Part shown: positions 1 to 64,000 of the stretch, piece by piece
Position numbering within the stretch: position 1 is the first letter of the stretch
How the letters are laid out: every line of letters starts with the position of its first letter
Assembly: GCA_028820655.1 (NCBI GenBank)
Contig: JAPPIK010000056.1
Location: forward strand, 275,880-339,879
Direction of reading: 5' to 3'
Length of the DNA stretch: 64,000 bases
Source of the DNA: Candidatus Poribacteria bacterium
GTDB taxonomy: Bacteria > Poribacteria > WGA-4E > JAJDTR01
Translations under genes and position numbers: made by a program
The notes under the pieces: model-generated
Databases searched by the model: none
What the model was told of the DNA's origin: nothing
The model's input: the letters and a program-made list of their open reading frames with translations, nothing else

Positions 1-60
1 ATATCTATTGGCTCATCCTGAGGAATCTTAGTTTAAACTTACACTTTGGAGGATCCTACA

Positions 61-642
61 ATGAAAGTTGCTTTAGCCTTAACCATTTCGCTTTTGCTCG
101 CATTTGCGGGATACACCTATGCCCTGCAAGTGTTGGCCGGTCCCGAAGTTTTCACAGACGTGCCGGACGGCACTCCCGTACCGTTCGATGTCGGTACCCA
201 ACCCCCCGGTTATTACTATGTCGAGTGGACCGAGCCTACGGGCACGTCCGTCGGTATCTTCGGTGCAAACACGAACGTCTATGACGGCGGTATGGCATGG
301 CGAGATCGGGAGCCGATTGAGGATGGCGTCTTCGATTTCTACATGGCGCTTACGACGGACACGGGCGAACTTAACGATTGGCTCATCGAAAAGAAAGATG
401 GGGACCCAAACATCCCGCTGGCATTGAGGCAGGGGCATCCCGATCTGCCCGCGGAGGAATATACGTCACTAGGACAGTCCTTCACGGCCACAAAGGAGTT
501 CACTCAACTCGGTGTGAGGGTTGTACTCTGGACCATACCGGGCGGCGGCTACACGGTCACGCTTTACTCCGGCGATCCGGTGACCAGCGTCGAACCGAAT
601 GAGAAATTGGCAACCACGTGGGCAAGCATCAAGAACCGGTAG
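61..642 (+). CDS. Small secreted protein with C-terminal TTW tail
   Basis: I recognise no named family. The 193-residue protein opens with a signal peptide (residues 1-21, hydrophobic LALTISLLLAFAG core ending TYA), so it is probably exported. It ends in KLATTWASIKNR. The body is beta-rich, with the pattern YYVEWTEPTG, WLIEK, LGQSF and YTVTLYSGD also found in the next gene; the two are tandem paralogs. The start is the ATG at 61, because GGAGG at 48-52 lies 8 bases before it; an in-frame TTG at 46 overlaps this site and is unlikely. A carbohydrate-binding or adhesive role is possible but not shown. Confidence 0.75.
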   Translation: MKVALALTISLLLAFAGYTYALQVLAGPEVFTDVPDGTPVPFDVGTQPPGYYYVEWTEPTGTSVGIFGANTNVYDGGMAWRDREPIEDGVFDFYMALTTDTGELNDWLIEKKDGDPNIPLALRQGHPDLPAEEYTSLGQSFTATKEFTQLGVRVVLWTIPGGGYTVTLYSGDPVTSVEPNEKLATTWASIKNR

Positions 643-803
643 GAATCCTAACGGTTTTTGACGCAGACGAGGTGATCAGATGGAGTCGCACAGATGTAGC
701 GGGAGCCTAATCTCCATTCTGAAATCGATGTGATTCCATCTGATAATTTGAGACGTTCCTATTGTCCGAAAACCGGAACATATTTCGTGACGAGGAGGAG
801 AAG

Positions 804-1424
804 ATGCGTAAAGGATTCTCCATAGCGGCGTTTACACTTTTGCTTGCATTTGCGGCATACACTATAGCAGATACCCCTCCAAGAGACGTCAAGATTGCCG
901 ACAAGACCTTCAAAGTTGGTACGGTGGTGGACGGCCACTTCTCGATAATGGAGTTTGATCGCCAACCCGCAAAAGACGAGAGTGGCAACCCCATCCTTTA
1001 CTATCTTGAGATGAGTAAACCCACGGGCGCATCCATCGGTGCTTGGGGTGCGTTACACGACCCTTATCCCGATGGCAGAGCGTATTTGGATGACAAACCT
1101 TATCCCGACACTGGAAAAGGGGACTTATATCTGCAGTATACGCCGGCTATCGGAGCCGAAGGCTGGATCATCGAAAAGCGCGGCGGAGCCTTCGCCGTTG
1201 CGTTAAACCATGACAAGAAAAACCACCAGACATTAGGACAGACCTTCTTCGTTCCGGAAGAATTCAAGGGACTCGCTTTTGGAACACCGACTTGGACTAC
1301 CGCCGCCGGTTTCACATTGACCCTGTACAGAGGGTTACTCCCGGGGGAGCAACCGCAAAATGTGGATCGGATTGGCAAATTAGCCACCACTTGGGCAAAC
1401 ATCAAGAAGCCGTACCTCGATTAA
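804..1424 (+). CDS. Small secreted protein, tandem paralog, C-terminal TTW tail
   Basis: This 206-residue protein is a diverged paralog of the protein upstream. It has a signal peptide (residues 1-21, AAFTLLLAFAAYTIA). Shared landmarks are YYLEMSKPTGASIGAWGA, YPDGRAY, WIIEK, LGQTF, FTLTLYRG and the tail KLATTWANIKKPYLD. The start is the ATG at 804, directly after a purine-rich GAGGAGGAG at 792-800; a reading from 762 would put 14 extra polar residues before the signal peptide. The 160-base spacing and same strand suggest a tandem duplication. Function unknown; the tail also occurs on the LamG-like protein at 39164-40039. Confidence 0.75.
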   Translation: MRKGFSIAAFTLLLAFAAYTIADTPPRDVKIADKTFKVGTVVDGHFSIMEFDRQPAKDESGNPILYYLEMSKPTGASIGAWGALHDPYPDGRAYLDDKPYPDTGKGDLYLQYTPAIGAEGWIIEKRGGAFAVALNHDKKNHQTLGQTFFVPEEFKGLAFGTPTWTTAAGFTLTLYRGLLPGEQPQNVDRIGKLATTWANIKKPYLD

Positions 1425-1987
1425 GAATGCTAAACCGGGAATACGGAATTACCACAAACACGGCTCTTGCGAAAGCATAATTCGCTTAATTAAGCTGAAT
1501 TAGAATCTTGAGATTCACCAATCCTGACAGTTGTTCAATCGCCTCCTTGTTACATTTTATTCGATTGATTGACAAACTCAATGTGGATTGGTGAATTCCG
1601 TCGACAAACAGAATGCCGAGTCCACTTGCCTCCGTGCGTAATCCGTACGATTTCTAACTCTGGCGTTGGGTGCCCTTCGTTTCCGCTGCTATACTCCTGC
1701 ATTTCGAAACACTACATCCCTACGCTCCTCCCGCCGCACATTGTGGGGCGGCTAAACCACATTGTCTCTCCATTTTTATAGTTCCATTCACTTCCATTGA
1801 CGAGCAGTAATATAATTTCTGTCTATCGCTACGCGGTGCATGTCGGGCAAATCAGAAGCGTTTCGTAGTCACTAATCGCTAGATCCGCCGCTTTCATGCG
1901 CACGGCGACTCAGTCCTAATCTCGAATGCAATAACTCGAGCCTACCATCTATAAGTCGGTGGGAGACGCTATGACAAGAAGGAGAGC
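1425..1987. other. Intergenic region with one hairpin and one promoter
   Basis: There is no convincing gene in these 563 bases. An imperfect hairpin lies at 1731-1751 (CCGCC and CACA arms against TGTG and GGCGG). A sigma-70-like promoter is described separately at 1787-1816. A 70-codon open frame at 1569-1781 has no ribosome site and no family resemblance. Confidence 0.5.
1787..1816 (+). promoter_or_regulatory. Candidate sigma-70 promoter for the aminotransferase operon
   Basis: TTCACT at 1787-1792 and a perfect TATAAT at 1811-1816 are separated by 18 bases. Transcription would start near 1823, leaving a leader of about 165 bases before the DegT-family gene. Confidence 0.45.
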
Positions 1988-3358
1988 GTGACGGCTGTGA
2001 GAGAAAGATTGGCAGTTTTCGGTGGAAGGCCGGCAATCCCCGATGGCCTGGAGCGGACGCGATGGCCGAGGTTCAGCGAACAGGACCTTGAAGAATTGTG
2101 CCGCGTTTTAAGAGAGGAACAGTTAGCCGCCTGTGACGCACCGCAGGTCCTGGGGCTACAAGAAGATTGGGCGCGCAAGATCGGTGTCGATCACTGCTAC
2201 GCTGTCGGAGCCGGAACAGATGCCCTGCATATGGCGTTGTGGGCTGCCGGTGTAGGTCCGGGCGACGAGGTTCTGGTGCCGGCGTACACCTTCCTGTCGA
2301 ACGCCCTCGTCGTCCTCCATCAAGGCGCAGTACCGGTGTTTGTCGATGTGCAGCGCGATTCATACAACATGGATCCCGAGCAGGTCGAAGGACACATTAC
2401 CCCCCGTACCAAAGCGATATTTCCGGTTCACCTCGGTGGTTTGCCTGCAGACATGGACGAGATTAACGCGATTGCGCGGAAACACGACTTGATTGTGATT
2501 GAGGACGCGTGCCATGCCCCCGGCGCAACCTACAAGGGCAAGTTCGTTGGCAACCTCGGTGATGCCGCCGGGCTCAGCATCAACGCCATGAAGAACTTGC
2601 CATCGGGAGAAGCCGGACTCTTCAGCACCCGCCATCATAGCTTCTTTGAGCGGGTGGACGGGCTCTGGCTGCGCGTCAAGTTTCATGAGCCGCGCGAAGA
2701 ACTAAAGTATCCTTCAGCCACACTGGGCTACAACTATCGATGCAGCGTTATGTCGTCTACGCTGGCTCGATGCCAATTGGCTAAGCTCGACGAATTGAAC
2801 GCAATCAGGCAATCCAACTGCGAGCAGCTCAGCGATTTACTTCGAGATGTACCGGGTGTAATCCCGCCGCGAGTGCCGCAGGATAGGACCCACGTGTATC
2901 ACTTGTATAGGGTGCGGTTCGATCCGAAAGAAGCCGGATTTGATGTCCCACCCCCGGAATTCCGCGCAAAAGTGGTCGCGGCACTTGGCGCCGAAGGTGT
3001 GCTTTGCCGCGCCTGGATGAACTGGACGATTCCCTCGTTACCAATTTTCACACGCCCTGAGGAGTTCGAGTCCCGTTACCCTTGGCACCGTCCATGGAGT
3101 GCTGATTACATATACAACCCGCAAGATTTTCCCGAGGCAATCAAAGTCGTGGAGGAGACCTCTCTGGTCATGGATGCGCCGACTGCAGCAAGTGCGCTGG
3201 TGATAGACTACATTTCAGATGGATTTCACAAAGTGTTTTCGCAGCTAGACGAGGTGATGAAACTGGATCTGCCACAGGGATTACGTGACGGCAGCGCGGC
3301 AAGTTTAGACGAAATTCGCAGGCTGTCATCCTCCACCTCAGAAATAGGTACCGGGTAG
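1988..3358 (+). CDS. DegT/DnrJ/EryC1-family PLP aminotransferase
   Basis: This 456-residue protein belongs to the fold-type I PLP enzymes that transaminate keto-sugars or related substrates. Visible landmarks are GAGTDALHMAL (about 74-84), the PLP-binding Asp in IEDACHA (D173) and the Schiff-base lysine K202 in SINAMKNLPSGEAG, the form typical of the AHBA-synthase/scyllo-inosose aminotransferase branch. The C-terminal 80 residues extend beyond a minimal DegT domain. The start is GTG at 1988 after AAGGAG; GTG at 1997 is an alternative. It lies 14 bases before a Gfo/Idh/MocA oxidoreductase, so the pair could convert a sugar or inositol alcohol to an amine through an oxidised intermediate. The substrate is unknown. 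Confidence 0.88.
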   Translation: MTAVRERLAVFGGRPAIPDGLERTRWPRFSEQDLEELCRVLREEQLAACDAPQVLGLQEDWARKIGVDHCYAVGAGTDALHMALWAAGVGPGDEVLVPAYTFLSNALVVLHQGAVPVFVDVQRDSYNMDPEQVEGHITPRTKAIFPVHLGGLPADMDEINAIARKHDLIVIEDACHAPGATYKGKFVGNLGDAAGLSINAMKNLPSGEAGLFSTRHHSFFERVDGLWLRVKFHEPREELKYPSATLGYNYRCSVMSSTLARCQLAKLDELNAIRQSNCEQLSDLLRDVPGVIPPRVPQDRTHVYHLYRVRFDPKEAGFDVPPPEFRAKVVAALGAEGVLCRAWMNWTIPSLPIFTRPEEFESRYPWHRPWSADYIYNPQDFPEAIKVVEETSLVMDAPTAASALVIDYISDGFHKVFSQLDEVMKLDLPQGLRDGSAASLDEIRRLSSSTSEIGTG

Positions 3359-3372
3359 AAGAGGAAGATTAC

Positions 3373-4515
3373 ATGCGGAAAACGCTGCGAGTCGGAATCA
3401 TTGGAACAGGTTATGCAGGTTGGCGTCACGCCGAGGCATTCTCACGTCTTCCTGACGTTGCTGTGACCGCGCTTTGGAACCGGACCTACGCGCGGGCTGA
3501 AAGACTAACCTCTGCGCTTTCCCGACCGGATATTAAGATCTTTTCGGATTGGCGGGATCTGGTTCGGAGTGGGGATGTAGACATCATTAGCATCACGACA
3601 GATCCGGCGTTTCGGCAAGCTCCCCTTACGGAGGGATTAGCACAGAATCTGCATGTCCTGGTTGAGAAACCGTTGGCGTTGGGACTATCCGAGGCTAAAG
3701 AGATGGCGTCGTTGGCGCAGCGGGCCCGCACCGTGACCGCCGTCAGTTTCAATTGGCGTTATTCGCCGGGTTGCCAAACCTGCTGGCGGGCGATTCAAGA
3801 GGGACAAATTGGCAGTCTGACGGATATCCGCACGGTGTGGCGAATGCGGTATAGCCCGTCCTTTGGCTTCGCACGTTCATGGTCGGAGATGAGTGGATCG
3901 CTCCGAGAGGCGGGCAGTCACGAGTTTGATCGGGTGCGCTTTCTGACCGGCTGGGACTTCAAACGCGTGGTTTGTTCTTTAAGGTCTCCTCAAGAGTTGC
4001 GGGCTATCTTGTCAGACAATTCTACGCCTTCCGACACATCCGCGTTGGTAATGTCGGAGATGTCCGGTAAGAGCGCCGGGGTTCTTCAGTTGGCGATAAC
4101 CTCCGGCAGTCCCGAGCGGCAGATAACCATCGGCGGCGAAAACGGCACACTCGCTCTGAGCAGCGAATGGGTCACGCACCGGCTGACGGAGGAATCAAAC
4201 GGATGGCGGATCCTTAGTAACGAGGTTAAAGTTGTCAGGCAGCGTGCCGATGAGTCCGCTCCGGTCAAACTGGAAATCGAAGAATCGGATCGGCAACCGG
4301 GATCGGTGCAATCGGGACAACATACGTGGAACCGATTAATCGCTGACTTCGTGAGCGCCGTTCGTCGTGGCGACTTTAAGCATGAAAGTGTCCCCCACCT
4401 CCCTCACATCTCCGATGGGCTGGCTGCACAGCAGGTTATCAGCGCCTGCGAGCAGTCTCACGCCGAGCGGCGATGGGTAGACCTGGAGCAAGACCTCGCT
4501 GCAGTACCTGGTTAG
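3373..4515 (+). CDS. Gfo/Idh/MocA-family NAD(P)-dependent oxidoreductase
   Basis: The 380-residue protein has an N-terminal Rossmann fold with the dinucleotide motif GIIGTGYAGWRHA and the family EKP signature (E98-K99-P100), followed by the alpha/beta domain. The usual substrate-side motif is present as EAGSHEFDRVRFL. Family members oxidise or reduce sugars, inositols or their derivatives using NAD(P). ATG at 3373 follows GAGGAAGA. It directly follows the DegT aminotransferase by 14 bases, so the two are almost certainly cotranscribed. The substrate cannot be told from sequence. Confidence 0.9.
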   Translation: MRKTLRVGIIGTGYAGWRHAEAFSRLPDVAVTALWNRTYARAERLTSALSRPDIKIFSDWRDLVRSGDVDIISITTDPAFRQAPLTEGLAQNLHVLVEKPLALGLSEAKEMASLAQRARTVTAVSFNWRYSPGCQTCWRAIQEGQIGSLTDIRTVWRMRYSPSFGFARSWSEMSGSLREAGSHEFDRVRFLTGWDFKRVVCSLRSPQELRAILSDNSTPSDTSALVMSEMSGKSAGVLQLAITSGSPERQITIGGENGTLALSSEWVTHRLTEESNGWRILSNEVKVVRQRADESAPVKLEIEESDRQPGSVQSGQHTWNRLIADFVSAVRRGDFKHESVPHLPHISDGLAAQQVISACEQSHAERRWVDLEQDLAAVPG

Positions 4516-4607
4516 CGAAAGAACGGAGTGGTCGGAGAAGGACCGAATCGACAAACATGCTCTTTTGTTGTGTAAAACTATTCACATCAAGACCGAGGTA
4601 ACAGCAT

Positions 4608-5783
4608 ATGCCCAAATTACGCGTTCAGATTGGAGAGCCAAGAATAATCCGCGGAGATTATTACGATTATGGTACCTTCGCCGGAATTGCGAAAGTTGGG
4701 GGCCGGCTGATTGTTTCTGCCAGCATTGGCATTGACAGGCATCGCACCAGAGAAGAAATACTGCGAGACTGGGAAGAAGAATCGGGACAAATAAAGTCCT
4801 CCGATGAGTACATCATGAAACCGACCGATGAAGACATCCACAGGCTCGGCGGAAGATGGTATCTGAAATCGGACGATGCGGGTGAAACTTGGGAAGACTA
4901 CGGCGCGCCCACATCGCAAATGAGCGAATTGAGGGACGGAAGTTTGTACGGTACGGGGCAGGGGATGGAGACGGAAGAAGGCCAATCGATAATGGTTTGG
5001 AGGTCGTTTGATAAGGGAGACACCTATGTGGGGCCCGAGTATGTACCGGTAATAGGACCTAGTCTTGAGAGCAGATCTGAGGCTCAACATGGACTAAATC
5101 AGTTCGGTTTCATTGGTCGCGACATCGCGGAACTTGACGATGGTACACTGTTGGTACCCGCCTGTCTCAGGTTCAGCGGAGACACAAAATACCGTAACGC
5201 GATCTATCGCTCGACGGATCAAGGAAAGAGTTTCCATTACTATTCCACGATGACGATGGAACCGGATTTTCAGAACGATTTTGGTGAACCCAATATCGAA
5301 CTCTTATCCAACGGAGATCTGATCAGCATGCACAGAACGGGGAGTTACATGCCGTTGTGGCAGATTAATTCTACGAATGGCGGCGCCACATGGAGCGGCC
5401 CGTCGGATCCGGGGGCGCACGGCGTATCTCCTGACATGGTAAGACTCGGCAACGGAGTACTCGCCTGTACATATGGACGTCCCGGCTGCTGGATAATGTT
5501 CAGTCCCGATGGAACAGGAGACGATTGGACCGAAAAAACCTGCATTTGGAACGGTCGCACTCTGGTAACATATGAGGAGCCAAACCTCGGACACGTTCCC
5601 CAACGACGCGACGACAGAAGTGAGTGCTATTCCTGTATCAGAGAGTCCTCTCCCGGCACTCTACTTTTTCTTTTTGCCGCTCCCACATGCATGGATGACA
5701 GAAGCGTGTCGAATCCTTGGGACCCGAAACAGGTCAGAAAATTCTCAATCTGGGGAGTCAACATAGACGTAGAGTACAATTAG
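4608..5783 (+). CDS. BNR/Asp-box sialidase-like protein
   Basis: The 391-residue protein is a predicted six-bladed beta-propeller of the sialidase superfamily. Repeated Asp-box motifs are visible: SDDAGETW, SFDKGDTY, STDQGKSF and STNGGATW. There is no obvious signal peptide, so it may be cytoplasmic. ATG at 4608 has GAGG at 4595-4598. It follows the oxidoreductase by 92 bases on the same strand. Real sialidase activity is not certain: Asp-boxes mark the fold, and this branch in environmental bacteria is often annotated only as exo-alpha-sialidase-like. A second such protein is at 17927-19033. Confidence 0.82.
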   Translation: MPKLRVQIGEPRIIRGDYYDYGTFAGIAKVGGRLIVSASIGIDRHRTREEILRDWEEESGQIKSSDEYIMKPTDEDIHRLGGRWYLKSDDAGETWEDYGAPTSQMSELRDGSLYGTGQGMETEEGQSIMVWRSFDKGDTYVGPEYVPVIGPSLESRSEAQHGLNQFGFIGRDIAELDDGTLLVPACLRFSGDTKYRNAIYRSTDQGKSFHYYSTMTMEPDFQNDFGEPNIELLSNGDLISMHRTGSYMPLWQINSTNGGATWSGPSDPGAHGVSPDMVRLGNGVLACTYGRPGCWIMFSPDGTGDDWTEKTCIWNGRTLVTYEEPNLGHVPQRRDDRSECYSCIRESSPGTLLFLFAAPTCMDDRSVSNPWDPKQVRKFSIWGVNIDVEYN

Positions 5784-6193
5784 AAGGTGGCAAGCAAGAG
5801 TTCGAAGAGCACCAGTTTAGAGGTTGCCTGAACGATTTCCCCGCGGAAATTCTACGAGCAATTAATTCGCATCACCTAGGTAAAACCCGGCATTCCTCCC
5901 GGCAAACTTTGATAAATATTTCCTTGATAGCGCGCCATTATCCCTGTCGGGATAATTCATTCTGCAAGTAACACTGGTTTTTTCGCTCAATGACTAGCCG
6001 CGAAGAGTGTTCCTGCGTGGTCTGGTTTTCACTCCAGAGGAGTGCAATGTCAATAGAATCGTGACGCGTGCGATCTCCGCGCTTCACCGGAGCGCAATGT
6101 CGAGTATTACTTGATTGCAAACGCCCAATGCATTAGCGCGTGGATTACGCCACGACCCTGATTGTCCACCCTATCCAATCCCTCCGTCCGGAG
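5784..6193. other. Intergenic region with two hairpins
   Basis: No gene is supported here. Two perfect inverted repeats occur: ATTTCC/GGAAAT around CCGC at 5835-5850, and the 8-bp ATTATCCC/GGGATAAT around TGTC at 5937-5956. The second could end transcription of the sialidase gene, but there is no T-tract after it. Confidence 0.4.
5937..5956. terminator. Perfect 8-bp inverted repeat, possible terminator or operator
   Basis: ATTATCCC and GGGATAAT flank a TGTC loop. It lies about 155 bases after the sialidase-like gene and 240 before the next gene. The lack of a following U-tract leaves its role open. Confidence 0.3.
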
Positions 6194-8176
6194 ATGTCTG
6201 ACAATTCAGAGTGCCGCCCATCAGCTATTTCCGTCCGTTCTCTCGTTATCGCCATCGGGCTGGTAGTATTCCTATCGGCAACAACACCATACGTGGAAAT
6301 GGTGATTGCCGGCACACAGATCGCGGCAATCTGCCCACCGGCGGGAGCATTTTTCTTACTGGTGTGTCTGGTAGCCGTCGTGAACCCCGCGTTGAGATAT
6401 TTCAGCAAACAAACGCGGGCAGGACTTCAACAAGGCGAGTTAACAGTCATCTATTCCCTCCTACTTTGCACCGCCACCATATCATCCGTTCAGTTTGCCC
6501 AGTTTCTCGTACCGATGATCACGGGCGCGTACTATTTTGCCACACCCGAAAATGACTGGGCGTTAAGCATACAACCGCTTATACCCGGCTGGTTCAGTCC
6601 GCGAGACTCCGAAGCGATAAGATCTTTGTATGAAGGTCAATCGGGACAGCCCGGAATTCCTTGGCGACCTTGGATTAAGCCCTTTCTCTTTTGGGCACCG
6701 CTGATTTTGGCATTCTACTTTGTCATGATCTGCATATGCGCTATCCTGCGGCGGCAGTGGGTGGAGACCGAACGGTTGGCATTCCCGTTGGTGCAGGTGC
6801 CTTTGGAAATGACGCGGGATGTAGGGGAAGAGCCCGGGCGTGCGGGGGTACGACCGTTTTTCAGAAACAAACTGATGTGGCTCGGGTTCATGGTACCCGT
6901 TACAATTCACGCACTAGACGGTCTACACCAACATTTTCCGGGCATTCCTCATATTCAAGTGCGTGGGCTAAATCTTGGCGCCCATTTTATCGGCGAGCCA
7001 TGGAATGCGATCGCGCCCTTCGTCTTCAACCTCTATTTCAGCGTTGTCGGATTTGCGTATCTCCTGAGCCAAGATCTATCCTTCAGTTTATGGTTTTTCT
7101 TCTTGCTGTTGAAGGTCGAATTCGTACTAGGTGCGGTATTCGAATGGAAGACAACTGCCGGGCTGTACGGTACCGGGAGATTCCCGTTCGTTATGGCGCA
7201 GCAATCCGGCGGTTTCATCGCTTTGGTTCTTATGTCTGTATGGTTGAGCCGGCGTCACTTGAAGAACGTGGTGGCATCCGTGTTCGCTCGCGAGAGTGGC
7301 GGCGATAGCGGTGAGCCCTTGTCTTACAGATGGGCTGTCTTGGGGTGTTTGGCGGGATTATTTTTTATGTCGTGGTGGTGCTGGAGCGCCGGCATGTCGC
7401 CCTTGATGGCGTTATCACTGTTTCTCCTAACCACCGTCTTCATGCTGGGCGCGACGCGTCTGATGGCGGAAGGCGGAATCAACTTCATCTGGTCCGCACA
7501 AAGCGGCCCCAACTACGTTCTCCATAGCCTTGGCGGTCGAAGCTTCTTCAAAGGCGCAAACGGCTTAATGCTCATGACCCTCCCGTTCGTAATGTGGAAC
7601 TTCCGCGGGATGGTGGCGCCGGAAGCCATGGAGGCATTCAAATTGAGCTCGCACAGTCGAATCAACATGCGCAGGCTCACTTTCGCCATCCTCATTGCCA
7701 TCCCTGTTGCCATGATTGTGTCGTATTGGTCGATGTTGTATCTAAGTTACACGTTCGAGGGTGGCGGCTTGGCGATAGATAATTACAGATTCGTGCATGT
7801 GGCAACGCGACCGTTTCAAGAACTGTCGGCCGTCTTGACGGATACCAGCGGGTTAAGCATGACCCGGGTAAATTTTATCGCGGGCGCGACCGGGTTCGGA
7901 GTATTTTTGACCGTCATGCGCGCACGCTTCTTGTGGTGGCCATTCCATCCGACGGCATACGCCGCCAGCACGACTTTGGCTATGAGGTACCTCTGGTCGT
8001 CGATATTTTTAGCGTGGTTCTGCAAGTTTTTAATCCTGCGTTACGGCGGGGTAAGACAGTACGGGCGGATACGACCGGTGTTTCTCGGGTTGATATTCGG
8101 CGAGTTGCTAATGATAGCCCTCCTACTGATCGTCGAGGCATTTACGGGAATCAGGGGGCATTCGCTAATTCCGTAG
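6194..8176 (+). CDS. Large multi-spanning membrane protein (DUF6784/DUF6785-like)
   Basis: This protein of 660 residues has at least 12 hydrophobic segments across its length, beginning with SLVIAIGLVVFLSATTPYV. It is a paralog of the protein at 12211-14184: both carry YFATPENxWA after the second or third segment, a VMICxxxILRRQWxExERL loop and a conserved FLWWPFHPxxxxx block near the end. I associate this layout with DUF6785/DUF6784 proteins of Poribacteria and Planctomycetes; function is not established, but an uptake transporter is a fair guess given sugar-catabolic neighbours. The start is unclear: ATG at 6194 is given; GTG at 6140 would add 18 residues. Neither has a good ribosome site. 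Confidence 0.8.
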   Translation: MSDNSECRPSAISVRSLVIAIGLVVFLSATTPYVEMVIAGTQIAAICPPAGAFFLLVCLVAVVNPALRYFSKQTRAGLQQGELTVIYSLLLCTATISSVQFAQFLVPMITGAYYFATPENDWALSIQPLIPGWFSPRDSEAIRSLYEGQSGQPGIPWRPWIKPFLFWAPLILAFYFVMICICAILRRQWVETERLAFPLVQVPLEMTRDVGEEPGRAGVRPFFRNKLMWLGFMVPVTIHALDGLHQHFPGIPHIQVRGLNLGAHFIGEPWNAIAPFVFNLYFSVVGFAYLLSQDLSFSLWFFFLLLKVEFVLGAVFEWKTTAGLYGTGRFPFVMAQQSGGFIALVLMSVWLSRRHLKNVVASVFARESGGDSGEPLSYRWAVLGCLAGLFFMSWWCWSAGMSPLMALSLFLLTTVFMLGATRLMAEGGINFIWSAQSGPNYVLHSLGGRSFFKGANGLMLMTLPFVMWNFRGMVAPEAMEAFKLSSHSRINMRRLTFAILIAIPVAMIVSYWSMLYLSYTFEGGGLAIDNYRFVHVATRPFQELSAVLTDTSGLSMTRVNFIAGATGFGVFLTVMRARFLWWPFHPTAYAASTTLAMRYLWSSIFLAWFCKFLILRYGGVRQYGRIRPVFLGLIFGELLMIALLLIVEAFTGIRGHSLIP

Positions 8177-8305
8177 TGAACGGTCCGGCGATCAAACGGG
8201 TGTTAGTCTGGGTGTTGCTTTGCTACAGCGCACGGAGCAGATCGAAGATAGGTCGGTTCGAATCGCGTTTGACCACGATTGACGGCGCTTACCGAAGTTT
8301 GATCC

Positions 8306-8333
8306 TTGACACGGGTACTTAGATGTATATAAT
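8306..8333 (+). promoter_or_regulatory. Consensus sigma-70 promoter for the MetE-like gene
   Basis: A perfect TTGACA (8306-8311) and perfect TATAAT (8328-8333) are 16 bases apart. Transcription would start near 8340, giving a leader of about 55 bases to the TTG start at 8396. Confidence 0.7.
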
Positions 8334-8395
8334 CACAGCCGCATTCCGAAAAGGTCCGGCCTGCTGTAAAACTCTTGAGAAGAGGAAATTCTATC

Positions 8396-9460
8396 TTGAC
8401 AGACACACTATTCCCCACGACGGTCATTGGCAGTCTCCCTCGACCAGTTTGGGTTCGGGAACTGATCCTTGCCCGCAAGAATGGGCAGATATCCGAAGAA
8501 GAAACAGACCGCCTGCTTGACCCGGCGATTGAATCGGTTTTGCGCCTGCAAGAGTTGGCCGGTTTGGACGAACTCACCGATGGCGAATGGCGTCGGGAAA
8601 GCTACGTCAAGGTCTTTGCCGACCGCGTGCGGGGTTTCGAGCCTGACCTCAACCCCAGCGGTGGATTGCCTTATCCGGCGGTGGTGGAACAAATTGAGTA
8701 TCACCGCCCGCTTGTGGTTGATGAAATCCGATACACACGAGAGCGTACCCAGCGACGCATCAAGGCGACATTACCCGCTCCGTACATTATTGGCAGACGG
8801 ATGTGGCACACGGAGTATTCAAAAGCGGCTTATCCCACTCGCGAGAAGCTGATGGCCGATTGTGTGCCGATTTTGCGGAAGGAAATTGAGCTAATCCGTG
8901 AAGCTGGCGCGGAAACGGTGCAACTTGACGAGCCGTGGTTGAGTGCGATGGTCGATCCCAACTTTCGGGAGCGGGAGGGGGTCGGCGATGTGGAGTATGA
9001 GATGGATTTATGCGTAGATCTAATTAACCAGACACTGGATGGGATAAAAGACATTTCGACAGGGATGCATCTGTGCCACGCACACTTCGACCGCAAGCAT
9101 GGTACTGAGGGGCCCTACGACATTATTATGCCGGCATTGGCGAAGGTACAGGTTGGAACAATCTCGATGGAATACACCACACCGGTCGCCGGTGGGTTGG
9201 CGTCGCTAGCGCGGTTTCCTGAGAATGTGCGATTGGGTTTGGGCTGCATCGATCATTGCAATCGACAAGTAGAAACGCCAGAAGCTGTAATCTCGCGTGT
9301 GGAGGAAGCAATGCGATATGTGGATAAAGAACGCATCACCCTGCATCCGGATTGTGGCTTCTCTCCATCGGTTCAGAACCCCATGGATTTAGACGAAGCA
9401 TATCTGAAGCTAAAGGCTATGTGTCAGGCAGCAGCGTTACTCCGCTCGCGATACATGTGA
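8396..9460 (+). CDS. Cobalamin-independent methionine synthase (MetE) C-terminal-domain-like methyltransferase
   Basis: The 354-residue protein matches the catalytic barrel of MetE without its N-terminal half. All zinc and thiol-site residues are visible: His225 and Cys227 (GMHLCHAHFD), Glu259 (ISMEYT) and Cys320 (LHPDCGFSPS); VQLDEPWL matches the core family. Such short core-MetE proteins transfer methyl groups to thiols, but the methyl donor is often unknown. The start is TTG at 8396, 9 bases after AGAGGAA; the TTG at 8375 lies upstream of that site. It has its own strong promoter and is followed by a convergent gene. Confidence 0.85.
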   Translation: MTDTLFPTTVIGSLPRPVWVRELILARKNGQISEEETDRLLDPAIESVLRLQELAGLDELTDGEWRRESYVKVFADRVRGFEPDLNPSGGLPYPAVVEQIEYHRPLVVDEIRYTRERTQRRIKATLPAPYIIGRRMWHTEYSKAAYPTREKLMADCVPILRKEIELIREAGAETVQLDEPWLSAMVDPNFREREGVGDVEYEMDLCVDLINQTLDGIKDISTGMHLCHAHFDRKHGTEGPYDIIMPALAKVQVGTISMEYTTPVAGGLASLARFPENVRLGLGCIDHCNRQVETPEAVISRVEEAMRYVDKERITLHPDCGFSPSVQNPMDLDEAYLKLKAMCQAAALLRSRYM

Positions 9461-9628
9461 TGTGGCTTTCGGTTGAAGCGTTGCATCCTCCACGACGGGG
9501 CCATCCTTGGGTGCAATTGCATAATTGGACGAAAACTGTCCTTATATACCACAATGGCCACAAGCGTTTGGGAGTTGCCGGTTAGCGGATCATTGAGTGA
9601 GGTGGTGCCTCACTGAACTCCGTCGCAA

Positions 9629-10516
9629 TCAGCCGATCCCAATCTCGCGTAGATAGACGCGCGTGCGCTTGGCTATGGGAAAAGGTTTGTCGAACGACGC
9701 CGGATACATGTCTTGTTCAACAATTGCGAAGCCGTTGTAGTCGATGTCACGCAGCACGTCCCGAAACGCGAGGAAATCCACCGCACCATCGGAAGGTTCA
9801 ACAAACATATCCATACTCACCGCGGTGGCAAATGGAATATTCTCGGCCTCGACTCTTTCCCGTACCTGCGCATCAATACTCTTGAGATGCAAGTAAGGAA
9901 TCCGCTCGTGATGTCGGCGCATAAAGTCTACCGGGTCCCCGCCGCGGTAGGCATGATGACCGGTGTCATAGCAGAGCGACACGCGGCTGGGATCGGTCTG
10001 TTCCAAGAACGCCTCAATCTGATCATCATAATCGACATGTGTATCGGCATGATGATGGTAGACCAACTGCAAACCGAATCGATCGCGCGCGATATCGGCC
10101 ACCTTGTGTGTGGTATCGATTAGTCGTTTCCATGCGCTTTCATCAAGTCTGTCCGGTCTCTGCGGTTCTCCGGTGAAAAGGTCGGTATAAACGTCGTCGA
10201 TGAGCACAAGATATTCGGCGCCAAGCGATGCCAAAGATTCGCCTGCTCCCAGCACCTGTTCTTCCAACGCCCCCCACGACGCCGGATCCTCAAGGTGATC
10301 CATGGCAAACGTCCCGGACACCTTCAAGCCGCGTTTATCCAGTTCCGCTTGGAGGGTGGACAGATCGGTGGGAAGGTAACCGTAGGGGCCCAGTTCAGTC
10401 CATTGATAACCGGCTTCGGCGATCTCGTCCATAAACCGGTGCCATGGCGTCTGTTTTGGATCGTCCGGAAACCAGACGCCCCAACTATCGGGCGCACTTC
10501 CAACTCTTACGTCCAT
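9629..10516 (-). CDS. Sugar phosphate isomerase/epimerase-family TIM barrel (IolE-like)
   Basis: The 295-residue protein is an AP-endonuclease-2-type TIM barrel. The opening APDSWGVWFP resembles inosose dehydratase (IolE) and its relatives; metal-site segments ELGPYGYLP, VYHHHADTHVD, SLCYDTGHHAY and YLHLKSID follow in order, and AIVEQDMYP closes the barrel. The start is ATG at 10516, with AAAGGGGA just upstream; an ATG six codons earlier sits before this site. It probably epimerises or dehydrates a cyclitol or sugar. It is followed convergently by the MetE-like gene and preceded by a repeat-bearing gap. Confidence 0.85.
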   Translation of the reverse strand: MDVRVGSAPDSWGVWFPDDPKQTPWHRFMDEIAEAGYQWTELGPYGYLPTDLSTLQAELDKRGLKVSGTFAMDHLEDPASWGALEEQVLGAGESLASLGAEYLVLIDDVYTDLFTGEPQRPDRLDESAWKRLIDTTHKVADIARDRFGLQLVYHHHADTHVDYDDQIEAFLEQTDPSRVSLCYDTGHHAYRGGDPVDFMRRHHERIPYLHLKSIDAQVRERVEAENIPFATAVSMDMFVEPSDGAVDFLAFRDVLRDIDYNGFAIVEQDMYPASFDKPFPIAKRTRVYLREIGIG

Positions 10517-10879
10517 GCTTTTCCCCTTTCCCATTAAGATCGATTTTGTACAAGAGTATTACGGTTGGGTCGTACGGAAAACTGTACACGTCAAACCCGT
10601 AGGCGGGAATCAAGCGAGTGGATAGCGAGTGCGATAGAGATCCCCTTGCCCCGCCGCGATGGTACTAGAAACCGCTACCCACTTTTCGCAGGTCAACCAA
10701 AAACACCAGACGGTTAAAATCTCTCCCGTTTTTCTCCAACGCTTTATTACCGCCATCGGTTATACGGCTTGAATGCACAAGGTCGAGGTTAGGCTCTTGT
10801 GAGATAAAACGGGGACTATCGAATATTCAGCACGCAGATGAGCGAACCCCGCCGCTGCTGCCGACCATGTCCGTCGTAT
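10517..10879. other. Intergenic region with a GTAGG repeat
   Basis: The gap between two minus-strand genes holds the dispersed repeat at 10599-10644 and no supported gene. I see no clear promoter for the minus-strand TIM-barrel gene. Confidence 0.45.
10599..10644 (+). repeat. GTAGG-headed dispersed repeat, copy 1
   Basis: It begins GTAGGCGGGAATCAAGCGA and ends GCGATAGAGATCC. The same two ends occur on the opposite strand at 16013-16057, and the GATCAAGCGAG and GCGATAGA words recur at 22404-22584 and 25257-25339. Confidence 0.7.
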
Positions 10880-11617
10880 TCATTGGGCGAGGTAATCAAC
10901 CACCCTTTGGCCGCGTACAGATTCATAAGGTTCCGCATACTCAACGCCGACGATACGTCCGAAAAATCTGTGCTCTATTCGTGAATCCTCGGCGTATTTT
11001 TCCGGATCAAATCCCCCTGCTATACTTCCCCACGAGGCGATGCAAGCCTCAATCTTCTGTTCCATGGTGTCGGTTATGTCCACGAAGATATCGGGCGGCG
11101 TGGGCATGGGGTAATTCAAGCCGGCTATGAAATCCATTGTAGAGTAGTATATCGTCTTTGCTCGATGAGGAGCGTCCGCGTCAGGGTGGCGCCAAACGGG
11201 TGCACGGTCAATCATCCTTGCTGTTACACCATGATCATGACCGCGCTCGGCTTCTTTAAACGGATAATGCACGCTAATGACTATATCCGGTCGAGTGTCT
11301 TGGATCACCTTGCCTACCTCTATAAGCGCTTCTTTGGTCGCAACGAGGGGCGAATCGTCGAAATCCAAAAACCGGTAATCATCAACTCCAAGGATTTTCG
11401 CCGCTTCGGTGCTCTCCTCTCTCACAATATCCTTAATCTCTTCGACACTCTTGTCGCGGAGCCTCTCCGTATGAACATGGATGCCGTAGGTTACGGATAA
11501 GAGTATTACGTTATCACCTCTCTTGGCATGTTTTGCTAACGTTCCGCCTATGCCGGGGAAGGCATCTGATGGATGGGCGCCAATACCCAAGACGGTAAGT
11601 TTCTTAGACTCAGACAT
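10880..11617 (-). CDS. PIG-L/LmbE-family hydrolase with altered HPDD motif
   Basis: The 245-residue protein has the layout of zinc-dependent N-acetylglucosamine deacetylases (MshB, BshB, PIG-L). The N-terminal motif reads AHPSDAFPGIGG rather than AHPDDE: metal ligands His15 and Asp18 are kept, but the general-base Asp is Ser17. The second metal motif is GHDHG (H127-x-H129). Activity as a deacetylase is therefore doubtful or uses another base. ATG at 11617 is preceded by AAGGAA. It faces no partner operon; the IolE-like gene lies 360 bases downstream on the same strand. Confidence 0.83.
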   Translation of the reverse strand: MSESKKLTVLGIGAHPSDAFPGIGGTLAKHAKRGDNVILLSVTYGIHVHTERLRDKSVEEIKDIVREESTEAAKILGVDDYRFLDFDDSPLVATKEALIEVGKVIQDTRPDIVISVHYPFKEAERGHDHGVTARMIDRAPVWRHPDADAPHRAKTIYYSTMDFIAGLNYPMPTPPDIFVDITDTMEQKIEACIASWGSIAGGFDPEKYAEDSRIEHRFFGRIVGVEYAEPYESVRGQRVVDYLAQ

Positions 11618-11992
11618 AGCTCTGGTTCCTTAATGAAGCACGTAGGTTTTATGTGCCAGAATAGGGAGAAACACACACTTGCGACTCGGAACAGGTCGTT
11701 CCGCATAATCTACTTTTTATGCGTAAGGAGATATTAACCGATTCACACGGGGAGCACAAGCCTATTCTTTCCGCTATACAGGAGCATCGCGTCTATAGCC
11801 ATTTGTATCTGCACATGTTTCGGTCTGCGGGAAAGAGATTGACTAGTCGAACGCGAAACAGAATAGTGCGACTGCGAACTTAAATGCTTCTCGCTTCGTA
11901 TAGTCGATATTTAGGTTTTAATTGAGGCGCACGATCGATCCAACCGATCGTCGGAAACGCCTTGCATTGACGATTTCTACGAAAGCAGACTC

Positions 11993-12094
11993 GTAGGTTG
12001 GGTTGAACGGAAATTCGTTAGTAATCGCTAATCTTGTAACAGTTTTCGAGTGTCCATTTCGCTTGAACGCGCCAAAATTCGAGTGAAACCCAAC
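11993..12094 (+). repeat. GTAGG element bounded by 8-bp inverted repeats
   Basis: GTAGGTTGGGTT at the left end and AACCCAAC at 12087-12094 form an 8-bp inverted pair (GTTGGGTT at 11997-12004). Two TTGAACG words lie inside. The layout is that of a small non-coding palindromic element. Confidence 0.5.
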
Positions 12095-12171
12095 AGTGAT
12101 CGTACGTCCTACCACCATGAGACCTCTACTGCGATTAGACGCGTTTCCCCTACATATGGGAGCCCGGCATC

Positions 12172-12200
12172 TTGACAGAAAATTGGATTCGTGTTAGGCT
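12172..12200 (+). promoter_or_regulatory. Candidate promoter placing the start of the membrane-protein gene
   Basis: TTGACA (12172-12177) and TAGGCT (12195-12200) are 17 bases apart. Transcription would begin near 12207, so a TTG start at 12172 would be untranscribed; the ATG at 12211 is preferred, with almost no leader. Confidence 0.45.
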
Positions 12201-12210
12201 CGGCGTCGCC

Positions 12211-14184
12211 ATGAACAAACCCTTCCAGCCTGCTGTTCCCACTTCTGAGCGATCGCACAATCCTAACCCCTGCACATTCCGCGCGGTCACTGTTGGTGTC
12301 GTTGGTTCTCTGGTTGTCGGCGTCGGAACCACCTATAACATCATGGTGGTTCACGGCTCGTACATGGCAATAGATTTCAGCACTGCGGCGGCGATCTTCG
12401 TTTTCTTTGTCCTGACCTTCATCGTAAACGCCGGAATAGGGCGCGTGAATTCCCGATTTGCGCTTGATGGCGGGGAGTTGAGAGCGGTTTACATGATGTT
12501 GGTGGTCGCATGCGCCATTCCAACGATGGGGTATAGCGCGCAACTGCTGCCAATCATAACAGCCCCTTTCTACTTTGCCACACCTGAAAACGGTTGGGCG
12601 GAACTGATCCAGCCGCACATCAAACCGTGGTTGACGCCGCAGAGCGATCTGGGAATTACGTATTTTTACGAAGGGCTGCCAAGTTGGGAAGCCCGCATCC
12701 CTTGGGAAATCTGGATTAAACCGCTGCTGGTTTGGGGGAGCCTCGCCATAGCGCTGTACCTCGTGATGATCTGCACGATGGTTATTCTGCGTCGACAGTG
12801 GATGGAGCACGAGAGGCTTGTTTATCCGCTTGCGCAATTACCGATAGAGATGACGGCGCCAAGCAGGGGTTTCGGGCTTAGTCCCCTGTTCAAGGACCGG
12901 CTCATGTGGCTCGGTTTTGGCGCTGTATTTCTTGTAGCCAGCCTAAAGGGGCTTAACTTCTACAATCCCGCCGTTCCGCATGTAGAGCTGGAACAGGGCA
13001 TCCCCATCTTCAAGAACACTCAGACCCTCTTTTTCCGACTCAGTTTCCCCATGCTCGGTTTTTGCTATCTGGTGAACCCCGCCGTTGCCTTTAGCATGTG
13101 GTTTTTTAATCTGCTCAGCTTGCTGGTACGCGGAGTTATGGCGTATTTCGGGTATCGAATGACTGAGAATCTGGGTATCTACGGATCGCCTTCCCCTCTC
13201 TTCAAGCACTTGGGGATGGGCGCCATGGTTGTGTTGGTAGTTGCCAGCTTCTGGTCGGCGAAAACGCATCTCAAGGCGGTTATGCGGAAAGCGTTCCTAA
13301 ACAAGCAAGCCGTAGATGATTCCGACGAGATTCTGTCCTACCGGGCAGCAGTTTGGGGGTTGCTCCTCGGATCGCTTTATATGGGACTATGGTTAAACGC
13401 GAGCGGCATCCCGGCTCTCATGGTCATCGTTTTTCTGTTTGGGGTCTTTGTAATCTTCATCGGACTGACGCGGATTGTCGTCGAAAGCGGAATGGCGGTC
13501 GCGGTTGCTTCGACAATCGGGTCATCCTTTGTCATCTCGGGATTCGGCGCGAAGCGGCTTGGCATCGCCGGATTTACAGGCATGGCCCTTACTTACGTCT
13601 GGTCCGCGGATGTGCGGATATTCGTGATGGCGTCTGCCGCAAACGGATTGAAGGTGATTGACGGTTCGGGTCAAGGCAAACGCGGGTTGTTCTGGGCGAT
13701 GATGTTAGCCATAGTGGTGTGTATGGTGTCGTCGATTTGGATGCTGCTGTGGCTCTCGTACACGCACGGCGGGGTCAACGGGAATGGCTGGTTCTTTGGT
13801 GGCGGTGCGAGAGCTCCATACGATTTCATTGCCACGTTACTGATGTCCCCGCCAGACGCGAATTGGGCTGGTTGGTGGATTCAAGCAGTCGGTGGCGGGA
13901 TCACTGGACTATTGATGTTTTTACGTGCGCAATTCCTATGGTGGCCCTTTCATCCGATCGGCTTTGTCATCGGTCCGATTTGGCTGATGGATCGACTCTG
14001 GTTTACCGTTCTTCTCGCGTGGTTAATCAAGGCGTGTATCCTCAAATACGGTGGCTTGAGAGGCTATCGTCGAGCACGGCCGCTGTTTCTCGGTTTGATC
14101 TTGGGGCAGTTCACGTGCAACGGCTTCTGGATCGTGATTGATCTGCTGACGGGACAAAAGGGAAACTCGATCTTTTGGATTTGA
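12211..14184 (+). CDS. Large multi-spanning membrane protein (DUF6784/DUF6785-like), second copy
   Basis: This 657-residue protein is a paralog of the one at 6194-8176. Shared blocks include APFYFATPENGWAELIQPH, VMICTMVILRRQWMEHERL, a central SxxALTRIVVESG-type segment (LTRIVVESGMAV) and QFLWWPFHPIGF. At least 12 hydrophobic segments are visible. It has the same gene-scale neighbourhood (sugar catabolism) as its paralog, which supports a shared role such as substrate uptake, but that is inference. Start chosen at ATG 12211 because a promoter-like TTGACA covers the only upstream alternative. Confidence 0.8.
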   Translation: MNKPFQPAVPTSERSHNPNPCTFRAVTVGVVGSLVVGVGTTYNIMVVHGSYMAIDFSTAAAIFVFFVLTFIVNAGIGRVNSRFALDGGELRAVYMMLVVACAIPTMGYSAQLLPIITAPFYFATPENGWAELIQPHIKPWLTPQSDLGITYFYEGLPSWEARIPWEIWIKPLLVWGSLAIALYLVMICTMVILRRQWMEHERLVYPLAQLPIEMTAPSRGFGLSPLFKDRLMWLGFGAVFLVASLKGLNFYNPAVPHVELEQGIPIFKNTQTLFFRLSFPMLGFCYLVNPAVAFSMWFFNLLSLLVRGVMAYFGYRMTENLGIYGSPSPLFKHLGMGAMVVLVVASFWSAKTHLKAVMRKAFLNKQAVDDSDEILSYRAAVWGLLLGSLYMGLWLNASGIPALMVIVFLFGVFVIFIGLTRIVVESGMAVAVASTIGSSFVISGFGAKRLGIAGFTGMALTYVWSADVRIFVMASAANGLKVIDGSGQGKRGLFWAMMLAIVVCMVSSIWMLLWLSYTHGGVNGNGWFFGGGARAPYDFIATLLMSPPDANWAGWWIQAVGGGITGLLMFLRAQFLWWPFHPIGFVIGPIWLMDRLWFTVLLAWLIKACILKYGGLRGYRRARPLFLGLILGQFTCNGFWIVIDLLTGQKGNSIFWI

Positions 14185-14372
14185 TTGGGAAGAACATCTC
14201 GTGTACCATATTCTTATGCAAATTCTTTCCGGAAAGATGATTGCCACATCAAAGCAATGGTAAAATAGATTCCTGCGGATTTGGCAATTCGTGGCGAGTC
14301 GGGCTACCACTATTCATTTTCCAGTTTCGTACTTTTTCCAACGCACGTGAACAGAACAAAGGAACATATAAC

Positions 14373-15143
14373 ATGAGTCAAGGGAAAGTAGAACCGAGCA
14401 GTTTGGACGAATCGGACGGTGCTGAAGTCGACACCTCTTCTTTCATCGAGCAAGATGATGACCGGATGATACTCATACCTGCTGGCGAGTTCATTGTGGG
14501 GAGTACGAAGAGAGACGGCTACAACGATGAGCGTCCGCCAGTTACAGTCGATTTGGACGCTTACTATATCGACCGGTGTGAGGTGACCAACGCACAATTC
14601 AGGTTGTTCATGGAAGCGGCCGGACACAGAGCGCCGATGTATTGGGACGATGAGAAATATAACCATCCGGAGCAACCGGTGGTGGGTGTTACTTGGCACG
14701 ATGCCGCCGCTTATGCCAATTGGGTTGGGAAACGACTTCCCACCGAAGCCGAATGGGAAAAGGCTGCGCGCGGAACCGATGGCAGAATGTATCCATGGGG
14801 TAACGAGTGGGATAGCTTGAAATGTAATTCGAACATCGGCGTGGATAGCCGCCGGTGCCCCGCTCCCGTGGCTAGCTTTAGCGGCGGAGCAAGTCCTTAC
14901 GGCGTCATGGATATGGCAGGCAACGTCTGGGAATGGTGCGCTGATTGGTACGGCAGCAACTATAGTCGAAGCCCGCGCAAAAATCCTAGAGGAGCAGATT
15001 TTAGCGGTGAACGTGTGTTGCGCGGCGGATCGTGGTGTAGCACCGACCATGCCTACTTGCGTTGTGCCAATCGCAACTGGTTTTCCCCCGATTTCGGGTT
15101 TGACGACGCCGGTTTTCGATGCGCTCGCGATGTATGTGCTTGA
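14373..15143 (+). CDS. SUMF1/formylglycine-generating-enzyme-domain protein without paired cysteines
   Basis: The 256-residue protein has a full SUMF1 domain: IPAGEFIVGS, EVTNAQFRLF, PVVGVTWHDAAAYANWVG, RLPTEAEWEKAARG, YPWGNEWD, MAGNVWEWCADWY, LRGGSW and GFRCARD. True formylglycine-generating enzymes need a C-x4-C copper pair after GGS; here the segment is GGSWCSTDHAYLRCANR, with one Cys near that place and no partner five residues on. It may therefore not activate the two sulfatases in this window. ATG at 14373 follows AAAGGAA; earlier in-frame codons lack a ribosome site. No signal peptide. Confidence 0.85.
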   Translation: MSQGKVEPSSLDESDGAEVDTSSFIEQDDDRMILIPAGEFIVGSTKRDGYNDERPPVTVDLDAYYIDRCEVTNAQFRLFMEAAGHRAPMYWDDEKYNHPEQPVVGVTWHDAAAYANWVGKRLPTEAEWEKAARGTDGRMYPWGNEWDSLKCNSNIGVDSRRCPAPVASFSGGASPYGVMDMAGNVWEWCADWYGSNYSRSPRKNPRGADFSGERVLRGGSWCSTDHAYLRCANRNWFSPDFGFDDAGFRCARDVCA

Positions 15144-15351
15144 TAAGATGTTCCCGTCCTTGGATCCAGCGGTTCTGCTGACAACTAATAGACATCTTTC
15201 CAAAATGAATCTATGTGGTTATAGTAATGTTGGAGATCAGAATATCTACACCGATTGGCAACTTGCCTCGGGGTATCTCAAGTGAAAAACCTTTGGTTTT
15301 GTCCAGATTATTACTGAAAAAACTCTTGCCTTGTCACGCCTCGATTTTAAC

Positions 15352-15380
15352 TTGAATACTTAACGCTTATGTGGTATACT
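15352..15380 (+). promoter_or_regulatory. Orphan sigma-70-like promoter
   Basis: TTGAAT (15352-15357) and TATACT (15375-15380) are spaced by exactly 17 bases. No gene begins for 850 bases downstream, so the product could be a non-coding RNA or a long leader. Confidence 0.45.
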
Positions 15381-16012
15381 GGCATAGCGCTCCTTCTGCA
15401 GGGTGCATTTCAAATGATGCCGGGTGTCGCAACTCTATGAAATCAGATCGAATTTACATCGTCGACCGCCCCATAGTTTGGCTAAACGGGAGGAGGCGCG
15501 CCGAAACATATTCGCAATATATCGCAGAATACCGCGTGGCGCTCCAAACCCGTCAAAACCGTGTCATCATTGGTTTTCAGGCCGATTTTTGCGAATAGCC
15601 ACAGTCTGCGACGACATCCGGCATCGCGCCCCAAATTGAATCTTGCAAACCAAGGGGAACAAGCAGTGTAGACGTCAATCATGGAAGATCGGTTGCGAGT
15701 CACGGGAAACAGAAAATCCAGAGGGGAAACGCCTCATATGATTGAATCACGGAGATACCTGCCTTCGGCCGGCAAAATGAAGGGCAAGCGGACGAAAAAC
15801 CTTAACTGAATCGCCCAAATCAATTAATCGTTCATGCACGCCTGTGGCTACTCAACGCTCGGAAAATACTCAGTAACAACTGCTAATATTTTGGAAAGAT
15901 GTCTAATACCATTTCTATAAAATCGTAGGGCATTCACTATGTGGATTAAGTGAATAAACCTGGATGGATCGGAATAATGAATCTCGTCTCCGCGCAAAGT
16001 CGGCGGGGCAAT

Positions 16013-16057
16013 GGATCTCTATCGCGCTCCCTCTTTGGTCGCTTGATTCCCGCCTAC
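16013..16057 (-). repeat. GTAGG-headed dispersed repeat, copy 2 (reverse)
   Basis: Read on the minus strand it begins GTAGGCGGGAATCAAGCGA and ends GCGATAGAGATCC, matching 10599-10644 at both ends with differences in the middle. Confidence 0.7.
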
Positions 16058-16148
16058 GTAGAAAATTGACGATATGATTCAGACATCATGTGCACTATTA
16101 TTCAGGCGAATTGGTATAAACGCAAAACACGTACTTTCAGTTTTTGGC

Positions 16149-16177
16149 TTGACGACTCTTTGGAGGAGGAGTATGAT
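16149..16177 (+). promoter_or_regulatory. rhaM promoter
   Basis: TTGACG (16149-16154) and TATGAT (16172-16177) are 17 bases apart. The predicted start near 16184 leaves a 57-base leader to rhaM and rules out an upstream reading from 16088. Confidence 0.55.
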
Positions 16178-16240
16178 TCGCCCAACTTGCCCGCTTGCCG
16201 TTCACATCGGCTGCCCGGCCTCCGAAAGAAAGGAGAGTTT

Positions 16241-16555
16241 ATGATTAGAAAGGCAATGGTGATGCAGGTGAATCCCGACAAACATGATGAATATCGCAAG
16301 AGGCACAATCCAATCTGGGAAGAGCTTCAAGCTGTGCTGAAAGCGCACGGCGTGCACAACTATTCAATCTTCCTTCATTCGGAAACGCACCAACTGTTTG
16401 CGTATGTCGAGATTGAGGACGAATCTCGCTGGCAAAGTATCGCCGATACCGAGATCTGCAAGAAATGGTGGGCCTACATGCGCGATATCATGCCATCCAA
16501 CCCGGACAATAGCCCCTGTTCCCAAGAATTGAACGAAGTCTTCCACATCGATTAA
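16241..16555 (+). CDS. rhaM: L-rhamnose mutarotase
   Basis: The protein is exactly 104 residues, the length of E. coli RhaM, and matches it closely: [41 protein letters not shown] and NPDNSP. The active-site Tyr18 and His22 are present. The enzyme interconverts alpha and beta anomers of L-rhamnose in the cytoplasm, feeding the isomerase. ATG at 16241 follows AAAGGAGAG. It heads a run containing a sulfatase, a sialidase-like protein and the L-rhamnose isomerase at 19093-20307. Confidence 0.95.
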
Positions 16556-16623
16556 GAATCACGTCCGTGACGACGATGCCACCGTAGCAGCGGAATAGTA
16601 GGACATCAACCACAACCGTCTTT

Positions 16624-17904
16624 ATGGATAGACCAAACATCCTTTATCTCCACTCGCATGACACGGGGAGATACATTCAACCCTATGGCCATGCGGTTGC
16701 TACTCCGCGTCTCCAGAGGTTAGCGGAAGAAGGGGTTTTGTTCCGCCAAAATTTCAGTGTCGCTCCTACATGTAGCCCGAGCCGGGCAGCCCTGTTGACT
16801 GGATCTTACCCCCACGAAAACGGTATGAGGGGATTGGCGCATCTAGGTTATTCGCTCAATGACTACAAACAGCACATCATTCATACGCTGCGCGGAGAAG
16901 GCTATGTATCTGCCCTAGCCGGTATTCAGCATATTGCCGGTGCTGAAGCGGAAGAGGAAGCATGGCGAATCATCGGTTACGACACATGCCTCGAAGGCGG
17001 CCAATTCGAGCGGCAGGCGGCTGCATTTCTGGAGGGTGCTCCCACGACCCCCTTTTTTCTCGACGTTGGATTTTTTGAAACCCACCGGGAATTCCCTCCT
17101 CTCCAAGACACATTCGAGAACCCGAATTACTGTCTTCCTCCTTCACCCCTTCCCGATACACCTGAAACACGGGAGGACACCGCGAGATACAAAGCGAGTG
17201 CTCGAGAATTGGATCGAAAAATGGGGGTTGTGCTTGACGCATTGGAACGATCCGGCTTGGCGGAAAATACCATGGTGATTTGCACGACCGACCACGGGAT
17301 TGCCTTTCCTCGAATGAAATGCAATTTGTATGATTCCGGCATCGGAACAATGCTCATTATACGCGGACCGGGCGGCTTTGCAGGGGGCAAAGTAATCGAT
17401 TGTATGACCAGCCATCTCGACATTTTCCCCACGATTTGCGACCTTCTCCAAATTGAACCACCGCCCTGGTTACGAGGTAAATCGCTTCTGCCGCTTGTAA
17501 GCCAAGAGACTCCAGAGTTGCACGACGAGCTATTCTTTGAAATAAATGACCACGCCGCGTATGAAGCCGTGAGAGCCGTACGCACAGGGCGGTGGAAGTA
17601 TATCAGGCGTATCGACGAGCATCGCACGCCGGTACTTCTCAATTGTGATAATGGCGAGAGCAAATCCCTGTGGCTAAACCATGACTGGGAGCATCAACCC
17701 GTACCCGAAGAATCGCTGTACGATTTAGTGTTCGACCCTAATGAGAAGGACAACCTGGCTGGACAAGCCGCGAGTCAAGAGATTCTTACGGCGATGAGGG
17801 GGTGCTTAATGCGGTGGATGGAATCAACTAACGATTCTCTGCTGGATGATTTCATGCGTAGCCTACCGGACGTAGATAGCGAGCCAACCAGTGGCGTACT
17901 TTAA
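16624..17904 (+). CDS. Type I sulfatase, SGSH-like (S1_8-type)
   Basis: The 426-residue protein is a formylglycine-dependent sulfatase. The modification site is Cys50 in PTCSPSRAALLTG. The metal segment near the N-terminus reads HSHDTGRY instead of the usual DDxG, and TTDHG supplies the second metal site. The stretch after the active site (NGMRGLAH) recalls heparan N-sulfatase (SGSH). No signal peptide is seen, so it probably acts in the cytoplasm on imported sulfated sugars. ATG at 16624 has no strong ribosome site and lies 68 bases after rhaM. Substrate assignment is inference. Confidence 0.88.
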   Translation: MDRPNILYLHSHDTGRYIQPYGHAVATPRLQRLAEEGVLFRQNFSVAPTCSPSRAALLTGSYPHENGMRGLAHLGYSLNDYKQHIIHTLRGEGYVSALAGIQHIAGAEAEEEAWRIIGYDTCLEGGQFERQAAAFLEGAPTTPFFLDVGFFETHREFPPLQDTFENPNYCLPPSPLPDTPETREDTARYKASARELDRKMGVVLDALERSGLAENTMVICTTDHGIAFPRMKCNLYDSGIGTMLIIRGPGGFAGGKVIDCMTSHLDIFPTICDLLQIEPPPWLRGKSLLPLVSQETPELHDELFFEINDHAAYEAVRAVRTGRWKYIRRIDEHRTPVLLNCDNGESKSLWLNHDWEHQPVPEESLYDLVFDPNEKDNLAGQAASQEILTAMRGCLMRWMESTNDSLLDDFMRSLPDVDSEPTSGVL

Positions 17905-17926
17905 CTCGATTATTAGGAGGATGTTA

Positions 17927-19033
17927 ATGCTAGAAATTGTCGGCGAAGGAATTATCTCCCGTGAACCGGGACGCGGCGCCTATATGCCGATTATCACCCC
18001 GCTGCCGGACGGAACGCTAATCGCCTGTCAACATGTGGGCACCGAGTTGGGGGCGGCGGACAACTACATCGAGGTGCTCCGCTCCGTTGATGACGGCAAA
18101 ACCTGGCTCAACGAGGGGAGTATCCATGGCGATGAGCATCCCGGCGACGACTGGAGTTACCGAGCGCCGAAAATTAGTGTTGTGCCCGACGGGCGACTGG
18201 TCATGGCCGCAACTCGCTTTGAAGCAAACACAAAGCAACTGTTCGACCCGGAATCGGAAATCCTGCAGCGACCGGAGATGCTTCTCTATTGGTCGGAAGA
18301 TCAAGGGCGCACGTGGTCTGCACCGCAGGCAGTTCCCGTAAACCTACCGCCCGAGAAATACACTTGCAACGGCACCAGCGGGGTCGAGCAACTCGCCCCG
18401 GATCGTTGGATGTATCCGCTGGAGACTTGGAAACCTGAAGGATACGCAGGTCCTCCGGATCAAAAGGCCGCGGCGGTGTTTTCCACGGATGGCGGTCGCA
18501 CATGGGGAGAATTCACTGTCGTCGCGGACGATACCACCGGGGCGCTCTTGTGGTGGGATCTGACGTGCACCATTCTTCCGGACGGCAGCATCTTCGGCAT
18601 GTTCTGGGTGCATAAATATGGCACCTCTGAAGATGCGAACAACCATTGGATAATTTCAAAAGATGCCGGGCGCACATGGTCGCACCCTCGCCCCACGAAT
18701 CTGCGTGGTCAGGTGTGCTGTCCTATCGCGTTGCCGGACGGGCGGATCGCCACCATTTATAATTTCCGACACGATCCTCAAGGCATTCACATCGCATTGA
18801 CCGATGATCTGGAGACGTATGACGTGGAGAACGAAGTGGTAGTCTTTGACGCAGGGGCGGAGGCGTCACTCGGCACGCCCGACAGCGAGAACTTTCTAGC
18901 TGAACATCTGCTCATCGGTTTCGGTAAACCTGGCGGCGTGTTGTTGCCCGATGGCGACCTTATGACCTATTTCTGGTGTACTTCTGCCGGAGTCACGCAC
19001 ACCCGCTGGGTACGTCTGAGAATCAAAGATTAA
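17927..19033 (+). CDS. BNR/Asp-box sialidase-like protein
   Basis: The 368-residue beta-propeller shows four Asp-boxes: [24 protein letters not shown] and SKDAGRTW. It lacks a signal peptide. ATG at 17927 is set 6 bases after AGGAGG (17915-17920); the ATG at 17921 abuts the ribosome site. It starts 22 bases after the sulfatase, so the two are cotranscribed, and it precedes rhaI. It could hydrolyse the glycan or oligosaccharide that the sulfatase and rhamnose enzymes process; true sialidase activity is not shown. Confidence 0.83.
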
Positions 19034-19092
19034 CGCCTCATAGCATTTGTAGCCAGCGACAATTTGTCCGTAGATTTACAAGGGGGAACAGC

Positions 19093-20307
19093 ATGAACGA
19101 TCCGAAATACAACCTATTGGCAGAAGATTTAGACAAACAGGGCGTTCGGATTGACGCAATCAAAGATTTGCTCAAGCTACAGCACGTTGAAACACCGTCG
19201 TGGGGATACGGTAATTCGGGAACACGATTCGGCGTATTCCAGCAGCCCGGGGCGGCCCGCAATGTGAACGAACGTTTAGAGGATGCCGCTACTGTCCACC
19301 GGTTCACGGGAATCGCACCGACGGTTGCCCTGCATATTCCATGGGATGAAACGGATGATTGGGATGGAATGAAACAGTATGCGAGCGAGCTCGGGATCGG
19401 AATTGGAGCGATTAATCCGAATGTTTTTCAAGCGCAAGAGTATAAACTGGGAAGCGTTTGCCATCACGATTCAGCCATCCGCCGGTTGGCAACAGACCAC
19501 ATGCTGTACTGTGTCGAGATCATGAAGAATCTGGACTCCAAGCTGCTGAGCCTCTGGTTTGCGGACGGTACGAATTTCCCCGGTCAAGCAAATTTTCGAA
19601 ACCGGAAACGCTGGATGCATGAATGCTTCCGTGAAGTGTACGATGCGCTACCTGAAGATTCACGCATGCTCATCGAATACAAGTTCTTTGAACCGGCGTT
19701 CTACCACACCGACCTTGCCGATTGGGGGACGGCGTACGTTATGGCGGCGAAACTAGGTCCCAAGGCACAAGTGCTGATTGACCTCGGGCATCATCCGCAG
19801 GGAACAAATATTGAGTTCATCGTCGCTTATCTGATTGACGAGGGCAAACTCGGTGGCTTCCACTTCAACTGCCGAAAGTTTGCCGACGACGATCTCACCG
19901 TTGGATCTGTAAATCCGCAGGAACTCTTTCTCATCTACACGGAACTGGTTGCGGCGGAACTGGATCCCGATACGGACACCGACATTGCTTACATGATCGA
20001 TCAGAGTCACAATCTGAAGCCGAAAGTCGAAGCGAGTATCCAATCCGTATGCAACTTGCAAACCGCGTATGCGAGGGCATTAATCGTTGACCGGGAAGAG
20101 CTAACGCAAGCGCAGGAAGCGGGCGAGATCATTGACGCCGAACGTGTTTTGCAACGCGCATATGAGACGGATGTGCGTCCGCTTCTCGAACAGGTGCGTT
20201 TGGAAATGGGGCGGGATCCGGATCCGTTGGGGGCATATCGCAAAAGCGGCTACTTTGAAGAGATTAGTCGTGCGCGAGTGGGCGGCAAAAGCCAAGGATG
20301 GGCTTGA
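19093..20307 (+). CDS. rhaI: L-rhamnose isomerase, Pseudomonas stutzeri type
   Basis: The 404-residue TIM barrel converts L-rhamnose to L-rhamnulose. [35 protein letters not shown] and [15 protein letters not shown] are family blocks. Glu195, Asp230, His257 and Asp303 have the same spacing (35, 27, 46) as the known metal ligands of the P. stutzeri enzyme. ATG at 19093 follows AAGGGGGA; upstream in-frame codons fall inside the preceding gene. With rhaM it gives the first two steps of rhamnose use; a rhamnulokinase and aldolase are not in the window. Confidence 0.93.
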
Positions 20308-20330
20308 TAGAAGGCGAGCGTTTCCTTAGC

Positions 20331-21089
20331 TCATTCGCACAGGGCTGTCCATAGTGCTCGATAGTAGTTCATGACACGCTCCGGATCGGAGCTGCCCGGG
20401 ATTTCAGCTAGACAGTAGCCATCGTATTTCGCCTTCTTTAGCAACGTGAATAGCTCGCGCCACGGATATTCTCGGCGATGCAACTCATTGATGTGGACTA
20501 GCCGGATCCAGTCCTTAACCAGATCAAAGTTGCTCTTGACCGACCCGTCAACGACTTCGCCCGGGTTGGAGTTCCAGCAAACCGACACATTGTCGTGGTC
20601 GGCAATCTTCATGATTGTTCGGACATGTGGGAGATCGGAGGTTTGTCGCCCGTGAACTTCAAGGCGTATCTGTACGCCAAGATTGTTGGCGAATTCCCCG
20701 CACTCGCGCAGCGAGAGTCCGATCTGCTCGAGCGTGGTTTGCTCCGGCACATCGTCGGGCAACCCGTTTGGGCGCACCTTGACACCGAGCGCTCCCACAT
20801 CCGACGCGAGTTGAGAATACCCCTTGGTTCCTTCAACATTTTGGCGCAACTCTTCGCTATCCGGTGAATGAAATTCAAAAGCGCTGCCCAATCCGGCTAG
20901 TTCGATAGCGCTGTCTTCAAACTGGCTGCGTACATTGCGGCGTTCTGCCGCAGAAAGGCCAACCTCAACGTTGTGGGCATGAGTGGTGCGCAATTCCACA
21001 CCCTGAAAACCGGTGGCTTCGCAGCGTTCGATAATCGTCGGAATGTCCCACTCCTTCGCCATATTGTATGTCACTAAACCGAGTTTCAT
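20331..21089 (-). CDS. Sugar phosphate isomerase/epimerase-family TIM barrel
   Basis: The 252-residue protein starts MKLGLVTYNMAKEWD and shows the barrel features GVELRTTHAHNVEVGL, IRLEVHGRQT, NVSVCWNSNPGE, VHINELHRREYPW and YCLAEIPGSSD. It belongs to the AP-endonuclease-2 superfamily; the reaction is not evident. ATG at 21089 follows AGGGGGAAG. It is convergent with rhaI, only 23 bases away, and divergent from the next oxidoreductase. Confidence 0.85.
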   Translation of the reverse strand: MKLGLVTYNMAKEWDIPTIIERCEATGFQGVELRTTHAHNVEVGLSAAERRNVRSQFEDSAIELAGLGSAFEFHSPDSEELRQNVEGTKGYSQLASDVGALGVKVRPNGLPDDVPEQTTLEQIGLSLRECGEFANNLGVQIRLEVHGRQTSDLPHVRTIMKIADHDNVSVCWNSNPGEVVDGSVKSNFDLVKDWIRLVHINELHRREYPWRELFTLLKKAKYDGYCLAEIPGSSDPERVMNYYRALWTALCE

Positions 21090-21277
21090 TGTCTTCCCCC
21101 TAGGTCACGGATTATCAATATTGTAGCACCATCCACGCTATCCGTCTAGCGCAAAGTGCCGTTTGGGTTCGCATGGCGCTCCTCTAATCGGCGCGTCTCT
21201 TGCCCGCTCGGTCTGGATTGCCAACTCCAGACCGATGGACTAAGCAGTTTCAAAGGATAAAAAGAAAGGCTAAACTC

Positions 21278-22327
21278 ATGAGCCAAACGTATCGAGTTGG
21301 GATTATCGGATGCGGAGGTATGAGCAGAATTCACGCGAACGCTTATACCGAAAACCCGAGAACAACACTCGTAGCAGCGATGGATATCGATAAGGATTCG
21401 GCTGCCAAACTTTCCCAGGAATACTCCATCCCCGCAGTTTATACCGACTACAACAAACTGCTGGAAACGGAAGACTTGGACATCGTAAGCATTGTAACTT
21501 GGCAAGGCGTACGCGCCGAGATTACGATCGCCGCCGCAGAAGCGGGCGTCAAAGGAATTCTGGGCGAAAAGCCGATGGCATCCTGCTTGGGCGAAGCCGA
21601 TGACATGATCGAGACGTGCGAAAAGCACGGGGCGAAGCTTGTCATCGGACATCAGGGACGTTTCTCGCCGATGAGTGTCGAAATTCGCAGGTTAATCCGC
21701 GACGGCGCCATCGGGCAACCGACATTGCTGCACGGCAGATCGAAACCCAACGCCGGGTTGCTCAATATCGGAACGCATGTGATCGACGGGTGGCGCTACC
21801 AGTTGTCAGACCCGGAGACCCTGTGGGTCATCGGGCAAATATCGCGCACAACCGACAAGTGGGAACGCCGCACGCTGTGCGAGGATCTGTGTATGGGGCT
21901 CATCTGTTTTGAAGGGGGTGCAAGGGGAATATATGAAAGCGATTTGCCAGAACCGGCAATCTCCGGTACGGCGATCCACGGGACTGCCGGACAGATTAGA
22001 AACGACGCAGATGGTAAACTCGTGATTCAAACTGACGAAAGCAAGGGGTGGACGGAGATACAGGCAGCGCCGGAGGAGAGCAATCAGTTTCAAGAGCTAA
22101 TCGACTGGATGGAGGGAAAGATTGGCGATCATCGCAGCAGCGGGCGGCAAGCGCGCTATACCATGGAAATCATGATGGCAATTTACGAGTCGCTGCGTAT
22201 CAAAAACGTGGTCAACATGCCCTTGGAGACCAAAGAGTCGCCGCTTGAATTGATGGTGCAGGATGGGACACTTCCGGTGCTCAAAGAGGGGCGTTACGAC
22301 ATTCGCAGGGCGTTCCCGGAGCAATAG
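21278..22327 (+). CDS. Gfo/Idh/MocA-family oxidoreductase
   Basis: The 349-residue protein has the Rossmann motif GIIGCGGMSRIHA, the EKP signature (E97-K98-P99) and GTHVIDGWRY, where His and Asp correspond to the usual catalytic pair. ATG at 21278 is 9 bases after AAGAAAGG. It is transcribed away from the TIM-barrel gene; the divergent pair may act on the same sugar. It is followed by a 354-base repeat-rich gap. Confidence 0.9.
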   Translation: MSQTYRVGIIGCGGMSRIHANAYTENPRTTLVAAMDIDKDSAAKLSQEYSIPAVYTDYNKLLETEDLDIVSIVTWQGVRAEITIAAAEAGVKGILGEKPMASCLGEADDMIETCEKHGAKLVIGHQGRFSPMSVEIRRLIRDGAIGQPTLLHGRSKPNAGLLNIGTHVIDGWRYQLSDPETLWVIGQISRTTDKWERRTLCEDLCMGLICFEGGARGIYESDLPEPAISGTAIHGTAGQIRNDADGKLVIQTDESKGWTEIQAAPEESNQFQELIDWMEGKIGDHRSSGRQARYTMEIMMAIYESLRIKNVVNMPLETKESPLELMVQDGTLPVLKEGRYDIRRAFPEQ

Positions 22328-22358
22328 TAGTATAAGACTGGACGCAAATTATACAGTT

Positions 22359-22379
22359 GTAGGGTGGGCACTGCCCACC
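22359..22379 (+). repeat. GTAGG palindrome
   Basis: GTAGG followed by a perfect 7-bp stem, GGTGGGC/GCCCACC, with a 3-base loop. Confidence 0.65.
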
Positions 22380-22403
22380 ATTTCTTGCGTTGTGCGATCA
22401 TAT

Positions 22404-22468
22404 GGGCGAATAGCGAATGATCAAGCGAGTGGATAATGAACGCGATAGAACTCCCACAGAGATCTCCG
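22404..22468 (+). repeat. GATCAAGCGAG-type repeat, copy 3
   Basis: GCGAATAGCGAATGATCAA, then GCGAGTGGATAATGAA, CGCGATAGAACTC and a final GAGATCT. It aligns along its length with the unit at 22504-22584. Confidence 0.6.
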
Positions 22469-22503
22469 TATGCCGTAAACCGCCTTTCGCCACTCAACTG
22501 TCG

Positions 22504-22584
22504 GTAGGAGATCAAACGAGCGAATAGTGAGTGATCAACTGACTGAATAGGGAAGGCGATAGAGTTCTCATAGAGATCTTCTCC
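22504..22584 (+). repeat. GTAGG-headed repeat, copy 4
   Basis: GTAGGAGATCAAACGAGCG at the left, TAGAGATCTTCTCC at the right, and a 31-base core at 22533-22563 that is present in inverted orientation (30 of 31 matches) at 25293-25323. Confidence 0.7.
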
Positions 22585-22681
22585 AGGTCGCGACTTCCTT
22601 ACTACAACCGTCGAGAAGGAAACAATGCTTGGCCTGTCAGGTTTTGTATCTCGTACTCAGTTATGAATTGCAGGGGTAATA

Positions 22682-23467
22682 ATGAGCGCCCTCACCGATA
22701 AAGACATTCGCCAATTCCACCAAGAGGGATACCTCGTATTCGATGGTCTGTTAGACGATATTCGCAACGAGCGTATCATGCAGGACGTAGACCAACTCAT
22801 GGAGGATCGCAAAGTTCCGAACAAACCGGCGATTCCGATGCGCTACCCCGAACTGGGTCTCTTGACCTCTGAACCCGCCATTGTGGATCGGGTGGCAGCC
22901 CTCATGGGCGGCAATCGGTTCGTTCACCATCACATTCATGCCGCATGCCACATGCCGGGCGACCCCGGCGTGGCGTGGCACCACGACTACGAGCAATTGC
23001 CCCAAACGAACCGTTCGCACCTCATGGTGCATGTCTTTATGTATCATTCCGGATTGAACGGCGAAATCGGGGACCTGCTCGTGCTTCCGGGATCGCACAA
23101 GAAAACCATGAATAGAGATGCGTTCCAGCAGTTTGGAACCGCCGATCTTCCGGGATCTTGCACCATTGATGACCTTGCCCCCGCGTCCGTTGTCATTGTC
23201 CACTCCGCGCTGCAACATGCGCGCCGCGCCAAACCCGCTAATCCGGGATCCAAACGCTATTTCGTCGACACTTCCTACTGTCAGTTTGGAATCATTTGGC
23301 CCACAATCCGTCAGTTCCAGCAGTACAACGACATGGCGCTAGAACTCGGGTGGGATCGAAACGGGAAGTACGCCTATCTCTACGAAGAGGGTCATTTCTT
23401 CTTCAAAGAGGACCAAGAAGGGGCGTTCGAAAGTAGGAACCGGGGCAGTTTGGCAATGCAACTCTGA
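22682..23467 (+). CDS. Phytanoyl-CoA dioxygenase (PhyH) family, Fe(II)/2-oxoglutarate type
   Basis: The 261-residue protein has the double-stranded beta-helix layout of PhyH oxygenases. The iron facial triad is visible: His100 and Asp102 (WHHDYEQ) and a distal His (H179 in HSALQHARRAK), with Arg192 as likely 2-oxoglutarate contact. Such enzymes hydroxylate small molecules; the substrate is unknown. ATG at 22682 follows CAGGGGTAATA. It stands alone between repeat-bearing gaps, upstream of a GH32/43-like gene. Confidence 0.85.
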   Translation: MSALTDKDIRQFHQEGYLVFDGLLDDIRNERIMQDVDQLMEDRKVPNKPAIPMRYPELGLLTSEPAIVDRVAALMGGNRFVHHHIHAACHMPGDPGVAWHHDYEQLPQTNRSHLMVHVFMYHSGLNGEIGDLLVLPGSHKKTMNRDAFQQFGTADLPGSCTIDDLAPASVVIVHSALQHARRAKPANPGSKRYFVDTSYCQFGIIWPTIRQFQQYNDMALELGWDRNGKYAYLYEEGHFFFKEDQEGAFESRNRGSLAMQL

Positions 23468-23527
23468 CGGGTAGCTATGCACATGCCCGGATTTTTCGCA
23501 CCTTCACAGTCCATTGCATGGCTTCTG

Positions 23528-23550
23528 TAGGAGCGACCTCCCGGTCGCGA
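23528..23550 (+). repeat. GTAGG palindrome
   Basis: GTAGG followed by a 6-bp stem GCGACC/GGTCGC with a TCCC loop. Confidence 0.55.
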
Positions 23551-23699
23551 TTCCCTGAACCGGGCAGAATATGCTCCGACTGTTGTATTGCCGCATTAGT
23601 ATTCCGATACAATATCTAGCATCGCACGTTCTGAATCACTGTAATCATGATTCTATATGACTACCAGAATTCAAACTAGAAAGAGACAAATAGACATTT

Positions 23700-25241
23700 A
23701 TGCCCGATTTTAACTTTGTTCCGGAAACTCCGACTCCAGTAGGCCTGCAAAAACAACTCTTTGTTGACGACTACATCGTGACGGAAAAAGATAATGTGAG
23801 TTTAGGTGTGGGTGAGGCGAAAAAGTACGGCGTCGTGATGGAACCGACCTTAGTGACAGATTTTCAATCCGGCGCGATTCACGACGGCCCGGACGGCGGT
23901 TCTGGCTTTGAATCGCCCTTCTGTTGGTTCTTCTCGCCTCATTGGGATGCCGACAAATCCATGTTCCGCCTGTGGTATATGGCGGGCAAACGTGCCGGTA
24001 CCGGACTGGCGTATGCGGAATCATCCGACGGTTTCAACTGGACCAAACCCATGATTTCCAAGGATGGGTTGAGCAATCTTGTTACGTGGAACGCACCTGT
24101 TCCCATTCTCAATCAAAACAAGAGTGTTGACCTGCTTGATATTGGGTTGGATGGTACAACCGTCATGATCGATCCGAGTGTGGAAATCGGTGCACCCGAG
24201 AAATACAAGGTCGCGTTCTATCCAAACAGCGGTGGCATCGACGGAAGGACGCGATTGGGATATTCAGCCGACGGCATCCATTGGAACCTCTACCACGATG
24301 GTCACCCGGTAACAGAGCGAGCGGCGGACACTAACAACCAAATACTCTGGAATCCTCTCACCAAACGCTACCTGCTGCATTGCCGCCAAGATTTTGAGGG
24401 CGCAGGAGGAATCGGCGAATACCGCGGTGTTCGCATCATGGAACATGCCGAAGGGAACGACCTGCTGAATCATCCCACCGCATGGAATACCCTCACGAAA
24501 TTTGTGTTGGACGATCCCGACAAGAGCCTGATTCCGGGCACGAAAACTCCCGTATATCAGATTCACACCTTCCCGATGTGGTACTATGAAGGCGTGTGGT
24601 TTGGCTTGACGGACATTCTGGCTGCCACCAACAAGCACGTTACCGATGGCGACCAAGATTACCACACTTCTCACGAACGGGGTGTATGGGAATTCTACAT
24701 GGCGCCGTCTCGTGACGCGGTCAACTACGATTTTAGCCTAGCCGCTTATCCGCGCAAACCCCTTATCCCGCGCGGTCCAGCCGGCAGTTTTGACAAGGAT
24801 TGCGTGCGTCCACCGTCGAACATCGTTACGCACAACGATGAACACTGGATATATTATCTGGCGACGAATGAACGTTGGGGATGCCATCGCTGGGACGCGC
24901 GGCTTGCGCTTGCCAAATTGCGTCTCGACGGGTTCTTTTTTCTCGAAGCGAAAGAGAAACCGGGAACGGTCGTGACGCGGCCCTTCGTGCTTGAGGGGAA
25001 TAAACTGCGGGTGAATGCTGACGCGGTGGACGGTTATATCAAGGTCGAGGTACTTGAGACGTCCGGCGAACCAATCCCCGGATTTTCGGGCGATTCAGCC
25101 AAGGTTTATCGCGGGTTCGACAATCTGCGCCTCGAACCAATCTGGAAAGAGGATGCCGGTTTATCGTCGTTGCGAGGTAAAGAGGTGCGGCTCAAGTTCC
25201 ATTTGCACAATGCGAAATTGTACGCATTCCAGATCTGCTAA
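23700..25241 (+). CDS. GH32/GH43-like beta-propeller glycosidase-related protein
   Basis: The 513-residue protein begins with KQLFVDDYIVTEKDNV and contains FRLWYMAG, YAESSDGFNWTKP, RLGYSADGIHWN, LIPRGPAGSFDKD and a C-terminal beta-domain ending LHNAKLYAFQI. The propeller part resembles GH32/GH43-type enzymes seen in Planctomycetes and Poribacteria. Its closest relative here is the protein at 29812-31467, with which it shares all these blocks. This copy has no signal peptide. ATG at 23700 has only a weak ribosome site. Catalytic residues cannot be assigned with confidence. Confidence 0.75.
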   Translation: MPDFNFVPETPTPVGLQKQLFVDDYIVTEKDNVSLGVGEAKKYGVVMEPTLVTDFQSGAIHDGPDGGSGFESPFCWFFSPHWDADKSMFRLWYMAGKRAGTGLAYAESSDGFNWTKPMISKDGLSNLVTWNAPVPILNQNKSVDLLDIGLDGTTVMIDPSVEIGAPEKYKVAFYPNSGGIDGRTRLGYSADGIHWNLYHDGHPVTERAADTNNQILWNPLTKRYLLHCRQDFEGAGGIGEYRGVRIMEHAEGNDLLNHPTAWNTLTKFVLDDPDKSLIPGTKTPVYQIHTFPMWYYEGVWFGLTDILAATNKHVTDGDQDYHTSHERGVWEFYMAPSRDAVNYDFSLAAYPRKPLIPRGPAGSFDKDCVRPPSNIVTHNDEHWIYYLATNERWGCHRWDARLALAKLRLDGFFFLEAKEKPGTVVTRPFVLEGNKLRVNADAVDGYIKVEVLETSGEPIPGFSGDSAKVYRGFDNLRLEPIWKEDAGLSSLRGKEVRLKFHLHNAKLYAFQIC

Positions 25242-25256
25242 CCCTCACCTGTTGTT

Positions 25257-25339
25257 GTAGGAGATCAAGTGAGTGAATAGCGAATAGGATTTTCTATCGC
25301 CTTCCCTATTCGGTCAGTTGATCGATAGAGATCTTCTCC
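25257..25339 (+). repeat. GTAGG-headed repeat, copy 5, with inverted core
   Basis: Both ends (GTAGGAGATCAA... and TAGAGATCTTCTCC) are in the same orientation as in copy 4, but the 31-base core at 25293-25323 is reverse-complemented. Confidence 0.7.
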
Positions 25340-25459
25340 GAATCACGACACTAGGTTTCTATAGCCTACGTTAAACAGCGGAGGCTTTTGGTAGTAGTAG
25401 CTATCGGTAGTAAGTCGATTTTTCAATTCTAACTTCAGCTCAAAATGGAGGATCAACTC

Positions 25460-26092
25460 ATGCAGAAGAAAGAGGCGTTGTATGCTGTGATAGGCGGCAT
25501 TTTCGGGGCAATTCTAGCCATGGCGGCGGGTTCGTTCTCGCCACTCAGCGCGCAAAATGAATCGGTAAACTCCGGGGCGATCACTTGTACAGGGCTCAAA
25601 GTGGTTGACTCGGAAGGCATCCCTCGTGTGTTTATGAGCGCCACGGGGATTGCCGTTTTGGGCAAAGACGGAGGGAAGTTGCTTATGAGCGTCGGTAAGG
25701 GTAAGGGACAGGTTAGCGTTTACGACAGAGACGGAGAGGGCACGATTATGGGCGTCACCGAAGACGGGGGACGGTTTGAAATGGTTGATAAGGAGGGCAC
25801 TCCCAGTGCGTGGTTGTCCACCGACAAACACGTCGGCGGGGGAGAGTTTGGCATCTTCGCCAAAAACGGAAAAAGGAGGATGACTATAATCGTCAATGAG
25901 AAAGAGGGATCGGTTAGCATTTTCGGCGAGGACAGAGAAGGCGTGGCTCTGGTCGTTAATGAGGATGGGGGACAGGTTGGCGTTTTCGGCAAAGACGGCA
26001 AAGGGACCGCGCTCATGAACATCACCGAATTTGGGAACGGCGTAGTAATGACGTCGGATAAGAACGGCCGTATAGACGCTTTAGGGAAGTGA
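25460..26092 (+). CDS. Membrane-anchored or secreted repeat protein (intact copy)
   Basis: The 210-residue protein has an N-terminal hydrophobic segment (ALYAVIGGIFGAILAMAAG) followed by SPLSAQ, then AITCTGLKVVDSEG and about five repeats of roughly 24 residues built on GxVxVFGKDGKG, as in GQVGVFGKDGKG. The regular Gly-Asp-Gly spacing suggests a beta-solenoid. ATG at 25460 is 8 bases after GGAGG (25447-25451); ATG at 25445 overlaps that site. It is the first of four related genes in 2.7 kb. Function unknown. Confidence 0.7.
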   Translation: MQKKEALYAVIGGIFGAILAMAAGSFSPLSAQNESVNSGAITCTGLKVVDSEGIPRVFMSATGIAVLGKDGGKLLMSVGKGKGQVSVYDRDGEGTIMGVTEDGGRFEMVDKEGTPSAWLSTDKHVGGGEFGIFAKNGKRRMTIIVNEKEGSVSIFGEDREGVALVVNEDGGQVGVFGKDGKGTALMNITEFGNGVVMTSDKNGRIDALGK

Positions 26093-26352
26093 GAAGGTCA
26101 ACCCAAGAAGAAAAGAAGAAAATGTAATGAAGTTCCCGATTCCAATCACTCAGAACCTACCTCGCCTTGAATTCTGTCAAAGAAATAATCAAGCTCCTAT
26201 TGATGGGATGCGTGCGCGTGGTTTCACGGATAAGCGATTCCCCTAGAAGGTACATAGTTCTATTATTTTGGGCACACAATCAAAGGTTTTAAAATTGGCT
26301 ATCGTGGTTCATTGTTTGCGAGAGACTCTAATTAAGAGAGTAGTACCTGCGT
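26093..26352. other. Intergenic region, nothing recognised
   Basis: I see no gene, repeat or clear promoter between the repeat protein and the DUF4268-like remnant. Confidence 0.4.
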
Positions 26353-26665
26353 AATGATTTGGGGCAATAGCAAGAGTCGGCAAGAAGTCCTCGCCATATT
26401 TGATGCACTAAAGGAGCGCCGGGCGAAAATCGAGTCTGATTTCGGGTTCTCACTCGACTGGGGATGAGATTACCGCCCTGGTCAAAAAAGCAAAACAATC
26501 TGTATATATTGAGATAGGAACAGGGAACCATCTATGCGCGAGTTGGAAAAAATCGGCGACTGGCATTTAGAGAATTTGTTCAAGTTGAAAGAGGTTTTTA
26601 CGCCCGAGATAGAAATGACACTGTCCGAAAGTCACAATCTATCATGGCTGAACGATTACCGATGA
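26353..26665 (+). pseudogene. Remnant of a DUF4268-like protein, frameshifted
   Basis: Three fragments in different frames line up as the end of a DUF4268-type domain. From ATG 26353 one reads IFDALKERRAKIESDFGFSLDW, split here as IFDALKERRAKIE and SDFGFSLDW; the next frame gives DEITALVKKAKQSVYIEIG; from 26534 one reads IGDWHLENLFKLKEVFTPEI. At least two frameshifts are needed to join them and the N-terminal part is missing. DUF4268 often sits with restriction- or phage-related genes. The family call is from memory of its consensus. Confidence 0.5.
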
Positions 26666-26678
26666 AAGGAGATTCATT

Positions 26679-27137
26679 GTGAAAAGGAAAGAAGCGTTGT
26701 TTGCGGTGATAGGCGGTGTTGTGGGTGCAGTTCTGGTGATGGCGGCGGGATTGTTTTCGCCACTGCGAACGCAAAGAGAAGTGACAGATGCGGAGTTCGG
26801 AACAATACCTGTAGGAAGATAGTGGTGATTGATTCGGATGGCGAGACAATTGGGCTTATGTCAGGCAACGAACATGGGGGTGGGTTAGCGTGTATGGTAA
26901 GGGGGATGGCAAACCCGAAATGATCGTTGGCACGGGCGAAGATGGTGGTTTTATTGGTGTGTAGGTGGCAAAGGCGACAAACTCAGCAAAAGTGGTGAAA
27001 TAGAAATGCTTGTTATTGAATATGGAGGGCGCGTCATAGATGGCACCCGCGCGATTGTAGGCGTTAACGAATCCGGCAACGGTTCGGTATCCGTTTGGGA
27101 CAGGAACGGTTGTCGCATGATAACTTTACTAGAGTGA
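26679..27137 (+). pseudogene. Decayed copy of the anchored repeat protein
   Basis: A GTG at 26679 after AAAGGAG opens KRKEALFAVIGGVVGAVLVM followed by AAGLFSPLRTQ, closely matching the intact copy at 25460. The frame ends at a stop at 26820-26822. A one-base deletion just before it would restore CRKIVVIDSDGETIGLMSG; a second shift near 26876-26884 restores VSVYGKGDGKPEMIVG; a third is needed near the stop at 26962-26964 before the final GNGSVSVWDRNG. Three lesions show that this copy is dead. Confidence 0.75.
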
Positions 27138-27218
27138 ATCATGAACGAGTTGGCAATCAAGCAATTTGACACTTCAGAATCTATCGAGGAATCGGTGAGA
27201 ATTGAAAGGAGAATAATC

Positions 27219-27656
27219 GTGAAGTGCAGGGAAAAACTTGGTTACATCGCCTTGGGCGGGTTCTTGACGCTAATGGGCATAATTGCAGGAAACCTAACAC
27301 CGCTTACAGCGCAGAAGGACACTTTCGGCAAGATCACCTGTACCGGTCTAAACGTCGTGAACCTTGACGGGAAAACGGCAGTGGAATTGGCTATCGCTGA
27401 CTACGGAGGGACGGTCGCCGTCAGGGGGAAAGATGGGAAGATTGCCGCCGCTATGACTATCGAAGAGTATGGCGGTACGGTCGTTGTCTCGGGAAATGAT
27501 AGAAAGTCTACTGCCGGCATGAATATCAACGAAGAGGGCGGGAATGTCGCTGTCTCTGGCAAACAAGGTAAGTCTACCGCTGGTATGGGTATCACCGTTG
27601 GTGGCGGCGCGGTCTTCGTTCAAGACCGATATGGCGGTTTGAAAATCTTGGATTAA
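27219..27656 (+). CDS. Membrane-anchored or secreted repeat protein (second intact copy)
   Basis: The 145-residue protein has the same plan as the copy at 25460: a hydrophobic segment (YIALGGFLTLMGIIAG), SPL-like TPLTAQ, ITCTGLNVVNLDG, then four repeats of about 24 residues with GGTVAVRGKDGK, GGTVVVSGNDRK, GGNVAVSGKQGK and a final GGAVFVQDRYGG. GTG at 27219 follows AAAGGAG and lines up with the starts of its paralogs; an ATG at 27141 would add a 26-residue polar leader. Function unknown. Confidence 0.65.
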   Translation: MKCREKLGYIALGGFLTLMGIIAGNLTPLTAQKDTFGKITCTGLNVVNLDGKTAVELAIADYGGTVAVRGKDGKIAAAMTIEEYGGTVVVSGNDRKSTAGMNINEEGGNVAVSGKQGKSTAGMGITVGGGAVFVQDRYGGLKILD

Positions 27657-27761
27657 ACGTCCCTATTCGAGCACCGCAGGTTACTGCTGTGCCTTGAGAG
27701 CACCCCCTTTTCTCAGCCGCGCTCGATTAACTTGCAACGATCCATTTTAAAGGAGAAGATA

Positions 27762-28143
27762 ATGCGAAGTAAAGACTTGTTGCTAGCTTGGATTTGTGTT
27801 GTGTGTGGCTTGGTCTTGGCGGTAACGGTGGGATTGTTCGAGCCGGTTTTTGTGGAGCGACGAAAAAGGCCCGAGCGATGAAGAATTCAAGATAATTGTA
27901 CATCAGACGACGAGGCCATTTGAGGCAAGCTTGAAGACGAGCATATCACGCGATCTAGAAATAGTAAAGAACTATATGTTGACGGGAGAATCGACATCGC
28001 TTTCAAGTTTGCAGCGAAAGATTGATCGCTGGACATCAAAAGGCTACGAAATTACTCATTTTTCGAGTTGTGCCATCACGATTGATTCCATTGAAAGTGA
28101 AATTGTCCATACAGTGTTATTACGGCGTGTTCCGAGCAATTAA
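27762..28143 (+). pseudogene. Anchored protein interrupted by a one-base shift in a T run
   Basis: ATG at 27762 after AAAGGAGAAG starts MRSKDLLLAWICVVCG and a hydrophobic segment like those of the repeat proteins, then runs into a stop after 39 codons. The +1 frame continues from 27850 with WSDEKGPSDEEFKIIV and about 95 further residues to 28143, unlike the Gly-Asp repeats of its neighbours. Removing one T from the T5 run at 27847-27851 would fuse the two. It may be a pseudogene, a sequencing error or a phase-variable gene. Confidence 0.6.
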
Positions 28144-28370
28144 AGAAGGACATTTCATGCACGCACCGGCTACCATTGGCGAACTCGGTCTTGCCATATC
28201 GTAGAAAACTAAGGATTCAATCTTGATCGGTGTTCGGATAAAGCGCTTAAAGCGTACCGCCGTACGTTGCTGGAACTGGACAGGTGGATAGGCAACGCTA
28301 GGAACAATTTCCGAAGAGAATCCTATCGTGTCCGGTCAACGGCGGAGACTTCTGATAGGAAGCAGGTATC

Positions 28371-29819
28371 GTGGTGAATTCCCGCCCGAATGTTATACTC
28401 ATCATGTGCGATCAGATGCGCTGGGATGCTGTCGGATTCGCCGGAAGTTCCACAGTCCGGACGCCGCACCTCGATCAATTGACGGCGAACGGTGTTTGCT
28501 TTGAAAACGCCTATTGCGCGTCACCGGTTTGTTCGCCTGCGCGTGCAAGTTGGCTGACCGGTCTATATCCGCATGCTCATCTTCAACTGCGAAATTATGG
28601 CCCCGCACGAATGGGCAAATTCGGTTGCTTTCTACCTCGCGATTGCATAACCATCGGGGATGTTCTCAAAGCTGCCGGATATCGCTGCGGCATGGTAGGT
28701 CCATGGCATCTGGGTGAAGACCACAATCCGCAACACGGGTTCACCGATTTCTGGCGCGCCTATCGTTATCAGGGCCGTCACCCGGATCCGTTGACCGATT
28801 ATTTTGAGCAGGAAGGAGTCCCGAACCTCTATCTCCGTGACGCGCCCGGGATGACACTATACGAAAACACATTGGTATTGGGAACAATAGACGACCCGCG
28901 GCAGCAGCGAACGACCTGGACGGTAGACCGGGGCATCGAATTTATCCAAGGGGCAGACGGAAAGCCGTTTTTTCTGTTCACAAGTATCAAGGACCCTCAC
29001 CCCCTAATCTTGGTTCCGCCCGAACTTCTGGAATACTATCCGGAAGATCATATTCAACTGCCGACCTCCTTGCGGGACTCGCTTGAAGGGAAGCCCGAGT
29101 TTCAGACGAGAGGAAAATTTCGAATTCGCCCGACGGTGACAGACGAGCAGTTTCGCCGGATAATGGCGTACTATTACGCCCTCATCACCCACATTGACGC
29201 TCAGGTCGGACGAATCATCAAAACCCTTGAGGAACGGAGTCTCATTGACAATACGATTATTGCCTTTATTAGCGACCACGGCGAATTACTGGGTGATCAC
29301 GGCTATGTAGAGAAATGCTTGATGTATGAAGCCTCCGTGCGCGTACCGTGCCTTATTTCATGGATCGGACAGGTGCCGGGTGGTAATCGAATTGGGGCTC
29401 CACTTGCCGGTGTCGACCTCATGCCGACCCTGCTAGACCTTGTAGATGAAATTCCGCCGGTACAAATTGACGGGCGCTCCGTTGCGGAGGAAATCCTGAA
29501 TGGTCGAAAGCCTGAGCGTCGACCGGTCTTCGCCGAGATTGCCAGTCTTGACGCGATTTATCATGGTGCAGAAGAGCCGGAGCAACTCGCTGCCCACGTG
29601 ATGGTGCGCGACGAGAACTGGAAATACATTTGGAACCGTTTTGACATGGACGAACTGTACGACCTGGATGCAGACCCGGACGAGATGAGTAATATCGCCG
29701 ATGATTCTGAACACTTAAATCGGGTTGCCTCGATGCGCGATCAAATTGTCGAGATGATTTGCCATACAGGTCCTGGACCATACGAATGGTGTTTGCTTGA
29801 AAGAGAAAAGAATGAGTAG
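28371..29819 (+). CDS. Type I sulfatase
   Basis: The 482-residue protein is a formylglycine-dependent sulfatase. The modification site is Cys54 in SPVCSPARASWLTGLYPH; the N-terminal metal segment is IMCDQMRWDAVG, with Asp14 and Gln15; the second metal site is FISDHGELLGDHG. No signal peptide is seen. GTG at 28371 or 28374 follows AGGAAG. It overlaps the next gene by 8 bases, so the two are translationally coupled, which ties desulfation to a propeller glycosidase-like protein. Its substrate is not known. Confidence 0.9.
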   Translation: MVNSRPNVILIMCDQMRWDAVGFAGSSTVRTPHLDQLTANGVCFENAYCASPVCSPARASWLTGLYPHAHLQLRNYGPARMGKFGCFLPRDCITIGDVLKAAGYRCGMVGPWHLGEDHNPQHGFTDFWRAYRYQGRHPDPLTDYFEQEGVPNLYLRDAPGMTLYENTLVLGTIDDPRQQRTTWTVDRGIEFIQGADGKPFFLFTSIKDPHPLILVPPELLEYYPEDHIQLPTSLRDSLEGKPEFQTRGKFRIRPTVTDEQFRRIMAYYYALITHIDAQVGRIIKTLEERSLIDNTIIAFISDHGELLGDHGYVEKCLMYEASVRVPCLISWIGQVPGGNRIGAPLAGVDLMPTLLDLVDEIPPVQIDGRSVAEEILNGRKPERRPVFAEIASLDAIYHGAEEPEQLAAHVMVRDENWKYIWNRFDMDELYDLDADPDEMSNIADDSEHLNRVASMRDQIVEMICHTGPGPYEWCLLEREKNE

Positions 29820-31467
29820 ATATTTTCCAATTTGTGCGCTCGCAATTCTTTGTTGGGGTGGGTTCGCATCTACAAGTGTCAAGGCGGATGAAGGAGAAGG
29901 AATTGAAGGACTTGCCGAGGCGATACCCATCTTTGAAAAGCAAACCGCGAAGGCACGATTGGAGATAACAGGTCCTCTGGAGATTGGCTTCGAGAAGCAA
30001 CTGTTTGTCGATGACTGCATCGTCGCCGAAAAGAGGAATGTCACGCGCGAACTTGGTGAAATCACTAGAGAAAATGATCCCGTTATGGTTGCGGACAAAC
30101 CTTGGGAACACGCCAATCGTCTGGGTTTCTATATGACCGTGCTGCGAGATGAGAAACACGACCGGTTCAAAATGTGGTATCTTGCCCAACATGGCGGTTG
30201 GCAGGATTTCAACGGATTCAACACAGAAATCGGACCGGCGGGCGTAGACATATCGGGCGTCGGTTATGCCGAGAGCGTTGACGGGCTGAACTGGACTAAA
30301 CCTCTCCAAGATGTTTTCACATACGGCGATATAGTTCGTGAAACTCCCACGCGGCCCGACACACCCACGAACATCGTGATACGAGCCCAATCGTTCAGTT
30401 GCTTTATTGACCCGACGGTTCCTTGGGGCGCCCCGGACAAATACAAAGCGGCATTCGATAACCCCGTCGATCAAAGGCCCGATGGAGGCGATGTGGCATG
30501 TGCGAGTTTGGCATATTCCCCCGATGGCATTCACTGGACCTATTACAACAATGGCGAGCGTGTTACCTATCGTGCCGCGGATACGCAGAATCAGATACTC
30601 TGGGATCCGATAAGCGAGCGGTACCTTCTCGTCACTCGCCACGATCTCGCAGGTGATGGCGCCGAACAACGAGAAACGCGCGGCACTCGGGTAATGGCGC
30701 ACCACAAAGGCAACGACTTAATCAATCACCCAACGGCGTGGCGGGATCTTCAAATCCTCGGACTCGATGACCGAAAGCGGCGCCAAATTCATGCCTTGAC
30801 GGTTTGGCCCTATGAGGGAGTGTATTTCGGTTTCATCGGCGCCTACGAATTCTTGACGGATGACGACTTTAGCAGAACGCCGGGAGACTTGGAAACGCGG
30901 CACGAAGAGAACATCGTTAACTTCTATATCACGACCAGCCGCGATGCTGTTGATTGGGACATGAGCTGGGTCTATGCCTCCAAAGCCCTGATTCCCCGCG
31001 GCCCCGCCGGTAGTTTCGACAAGGACGGTATCCACGTGCCCAACCTGGTTACCTACGACGACCGCCACTGGCTCTTCTACTGCGGCATGTCGGAACGGTT
31101 CGGACACGACGATCCGAAGGGCGTTATGGGGATTGGGCTTGCCACTCTGCGGCTTGACGGGTTCGTCTGTCTTGAAGCGAAGGAGGATTTTGGGATGGTC
31201 GTGACGAAGCCGTTGAAGCTTGATGGGAACAAACTCCAAGTCAACGTCGAGGCTGCAGATGGGGAGTTGAAGGTTGAGGTGTTGGATGCGGACGGCGTTC
31301 CTATCAAGGGGTTTTCCGGGCGCCGCGCAGAGACCTACGCCGGTATCGACGGTTTAAGGTTTGAACCGCTGTGGGCGGGAAAAGACCTGTCCCAGTTGGT
31401 CGGAGAGATAATTCAGTTGAAGTTTTCCTTCAAAAACGCTAAACTCTACGCGTTCCAAATTCTGTAG
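29812..31467 (+). CDS. Secreted GH32/GH43-like beta-propeller protein
   Basis: The 551-residue protein has a signal peptide (ICALAILCWGGFASTSVKA, ending near residue 25), then KQLFVDDCIVAEKRNV, FKMWYLAQHGG, YAESVDGLNWTKP, SLAYSPDGIHWTYY, LIPRGPAGSFDKD and a C-terminal FKNAKLYAFQI. It is the exported paralog of the protein at 23700-25241. ATG at 29812 lies within the end of the sulfatase gene (8-base overlap). A periplasmic or extracellular glycosidase acting with the sulfatase is a fair inference; no catalytic residues are assigned. Confidence 0.78.
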   Translation: MSRYFPICALAILCWGGFASTSVKADEGEGIEGLAEAIPIFEKQTAKARLEITGPLEIGFEKQLFVDDCIVAEKRNVTRELGEITRENDPVMVADKPWEHANRLGFYMTVLRDEKHDRFKMWYLAQHGGWQDFNGFNTEIGPAGVDISGVGYAESVDGLNWTKPLQDVFTYGDIVRETPTRPDTPTNIVIRAQSFSCFIDPTVPWGAPDKYKAAFDNPVDQRPDGGDVACASLAYSPDGIHWTYYNNGERVTYRAADTQNQILWDPISERYLLVTRHDLAGDGAEQRETRGTRVMAHHKGNDLINHPTAWRDLQILGLDDRKRRQIHALTVWPYEGVYFGFIGAYEFLTDDDFSRTPGDLETRHEENIVNFYITTSRDAVDWDMSWVYASKALIPRGPAGSFDKDGIHVPNLVTYDDRHWLFYCGMSERFGHDDPKGVMGIGLATLRLDGFVCLEAKEDFGMVVTKPLKLDGNKLQVNVEAADGELKVEVLDADGVPIKGFSGRRAETYAGIDGLRFEPLWAGKDLSQLVGEIIQLKFSFKNAKLYAFQIL

Positions 31468-31595
31468 ATTATACCTGCGTCGAAGGAAATCATTACGACG
31501 TTGGCTTAAGTAAAATGCTAATTGTGTTCACCTCTTTGTTGCACAGTTGCTAAGAATTAGTCTTCGGAGTTTCACGCTGTTAGGAGCGGTACAAT

Positions 31596-32573
31596 ATGGT
31601 TAATTTTGCGGTTGTCGGCTTGGGTATGGGAAGAAACCGAGCGCAGATGATTAAGGACACCGATGGCGCCGAGTTGAACTGTGTCGTCGATTTGCAGGCT
31701 GATCTTGCCAAGAAAACCGCCCAAGAACTTGGCACGGACTGGGAGGCGAATTTGGACGACGTTCTTGGTCGAGGCGACATTGACTGCGTCATGGTAATGA
31801 CGCCAAGCGGTACCCATGCGGAAATTGGCATACGCGCCGCGAAGGCTGGAAAACACGTGGTTACTACAAAACCGATGGATGTCAGCACCGAAGCCTGCGA
31901 TCGACTCATCGCCGCCTGCGACGAAGCGGGGGTCAAGCTCGCCGTTGACTATCAAAGCCGTTATGTGGATAGCAACTATCGTGTTGCCGAAGCACTCAGT
32001 AGAGGCTGGCTGGGGAGACCTATTCTGGGAGAGATTCGCTTCAAATGGTTCAGATCCGACGAATACTTTGAACACAACGGGAGTTGGCGGGGAACATGGA
32101 AGATGGACGGCGGCGGATCTCTGGCAAACCAAGGAGCCCATCTGCTTGATGTCATCAGTTGGTTCATGGGCGATTTCGAATCGGTCTACGGCGAAACAGC
32201 AATTATGAACCACGACATCGAAACCGAAGATATCGGGCTTGCCATTGTCCGTTTCAAGAGTGGAGCGAGAGGTGTCATAGTTGGAACAACGACGTTTCCA
32301 ACGAATGCCTACTTCAGCGCGGAGGTGCACGGTACGGATGGCGGAATTTTAATTGAAGATGTGCTTGGTGGCAAGATGCGAGTTTTCGGCGAAGGGCTCG
32401 AGGAACGGCTACTGCAAATCGACAACCCGATTCAAAGCATTGTCGAGGATGTGGTGCGCGCGGTTGAAGAGGGCGAAAACGTGCGGGTTGACGGCCGGGA
32501 AGGTCGCCGCACCGTCGCGCTCTTGGAAAAAATTTACGAGTCCGCTCGAACGGGGAAGTCCATCGGACCGTGA
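31596..32573 (+). CDS. Gfo/Idh/MocA-family oxidoreductase
   Basis: The 325-residue protein has the Rossmann motif VVGLGMGRNRA and a TKP (T91-K92-P93) in place of the usual EKP; GGGSLANQGAHLLDVISWF supplies the canonical catalytic His and Asp segment. ATG at 31596 follows TAGGAGCGG. It heads a same-strand run of eight genes reaching 38866. A sugar or sugar acid is the likely substrate. Confidence 0.9.
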   Translation: MVNFAVVGLGMGRNRAQMIKDTDGAELNCVVDLQADLAKKTAQELGTDWEANLDDVLGRGDIDCVMVMTPSGTHAEIGIRAAKAGKHVVTTKPMDVSTEACDRLIAACDEAGVKLAVDYQSRYVDSNYRVAEALSRGWLGRPILGEIRFKWFRSDEYFEHNGSWRGTWKMDGGGSLANQGAHLLDVISWFMGDFESVYGETAIMNHDIETEDIGLAIVRFKSGARGVIVGTTTFPTNAYFSAEVHGTDGGILIEDVLGGKMRVFGEGLEERLLQIDNPIQSIVEDVVRAVEEGENVRVDGREGRRTVALLEKIYESARTGKSIGP

Positions 32574-32668
32574 GGTAGCTGTTAGATTGCGCCGCACATG
32601 TAAAATTTCATCATCTGGATTCAGGAGAAATACCTGTTTACTTCTGCGAAAGGGACTCCGCACAAACT

Positions 32669-33427
32669 ATGGGCTTAAAACACGATGACGGCTGGAATAT
32701 ACCGACAGACTATCCATTCTACCCGTCCCTGCCCGCAATTTACCGGAATGTGAAGTTTCAGTATGTCTTCTTTCACGCGGATCCCACTGCTATCCAAGAA
32801 TTGTTACCTGAGCCGCTGCAGTCAACCGAAGACGGACTTTGCGTGGCAGCAGGCGTAGATGTGCCCTTCTACACCAACTATGGGCAATTTCAGGAATCGT
32901 TTGTGGTGATGCGTTGTCGGTTTAGAAATCAGGCTGGTTTCTTCTGTTCCCACGTTTTTCATAATGGCCCCGCCGGAATCGCCGCCGGCAGAGAGATATA
33001 TGGGACACCGAAAATCTATGCCGAATTAAAGGTTCGCCAAGAAGAGCGATCCATACTCACGGAGACTTTTCTCAGTGGCGCGCCGGTTCTGCAAATAGAT
33101 TTCAGCATGACAGAGACGGCTCGGAAAGATGCCATGCCTCCCTTGACCCCCGCATGGCGTTTAAAAGTGATTCCTAAGGCAGATGGGCCCGGACCCGCGC
33201 TGAAACAGTTGATTGATTGTAGCGAGACTACCCAGGACCTAAAAGTACATTTCATGGCAAAGGGGAGGGGAAGGGTTGTGTTTGGACAATCTTCCTTGTG
33301 CGATCTATCCTCACTCACTCCATTGGATTATGGAGACGCGTTTTACTTGGAGTGTAGCTATTCTGAGGAATATGCCAAAATCGCATACGATTATCTGGCG
33401 CAAGAGTTATCAGAGAGTCAAGCGTAA
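32669..33427 (+). CDS. Acetoacetate decarboxylase-family protein
   Basis: The 252-residue protein has the family segment AAGREIYGTPKIYAEL. Lys115 sits at the same residue number as the Schiff-base lysine of the clostridial enzyme, but the neighbouring lysine that lowers its pKa (K116) is Ile. The protein therefore may belong to the group of homologs that use the fold for other Schiff-base chemistry such as aldol or hydratase reactions. ATG at 32669 follows AAGGGA. It lies between a Gfo/Idh oxidoreductase and a PhyH protein in a probable operon. Confidence 0.85.
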   Translation: MGLKHDDGWNIPTDYPFYPSLPAIYRNVKFQYVFFHADPTAIQELLPEPLQSTEDGLCVAAGVDVPFYTNYGQFQESFVVMRCRFRNQAGFFCSHVFHNGPAGIAAGREIYGTPKIYAELKVRQEERSILTETFLSGAPVLQIDFSMTETARKDAMPPLTPAWRLKVIPKADGPGPALKQLIDCSETTQDLKVHFMAKGRGRVVFGQSSLCDLSSLTPLDYGDAFYLECSYSEEYAKIAYDYLAQELSESQA

Positions 33428-33498
33428 GGTATGTATCACAAATCACCGGGACGGGCTTTACCTATCGGAAGTGGCGCGAGTCACTCCGTGAAGAATAA

Positions 33499-34248
33499 AT
33501 GAACGAAGAAGAACGCTATCTTTTTGATATACAGGGTTATCTGGTCGTGCAAGATGTACTAAGCAAAGCGGAACTTGCGCAGCTAACGGGGCTGATGCGC
33601 CCGCAATTCGAAGCAGAACCAAACAATGAGGACATTTATAGCCAGCGATTTGGTGGGTTTCTCCAATTGGAGAGCGATGCCTTTCGGAATCTACTAAATC
33701 ATCCGCGCATCATGCCATACCTAAAGGAACTGATAGGCGATCGATTTCGATTGGATCACGCTTACGGCATCGTGATGCGGAAGGGAAACCTCGGGTTAAA
33801 CTTGCATGGCGGCGGAACGCCGTACAATCCGTCGCAGTATTACGTGTGCCGGGACGGGCAGATGTACAACGGACTCACGGTAGTCTCGTGGGCGTTGACG
33901 GATATGCTCCCCGGCCAGGGCGGGTTCTGTTGCATTCCGGGCAGTCACAAGAGCAATTTTTCCTGCCCTCCGCAGTTGAAGGTTGTCAAAGATGAACCTG
34001 AATGCATGGAGGGCGTACATCAGAAGGAAGGGGATGTCGCAATTTTCACCGAGGCGTTGACCCACGGCACGCTGCCGTGGGAAGCGGACCATCCCCGGCT
34101 TTCGATTCTGGTCAAGTACAGCCCGGGCCACGCTTCTTGGTCGCAGAAGCAGTATCCGGATGAAATGCGCACCCAAATGAACTCGGAGGACCAGCGACTG
34201 TTACTGGAACCTCCCTATGTCCACGGTCGGAAGGCGGTCGTGGACTAG
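33499..34248 (+). CDS. PhyH-family protein with HGG in place of HxD
   Basis: The 249-residue protein has the PhyH fold signals VSWALTD, GGFCCIPGSHKSNF and LTHGTLPW, with distal His189 and Arg200. The proximal iron motif is NLHGGGTPY: His103-Gly104-Gly105, so the carboxylate that normally completes the facial triad is missing. In characterised iron/2-oxoglutarate halogenases this position is also Gly or Ala, but a non-catalytic or differently liganded protein is equally possible. ATG at 33499 is 72 bases after the decarboxylase-like gene. Its neighbour PhyH protein has a normal motif. Confidence 0.82.
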   Translation: MNEEERYLFDIQGYLVVQDVLSKAELAQLTGLMRPQFEAEPNNEDIYSQRFGGFLQLESDAFRNLLNHPRIMPYLKELIGDRFRLDHAYGIVMRKGNLGLNLHGGGTPYNPSQYYVCRDGQMYNGLTVVSWALTDMLPGQGGFCCIPGSHKSNFSCPPQLKVVKDEPECMEGVHQKEGDVAIFTEALTHGTLPWEADHPRLSILVKYSPGHASWSQKQYPDEMRTQMNSEDQRLLLEPPYVHGRKAVVD

Positions 34249-34333
34249 AAGGAAATTCACAACTACACGATCATTCTCATCTTTCTGATTTCAACGCGTT
34301 AGTCATATTCGACTTTCAAGGAGATTCAACACC

Positions 34334-35104
34334 ATGCCAAAGCAACTTACCTCGAAGCAGCTTGAAGCCTATCACCGAGACGGTTACATTGCCGTCGAAG
34401 ACCTCGTGTCACCCAAGGAGGTTGAGGGGCTAAGTCGGCGGCTCCGGGAGTATACGCACGAGGGCAGACCGCCGGGTAAAATAGGACTCCAGGTCGAGCC
34501 GCGAGTCGCAAGAGGGGAACTTAAAGTCGATCATCCGGGCGACGGGATTCGAAAAGTAAGCAACCTTGTCCAAGGCGACGACATGTTCCGCGCTCTCGGT
34601 ATGCACGAGAACATCGTCGGCATAATTGAGCAGATATTGGGACCGGACATCAAATTCTTCCGCACCGATATGCTGATGAAACCTCCCGAGGTCGGATCGC
34701 AGAAGGGATGGCATCAAGATTCGCCGTATTGGCCCATCAAACCCATGGCGCTGTGCTCGTGTTGGTTCACCCTTGACGACGCCACGCCGGACAACGGGTG
34801 TTTGGCTGTGCTTCGCGGTTGGCACAAAAAGGGCCCGCTCCCGCACGTCAAGGTCACGGATGATTTTGTCATTCAGGAGGAGCATTGGGACCCGTCTGCC
34901 CGCATCTTGGCCCCGGTGCGGGCAGGAGGAGGAGTTTTCTTCCATTCGCTGCTCCCGCACTACACGGCGCCCAACCGCTCCGATACGTGGCGGCGCGCAA
35001 TCGCTCTATCTTATATGTCGGCAAAATCGCAATACACGAAGGAAGGGGAAGGGCCGATCTACTATCACGTGCAAGGACAGACATACCCGGGATGCGTGCG
35101 CTAA
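34334..35104 (+). CDS. Phytanoyl-CoA dioxygenase (PhyH) family oxygenase
   Basis: The 256-residue protein has a complete iron site: His127 and Asp129 (GWHQDSPYW), distal His209 (SLLPHYTAPNRS) and Arg220/221 for 2-oxoglutarate. LDDATPDNGCLAVLRGWHK is typical of the family, as is the N-terminal AYHRDGYIAVEDLVS. ATG at 34334 follows AAGGAG. It sits in the operon between the HGG-type PhyH gene and a Kelch gene 31 bases on. The hydroxylated substrate is unknown. Confidence 0.88.
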   Translation: MPKQLTSKQLEAYHRDGYIAVEDLVSPKEVEGLSRRLREYTHEGRPPGKIGLQVEPRVARGELKVDHPGDGIRKVSNLVQGDDMFRALGMHENIVGIIEQILGPDIKFFRTDMLMKPPEVGSQKGWHQDSPYWPIKPMALCSCWFTLDDATPDNGCLAVLRGWHKKGPLPHVKVTDDFVIQEEHWDPSARILAPVRAGGGVFFHSLLPHYTAPNRSDTWRRAIALSYMSAKSQYTKEGEGPIYYHVQGQTYPGCVR

Positions 35105-35135
35105 GCATACCTGAAATCACTCAAAGGAGAAAACT

Positions 35136-36236
35136 ATGGCAATAAAAATAACTTGGGAACAGGGACCGGCATATCCGGCGTTAATTAAGGGGCCGTCGGC
35201 AGGTATCGTAGATGGACGGTTCATGGTTGCCGGGGGAATGTCTTACCCTTGGCGCGAGGTTGAGTACGGATTCTGGCTCGGGATTGACGAAGAAACGGAA
35301 GCAATTCCGTCACTTGTCGTGCCCGGCGAGCACATAGAGAGCGCCATCGGCAAATGGCATCCGCTCCCGCCTTTGCCGGTAGGTCCCGGTTGGACCTCCG
35401 GCGCCGCAGTTGCCGGAGGTTTGGCAGTCGTTGGCGGACGCCGTCGTGCGGTTGGGATGCGCGCCATAGCGGATTCCTGGTTTCTGGACGTGCGAGGCGG
35501 CGAAACCACATGGGAACGCCTTCCCGATCGACCGACTCCTGCTATGGTGCCGACGACGTTCTCACACGGCGACTTCCTTTACACCGCTTTCGGCACGGAT
35601 TGGCAGCCTCATGAACATTCGGTTGAAGACACAAACATTTACCGCATGGATGTCGCTAAACGATCGGGCTGGGAAGTCGTCACTCGGTTCCCGGGCAAGC
35701 CCAGATGGTTTGCCGGAGTCACTATCTGCAACGGCAAACTCTACGTCATCAGCGGACGCGACGCACCCATCGGTGGAGTAAAGGACGTTTATCCCTATAA
35801 CGCCCATAGATTCGGAGATGATGGTACCGCGGTGTACATTGCTTTCCGGGAAGTGTGGGAATACGACCTACAGACGGGAATGTGGCAGGAACTGGCGCGC
35901 CCTCCGCGAGCCTTTGGGTGTGAAGCTTTTACCGTAGCCGATCGATGGATTGTGTTGACCGGCGGTGACAGTTGGGTGGTACACCCCGAGGGCGTTTCGG
36001 TTTCCATTAAGAGCTACGAGTCGGAGCTTGACTTTTTCTGTTACTCTCACGAGACGTGGGCTTATGATACGCACACCGGAGAGTGGTCGGCATTGGATCC
36101 GCTCCCATACGGCGTGTGTTCGCACAGGGTTGCTATCTCGGGCAATCGCGTTTTCACAATCGGTAACGAGACCGTGGACAAGAAGCGGAGCAATGCCTAC
36201 GGAACGGTGTTTGAAGGCACCATCGAATTCTCATGA
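35136..36236 (+). CDS. Kelch-repeat beta-propeller protein
   Basis: The 366-residue protein shows repeated Kelch-type blades: GRFMVAGGMSYPW, GGLAVVGGRRRAV, NGKLYVISGRDAP, DRWIVLTGGDSW and GNRVFTIGNETV, each followed by a Trp-rich strand such as WEYDLQTGMWQEL and WAYDTHTGEWSAL. There is no signal peptide. Galactose-oxidase-like or mutarotase (NanM-like) roles are known for the fold, but nothing here fixes one. ATG at 35136 follows AAAGGAGAAA. Confidence 0.82.
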   Translation: MAIKITWEQGPAYPALIKGPSAGIVDGRFMVAGGMSYPWREVEYGFWLGIDEETEAIPSLVVPGEHIESAIGKWHPLPPLPVGPGWTSGAAVAGGLAVVGGRRRAVGMRAIADSWFLDVRGGETTWERLPDRPTPAMVPTTFSHGDFLYTAFGTDWQPHEHSVEDTNIYRMDVAKRSGWEVVTRFPGKPRWFAGVTICNGKLYVISGRDAPIGGVKDVYPYNAHRFGDDGTAVYIAFREVWEYDLQTGMWQELARPPRAFGCEAFTVADRWIVLTGGDSWVVHPEGVSVSIKSYESELDFFCYSHETWAYDTHTGEWSALDPLPYGVCSHRVAISGNRVFTIGNETVDKKRSNAYGTVFEGTIEFS

Positions 36237-36243
36237 GCCGTTG

Positions 36244-36366
36244 GTAGGAGCGATAACAGCTTTTAATGGCAATGTCAATTGGTTGCGAAACGCGGGTTGC
36301 TATGCTATAGTCAAATCCATTCAGATTAACACACATTTCGGTAGGTGCGGTTTCCAACCGCACCTA
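36244..36366 (+). repeat. GTAGG palindrome and partial copy
   Basis: At 36341-36366 GTAGG is part of a perfect 11-bp inverted repeat, TAGGTGCGGTT/AACCGCACCTA, around a TCC loop. A truncated GTAGGAGCGATAAC lies at 36244-36257, recalling the element at 23528. Both sit in the 223-base leader before the next gene. Confidence 0.6.
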
Positions 36367-36459
36367 GGAGACTATATAAACACCGAATCGGCTAAGAATC
36401 CGAATCTGCGCAGTGTACAAATAAATACTGGATTCCTATACAGCCCGAGAGAGGAAATC

Positions 36460-37539
36460 ATGAAAACCTATCGAGCGGCAGTCATCGGTTGTAGCCGGAT
36501 GGGCGCGTTCATTGACCACGAGGTGGCAAACTATCGTGGCATCGTACGTCCCTATTCGCACGCTGCCGGTTTCTATGCGGAAGAGCGTACGGATCTTGTT
36601 GCGTGCGCCGATCTCCGTCCATCCGTGATGGAGGAATTCGGCAGACAGTACGATGTGCCGAAGCAACACCAATACACCGACTATCGAGAGATGATTAAAC
36701 ACGAAAACCTCGATATTGTGGGTGTGGCAACTCAACCGGAACAGCGTGCCAAGGTGGTCATCTTTGCAGCGGAAAACGGCGTGAAGGCGATCTACGCCGA
36801 AAAGGCGATGGCGGCGTCAATGGACGAAGCAACCGCCATGGTCGAAGTGGTGGAGAGCAACGGGGTGGCGTTCAACTTGGGGACGAACAATCGCTGGAAC
36901 ACCGGTTTTGACAAGGTGAAAGAAGTCATCGACAGCGGCGAGTTGGGAAAACTCCGGACGCTGATTATCTACTCGAACCATAACCTTTTTAACAAAGCAA
37001 GCCACAATTTCGATCTGCTGCTCAGATTGAACAGCGACTGTCCCGCCGAATGGGTGTCGGCTTTTCTTCCGAAAGGCGACGACCAGATCGATGGCGATGT
37101 AGTGCGGGAAGATCCTATCGGGCAGGGGACGATATCTTTTGAGAACGGCGTGATGGCGCACGCTCTCCTCGCTCCAACCGGCGGTACCGAGGCGATCTGC
37201 GAGAATGGATTAATAAGGCGATTGGACGCTCGCGAGTGGGAGATTCGGCGGTCTACGGACGTTCAGGGTTGGCGTACCTGCCTGATTTCCGACACCTTTC
37301 CGGAATTTGAAGAGACTAGCGCTACTTCCAATCTCATCAAAGACCTGGTCCACGCATTGGATCGCGGCGATGCGACTACCAGAGGAGGTGTTCGGTGCGC
37401 CTACGCCAGCACGGAGCTAATCTTCGCTTTTATGGAATCGCATCTGCGAAATGGGGAACGGATAAAGCTTCCATTGAAGGGATCAAAGCTGCGTCTTAAC
37501 CGGGAACGCGGTCCCCGCCAGCCAAGGTTCAAACCTTAG
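36460..37539 (+). CDS. Gfo/Idh/MocA-family oxidoreductase
   Basis: The 359-residue protein begins MKTYRAAVIGCSRMG and keeps the Rossmann layout, with EKA (E114-K115-A116) instead of EKP; NNRWNTGFDKV and SHNFDLLLRL follow. ATG at 36460 is preceded by GAGAGGAAA; the much longer reading that overlaps the Kelch gene has no ribosome site. Its place after the Kelch gene, separated by a palindrome, suggests a second transcript or a processed operon. Confidence 0.88.
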   Translation: MKTYRAAVIGCSRMGAFIDHEVANYRGIVRPYSHAAGFYAEERTDLVACADLRPSVMEEFGRQYDVPKQHQYTDYREMIKHENLDIVGVATQPEQRAKVVIFAAENGVKAIYAEKAMAASMDEATAMVEVVESNGVAFNLGTNNRWNTGFDKVKEVIDSGELGKLRTLIIYSNHNLFNKASHNFDLLLRLNSDCPAEWVSAFLPKGDDQIDGDVVREDPIGQGTISFENGVMAHALLAPTGGTEAICENGLIRRLDAREWEIRRSTDVQGWRTCLISDTFPEFEETSATSNLIKDLVHALDRGDATTRGGVRCAYASTELIFAFMESHLRNGERIKLPLKGSKLRLNRERGPRQPRFKP

Positions 37540-37643
37540 GCAACGTAGTCTTAGCCTCAAGGAATCAACGCAGAATCCAAAGGCTCCCATGGCACGTGAA
37601 GAACAAGACATTAGACTCCTATGAATAGGAGGGAGAATCCTTT

Positions 37644-38531
37644 ATGACTTCTGATTTGCGACAGGCATTACTGCATTCTGACCCGAGCCTCAGCCGCTTC
37701 AACCCTCTTGAGCGCATCCTCTTCTACGATGACTTCAACCAAGGGATGCAGGGATGGACCGCGCTGATTGGAAACTACGAGGACTCCCTAGACTCAATGC
37801 TGCCTGAATACAGGGACATACGCCCGCCGATGCTCAGCAATCTGTCCATGTGGGATAGCGGCACCGTAGGCACCCTAACAGGCAACTACGCCTTGAAACT
37901 GGCAACGCGCCCTCGTCCCGACTCCATCAGCGTCGGCATCAAGCGGATGACGTTCCGTCATGCGGGACCTATTCGTCTGGAGGCTTTTTTTACGTTTAAA
38001 CCGGAGGCGACAGAGTTGCGTTTGGCAGAGACGGATGTCCGTGCGGTAGGCGTGCTGTTTGATTTGCAGGTAAGCGATCGGACAATAGAAAACCCGCTGC
38101 GCGTTATGCCGCACATACGCTACTTGAACGCTCTGGATGGCAAGGCGGTGGAGCGCTGGCAGTACAAAAGTGAACGGATGTCAATGTACGAAATCGGCGG
38201 TAGCGGCAAAACTCGCTCGCACTTTCACCTGGCCCCGGAGGGATGGGCCGATCTGCCCGGTGGTGATCAGCGTCTGTGCTATAATGAGATTGCTACTAAA
38301 CACAACTGGTACTACCTGCGCCTCGACTTTGATTTGGAAACGATGTCATATCTGGGCCTACAATGTAACGATCGCGTATTTGAAGTCTCCGATATCGAGC
38401 CGATGCAGATACCTGCTATGCCCAATCTGTGGTGCATGTTGAACAGTTTTTTCTGGGTGGAAAGCGATTGCGATAGCCGCGCCTTCCTTTATTTGGATTC
38501 TGTACTATTGTCGGCGGAAATGGGGGAATGA
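37644..38531 (+). CDS. DUF6772-like beta-sandwich protein
   Basis: The 295-residue protein opens with FNPLERILFYDDFNQGMQGW, a segment I associate with DUF6772, followed by IRLEAFFTFKPEATELRL and a Trp- and Tyr-rich second half (NWYYLRLDFDLETMSYLGLQ). The pattern is like concanavalin/lectin-type beta-sandwiches that bind glycans. No signal peptide. ATG at 37644 follows TAGGAGGGAG. It overlaps the next gene by 4 bases (ATGA), so they are coupled. Confidence 0.7.
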   Translation: MTSDLRQALLHSDPSLSRFNPLERILFYDDFNQGMQGWTALIGNYEDSLDSMLPEYRDIRPPMLSNLSMWDSGTVGTLTGNYALKLATRPRPDSISVGIKRMTFRHAGPIRLEAFFTFKPEATELRLAETDVRAVGVLFDLQVSDRTIENPLRVMPHIRYLNALDGKAVERWQYKSERMSMYEIGGSGKTRSHFHLAPEGWADLPGGDQRLCYNEIATKHNWYYLRLDFDLETMSYLGLQCNDRVFEVSDIEPMQIPAMPNLWCMLNSFFWVESDCDSRAFLYLDSVLLSAEMGE

Positions 38532-38866
38532 TTATGCGACAAAGTGCCACCGCCACCGTGGAATTAAATACGGAGTGGCGCGGTAAATTCACCGCCGAAC
38601 CGTTCGAAGTTGCCTGGGCGTCTGAAGCAATCTATTTCATTCGCGCTCTCGAATCGGAAGGAGTTCCCGGTGGCGTTAACGCGCGCGTCCAGATTTCACC
38701 GGACGGCATGCATTGGTGCGACGAAGGCACGCTTGTACCGCTCCCCTCGGCTCCCGGCACCGCCTACGCGCGGGTTACTCACTTTGGAGGATGGCTGCGT
38801 TTGGAAGGAGAGCTTCCCAACGGGGCGCATATGAAGGTAATTGTGCACCTCGTTCTAAAATCGTAG
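38528..38866 (+). CDS. Small uncharacterised protein coupled to the DUF6772-like gene
   Basis: The 112-residue protein is not recognised. It is beta-rich, with RVQISPDGMHWCDEGT, which resembles a single Asp-box-like blade, and a closing HMKVIVHLVLKS. The ATGA overlap with the preceding gene makes it very likely real and produced with it, perhaps as a partner. ATG at 38534 is an alternative start. Confidence 0.7.
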   Translation: MIMRQSATATVELNTEWRGKFTAEPFEVAWASEAIYFIRALESEGVPGGVNARVQISPDGMHWCDEGTLVPLPSAPGTAYARVTHFGGWLRLEGELPNGAHMKVIVHLVLKS

Positions 38867-38965
38867 GCCGGTTATGCCAGTTATTTGCCGCGCAGATTCC
38901 ATCGATTCTTCAGTTTACATTGAGTTCAAATCCATCTATCGGACTTGAAAACTGCAATTTTTTTG

Positions 38966-38995
38966 TTGACAAACATCCGAAACCTTTGGTAAACT
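38966..38995 (+). promoter_or_regulatory. Sigma-70 promoter for the LamG-like gene
   Basis: A perfect TTGACA (38966-38971) and TAAACT (38990-38995) are 18 bases apart, downstream of a T7 run. The leader to the gene at 39164 would be about 160 bases and includes a weak hairpin near 39017-39037. Confidence 0.55.
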
Positions 38996-39163
38996 AATGG
39001 CGTAACCTGAAGGAGAATCAACCCTTCGGTTGGATTTTCAATCGCGGAATCACAAACCATCGCAGTGATACAGAGGATATGATTCCGTGCATAGATTAGT
39101 GAATTGACTATCAGTTAGATGAATACTGGTAGAAAAATAAAGTAATGAAAGGAAAAATGAGTC

Positions 39164-40039
39164 ATGACTCATATAATGACACAAACAAGCGCTAGGGTCG
39201 CCTTGAGCGTATTGTTTATTCTCGCATTGGCATGCCCGGTCGCCGTCGCCGGATTGGTGCTTAATTTTGACGCCAACACCCAGGAAAGAGCCGACGATGA
39301 GTGGAAAAACAGTGCCGATTCAGGTGGTGCGGTTCCAATGTCTGAAGACAAACCCGGCCTCGAAGAGGGAACGATTGATGTCGCTGGTATGTCATTCAAC
39401 AGCAAGTATTACACTGCCACGGCGCCTCGCCAGTCGTTTGTCAACATCGACAACGCACCCACCGATGATATCCCGACGGTTCATCTTGAAAACTACACGA
39501 TGGGAATCTTGGTGAGAATCAATGGCGGTCTCTTGGAGGAAGAACATCAGATGCTGGGAATCCAATCTGATGCCCCTGAGGCAAACCAAACCTCGCGTAT
39601 CTGGGTGAGCAACGGCGATGCCGATAACCCGGCAGGGAACATTACCAATGTCAACGTTATGCAACCAGCCATCGGTCTCCGTGAGGACTATGGACTCGCG
39701 GACCACGGTCTGAGCCTTGGTGTTGGCACGTGGCGTTGGGTTCATATATCCTTTGAGAGCGGGATTGCCATAGACTTCTACATTGATGGCGAACTCACAG
39801 GGTCGCTTCCCTCCGGCGTTACATGGGATCCCGAACGTCCGATGAACATTCATGCGCTATTCTGCCACAGTTTCGGCGAGAGGCATCGGACCTTCAACGG
39901 TTCTATCGCCAATTACAGAGTGTGGGATGAATACATGACCGAGGATCAAATCAACGCTGAAATCGGCGCTGGTGGCGGTACCGCGGTCGAGCTTGGCGAC
40001 AAAGTTACGACAACCTGGGGAAATCTGAAGACCCAATAA
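39164..40039 (+). CDS. Secreted LamG/concanavalin-like protein with C-terminal TTW tail
   Basis: The 291-residue protein has a signal peptide (ALSVLFILALACPVAVA) and a LamG-type fold: YTMGILVRINGG, WRWVHISFESGIAIDFYIDGEL, and the end block NGSIANYRVWDEYMTEDQI. It ends DKVTTTWGNLKTQ, the same tail as the two proteins at the left end of the window. ATG at 39164 follows AAAGGAAAAA. It stands alone with its own promoter. It probably binds glycans outside the cell, with the tail as a possible sorting or anchoring signal. Confidence 0.82.
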   Translation: MTHIMTQTSARVALSVLFILALACPVAVAGLVLNFDANTQERADDEWKNSADSGGAVPMSEDKPGLEEGTIDVAGMSFNSKYYTATAPRQSFVNIDNAPTDDIPTVHLENYTMGILVRINGGLLEEEHQMLGIQSDAPEANQTSRIWVSNGDADNPAGNITNVNVMQPAIGLREDYGLADHGLSLGVGTWRWVHISFESGIAIDFYIDGELTGSLPSGVTWDPERPMNIHALFCHSFGERHRTFNGSIANYRVWDEYMTEDQINAEIGAGGGTAVELGDKVTTTWGNLKTQ

Positions 40040-40710
40040 TTGTACGTATCGGCCCTTCGGAAGGTTCGTTGACGATCAAAGGGGTGTTTCGAAATGCGAT
40101 ATAGGGCACGGTGCACACGTCAATGTGTGCGTCGTGCGCGACATCGTACACTGTTCCAAACAGGCCTTGGTCGTCAGTGAACCTTCCAAAGGTACTCACG
40201 ATTTAACACTGACTCCGTAGATAAATTAGTTCCCGAGTTTGGAAAACCAGCACGTACCTGCCCACCGGTTATCCCTCCAAAAAGTAACATATTCTCTCCA
40301 TCATCCGTCAATCGTTTTACATCATCGAACCCTCTCCGGCGAATTTGCACGCCCACGGATATTACTCAATCAAGTAACATGGCATTCCCGGGTAAAGATT
40401 GTGTACAATTCATTGAGAATTCACTGCTCGAAAATCGGCTAACTTGCAACATCTCGCTGAACGGACGGTGTCAACCTATAACGCGGAATGTGAGTTTAAA
40501 TTTTACGAGTTTATTGTTGAGTCGATGAATATGTCATACATGGAATCGTGTGATAGCCCGTTTCACTAAGGTTTAATTTCCTCGCTTCATTGGGCTTGCA
40601 AGCTATCATTGCAAATCCGTGGCTGCGAAGGTTATAATTAGCAGCGCATCTTGATCCGTTCATAATCGGAATTGAGTATTCTTCTACATCAATTTAAAAC
40701 GGAGAAAAAC
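40040..40710. other. Intergenic region with one good promoter
   Basis: No gene is supported in these 671 bases. A GCACAC/GTGTGC inverted pair lies at about 40112-40128, and a promoter at 40609-40638 serves the next gene. Confidence 0.45.
40609..40638 (+). promoter_or_regulatory. Sigma-70 promoter for the nuclease-like gene
   Basis: TTGCAA (40609-40614) and a perfect TATAAT (40633-40638) are 18 bases apart; transcription would begin near 40645, 66 bases before the ATG. Confidence 0.6.
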
Positions 40711-41604
40711 ATGTACAAATTCGTGTTTACACTGAGCATGACATTGCTGCTGCTAGTTGCCAACACTTCCAGCGCTTGGTGGTCCGGCGGTCACGGAATC
40801 CTCACGCGTGCGGCTGTGAAAGCGGCGCATGATGAGATGCCCGAGTTTTTCCGTTCCGGAGGTAAGATGATTGCGCATTGCGCATTTGATCCCGATGTTT
40901 CTAAGAATCGAGGAACTCCCGTCGTAAGGAGTAGTGAACACTCTGAGCACTATATCGATCTCGAATTGTTAGACGGACGTTCTCTGCCGAAGAATCGTTA
41001 CGAATTCATACAGCTATGCACTGAACTCGGCGCACGACCGGAGAAGGTAGGGCTTGTTCCCTACGCGGTAGCAGAATGGACGGAGCGCCTCGCTGTTGCT
41101 TTCGCTGAGCACCGCAAGTGGCCAGATAACCTGTTCATCCAAAACAAATGTTTGGTCTACGCAGGCTTTCTCGCCCACTACGCCCAGGATATGTGCCAAC
41201 CTCTGCACTTGACGGTCGATTATAATGGCCGCCGTCAGCCAGACGGATCGATTCTACACAAGGGAATCCATGAAAAAGTTGATGCCTTGGTTGAGTTTCT
41301 TGAGATGAGGCCTGATGATTTGGCGGAAGCGCATGAGATTGTTCCATTAGGAAACCTAATGGCAGACATTTTGAAGTCGGTTGAAAGCGGGCACGCCCTC
41401 GTCGACAGGGTTTATGATCTTGCTGACAGCCTTCCCAACACTCGTGATAAGGAGTGGGTCTCCGTGCCAGCAGTTGTTGAGTTCGCGCACGAGCGTGCCC
41501 GCGAATCCGTACGGTTGACAGCTTCGCTATATCTAACGGCTTGGAAGATTTCGAAAAGCGTTGAATTGCCCAACTGGCTAAATCGATCCGCGTCCGACAG
41601 ATAG
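40711..41604 (+). CDS. Secreted S1/P1 nuclease or zinc phospholipase C-like protein
   Basis: The 297-residue protein has a signal peptide (FTLSMTLLLLVANTSSA) after which the mature chain begins with Trp, as in P1 nuclease and zinc phospholipase C, where the N-terminal Trp binds zinc. Further ligand segments are GGHGILTRA, SEHYIDLE, AHYAQDMCQPLH and KGIHEKVDAL. The all-helical fold binds three zinc ions and cuts phosphodiester bonds in nucleic acids or lipids; which one is not clear. ATG at 40711 follows CGGAGAAA. Confidence 0.8.
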   Translation: MYKFVFTLSMTLLLLVANTSSAWWSGGHGILTRAAVKAAHDEMPEFFRSGGKMIAHCAFDPDVSKNRGTPVVRSSEHSEHYIDLELLDGRSLPKNRYEFIQLCTELGARPEKVGLVPYAVAEWTERLAVAFAEHRKWPDNLFIQNKCLVYAGFLAHYAQDMCQPLHLTVDYNGRRQPDGSILHKGIHEKVDALVEFLEMRPDDLAEAHEIVPLGNLMADILKSVESGHALVDRVYDLADSLPNTRDKEWVSVPAVVEFAHERARESVRLTASLYLTAWKISKSVELPNWLNRSASDR

Positions 41605-41923
41605 AAAGTTTCTCCATCTGATGACCGAGGATTGCGGAACGGGTCGCGCTCAAGTGAATTCAAGTGAGTTCGGTGGTATGTATTCTACGGACGTGGAACC
41701 AACCCAAATGTGGGAACCGGGTCGCAGAGAATAGGGTCTATGATGTTCATTGTTAACATGAGATGAAGAAGACAGATCCACCTATTCACTAATGTGATGG
41801 CTCGGAGAAAATAGCGCAGTTTTCTGTATGGCCAATTATTAGTTTCCGTGAATCCGCTATGAATTTAGGTCAATCGACCGATTGTAGAGTCTCCTGTTGT
41901 TTCAGAAATGGTATAATATCTAA
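41605..41923. other. Intergenic region upstream of the C25 protease
   Basis: No gene is supported. An extended -10 promoter abuts the protease start (41909-41917). Confidence 0.45.
41909..41917 (+). promoter_or_regulatory. Extended -10 promoter, leaderless start of the C25 protease
   Basis: TGGTATAAT has the TGn extension and a perfect -10. It ends 6 bases before the ATG at 41924, so the transcript would start at or next to the start codon. No ribosome site is present between them and no good -35 is seen. Confidence 0.5.
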
Positions 41924-44900
41924 ATGAATTATCCCAATGACAAACAGTCACAAGGCTCCAACAGACCGCTTAAAAGATGGTCCGCACCATTCTTGTTTCC
42001 TATAGCACAAGTCTTGTCTTTCATTGTTTGGGCGAGTGCTGTGATTCTCGGATCAATCGGCACACTTTCGTATGCAGAAATCATTGTCAATTCGGATGTT
42101 GATGGCATTTCTGTCGAATTCAATCTTCCCCCCCTGAATGTAACCTCAATTGAGCGAAACGGAGTGGCGTACCAGTCGGTGTCGTATGAAGAATGTGGTT
42201 TTACCTCGGAAGCAGGTGATCCCCACCTTCCGGTCTCGCGAATCCTACTTGGTGTTCCTGCAGACGCAAGCTTCTCTGTTGAGGTCCTGGACGCAACAAA
42301 TGAAACGCGGTTGAATCATCGCCTGCCGCCTGTTCCGCATCAGGTTCTCTCTCGAGACATCGACAACCCCACATCCTGGAATGACATAGGTAGGTCTCAA
42401 GAACAGATCCAAACCCCCACAGAGCAGTGGCGTGAAGATGGACCCGCATACCGAACGGGGGCGCTTTTTCCCTCTGGTCTTGCGGATATCGTTTATGAAG
42501 GATACATCCGATCTCAACGTGTTATTTGCCTCGCACTGCATCCCATCCAATATAACCCTAAATCTAGAGCGCTCCGACTACATCCCCGTATGGTCGTCCG
42601 CGTAAATTTTCACGCCTCGGAACAAAACCCCGTTTCGACCTTTGGAACATCACTTTCTCAAAACAGCATGTCTACGTCTTCGATTGTTGAAGAACCCGAG
42701 AGATTCGAACGCACCTTCCGCAATCTCCTGTCAAACTATGATGCAGCGAAGGCATGGCGTGCGCCTAGAGAAAAAACATTGAGCGCCCCCGCTATACGGC
42801 AGGCCCATGCATTGATCCCAAGCGAAGCCCAATACAAGATTCTAGTAGAAGAAACGGGCATCTACAGATTGACAAGGGACGATCTCATCAACAATTGGGG
42901 AATTGATTTGAGCCAAGTGCCGGTGCGCAATCTCCACCTGAGAATCGGCGACGCGGAAGTTCCAATCTATATTCATGGTGAAGAAGATGGAAGTTTCGAT
43001 TCTGGGGACTATATTGAATTTCTCGGCTTGGATGCTCGGAACAGGTACACGAACTGGAATGTCTATTGGCTGCGCGTGGAACGTGAACCCGGAATACGCG
43101 TGTCACAAATCGATGCGACTCCTGATGATCCGACAGCAACCGTTATTCCCGTGTTCCGGTCAAAGATTCACTTTGAAGAAGATTTGCTGACGAGCAACTT
43201 GGAACATCGTTTCCCGGACAGTGTTTCTAAAGGAGATAAACACGGTTGGTTTGATGCGCTTGACTTTTGGTATTGGGATGGAATCCGTAATTCGAGCGAC
43301 TATAACGAGATGAATCTAGAGTTTCCGCTTTTTGACCTCGCTCGGAGTTTTGTCCAGCCAAAGATTCGCGTGTTGTTGCAAGGCGGTACACCAATGGCGC
43401 ATGAGATTTTGACATCCGTTAACGGTGTTCGAATCGACAACGCGAAATGGAGACGGCAAGACACGATCACTGTGGAGAAAACTCTGCGTGTTTGGGACAA
43501 TCTGAAGGATGTCACGAAAGGTGATTGGAACACGTTGAACCTCACCCGGGTTGATACTACCGTAGAAGATGACACCACCCGCTATCCATATCACGTCTAC
43601 GTGAATTCGTTTGATGTAGAATACACTCGCTTGTTGAAAGCGGTCAACGACTACCTTGAGTTTTCATCTCCCGCCAGCAAAGAATCTTATGCCGTACGGA
43701 AACGGCGCAACTTGCAATACACCGTTCGAACCTTTCTTTCACCCGATGTGGAAGTATTCGAGCATGATGGCACCGGTTTGATTTCGAAGTTAAAGAATCC
43801 CACCGTTTCGCGTATTGAATTGGATTTGGAAGAACGTAATCGCCTTCGCGCAATCATGCACGTAAACGCATCGGGAAACTCCGAGGATGTCGATGATCTT
43901 CGCTTAATTGTTCCACAGGTTGCATTCGATGCGACTTTCCAGGTCCCGGACACGCATGATTCACAATTTGTGGCAGTTTCGTCTGCGGGCGTACGGACGC
44001 CTGTTCGTGTCGAAGAGGTTCCGAAAAGTGAACTGCTCTCACCGGCCAACGGCGCGGATTACCTTATAATCACTCACCCTGTGTTTCGTGAACCCTCCAT
44101 GCGACTGGCACAGTGGCGTTCCACGCCAAGGGGCGGAGGATTTAGGACCAAAGTGGTTGATGTCACCGAAATCTACGATAGCTTTGGAAAGGGAATGGTA
44201 GATCCAAAAGCTATAAAGCGTTTTCTGGCGTACGCTTACCAAAACTGGGAACCTCCGGCGCTTTCACATGTTGTCCTCATGGGAGACGGCACATACGATT
44301 TTCGCGGCGTGGACAAAGATCTTTACCGGGAACCGCCCGAAGATCTCGGTTATATTCCTCCTCATTACATTTGGACAAGCTCCTTCGGACGCACTTCTGC
44401 CGACCATTGGTACGCTACGGTTAGCGGATTGGACGAACTGACGGATTTTTATGTCGGTCGTTTACCCGCAGAAACTGTGGGTGAAGCGATGGAGATAGTA
44501 GATAAAATTGTCAATTACGAAGATAGGAGGCCAAATGGAAGTTGGCGGCGGCAGATTATCTCCGTCGCAGACGATGAAGTAAACAATTCTGGTGATTTCA
44601 TTTTCAAGAAAAGCTTGAATGAAATTGCCCAGAGCCACACGTTACTTGGCTATGAGACCATAGAGATTTTTCTTGAAGATATCATTGATTTGGTGGAAGC
44701 AAATCCCGATGATTACCCCGACACACTCCCCAAGCATGTCGCTAAGGAGCGGATTATTCGGGCCTTGAGCGACGGTGCGATACTTGCTCAATATGCTGGT
44801 CATGGCGGTAGAATTGTTTGGGCTCATGAAAACATCTTCGGCAATGTTTCGGTCGATTTAGTCGAACCGACACCGCACATCCCATTCATGCTTGTGTTGA

Positions 44901-47900
44901 GTTGCTACAACGGCTATTTCGATCAGCCTGGGGAGCCGAGTATGGCAGAGAAACTGCTTAGGAAAGAGAAAGGCGGAATCATCGGTATGCTCAGCGCCAC
45001 GCGACTGACATACGGAAGCGGCAACGATGCCCTGAATCGAATCATCTTCGATCATCTGTTTAAACGTAATGAACGACAACTCGGTGCGCTTAGCTTTGAC
45101 ACAAAAGTAGAACTTCTAATAAATAGGGGAATAAGCGGTAATATTGATGTGATGATGGGTTATACCCTTTTCGGTGATCCTGCGATGAAGCTGGCAATGG
45201 CCGATTACGAGATACAGCCTAAAGTCCAATCCAAGACGGTAGTGCCCGGCGGAACGGTTGAAATCGAGGCCGGCCTGATATTGGAAGCCGTCTACGACCC
45301 ACGACTCAAACACAAACAGTTTTCTGCGACATCTGACTTCAATGGTAGACTTCAAGTCAAGGCGATATTCCCCGGAAACTATGCAACCGGTCAAGGCGAA
45401 AACGGAGCCGTTGAATTCTACACCGGAGATGTGATAGTTACAAAGGAAGCGCAGGTGACTAATGGAGAATTCCCAGCGCTCGTTATAGCTGTACCGGACA
45501 ACATCAATTCCGGTCCGGCTCATGTGGAATACTATGCCGAAAGTTCCACCCATATCGCAGTCGGCGGGGCGTCACTTACGGTGTTGGAGCCGAAGATACT
45601 GGACATTCAACCGGAGGTGGTGGACGAAACATCCTTTCGTATCTCCGCCCAAGTTTCTGACGAATTGAGCGACGAAGGCATCAAAGAGATTGTACTCTCC
45701 TGGAGAAATCCCGAGACTCGTAATTGGGAATCTGTAATCATGATTCCGGACCAGCCGCGCGGGAAAGGTTGGTACACCGTGCCGTCACCGTTACTATTGG
45801 CTGCCAACGGTGCTGCAATTCGGTATGACATCCAAGTTACTGACATTGATGGGAACGTAATTGTCTCCGATCTGTTGAATTACCGACCTGTGGTTTTTCC
45901 GAATCTTACGCTTGTCGATGCAGGTGAGTTCTCAAGAAACGCGTTAATCTATTACCAATATTCGCATGAAATTGATGCGTGGACGCTCAATGCGGACATT
46001 CAGCAGGTTGAAGATGTCGAGTTGAAGGACGCGGTGGAGGTGTTCTTCTTTGATGGTAATCCGGATCTCAACAGTGACCACGTGGTAGATACTGAGGCTC
46101 GGCAACTCGGGCGCGTCCAGACACCGCCCGAAGCTTGGAAAAGGCGGGATCCCCTCGAAATTCACAAAACTCCACACTTTCAAGGACAAACTCTAACGCA
46201 GCCGCGCGCATTTCAAGCGGATCCGCTAAACATCAATTGGCTTGCGACTGCTACTCTTCGCCATGAATTACCAATTGGAGACCACGAAATTTTTGCGTGG
46301 ATCGATCCCGTATTTGACATTAACGCATCAATAAGCGGAAAAGTAATGGAAGGAGATGACGAAGACAATCTTGGACAGCAGAATCTGCAGGTTCGAGACA
46401 CTCTGATCGGAAAGACCGCTAAACGGGTTTTCAGCCACGATGGCGTCATCGACTTCCGAATGCCAAGGAATGTCGCTCCCCAACCTGCAGTGTTGACGAT
46501 AATGGAGATGACAGAGCAAGAGCAACCCCAACCCGTTCAACAGACCAGCTTGAAGCGAATCAACTTGCCAAACAAGAATCATGCTGTTGCCTACAACGTG
46601 ACGGTGAGGGACTCCGAACCTAATACTCAATTAGACCAAACCGTAACCGCCGAACTTCGATTCGACCTTGATGCGCTCAAGTGGGAGATTGGCGAGGAGT
46701 TATTCGGGAAATTGGATTACCGGGACGATGTGGCTCTAATGGATTTCAGTCATTTCTCACCCGAGCAGAATGCGGCGATTAACCTAGGCGCCGAACAGCG
46801 TGCCAAAGAGATTGGCGTGTATTTGTGGGTCGAGAGACTTGGGAAATGGACCCGCCTAACCTCCGAGTTGGTCACCGGTTCCAACGGATCTATTGAGGTG
46901 CAGCCGACAATTGCGGGCATAACGTCTTCAAATTCTGGGGGCGGAACGCTTGAGAATGTGCATCTGGATCCACTGGGAGCGAGGATGGGTCGATGGGTTT
47001 TACTCTTTACATCGGCTTCAAGGTATCGATTGTTAGCTGGAGACAGCGCGACTCCCCTAGAAGTGATAACCTCGGATCGATACGTTGGATTCCCGCAGGA
47101 TCCGCCGGTCTACATAGATGGTGTTGCCATTGACATTGAGTATGACGAGAGAGATTTTCGATTTGGGGATGTGTTGACTTTTGACGTAATCCAAGACAGT
47201 GCGAGCAGAGAATCCTCGTTGTACGCGGTATCTTTCCTTGAGGAGAACAGGGGTACGGGCGTGATACAATTTTTGCGTGTGACGCCGGGCTCAAACATGC
47301 CTAGAGATCGATGGGTTATTTTGTTTGTTGATTCGGAGCGTTTTCAAATTGAGGGACAAGAATCCGGGGTGTTGTCGCGGAACGGCAATCCCGTTCAGGG
47401 AACAGTTGGGGAAGAATTCAGCTATCCCGAGTACGGACTGTCACTCAAACTTTCCCAAGGACGCTGGAAGTTTGAGGCTGGAGACAGTTTTACTTTTGAA
47501 ACGAGAGAAGTTGGACGAGTACGCGCGGAGGTTCCAATCCTAGGTCCGTTGACGCTGATGCGAAGTGACGATGTCATTCCTCCGGACATCCAATTAACTA
47601 TTGGCGAACAAAACTTCGTGGACGGGGACCCGGTTTCTACTAACCCCCTTATCCAGGCAACCCTGACTGACAACAACGGAATTGACTATATCACTCGTCC
47701 GTTGCACATGGAGATGCTTCATGATGGGGATTCTTCCTTAATACCTGCAACGGAATACCGATTGAGTCATCTACCCGGCTCAAACCAAGTTGTTCTTAAC
47801 TATCGCCCCTATCAGCTCGACCCGGGCACATATCAAGTTCGACTCGCTGCAGGCGATTTAGAGGGGAATGAATCCGAGAAAGAGGTTGAATTTCGCGTCC

Positions 47901-48202
47901 ACAGATTCGTGCAATTGTTAAACGCGACAAATTACCCCAACCCGTTCACGGAAGAAACGACCATCACCTGTGAACTCACTGGAGCTGCGGATGAGGTCAG
48001 CGTAAAGATTTACAGTCTGTCCGGAAGGCTCGTACAAGAGTTTTCGGAGGAAGCCACTGCCGGATTCATGATGATTCCATGGGATGGGCGTGATCGGAAT
48101 GATGAGGAGGTTGCCAATGGTGTCTATTATTGCAAGATTCGGGTTGTGCAAGCGGGAGAGAAGGACTTGACTGAACTCATCAAACTGATGAAACTAAAGT
48201 AG
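41924..48202 (+). CDS. Gingipain-type C25 cysteine protease with type IX secretion sorting domain
   Basis: The 2092-residue protein starts with a hydrophobic export segment (about 24-51, IAQVLSFIVWASAVILGSIG) and a propeptide-like region, then a peptidase C25 domain (about 700-1090). The catalytic His960 is in QYAGHGGRIVW and Cys994 in VLSCYNGYFD; the spacing of 34 is close to that of gingipain R. DGTYDFRG and GRLPAET are also family marks. A long beta-rich region follows, and residues 1998-2092 form a type IX sorting domain (NYPNPFTEETTI, VKIYSLSGRLV, VANGVYYCKI). It would be exported and processed at the outer membrane. The next gene is its likely partner. Confidence 0.92.
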   Translation: MNYPNDKQSQGSNRPLKRWSAPFLFPIAQVLSFIVWASAVILGSIGTLSYAEIIVNSDVDGISVEFNLPPLNVTSIERNGVAYQSVSYEECGFTSEAGDPHLPVSRILLGVPADASFSVEVLDATNETRLNHRLPPVPHQVLSRDIDNPTSWNDIGRSQEQIQTPTEQWREDGPAYRTGALFPSGLADIVYEGYIRSQRVICLALHPIQYNPKSRALRLHPRMVVRVNFHASEQNPVSTFGTSLSQNSMSTSSIVEEPERFERTFRNLLSNYDAAKAWRAPREKTLSAPAIRQAHALIPSEAQYKILVEETGIYRLTRDDLINNWGIDLSQVPVRNLHLRIGDAEVPIYIHGEEDGSFDSGDYIEFLGLDARNRYTNWNVYWLRVEREPGIRVSQIDATPDDPTATVIPVFRSKIHFEEDLLTSNLEHRFPDSVSKGDKHGWFDALDFWYWDGIRNSSDYNEMNLEFPLFDLARSFVQPKIRVLLQGGTPMAHEILTSVNGVRIDNAKWRRQDTITVEKTLRVWDNLKDVTKGDWNTLNLTRVDTTVEDDTTRYPYHVYVNSFDVEYTRLLKAVNDYLEFSSPASKESYAVRKRRNLQYTVRTFLSPDVEVFEHDGTGLISKLKNPTVSRIELDLEERNRLRAIMHVNASGNSEDVDDLRLIVPQVAFDATFQVPDTHDSQFVAVSSAGVRTPVRVEEVPKSELLSPANGADYLIITHPVFREPSMRLAQWRSTPRGGGFRTKVVDVTEIYDSFGKGMVDPKAIKRFLAYAYQNWEPPALSHVVLMGDGTYDFRGVDKDLYREPPEDLGYIPPHYIWTSSFGRTSADHWYATVSGLDELTDFYVGRLPAETVGEAMEIVDKIVNYEDRRPNGSWRRQIISVADDEVNNSGDFIFKKSLNEIAQSHTLLGYETIEIFLEDIIDLVEANPDDYPDTLPKHVAKERIIRALSDGAILAQYAGHGGRIVWAHENIFGNVSVDLVEPTPHIPFMLVLSCYNGYFDQPGEPSMAEKLLRKEKGGIIGMLSATRLTYGSGNDALNRIIFDHLFKRNERQLGALSFDTKVELLINRGISGNIDVMMGYTLFGDPAMKLAMADYEIQPKVQSKTVVPGGTVEIEAGLILEAVYDPRLKHKQFSATSDFNGRLQVKAIFPGNYATGQGENGAVEFYTGDVIVTKEAQVTNGEFPALVIAVPDNINSGPAHVEYYAESSTHIAVGGASLTVLEPKILDIQPEVVDETSFRISAQVSDELSDEGIKEIVLSWRNPETRNWESVIMIPDQPRGKGWYTVPSPLLLAANGAAIRYDIQVTDIDGNVIVSDLLNYRPVVFPNLTLVDAGEFSRNALIYYQYSHEIDAWTLNADIQQVEDVELKDAVEVFFFDGNPDLNSDHVVDTEARQLGRVQTPPEAWKRRDPLEIHKTPHFQGQTLTQPRAFQADPLNINWLATATLRHELPIGDHEIFAWIDPVFDINASISGKVMEGDDEDNLGQQNLQVRDTLIGKTAKRVFSHDGVIDFRMPRNVAPQPAVLTIMEMTEQEQPQPVQQTSLKRINLPNKNHAVAYNVTVRDSEPNTQLDQTVTAELRFDLDALKWEIGEELFGKLDYRDDVALMDFSHFSPEQNAAINLGAEQRAKEIGVYLWVERLGKWTRLTSELVTGSNGSIEVQPTIAGITSSNSGGGTLENVHLDPLGARMGRWVLLFTSASRYRLLAGDSATPLEVITSDRYVGFPQDPPVYIDGVAIDIEYDERDFRFGDVLTFDVIQDSASRESSLYAVSFLEENRGTGVIQFLRVTPGSNMPRDRWVILFVDSERFQIEGQESGVLSRNGNPVQGTVGEEFSYPEYGLSLKLSQGRWKFEAGDSFTFETREVGRVRAEVPILGPLTLMRSDDVIPPDIQLTIGEQNFVDGDPVSTNPLIQATLTDNNGIDYITRPLHMEMLHDGDSSLIPATEYRLSHLPGSNQVVLNYRPYQLDPGTYQVRLAAGDLEGNESEKEVEFRVHRFVQLLNATNYPNPFTEETTITCELTGAADEVSVKIYSLSGRLVQEFSEEATAGFMMIPWDGRDRNDEEVANGVYYCKIRVVQAGEKDLTELIKLMKLK

Positions 48203-48211
48203 CTGAATCCG

Positions 48212-48241
48212 GATGCCGAAAACACGTGTTCATGTGGCATC
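48212..48241 (+). terminator. Hairpin between the C25 protease and PorV/PorQ genes
   Basis: Outer stem GATGCC/GGCATC with an inner AACACGTGTT palindrome. It lacks a T-tract and may only attenuate, since the next gene starts 31 bases further. Confidence 0.35.
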
Positions 48242-48271
48242 TTCGACATCAACACAGGGAGATGGTAGCTG

Positions 48272-49354
48272 TTGAATTCTGGAGAGTCCTACATCAAGAA
48301 AACATTCCTCATTTTGACGCAGAATAGGTTTAGGAAGTCAAATCTGAGAATTCGCAACTTGCGCGGCGTTTGCCTTCTATTAGTCCTCCTTCTATGCCAA
48401 TCCTTGGCTGAAGCTGCTACCAAGTATGCCGGAGAATTCTTGACGCTCGGCGTCGGGGCGCGCCCACTCGGGATGGGAGGTAGTTATGTGGCAATCTCAG
48501 ATGACTCAACGGCAACTTACTGGAATCCGGCCGGACTGGGATACCTAAGTCATTCCGAGATTTCGTTTATGCACTCTAGTCTGGGCGACTTAAACAGCTA
48601 TGACTTCGTCAACTATGTTCAACCCATTGGCAGACATACCTCCATGGGGCTTAGCTGGTTGCGAGTGGGTGTAGATGACATCCCGATCACGAACTTGCCC
48701 ATTCCGTCAGGTGGCGTTGGTCCCGGAAATCGACCTGAAATAAAGCAAACCTTCAACAACACGGACAATGCATTCCTCCTCTCGTATGGCAGAAAGGTTG
48801 GTCCGGAGACATGGAGGTTATTTGCAGGGGGAAATGCGAAGGTAATTTATATCTCAGCGCTCCGAAATCTCAATGCAATCGGCTTTGGTGGAGACCTTGG
48901 TATCATTTGGCGTTCCGACCGTGAAAAAGCCAATCATCTATCGGTTGGCATAATGGCACAAGATTTCTTCAAGACGAAACTTTACTGGAACACACCGCCC
49001 GACGAACCGGGACAAGCATCAAACACGGACACCATTAATCCCAACCTTAAGATCGGTTTTGCGTACAGCGTTGATGCCGCGGCGTTAAATAGCCGACTAT
49101 TGCTAACCGTCGATACCGATAGCCTACATTCGTTCGAAATGCACTACGGTGCCGAGTACGTGTTTGCAAAGTTATTGGCGTTGAGAATTGGCTTGCAGGA
49201 GCGGAAAGGGATTACCACGACTCGCCTTATGACTGCCGGCGCTGGCCTCAAGCTATCGTTTTTGACGGGTTCCGCGTTCTCGGTAGACTACGCATACCTC
49301 GGCAATGAGGAACTTGGCACAAGCAATCGGATCTCTCTCATGACGCGGTTTTGA
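48272..49354 (+). CDS. PorV/PorQ-like outer-membrane beta-barrel protein
   Basis: The 360-residue protein has a late signal peptide (VCLLLVLLLCQSLAEA) and a mature start KYAGEFLTLGVGARPLGMGGSYVAISDD followed by TYWNPAGLG, the mark of the PorV/PorQ family, which are FadL-like barrels. In type IX secretion PorV carries or receives the sorting-domain cargo at the outer membrane. It starts at TTG 48272, 10 bases after AGGGAG, with no ATG alternative. Its place 70 bases after a sorting-domain protease supports that role. Confidence 0.88.
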   Translation: MNSGESYIKKTFLILTQNRFRKSNLRIRNLRGVCLLLVLLLCQSLAEAATKYAGEFLTLGVGARPLGMGGSYVAISDDSTATYWNPAGLGYLSHSEISFMHSSLGDLNSYDFVNYVQPIGRHTSMGLSWLRVGVDDIPITNLPIPSGGVGPGNRPEIKQTFNNTDNAFLLSYGRKVGPETWRLFAGGNAKVIYISALRNLNAIGFGGDLGIIWRSDREKANHLSVGIMAQDFFKTKLYWNTPPDEPGQASNTDTINPNLKIGFAYSVDAAALNSRLLLTVDTDSLHSFEMHYGAEYVFAKLLALRIGLQERKGITTTRLMTAGAGLKLSFLTGSAFSVDYAYLGNEELGTSNRISLMTRF

Positions 49355-49423
49355 TCCGTTACAAAGAGAATTTCGCGCCTTAATTTGAGCCATTCAACAC
49401 TCCCCCTTCTTCCTACCCCGTCG

Positions 49424-49726
49424 CTACAGCGTCGTAATCCGTGCTTCTTCGATATGGTTCGAGACGAGCCACTCCAATAAATCTTCCTGCTCATCGGTTA
49501 GTTCGATTTCAGCCCGGTTTTGGTCGTCTAGCGGGGATACCACGTAGAACACGCCTTCCTCAAGCAATTCGGAGGTGCGGGCAATGGGAAAGAATAATCT
49601 GTCGGGATTGCTGGAGTCATGAAATTTGCCCTCTGTGAAATATGGAAGTTGGTTTCTTAGAGTCTCCGAAATCTCATGCGGTGAAACCGATGTTTTGTCC
49701 AGCGGGATCAACGAATATTTTGTCAT
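49424..49726 (-). CDS. Small uncharacterised protein at the end of the anmK operon
   Basis: The 100-residue acidic protein is not recognised. It contains LLEEGVFYVVSPLDD and ends with a helix-rich LTDEQEDLLEWLVSNH. ATG at 49726 has AAGGGAA at good distance. It begins 25 bases after anmK on the same strand, so it belongs to the peptidoglycan-recycling transcript. Confidence 0.65.
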   Translation of the reverse strand: MTKYSLIPLDKTSVSPHEISETLRNQLPYFTEGKFHDSSNPDRLFFPIARTSELLEEGVFYVVSPLDDQNRAEIELTDEQEDLLEWLVSNHIEEARITTL

Positions 49727-49751
49727 GGCATGTTCCCTTCAGGGAGTGCGC

Positions 49752-50939
49752 TCACGCGGGTACAAACTTCCCAAGTACGCTGGGTTGAGCGGCTCCGGTA
49801 ATCTGCGGAAGCCCCGCAGGATGGCCGTGAATGGCTTCGTTGGCAAGTATTGCGAACGCAATGGCTTCCTTTGCATCGCTAGGAATGCCGTACGAATCAG
49901 AGTTTAGAATGGGAATTGGGCCAAACAACCCTTTTAACCGATCCATCAAGGTTAGATTGCAAATTCCTCCCCCGCTAACACAAATTTCATCGATGGAATA
50001 ATGGGGCAATAGAAATCGGTTGTAATGCTCAAAAATAGTTTGCGCGGTGAATTCTGTGACTGTTGCAACCAAGTCGTCTGGCGACAATTCGTACACTTTT
50101 GCTTGTTCGGATGCCTTCTTGGCGAACTGCGCGCCGTAAACCTCCCTCCCGGTGGTCTTGGGTGGGGTTAAATTCAAGAAGGTGTCCCCAAGCCATTCTT
50201 CCAACAAAGCCGAATTAGCCCGACCTTGTGCGGCGATTCTCCCCGATTCGTCATACGTACGCTTTCCATGCGTCACGAATTTGGTCACAGCGTCGATGAT
50301 CATATTGCCGGGACCCGTGTCGGAACCGAGAACTTCGGAGGCACCCGCACCAGCCGGGATAAGGGTGACATTGGAGATTCCTCCGATATTTTGCAGTGCA
50401 ATCGTCCGATCTGCTTGCCGAAAAAGAAGGAAATCAACGTATGAAACAAGCGGTGCACCTTGCCCGCCGGCCGCAACATCGGCGACTCTGAAATCTTCAA
50501 CGATCGGGACACCCGTTCGATTCGCGATGACCGAGCCCTCGCCAATTTGCAGTGTGGAGGCGATTGAGTGGGTATCCATCTGTGGAGGAAGATGATGAAT
50601 CGTCTGACCATGGCATCCAATGAGGTCGACCGTGTCTATAGAGACGCAAGCTTTCTCGGCGAGCGACAATGCTGCCTCTGCGAATTTCTCGCCGAGGAGG
50701 AAATTCATCTGGCAGATTTCATCAACTCGGGAAGTCTCGGGGTCAAACAGATTGAAGATGCGTTCACGTAGTCCCTCTTCAAAGGGGAAGCAGTCAAAAG
50801 CGATGAGCTTGATTTGAGTAGAAATCCCGTGTCCGCAGATTTCAACAAGTGCGGCATCCACTCCGTCGGCGGAGGTGCCGGACATTAGTCCAACGACTTT
50901 TTTCGACTCCTTTTCAAATAGAGATTGTAATACCTTCAT
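49752..50939 (-). CDS. anmK: Anhydro-N-acetylmuramic acid kinase
   Basis: The 395-residue protein has the AnmK signature VGLMSGTSADGVDAALVEI and family blocks LIGCHGQTIHHLPP, TIALQNIGGISNVTLIP, GSDTGPGNMIIDAV and ICVSGGGICNLTLMDRL. It phosphorylates 1,6-anhydro-N-acetylmuramic acid to MurNAc-6-phosphate in the cytoplasm, a step in cell-wall recycling. It follows the NamZ-like gene by 135 bases on the minus strand. MurQ, the next enzyme, is not in the window. Confidence 0.94.
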   Translation of the reverse strand: MKVLQSLFEKESKKVVGLMSGTSADGVDAALVEICGHGISTQIKLIAFDCFPFEEGLRERIFNLFDPETSRVDEICQMNFLLGEKFAEAALSLAEKACVSIDTVDLIGCHGQTIHHLPPQMDTHSIASTLQIGEGSVIANRTGVPIVEDFRVADVAAGGQGAPLVSYVDFLLFRQADRTIALQNIGGISNVTLIPAGAGASEVLGSDTGPGNMIIDAVTKFVTHGKRTYDESGRIAAQGRANSALLEEWLGDTFLNLTPPKTTGREVYGAQFAKKASEQAKVYELSPDDLVATVTEFTAQTIFEHYNRFLLPHYSIDEICVSGGGICNLTLMDRLKGLFGPIPILNSDSYGIPSDAKEAIAFAILANEAIHGHPAGLPQITGAAQPSVLGKFVPA

Positions 50940-51074
50940 CAGACATTTGGGCAGAGCAACGCTATACAGCTACCGAGTGCACGACGATATCTAGATTGAT
51001 ATACGGATTACCATGGAATCATCGAATCGGTGAGGGGCAATCCCAAGCAACCGAGCCACGGGAAAGATTGAAAT

Positions 51075-52226
51075 CTAGGCGTAAATTAGAAACGGTTTCC
51101 GTCTTCGCGCAAATTCATCAAGGTCATTGCGCCAACTTTGAAGGATGTCGGCTGGAGATTGCCTAGCGATGAGTGCCCTACGCAGCGAATCCGTTCCCGC
51201 CAACAGATCAACAAAGTGTGTCCCATCCGCCACAGAAAACTCGAAACGACTGGGATAGGATTCTATAACCGTCGCTAGAAGATGGAGGACGATCTCAAAC
51301 GGCATAGCTCGTTCTCTATCCATTACGTGGACACCCACGCCATGGCACAACTCGTCCGAATATTTCGAAATCGACGGCACAAAATGAACGGGTCGGAATC
51401 GCACACCAAGAATTCCCAAATCGTTCATGGTCTCCGACCACCCGTCGGCATCCAGCCAAGGTGCGCCAATCCATTCAAACGGTTTTGTCGTCCCACGTCC
51501 TTCCGACAAGTTAGTACCCTCTATAAGACATGTCCCCGGATAAAGAATCGCCGTGTCCAGAGTTGGCATACTGGGCGATGAAGGCACCCATGGCAGCCCA
51601 GTTTGGTCGTACCACAAATTTCTCCTCCAACCGCGCATCGGAACCACCTCAAGTTGCAGGTCTAGTCGTAATTCAGCTTTGAAGAGAAGCGCGAGTTCGC
51701 CGATGGTCATGCCGTGCCGTATTGGGATCGGATGCGCACCGACGAAAGATATGTAGTCCTGCTGAAGCAATGTCCCCTCGAATCGATTCCCGCCAATGGG
51801 ATTCGGCCGATCCAAAACTATAAACTCAACATCATTCTCGCAGGCTGCCCGCATCGACAGAAGCATCGTGGTGATAAAGGTGTAGTAACGCGCGCCTACG
51901 TTCTGAATGTCGTACACCAACACATCGATACCCTTCAACATTTCCTGTGTTGGCTGAAGAGTGTCACCGTAAAGACTGTGGATCGGTATCAAGAGATGCT
52001 CATCGCTCGCAGAGGGTACTTTGAGCATATCCTGATGGTTTCCCCATAGTCCATGCTCGGGACTGAAAAGCGCCGTAAGACGGGTCTTCGGGCAGGCCGC
52101 AAAAAGGCTAACATTGCTCCGAAGATCTTCATCGACCCCGGTTTGGTTAGTGATTAGACCGATGTTTTTTTCTTCAATTAGGTGTGGTTTTTCACGGAGT
52201 AGAACCGTCAGTCCGGTCTCAATCAT
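51075..52226 (-). CDS. namZ: NamZ/YbbC-like exo-beta-N-acetylmuramidase (DUF1343, GH171)
   Basis: The 383-residue protein matches DUF1343: LITNQTGVDEDL, LFSPEHGLWGNHQ with the proposed catalytic Glu, VYDIQNVGARYYTFITTM, IVLDRPNPIGGNRFEG and PIRHGMTIGELALLF. B. subtilis NamZ removes MurNAc from the non-reducing end of muropeptides. This copy lacks a signal peptide, so it probably acts in the cytoplasm. Its ATG shares one base with the stop of the gene before it (TAATG), which shows tight coupling. Confidence 0.9.
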   Translation of the reverse strand: MIETGLTVLLREKPHLIEEKNIGLITNQTGVDEDLRSNVSLFAACPKTRLTALFSPEHGLWGNHQDMLKVPSASDEHLLIPIHSLYGDTLQPTQEMLKGIDVLVYDIQNVGARYYTFITTMLLSMRAACENDVEFIVLDRPNPIGGNRFEGTLLQQDYISFVGAHPIPIRHGMTIGELALLFKAELRLDLQLEVVPMRGWRRNLWYDQTGLPWVPSSPSMPTLDTAILYPGTCLIEGTNLSEGRGTTKPFEWIGAPWLDADGWSETMNDLGILGVRFRPVHFVPSISKYSDELCHGVGVHVMDRERAMPFEIVLHLLATVIESYPSRFEFSVADGTHFVDLLAGTDSLRRALIARQSPADILQSWRNDLDEFARRRKPFLIYA

Positions 52227-53269
52227 TAGTTGTACGAACCGAAGATCAATTCATGAAACCTATCCCGAAAACCAAGAATGCCTTCACGGGTCGCTTCCGG
52301 ATGAACCCGATTTGTAAGCAGTATGGCAAACATTTTTCGTCCAGGATGAATGCGAATGGATGTACCTGTGAAACCGCTGTGATAAAGCGAGCCGTCTTCT
52401 AGAATGATCCAACCGACGCTGCGATCCGAATTCAACCCCGCAGTATGGATTTCGCTCAGTTGATCGACACTATCAGATGATAATACACTGTCTCCGTCAT
52501 TGAGGAGAATCTGACAGAAGAGTGAGAGATCACCTGCAGTTGAAAAAAGACCGGAGTTGCCGGCAACACCGCCCAGAAAATTGGCGTTTTCATCATGGAC
52601 CTCTCCGCAGAGCACTCCCGCACGCCAATTGTATCGTTCCCCGTTTGCCATGCCTCTTTCGAACCTGTTAGAGTCCTCCGTGGCGGCACAATTGCTTTTC
52701 CATGCAGACGGAGGGCAGTACCGTGTTGCCATCATTTGGGCAGGTGAGAAAATCCTTTTCCGCGCCAAACGGTCAAGCGATTGTCCGGTAGTGTGTTCAA
52801 TAAGTTCGCCTAGCAAAATATACCCGAGACAACTGTAGACAACCTGCTGACCAGCCGGATATTCGAGTCCTATCTTTCCAAGGTACCGTGAAACCTCATC
52901 TCTCGATTTTACATTGAGATAGACCGGACGCCACGCGGGCAATCCGGAGGTGTGGGTGAGAAGGTGAAGGAGTGTGATTTCTTCGCGGTTGAATTCGGGA
53001 AGGTACGTTTTGACGGGATCGCCTACATCCAATATCCCGTCTTCCGCGAGCAGCGTGACCAGTGTCGCAACCACGATTGGTTTGGTCAACGACGCGACAT
53101 CAAAGATGGTATCACGCCGCATTGCCTCCAATTGCGGCCGCACCATGCGGTGTCCGAACGCTTCGTGATAGATAACCTTTCCCTCTTCAGCGATTACGGC
53201 AACCGCACCTGGGAAGACCTCATCAGAAATACCTTGCTGAAGCAGGGCGGAAATCTGATCAGAACTCAT
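52226..53269 (-). CDS. Serine beta-lactamase-fold hydrolase, AmiE/YbbE-like
   Basis: The 347-residue protein has SxxK as S60-L-T-K63 (VASLTKPIVV), the second motif as YSC at 145-147 in place of YxN, and HSG at 297-299 for KTG. In B. subtilis a protein of this fold, AmiE, splits MurNAc-L-Ala and is encoded next to namZ. The coupling with the NamZ-like gene supports the same role here. No signal peptide. It is the first gene of the four-gene minus-strand operon. Confidence 0.82.
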   Translation of the reverse strand: MSSDQISALLQQGISDEVFPGAVAVIAEEGKVIYHEAFGHRMVRPQLEAMRRDTIFDVASLTKPIVVATLVTLLAEDGILDVGDPVKTYLPEFNREEITLLHLLTHTSGLPAWRPVYLNVKSRDEVSRYLGKIGLEYPAGQQVVYSCLGYILLGELIEHTTGQSLDRLARKRIFSPAQMMATRYCPPSAWKSNCAATEDSNRFERGMANGERYNWRAGVLCGEVHDENANFLGGVAGNSGLFSTAGDLSLFCQILLNDGDSVLSSDSVDQLSEIHTAGLNSDRSVGWIILEDGSLYHSGFTGTSIRIHPGRKMFAILLTNRVHPEATREGILGFRDRFHELIFGSYN

Positions 53270-53375
53270 GGGTGTACATCGCGAAAAAGGGGTGATTGAT
53301 AATGGCTTAAGACATGATGCACATGACTGGGACTTCTAGGTTTACACCTCTGCATCCTTCGCAGTTTTAACTGTC

Positions 53376-54470
53376 TCAAAACTGTTGGAACCAGTTTGCC
53401 TTCGCAACCACGACAAATGCCTGTCCCGGCACGATTTCAAGGTCGCCGTCGAGTTGGCCGGATGCAATATCACCGGGACGGAACGGGTGAAATTTACCGT
53501 CGGCGAAAATCGAAATGAGCGAAATTCTAGCCAAAAAGTCCGGATAGCGAGCGAAGTCACTAACATGTTTGATGCTAGTATTTTTGTTAGGAATACCAAC
53601 CAGATTGGGCCCCGGGATTATTCGAACCGCGCCTTCCACCGGATCGCCGGTAAGCTCCAACATTACGGTGTTCCTCAAGGATACGAGTATTCCCGTGTAA
53701 GGCAGAATCGGCGCGTTAGCCGGAAAGTCGACATTGGAAGGCTTGAAGAACGCTTGAAACTGCGTCTCACGAGTCCGTTCCGGCGCCGGCGTGGTAATCA
53801 ACCAGTTGACATTACCCTCCCCGCCGAGGATATCAAACAAATCGCTAACCTTTGCGACAGTACGAGATGCGCCGTTGAATTCAGTGACCACGCTCGGAAA
53901 ATGAACCAAACTGGTACCGGACGGCACTGTCAATCTGAAGGTTCTAAGTAACTTGAGTTGTTCAATGAGAGTGTCGATACTCTCGCGGTGGGTAGTATTT
54001 CCAACAGACCTATAGCGGATTATCCCGCTCTTGTCTATGACAAACGCGGATGGTTTAGCGAAGAGTCCGCCATCAACCCCGTAAGCCCTAATGGTCTTCT
54101 TGTCCTCGTCAGCTAGCACCGGGAATTGGATCCCTTCTGCCTGAACAACCTGTACCTTCGATTTTGCCGGTGAGTCGACGCTTATGACGTAAAGTTCGGC
54201 GCCGAGCCGCTGGAATTCGCGATAATTGTCCTGCAACTCTACGAGTTGCTCAACGCAGAACGGTCAGAACACACCACGATAAAAGATGACAATCACATTC
54301 TCCGACCCGCGATGGTCGCTCAACGTGATGAATTCGTTATCCGTGTTCGGAAGCGTAAAATCCGGAGCTTCATCGTCAACCTTATTTCCAACTGCACCTT
54401 GAGCACTGCTAAGAGCGCTAAACACAAATACAACTATCAAAAGCAAGCCAAATCGGTAGTGTATCTTCAC
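53376..54470 (-). CDS. Selenocysteine-containing peroxiredoxin with C-terminal beta domain
   Basis: The 364-residue product needs the in-frame TGA at 54264-54266 to be read through as selenocysteine (residue 69). The context is [16 protein letters not shown]; related AhpC/TSA proteins have the peroxidatic Cys exactly there (FYRGxWCPxC), so the site becomes UxxC with Cys72. The frame is open on both sides: [16 protein letters not shown] before, [15 protein letters not shown] and [17 protein letters not shown] after. An N-terminal hydrophobic segment ([17 protein letters not shown]) suggests export. Residues from about 185 form an added beta-rich region (SLVHFP, NLVGIP). GTG at 54470 follows GGGAGG. 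A hairpin follows the TGA. Confidence 0.8.
54233..54249 (-). promoter_or_regulatory. Candidate bacterial SECIS hairpin
   Basis: On the minus strand GCAACUC and GAGUUGC form a perfect 7-bp stem closed by a GUA loop. The loop lies at 22-24 bases after the UGA, inside the range reported for bacterial selenocysteine insertion elements, and it begins with G as these do. Confidence 0.6.
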
Positions 54471-54496
54471 CTTATTTAAACCTCCCATAGTGTACA

Positions 54497-54524
54497 ATAT
54501 TACGCTGTGATGGCGGTCTATCAA
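54497..54524 (-). promoter_or_regulatory. Promoter of the selenoprotein gene
   Basis: On the minus strand TTGATA (54524-54519) and TAATAT (54502-54497) are 16 bases apart. Transcription would begin near 54490, which excludes an ATG at 54542 and supports the GTG at 54470. Confidence 0.5.
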
Positions 54525-54823
54525 TAGAATTGCATTATTCATCTTATCAAATTCTTGCGCAATGAGTCAATCGATTTTTAATTCAGTGTGTCTTGACAAG
54601 CGAAAGATCAAGATTGGGCAAAAATCCGAACTATACTTGAAGTTTCTTGAAATCCAAAGGCAATGTTACAGGGGACTGAGATGCATTCCCCGCGCTTCTG
54701 GATTAGGAATTTCCGCCTAAGTTGTATTGTTTGCCATGGATATGTTAGAATTAACCCCGATGCTAGACGTCGACCGTCAGTGTCTTTCCTTATCTCCAGC
54801 ACGGCAGAAAAGTTGCGAAAAAT
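54525..54823. other. Divergent intergenic region
   Basis: No gene is supported between the selenoprotein promoter and the UGPase gene. A TTGACA lies at 54594-54599 without a well-placed -10 partner. Confidence 0.4.
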
Positions 54824-56221
54824 ATGTCCTCGATTGACCACGATTTCACCCCTTTCGCAATGCGCATGAGGCGTGAAGGATTATCCAATCACATAATTGA
54901 AACCTTCAAGTTCTATTATACGCAGCTAGTTGAAGGACGCACTGGACTCATTCCAGAGTGCGGCATTGACCCTGTTGAACACCTTCCGAACGCAGAAAAG
55001 TTCCCGAAAAAGCTGGCGAGAGTGGGAGAGCAGGCTCTGCCCAAGACCATCACATTGAAACTGAATGGTGGTTTGGGGACCAGCATGGGAATGGCCAGAG
55101 CGAAATCTTTACTAACCGTTAAAGGTGGACTGTCATTCCTAGACATAATCGCTCGGCAAATTCAATTGTCAGATATGCGGCTGGTCCTGATGAACAGTTT
55201 TTCGACCCGTAGCGAAAGTCTCACGGCACTTAAGGATTATCCGGAATTGTGGGACGGAATTCCATTGGATTTTGTTCAACAGAAAGTGCCAAAAATAAAT
55301 CAGTCTGATCTGAGCCCTGCGGACTGGCCTGACAATCGCAATCTGGCATGGTGTCCCCCTGGACATGGAGATGTGTACACTTCGCTTGTGACAAGCGGTA
55401 TGTTGGACACATTGTTAGTGGAGGGTTATGAATACGCGTTTGTCTCCAACTCTGATAACCTCGGGGCAGTGATGGACACAACCATTCTCGGTTTCTTCGT
55501 CGAAAACCGATTGTCGTTTCTTATGGAGGTAACGGATAGAACTCCGGCCCACAGAAAGGGCGGGCACCTGGCTCGATTGCCTTCGGGGAAACTCATTCTT
55601 CGAGAAGTGGCTCAATGTCCGCCCGATGACATTGACTTTTTTCAAGACATAAATCGGCACAAGTATTTTAATACCAACAACCTGTGGCTACATCTGCCCA
55701 CTTTGAAGGAGGTGATGCATTCAAAAGGCAATATCTTAGGTTTGCCCATGATACGCAACAGTAAGACCGTCGATCCCCGAAATCCTGCATCCCCCAAGGT
55801 CTATCAATTGGAGACGGCGATGGGCTCAGCAGTTGGAGTATTTGACGATGCTACCGCTATCCGCGTTCCTCAATCACGCTTTGTCCAAGTGAAAAGGACG
55901 GAAGATTTGCTGGTGGTGCGTTCAGACATTTACGTATTGAACAAAGATTATCAAGTTGTGCCCAACCCTAGTCGCGAATTAGATTCTATCCTCGTGAGTT
56001 TTGACGATCCCCGCTATCAGCTCATAGACGATATGGAAGCTCGATTTCCTAGCGGCGTTCCGTCTTTGATTGATTGTGAACGCTTGAGAATTGTAGGGGA
56101 TTTCAAATTTGGGGCAAACGTGACGTTAAGAGGCGAGGTGGAACTGATAAACCTGTCAGGCGAGCAAGCGGAGATTAAGGACGGTACGACGATTGAAGGG
56201 TCGAGAACATGGTCGGGCTAA
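54824..56221 (+). CDS. UTP-glucose-1-phosphate uridylyltransferase, UGP2-type
   Basis: The 465-residue protein belongs to the UDPGP family typical of eukaryotes and some bacteria. LNGGLGTSMG (80-89) is the nucleotide loop; further blocks are LMNSFSTRSES, WCPPGHGDVYTSL, FVSNSDNLGA and KYFNTNNLWLHL. It makes UDP-glucose from UTP and glucose-1-phosphate. The C-terminal part resembles the left-handed helix of this family. It is followed with slight or no overlap by pgi, giving a two-gene glucose-phosphate operon. Confidence 0.9.
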   Translation: MSSIDHDFTPFAMRMRREGLSNHIIETFKFYYTQLVEGRTGLIPECGIDPVEHLPNAEKFPKKLARVGEQALPKTITLKLNGGLGTSMGMARAKSLLTVKGGLSFLDIIARQIQLSDMRLVLMNSFSTRSESLTALKDYPELWDGIPLDFVQQKVPKINQSDLSPADWPDNRNLAWCPPGHGDVYTSLVTSGMLDTLLVEGYEYAFVSNSDNLGAVMDTTILGFFVENRLSFLMEVTDRTPAHRKGGHLARLPSGKLILREVAQCPPDDIDFFQDINRHKYFNTNNLWLHLPTLKEVMHSKGNILGLPMIRNSKTVDPRNPASPKVYQLETAMGSAVGVFDDATAIRVPQSRFVQVKRTEDLLVVRSDIYVLNKDYQVVPNPSRELDSILVSFDDPRYQLIDDMEARFPSGVPSLIDCERLRIVGDFKFGANVTLRGEVELINLSGEQAEIKDGTTIEGSRTWSG

Positions 56222-56243
56222 TTACTTCAGTAAACGAGACCGT

Positions 56244-57716
56244 ATGAGGACTTTGGGCTACCCTGAATCCCAGTTTGAATTAGCGACTGAAGTTGGCGAA
56301 GGGGCACTCGAACGGCTTTTCAGTGAGTCGGAACACCGGCAACTTGACCGGCGCATAGCGGAAATACAACTGTCGTTTCAGCAAGAATCTGACTGGTCAC
56401 TTAAGGAATTGGAGCAGTGCCAGCGAGCATGGGTTCGCAGCCATTTGGAGAAAGAACACGTTGAACAAACGCTGGAGTTGGCAATCCGTGCACGCGATGA
56501 TTTCTCCGTACTCGTGACCATAGGAATTGGCGGATCGGATTTAAGCGCGCGAGTATACCATGATGTGCTCAATCATCCGTACCACAATCATCTATCCCGT
56601 GACCAACGCGGCGATGCACCCGAGGTCTACTTTACAGGTGATACGTTCGACGCCTCTCGCCTCAAAGGTCTGTTGGAAACCTTAGCGGCGCGAAAGCTGG
56701 TGGGCGAGACACTTTTCAACGTCATAAGCAAATCGGGGCGAACGGGCGAAACCATTGCAACTTTGATGATAGTCCGCGACTGGATACAGAGGAACTCTAA
56801 TGCGGAGTGTCCGGAGTCTTGGCGTCGTCAAGTTGTAGCAACTACTGGATTGAATTCCAATAGCGCTCTTTATCAAATGCATCACGAGCACAAATTCTAT
56901 GGAGGGACTTTGCTTCCCGTACCGGAAGGCGTTGGAGGTCGATTTTCCGCGTTTTCTCCCGTTGGATTGTTTTTCCTAGCTATGACCGCGGGCAAGGGTG
57001 AATCGCCTCGGTCTCGTGTGCGTAATGCCCTCGATGGCGTTGGAGAGGCGGATGCATTGTTCCAAAGCCCGTTCACCGAGCTTGAAAACATGTCTTATTG
57101 CCTTGCCCGGTGGTTGCACCTTGCAGAAATGTGGGCGGGAAAGAACAATCTCGTTTTTTACAACTTTGCGGACAATCGTTATCTAGGGGATTGGTTTGTG
57201 CAACTCTATGACGAATCTCTTCAAGAACGCGGTCAAGGGCTCAATGTTATCGCCGCCCTTGGGCCAACCAGCAATCACTCCGTCCTTAACGGCATCCTGA
57301 ACGGACCAAAGGATAAAGTTGTACTGTTCATCGGCTGGCGTGAACTTGGCGATGACTTGGAAATCCCGGCACGGACAGGGATTGGTGGCGACCTCGAGTC
57401 ATTTGAAGGACTGTCAATGAATCAAGTACAAACCGCTTCCTACTGCGGCACTGTAGAGGAATTTGGCGAATCAGGTATTCCGACTGCAACACTATCTGTT
57501 CCGAAGCGAGACGTTCACAATCTCTGCAAACTGATGCGCGTGTTAATGGATTGTGTCGCCGTCAAGGGACGCTTGCAAGCGCTCCACGTTAACGATACCG
57601 ACACTGTGGATTTTACAAAGGAACTCACATATTGTCAGGATGGCGTGGAGGGTTACAAGGAACGTACGCGTAAGATAGCCGCAGCCATGAAACTCGATGC
57701 CGATTGCACATCGTGA
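56244..57716 (+). CDS. pgi: Glucose-6-phosphate isomerase
   Basis: The protein (490 residues from the ATG at 56244) interconverts glucose- and fructose-6-phosphate. Family marks are VTIGIGGSDLSAR, NVISKSGRTGETIAT, PVPEGVGGRFSAFSPVG and LNVIAALGPTSNHS; the C-terminal VPKRDVHNLCKLM completes the fold. It is a divergent form of about 500 residues. A TTG at 56193 with AAGGA upstream would overlap UGPase by 29 bases and is an alternative start. Confidence 0.9.
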   Translation: MRTLGYPESQFELATEVGEGALERLFSESEHRQLDRRIAEIQLSFQQESDWSLKELEQCQRAWVRSHLEKEHVEQTLELAIRARDDFSVLVTIGIGGSDLSARVYHDVLNHPYHNHLSRDQRGDAPEVYFTGDTFDASRLKGLLETLAARKLVGETLFNVISKSGRTGETIATLMIVRDWIQRNSNAECPESWRRQVVATTGLNSNSALYQMHHEHKFYGGTLLPVPEGVGGRFSAFSPVGLFFLAMTAGKGESPRSRVRNALDGVGEADALFQSPFTELENMSYCLARWLHLAEMWAGKNNLVFYNFADNRYLGDWFVQLYDESLQERGQGLNVIAALGPTSNHSVLNGILNGPKDKVVLFIGWRELGDDLEIPARTGIGGDLESFEGLSMNQVQTASYCGTVEEFGESGIPTATLSVPKRDVHNLCKLMRVLMDCVAVKGRLQALHVNDTDTVDFTKELTYCQDGVEGYKERTRKIAAAMKLDADCTS

Positions 57717-57849
57717 GTCGCATCTCACAAATCTCTGAATGGTTCCTTGTTCAAGTTTCGCGCATAGATTGAGAGCCGCGAAATACCGAAACGTAGATCA
57801 CATTGAGTTCGTGCAGGACTATTGAACGATAGCGATTGCAGAGGCCAAT

Positions 57850-58902
57850 TTGAGAAACATCCTTTTGATTCGTCTCAGTTCACTAGGCGATATCGTCCTG
57901 ACCTCCCCGGCGGTCCGCGCGGTGCGAAAGCATTTTCCAACTGCCCGCGTTTCCATGCTTACCGCAAGTCAGTCCGCGGATCTAATCACGGAAAATCCAC
58001 ACCTTGACGAAGTCCTATTATTTGACCGCCGCGCGAAGGACAGAGATTCGAAAGAGATGATCAGGATCATTCGTGTGCTGCGTGAACGGCAGTTCGATCT
58101 CGCAATTGATTTTCAGCGAAAATTCCGCACGAGCTTGTTTGGATACTTGAGCGGCGCGAAGTGCCGAGTAGGTTATCACCAACCTAAAGGGCTTTTATGT
58201 TCTGTTCGCGTTCCCGATTCTTCAGGGCATGCCATTGACCGTTACTTTGCTTTGCTGCGCGCAGTGGGAATCAAGGCGGGAGATCGAACATTGGAGCTGT
58301 TCCTCACGGAGTCTGATCGAACATATGCGCGAGATGTCATGAACAATCGGGGTATCGATGGAGACAAGCTAATGGTCGGATTATTTCCTGGCGCCGGGTG
58401 GAAGTTACGGGAGTGGATGCCCGACCGCTTCGCGGCAATCGGCGACCGGTTAGTCAGAGAATTTGGTGCACAAGTAGCCGTCTTCGGCGGGCCGCATGAA
58501 CGTCAATTGGCCGATCATGTGATTGACCTAATGACCGAGCGCGCAACCACATTTGCCGGCAATCACCAAATTCGCCATCTGGCAGCCCTTATCGAGCGCT
58601 GCAATCTCTTCCTTACAAATGACACCGGACCCATGCACATCGCGGCCGCACTGCGTACGCCGACCGTCGCTCTGTTTGGCCCCGGCAACCACATCCGCTT
58701 TCAACCGCTGGAACCCATTCACAGCACCATTCGTCACGAGGTCCCATGTAATCCGTGTAAGCAATTCACGAATCGTTGCAAAGACAATGTCTGCATGAAG
58801 TTAATTACAGTCGATGAGGTGTGGGAGACGATCTGCGAACGGCTTCATCAAATGGTGTACCGACCGAAACAACTAGGCGGTGACGAGATTCGCATACGGT
58901 AG
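57850..58902 (+). CDS. Glycosyltransferase family 9 (heptosyltransferase-like)
   Basis: The 350-residue protein resembles ADP-heptose:LPS heptosyltransferases. LLIRLSSLGDIVLTSPAVRAV at the N-terminus (split here as LLIRLSSLGD and IVLTSPAVRAV), GLFPGAGWKLREWMPDRFA, VFGGPHERQLAD and TNDTGPMHIAAALRTPTVALFGP are the family marks. The C-terminal Cys cluster (CNPC, C, C) is also common. It acts at the inner face of the inner membrane in LPS core assembly, which implies a Gram-negative envelope. TTG at 57850 has GAGG 5 bases before it. Confidence 0.88.
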   Translation: MRNILLIRLSSLGDIVLTSPAVRAVRKHFPTARVSMLTASQSADLITENPHLDEVLLFDRRAKDRDSKEMIRIIRVLRERQFDLAIDFQRKFRTSLFGYLSGAKCRVGYHQPKGLLCSVRVPDSSGHAIDRYFALLRAVGIKAGDRTLELFLTESDRTYARDVMNNRGIDGDKLMVGLFPGAGWKLREWMPDRFAAIGDRLVREFGAQVAVFGGPHERQLADHVIDLMTERATTFAGNHQIRHLAALIERCNLFLTNDTGPMHIAAALRTPTVALFGPGNHIRFQPLEPIHSTIRHEVPCNPCKQFTNRCKDNVCMKLITVDEVWETICERLHQMVYRPKQLGGDEIRIR

Positions 58903-59043
58903 TTTCGTCCATTGGCTGGTGAATCCAAAATTACGGCCTTCAATCGATTACTGGGTGCATCATGGTTACACAGTGACAACCGTTGCACGATTCGATGCTA
59001 GGATATCTGGCAGGTTGCTATCACTCGGAGGAAAATACTCAAG

Positions 59044-60342
59044 ATGAATTTGACGGTGTTGGATGCTTCCTCGCAGCGAGTCATTCTTGTCGGCGTTAAG
59101 TTGGCAAATGGCTTGATGCACGAGGTGGAGGATTCACTCGCGGAGTTGGAGCAACTCGCAACCACTGCCGGAATGCGTGTTGTCGGCGAAGTCATCCAAA
59201 CACGCGAATCCCCGAATCCGACTTATTTTATAGGCCAAGGAAAGATCGGAGAACTCCAAACGCTGATCGAGGAACTGCATGCTGATGCAGTTATTTTTGA
59301 TGATGATCTTACGCCTGCCCAGACACGCAACATAGAAGCAGCCCTTGATGTTGTCGTAGTAGATCGCACCGGCTTGATTCTAGAGATATTCAGACAGCGC
59401 GCCCAGACAAGGGAGGCGACGCTTCAGGTAGACCTCGCCCGGTTGGAGTATGCATTACCGCGCCTGACGCGGATGTGGTCTCACTTGTCACGCCAAGCGA
59501 CTGGAGGTGGTGGACGGATAGGCGGCGCAATGCGTGGAGAAGGGGAAACACAACTCCAGACGGACCGACGTTTGGTCCGACGAGAAATATCCAAAGTCAA
59601 GAAATTGTTGCAAAACGTGGAAATCCAACGTCGTGTCCGTCGCCATGGTAGGACCGAATCGGCAAATGTATCGCTTGTGGGTTACACAAATGCGGGCAAA
59701 TCAACCCTTTTCAATAAACTCACCGGCGAGCATAAGGAAGCTGAAGACAAACTATTTGCGACGTTAGACTCAACCACGCGCGTTGTGAAATTGCCAAGCC
59801 ATCACCGCATTTTTCTGAGTGACACTGTCGGATTCATCAAGAAACTTCCACACCATCTGATTGCCGCGTTCAAAGCAACTCTAGACGAGGTCGCTGAAGC
59901 CAAACTGCTCCTCCATGTTGTAGATGTGAGTCATCCGCAAGTAGAGGTTCAAATCTCCGCTGTTAATGAGGTGCTTCGTGAATTGGGTGCCTCCGAAATA
60001 CCGATGTTAATGGTGTTCAACAAGATAGATTGTCTTGAGGATGAAGCGCCTCTATGCCTGCTTCGAAGTCGATTCCCGGAGAGTGTCAACATTTCCGCGC
60101 AGCGAGGCGATGGTCTTGACGTTCTGAGGACGGAGTTAACCAATCGATTTGCCGAAAATGATGTTGAGGTGTCGTTAAATCTACCGTATTCGGAAGGCAA
60201 GAAACTAGATTTTGTATACAAGAATGGAGAAGTCTTGGAAGTTGATTATCAAGGTGTTTCTATCTTGGTCAAGGCACGGGTGCCGGAACGGTACTTGGGC
60301 GGATTGAGACAGTTTATGGAAGCGCCTGAAGATTACTCTTAG
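59044..60342 (+). CDS. hflX: GTPase HflX
   Basis: The 432-residue protein has the HflX N-terminal domain (YFIGQGKIGEL, DAVIFDDDLTPAQTRNIE), the glycine-rich linker GGGGRIGGAMRGEGETQ (154-170) and a G domain with GYTNAGKST (213-221), DTVGFIKKLP and FNKID. HflX splits stalled or hibernating ribosomes using GTP. ATG at 59044 follows GGAGGAAA. It is convergent with the permease gene 18 bases on. Confidence 0.96.
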   Translation: MNLTVLDASSQRVILVGVKLANGLMHEVEDSLAELEQLATTAGMRVVGEVIQTRESPNPTYFIGQGKIGELQTLIEELHADAVIFDDDLTPAQTRNIEAALDVVVVDRTGLILEIFRQRAQTREATLQVDLARLEYALPRLTRMWSHLSRQATGGGGRIGGAMRGEGETQLQTDRRLVRREISKVKKLLQNVEIQRRVRRHGRTESANVSLVGYTNAGKSTLFNKLTGEHKEAEDKLFATLDSTTRVVKLPSHHRIFLSDTVGFIKKLPHHLIAAFKATLDEVAEAKLLLHVVDVSHPQVEVQISAVNEVLRELGASEIPMLMVFNKIDCLEDEAPLCLLRSRFPESVNISAQRGDGLDVLRTELTNRFAENDVEVSLNLPYSEGKKLDFVYKNGEVLEVDYQGVSILVKARVPERYLGGLRQFMEAPEDYS

Positions 60343-60360
60343 CCCATAAATATTCATGAG

Positions 60361-61599
60361 TTACGTATGCCTCAAGGCGTCGATTGGTGAGAGGTTAGCC
60401 GCTCGACTAGCGGGATAATATCCAAAAAAGACGCCGACACTAACGCCGGATAGTAAAGCAATCAGTATAGATTCGACTGTGATGACCGAGGGCCACTCGA
60501 TTAAATCCTGCATCAACTTGCTGACGGCCCATGCGAAACCTCTTCCCATCAGAGCGCCCGCACCAATACCTATCAATCCACCAATGCAACAAAGTGTGAC
60601 GGCTTCCGTCAAGAACTGGAGGCGAATATCCCTGCTCTTGGCTCCGACTGCTTTGCGTAATCCAATTTCGGGGATTCTTTCTGTCACGGACACAAGCATA
60701 ATGTTCAAGATACCTATACCGCCCACCACCAGCGAAACGGAAGCGATCGCGACAAGAATGACTTCAATGATCGATATAATTCGATTGGCTGTCTTCAGTT
60801 CCTCTTTCATTATCCACGTCTCAAAAAAACCCAGGTTGCCGTGATGGCGATCAAGAACGGTCTTCACCTCACGCACAGCACGGTCAACGAGTTCGTAGTT
60901 TTTCGCACGAATCATAATATGCCCCACCCGGTCGTTACCCCAGAAGTGCGTCTGCGCTGTAGTTATAGGAAGAAAGACTTGGTTGTCTTCGCTGTTTTCA
61001 GGATCTAATCCCTTGCCTCTGGACTCCATAATTCCGATTACTGTAAATCGTTGGTTGTTAATCTTCAGTTCCCTTCCAACGGGATCAAGCCCGGCAAACA
61101 AATCTTTCCATATCTGCTCCCCGATCACGCACACCTTGCTCCACAGATTGAGGTCGTCATCCGACAAGAATCTGCCATAGCCGTTGTACCACTTGCGGGC
61201 AATTTGGTATTCATATGTGGTAGCTTGCATACGAGAGTTCTTGTTCTTGCCGGAAGCTATCAAAGTTGCGTGTCCCCACATCTCGGGAGTCGCGACATCG
61301 ACGGATGGACATTCAGTTTGAATCGCACGCACGTCGTCCATAGTCAAATAGTGTGTCGAGGGATTGCGAATCCATTTGTTCCCCTTTCTAATCCAATCGT
61401 TGCGGTATACTCCAAAGACACTCGGACCGCCAACTTTCTCAACTTCCCATAGCAATAAAGCCTTTGCCCCTGCTCCAAATGACATCATGCCAATGATGCC
61501 CGCGATGCCAATTATGATGCCGAGCATCGTCAGAAATGTGCGCAATTTGCTGGCTCTGAGCGTGGAAAAAGCCGTCATTATGCTTTCAATGAGTTTCAT
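60361..61599 (-). CDS. MacB/FtsX-type ABC transporter permease
   Basis: The 412-residue protein has one N-terminal membrane segment (LTMLGIIIGIAGIIGMMSFG), a large MacB-like periplasmic domain and three C-terminal segments (VILVAIASVSLVVGGIGILNI is the first, ending in IMLVSVTERIPEIGLRKAVGA). Such permeases work with an MacA-type adaptor and an ATPase; neither is adjacent here, so partners must lie elsewhere or upstream on the minus strand outside this window. Confidence 0.88.
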   Translation of the reverse strand: MKLIESIMTAFSTLRASKLRTFLTMLGIIIGIAGIIGMMSFGAGAKALLLWEVEKVGGPSVFGVYRNDWIRKGNKWIRNPSTHYLTMDDVRAIQTECPSVDVATPEMWGHATLIASGKNKNSRMQATTYEYQIARKWYNGYGRFLSDDDLNLWSKVCVIGEQIWKDLFAGLDPVGRELKINNQRFTVIGIMESRGKGLDPENSEDNQVFLPITTAQTHFWGNDRVGHIMIRAKNYELVDRAVREVKTVLDRHHGNLGFFETWIMKEELKTANRIISIIEVILVAIASVSLVVGGIGILNIMLVSVTERIPEIGLRKAVGAKSRDIRLQFLTEAVTLCCIGGLIGIGAGALMGRGFAWAVSKLMQDLIEWPSVITVESILIALLSGVSVGVFFGYYPASRAANLSPIDALRHT

Positions 61600-61787
61600 C
61601 GCAGGCTCTTTTTTATTGTCAGTGAATATTTGGTGTGCTAGAATAAAGTTTGCGCCTTTAAACTAGCGCGTACGATCTCGAACGTGAGTGTCCATATTCT
61701 TCGACGGCATCCACCAAATCCTTCCTATCAGACGGGCAAACCGTTTTCTACGTTTAGATAGCAATCCACGCTTTAGGTGACGAGAAA

Positions 61788-63809
61788 TTGTCTGCGCGGC
61801 ATAACCCGGAAGTAGTGGATGCAGTTTTATTGTCGGGACCTTCTTGTGATCGGCCCACGGCATCCAAACTCCACAAAGCAGAACTTGAGGGGCTTGCTAG
61901 GCAAGGTAGATGTGCATGGATTCGCCTGGCTTCGTCATTTGCCGAAACTCGATTTAGGTTAACCCCGGTCGAACACACTTTTCCTGAATCGGGAAGCAAC
62001 GAGGCAATCGGGCGAGAACTCCGGCAGTGGCATTCGCTACAGCGTATTTGCTTTAATCGAGTTTACCTTGTTGCTCAAGAGCATGTCAAGGAATCAATTT
62101 ATGATATTACGGATTATATTGAACGCTGCTTGTCTGGAGATTATTCGGTTGCAGATCGGTTGAGAGGACGTACAATCTTTGGACTCCATCAGATCGAGAC
62201 AGATGCGCATGACTTGCTGAGTAGCGTAAGCGGCAGCCGACTGATTGAACATGATTTGAAACCATACATTCATGAGTTCGAGGACTTCATCGGGCACACG
62301 ATACTTGGTTTCTGTTGTCAACTTCCGCTGTTTTTGTCGCCTCTCGAAACTCCCGTGTCGACAGTTCCGTGGAGCCCGGATTTGAACCCCTATTTTAAAT
62401 CAGTTTGGGGGGAAAGACTCACTGAATGCTTGCCATTGGTTTTCTATGGGGTGTATGATTCAGCGGAGGTTCGTAGCACATTTTGGAATAGTTTAACTCT
62501 GCAGTTTTCGAAAAGTTGCATCGGCGGTTTTCGAAAATTCTGCCACCGATTGGGCGTACGATTTGTGATCGAGATACCTGCAGGCGAAAGATCGCTCGGA
62601 TACGAAATCGGGACAATACTTGAGTGTTCAGACGGAGCAATTGTAGTTGGACCAAACAGTCGTTCCAAGTCGAACGGCGACCAAAATTCACTGCAGAAAC
62701 CGAAAACAGCAAGCCAAGAAACATTGCGGTTTTCGAATTCGAACCTGCCTCCCATCAATACCTCCAGGCGATTCCTGATTGCGAAATGGGTTGCGAGCCG
62801 GAAGAATGCGCGAAGTGCGCAAGTTTTTGGCATCTGGAGATACAAACCCCCAACCTCGATGCAATACGCTTTTGACCGAATAGTGGGATTTAATTCTTGG
62901 ATGGCAGAAGCAAACCAATGCGCGCACGATTCAGATTCAATGCGCCGAAATAAGCATTCTTCGCAGGGTTTTGCGTCGCGGCATTCTCCGTTGAATCACG
63001 ACATGAACCACGATCCGGAATCTCCGTGCTTACTGGGAGAGCCGCAGCGTTCGGTATTGATAATTTCGCCGTTACACAGCTTGTGGACGAAGACAGACGA
63101 ACGGACATGGAGGGAAATAACAGGTTCTTGGGCGTGGCTAGGTAAAGCCGTCTGGAATCTTGGTTATGATTTTGATATAGCTTCCGAAAACGATTGCGTG
63201 AATGCTAAATTCGACAGGAAAAACCGTACGTTGAATGTGAATACAGGCTCCTACAGCGTGATTTTGGTTCCAAGTTGCATTTCTTTGCAAGAGAATACCG
63301 TAAACCTGTTTACAGAAGTCATTGCGGGGCGTGGTAAGTTGATCGTGGATGAACCGGTTCCATTTCTCTTGAATGGAAAACTCAGGCTCGACACTCAACC
63401 GCTTGAATTATTCCTTTATCACCAACGCACCACACTCCTTAAGGGGACCGTAGCTGAAAAAACAGAAACTCTCAAACAACTGTTGCGGAAATGGATTAAA
63501 CCAATACTCCAGGTTTACGCGAAGCCGGACAACATTCTGACAGACGCCATCCAGTCCCAACATCTTCGCGCGGGACAATATGACCAATTCTACTTCTTCA
63601 ATGCCAGTGAATCCTCAATCGAAACCTTAATTGAGATTCGAGGTGAATCAATGGGGGTTGAAGAGTGGGGGATAACAGATGGCAAGAGTACGGTCGTAAA
63701 TTATTGGCACGCTAACGGAAACACCTATCTCACCCGTGATTTTGGTTGCGGGCAAAGCTGGCTAGTGACGACGCGGAGGAAAGAAAAAGGACCGCTCTCG
63801 TTAGCATAA
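61788..63809 (+). CDS. Putative glycoside hydrolase-like protein (GH106/GH42-like layout)
   Basis: The 673-residue protein has no firm family. A middle region with VPWSPDLNPYFKSVWG and a later ISPLHSLWTKTDERTW followed by YSVILVPSCISLQEN and GRGKLIVDEPVPFLLNG resembles the barrel-plus-trimerisation layout of GH42/GH106-type enzymes. It lacks a signal peptide. The only upstream start is TTG at 61788 with no good ribosome site, so the N-terminus is uncertain. It is 64 bases before the phosphofructokinase gene. Confidence 0.6.
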   Translation: MSARHNPEVVDAVLLSGPSCDRPTASKLHKAELEGLARQGRCAWIRLASSFAETRFRLTPVEHTFPESGSNEAIGRELRQWHSLQRICFNRVYLVAQEHVKESIYDITDYIERCLSGDYSVADRLRGRTIFGLHQIETDAHDLLSSVSGSRLIEHDLKPYIHEFEDFIGHTILGFCCQLPLFLSPLETPVSTVPWSPDLNPYFKSVWGERLTECLPLVFYGVYDSAEVRSTFWNSLTLQFSKSCIGGFRKFCHRLGVRFVIEIPAGERSLGYEIGTILECSDGAIVVGPNSRSKSNGDQNSLQKPKTASQETLRFSNSNLPPINTSRRFLIAKWVASRKNARSAQVFGIWRYKPPTSMQYAFDRIVGFNSWMAEANQCAHDSDSMRRNKHSSQGFASRHSPLNHDMNHDPESPCLLGEPQRSVLIISPLHSLWTKTDERTWREITGSWAWLGKAVWNLGYDFDIASENDCVNAKFDRKNRTLNVNTGSYSVILVPSCISLQENTVNLFTEVIAGRGKLIVDEPVPFLLNGKLRLDTQPLELFLYHQRTTLLKGTVAEKTETLKQLLRKWIKPILQVYAKPDNILTDAIQSQHLRAGQYDQFYFFNASESSIETLIEIRGESMGVEEWGITDGKSTVVNYWHANGNTYLTRDFGCGQSWLVTTRRKEKGPLSLA

Positions 63810-63873
63810 TTTGGGACATCTCCGGATACGAGTGCCCAAAAGACTAGGCTGGCGATTTGGAAAGGAGAATTGA

Positions 63874-64000
63874 ATGAGTAAACGTATAGGCGTGTTGACG
63901 GGTGGCGGAGATACAAGTGCTCTTAATGCAACGCTCAAAGGAATCGCTCTTAAAGCCGAGGAATTAGGGTTCGACCTTTTCGGTTTCATGGAAGGCTGGA
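63874..64000 (+). CDS. pfkA: 6-phosphofructokinase, N-terminal part (runs off the window)
   Basis: Forty-two codons are present from ATG 63874, which follows AAAGGAG. IGVLTGGGDTSALNATLKGI is the nucleotide-binding start of phosphofructokinases. The form GGGDTSALNA rather than GGDAPGMNA points to a branch that may use ATP or pyrophosphate; the deciding residues lie beyond the window edge. Confidence 0.85.
   Translation, partial: MSKRIGVLTGGGDTSALNATLKGIALKAEELGFDLFGFMEGW

Follow-up and report, generated by a model that had tools for sequence, protein, structure and literature searches.

A predicted UxxC selenoprotein with a fused C-terminal module in a Candidatus Poribacteria genome

The minus strand of the analysed window, a stretch of 64,000 nucleotides from a Candidatus Poribacteria genome, carries a reading frame that runs from a GTG codon at 54470 to the TGA at 53376-53378 and contains a single internal stop, the TGA at 54264-54266, within the peptide FYRGVF-U-PFC (Table 1). 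This continuous frame agrees with the first-pass annotation, as does its expectation that the gene would be divided: a standard ORF finder reports two ORFs, of 92 aa (54542-54264) and 286 aa (54236-53376), and ordinary gene callers would therefore split the selenoprotein gene in two. When the internal TGA is read as selenocysteine (Sec), the product contains only two chalcogen residues other than Met, U69 and C72, which are its sole Sec and Cys. Judging from its N-terminal sequence, the protein is probably exported via a signal peptide.

Table 1. Features of the predicted selenoprotein gene, in coordinates of the window
Feature	Position	Strand	Basis
Shine-Dalgarno-like GGGAGG, 10 nt 5' of GTG	54481..54486	-	read directly from sequence
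Complete predicted selenoprotein gene, GTG to terminal TGA, 364 aa including one Sec	53376..54470	-	frame; orthologue in same-genus genome G001, 75% identity over 364 residues
Putative N-terminal signal peptide, residues ~1-25	54396..54470	-	sequence inspection; pLDDT <50 for residues 1-25
AhpC/TSA-like thioredoxin-fold domain, residues 31-153	54012..54380	-	PF00578 E 5.8e-33; Foldseek to AhpE
Predicted Sec UGA codon, U69, first position of UxxC	54264..54266	-	frame, homologue alignment
C72, sole cysteine, at structural position of Prx peroxidatic Cys	54255..54257	-	AhpE alignment
SECIS stem, 5' arm GCAACUC	54243..54249	-	exact pairing, covariation
Apical loop GUA of the SECIS, G in first place (bSECIS model)	54240..54242	-	PMC13188914
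SECIS stem, 3' arm GAGUUGC	54233..54239	-	exact pairing, covariation
P140, cis-Pro position of thioredoxin fold, catalytic Arg in peroxiredoxins	54051..54053	-	alignment; PMC2757866
C-terminal module, mainly beta, residues ~176-364	53379..53945	-	profile searches, structure model
Terminator TGA, true stop	53376..53378	-	kept in G001; protein similarity stops there

The domain that follows the putative signal peptide scores 113.9 bits against PF00578 (cut-off 26) and, with its UPFC motif, belongs to the class named 'Prx-like 1' (pfam00578, UxxC) in the GOS survey (PMC2398784) and 'Prx-like thiol:disulfide oxidoreductase' in a 2026 review (PMC13188914). The nearest folds to the structure model of the protein (pLDDT 80.8) are AhpE and Bcp, with Foldseek TM scores to AhpE of 0.84-0.89 (on target). 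The first-pass annotation had placed the UGA exactly at the peroxidatic Cys of AhpC/TSA proteins, and this assignment has to be corrected: in the AhpE alignment, which is ungapped through the active site, U69 aligns with the Thr of PxxxTxxC and C72 with the peroxidatic Cys, while R65 takes the place of the Pro and P140 that of the catalytic Arg, so that the signature of canonical peroxiredoxins (PxxxTxxC plus Arg) is not found. Among 23 homologues, R65, P140 and the site of U69 do not vary and 22 have Cys at the C72 position, and the UGA corresponds to the first Cys of FYRGxWCPxC relatives. Of the Sec peroxiredoxin with a UxxC site and an added beta domain that had been proposed, the Sec, the UxxC and the additional C-terminal domain are thus retained, and the peroxidatic position of the Sec is not.

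A UxxC motif combined with a cis-Pro, without the Prx triad, indicates a thioredoxin-like rather than a peroxiredoxin site, and the corrected Sec position shifts the expected chemistry from that of a peroxidase to that of a UxxC disulfide oxidoreductase. Because U69 and C72 are the only chalcogens besides Met, the redox cycle must run either through a selenenylsulfide between U69 and C72 or with the help of an external thiol. The protein is best read as a secreted Prx-like 1 UxxC thiol:disulfide oxidoreductase with a fused C-terminal module, and its main role is likely to be thiol:disulfide exchange rather than peroxide reduction, although it may have peroxidase activity. The strongest competing view makes the protein a genuine peroxiredoxin that acts as a hydroperoxidase, with a peroxidatic Sec and a resolving Cys72. 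It draws on the AhpC/TSA family as the top domain match and on the peroxiredoxins AhpE and Bcp as nearest folds; moreover, reaction with peroxide is chemically conceivable for a selenol that occupies the first place of CxxC. We consider it unlikely, since RxxxUxxC replaces PxxxTxxC and Pro replaces the catalytic Arg, which removes the peroxide-activating triad, and since a canonical TxxU PrxQ is already encoded in the genome.

The protein shares with Prx-like 1 (PMC2398784, PMC13188914) the domain family, the Sec position and the UxxC motif, as well as abundant Cys homologues, and differs from it in the putative signal peptide and the fused C-terminal module. It has the AhpC/TSA fold and an active-site Sec in common with PrxU (NF040737, TxxU), but its Sec lies three residues earlier, the triad Thr and Arg are missing, and it reaches only 50.2 bits against a cut-off of 270 with a UxxC instead of a TxxU motif, which places it outside that family. 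ResA/TlpA-type proteins share the CxxC position (with Sec first here), the cis-Pro and a likely extracytoplasmic location, and a ResA model gives the best NCBIfam E-value (7.5e-20; 71.5 bits, cut-off 170), whereas by Pfam and by fold the protein is closer to AhpC/TSA. SelL is a UxxU protein; the model of SelL-related redox proteins (NF040769) aligns over residues 34-138 (E 1.4e-12) at 47.6 bits, below its cut-off of 120, which leaves the protein outside that group.

The internal UGA is conserved well beyond this genome. The orthologue in another genome of the same genus (G001) is 75% identical across both halves, has TGA at the identical codon and lies among the same neighbours; differences between the two genes fall at third codon positions in 21 of 41 cases before the UGA and 99 of 180 after it, a bias showing that the coding signal continues 3' of the UGA. 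Across the phylum, 79 of 85 genomes contain a match, and TGA is present in all but three of the approximately 150 matches listed, these three, two in G068 (L169, L170) and one in G046 (L171), having Cys at the site. Bacterial homologues beyond the phylum carry FYRGxWCPxC, as collected with a TGY codon pattern that can retrieve Cys forms alone, and these sequences were used as controls. Both states that the first-pass annotation suggested looking for at the site, Cys and UGA, occur among homologues, with UGA in nearly all of those from the phylum, and an in-frame UGA aligned with Cys and followed by continued coding is the pattern of a selenoprotein. The Sec form is retained throughout a bacterial order.

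The UGA is followed by the hairpin that had been noted from the sequence, a perfect 7-bp stem with a GUA loop that begins 15 nt 3' of the UGA, with a UGA-to-loop distance of 21 nt and an MFE of -9.2 kcal/mol. These values agree with every rule of the published bacterial SECIS model, namely a loop of 3-9 nt with G among the first two places, a stem of 4-16 bp, a UGA-to-loop distance of 16-37 nt and an MFE <= -7.5 (PMC13188914). An Rfam search of the region returned no match, as expected from the variability of bacterial SECIS elements. By itself the fold energy is unremarkable (z -1.06 for 60 nt, z -2.24 for 37 nt), and such a hairpin arises in about 2% of synonymous recodings with local codon usage. 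That it is more than a chance structure follows from its conservation and covariation in Sec homologues and its absence from Cys homologues: all six inner pairs are kept in 29 of 30 Sec homologues and in none of 82 Cys homologues. Among 33 distinct but related Sec sequences, 97.8% of cells are paired, three pairs are changed on both sides (A-U to G-C, C-G to U-A and G-C to U-A), the covariation score is reached in 0 of 500 shuffles, and pairing falls to 15-53% in slid registers. Nearly all Sec homologues have a GGN or GUN loop. One Cys homologue from G068 (L170) retains the peptide QLxELQ with codons that do not pair, and thus codon choice in the Sec forms follows the RNA and not the protein only.

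The selenocysteine machinery, whose absence would have told against Sec, is complete in the host genome (G000; 5.88 Mb, 95% complete). Contig C51 carries a cluster of selA (590.8 bits), selB (351 bits) and a tRNA-Sec whose anticodon is UCA; selD, which itself contains a UGA, is located on contig C22. All six single-contig genomes have selA, and for this reason its apparent absence from some TGA-carrying drafts, such as G034 and G043, is probably due to assembly gaps. No selA above the cut-off was found in G068, a 61% complete genome of the same class, both of whose matches are Cys forms.

Other readings of the UGA fare poorly against these data. As a selenium-responsive switch, it would yield a truncated product without selenium and serve mainly for regulation; truncation of this kind is an automatic consequence of Sec decoding, but the UGA occupies an active-site residue that is Cys in relatives and the short product has no visible function of its own, which makes this purpose very improbable. 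A genuine stop, whether in a pseudogene or through a nonsense mutation or sequencing error, could appeal to the weakly unusual fold energy of the hairpin, yet it is hardly credible, because an independent genome of the same genus and nearly all phylum homologues share this TGA, the coding signal persists downstream and the full Sec machinery is present. Genome-wide reassignment of TGA, e.g., to Trp or Gly, without Sec is equally negligible, as we found no evidence for it, TGA terminates 13 of the window's 36 long ORFs as well as the selenoprotein gene itself, and homologues have Cys rather than Trp or Gly at the site. Sequence evidence therefore makes it almost certain that the internal UGA is decoded as selenocysteine.

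The C-terminal module (approximately 180-185 residues) has no match in Pfam or NCBIfam; folded alone, it gives a low-confidence model (pLDDT 67.8) for which the fold search returned no real match. It is conserved in G001, G004 and G021, with an insert separating it from the same Sec domain in the latter two, and recurs at many loci of the order in long open frames of hundreds to >4000 codons. One copy (G000:C1:9031-9588) lies in a 1476-codon frame with, by inspection, leucine-rich repeats, Ig-like repeats and a NYPNPFNPETWIPY tail. While the family and its UxxC motif are already known, the fusion with this module is new to us, and a literature search of incomplete coverage found no report of it. 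G001 and G004 both retain the next gene, which codes for a beta-lactamase-like hydrolase (PF00144). This gene is accompanied in the window (51075-53269) by one for a NamZ exo-beta-N-acetylmuramidase, after which G001 has, by eye, a gene resembling anhydro-N-acetylmuramic acid kinase; the selenoprotein gene may possibly adjoin a cell-wall recycling cluster.

A wider selenoproteome scan covered 2.03 Mb, about 35% of the genome. Read-through scanning by codon usage gave mostly noise, and ranking by hairpin and redox motif performed better; the read-through candidates L230, L274 and L244, without Pfam or NCBIfam match, are not claimed. Genes with one UGA each were observed for FdhA (UHAP), DUF3179 (UPLC), rhodanese-MoeB (PSUSEAG) and SelD (loci L184:2924-5773, L241:1050-2207, L241:18640-19935 and L026), together with two further UxxC/UxxS Prx-like Sec genes in the scanned sequence, all of kinds catalogued in the 2026 review (PMC13188914). 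A UxxC paralogue (L004, G000:C56:155225-155599) with relatives throughout the order begins like a lipoprotein and has a CarboxypepD_reg domain N-terminal to its Prx-like domain, and its SECIS stem shows a double change from C-G to U-A. The Prx-like UxxS selenoprotein L007 (G000:C15:371079-371462) has a relative in G046 (L171, G046:C2:2915799-2916200) with Cys at the Sec position despite the presence of selA in that genome, which, as read from the sequences, is a Sec/Cys exchange within one order. A tandem two-domain PrxQ/BCP gene (G000:C5:27556-28557; L002, L181, L282) has two in-frame UGAs, each in PKDFTGG-U-T, the canonical peroxidatic site (TxxU); of the 66 genomes of the phylum with a match, 63 have two TGAs, and a conserved CTCCGGGATGAG follows most of the UGAs inspected. 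This double-Sec protein is not listed as such in the family table of the review (PMC13188914) and is perhaps a more novel observation than the UxxC fusion.

Taken together, the reading frame, UGA conservation, SECIS, machinery, domain architecture and absent Prx triad found computationally are best explained by Sec insertion, export and a UxxC redox cycle, to which we assign a probability of roughly 0.85. For export, substrate and catalytic cycle, we infer the following course. SelB loaded with Sec-tRNA(UCA) would bind the hairpin 21 nt past the UGA, leading to Sec insertion at residue 69, and the signal peptide would export a product composed of the Prx-like (UxxC) thioredoxin-fold domain and a surface-protein-type beta module. 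U69 would then attack a disulfide or peroxide substrate, C72 would resolve the intermediate as an intramolecular selenenylsulfide with U69, and a reductant outside the cytoplasm would regenerate the enzyme.

Under ordinary annotation, this gene would be split and its active site lost, as would happen to its counterparts in most genomes of the phylum. The locus also offers a natural experiment on SECIS evolution, in which codon choice holds the stem in Sec forms and the stem is absent from Cys forms. More broadly, Sec appears to be retained lineage-wide in secreted or lipoprotein-like thioredoxin-fold proteins. We tentatively suggest, while regarding it as somewhat doubtful, that the extracytoplasmic selenoproteins found across the order might together provide a selenium-based redox shield beyond the cytoplasm. 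These would comprise the present secreted UxxC protein with its surface-type module, its lipoprotein-like paralogues with UxxC and perhaps the PrxQ tandem with two Sec residues, and the C-terminal module would position the enzyme on the cell surface or on surface polymers. The selA and selB genes are reported to co-occur in most genome bins of sponge symbionts from various phyla (PMC5649159), and if the present genome is, as suspected, that of a sponge symbiont, its selenoproteins would supply substrates for such genes.
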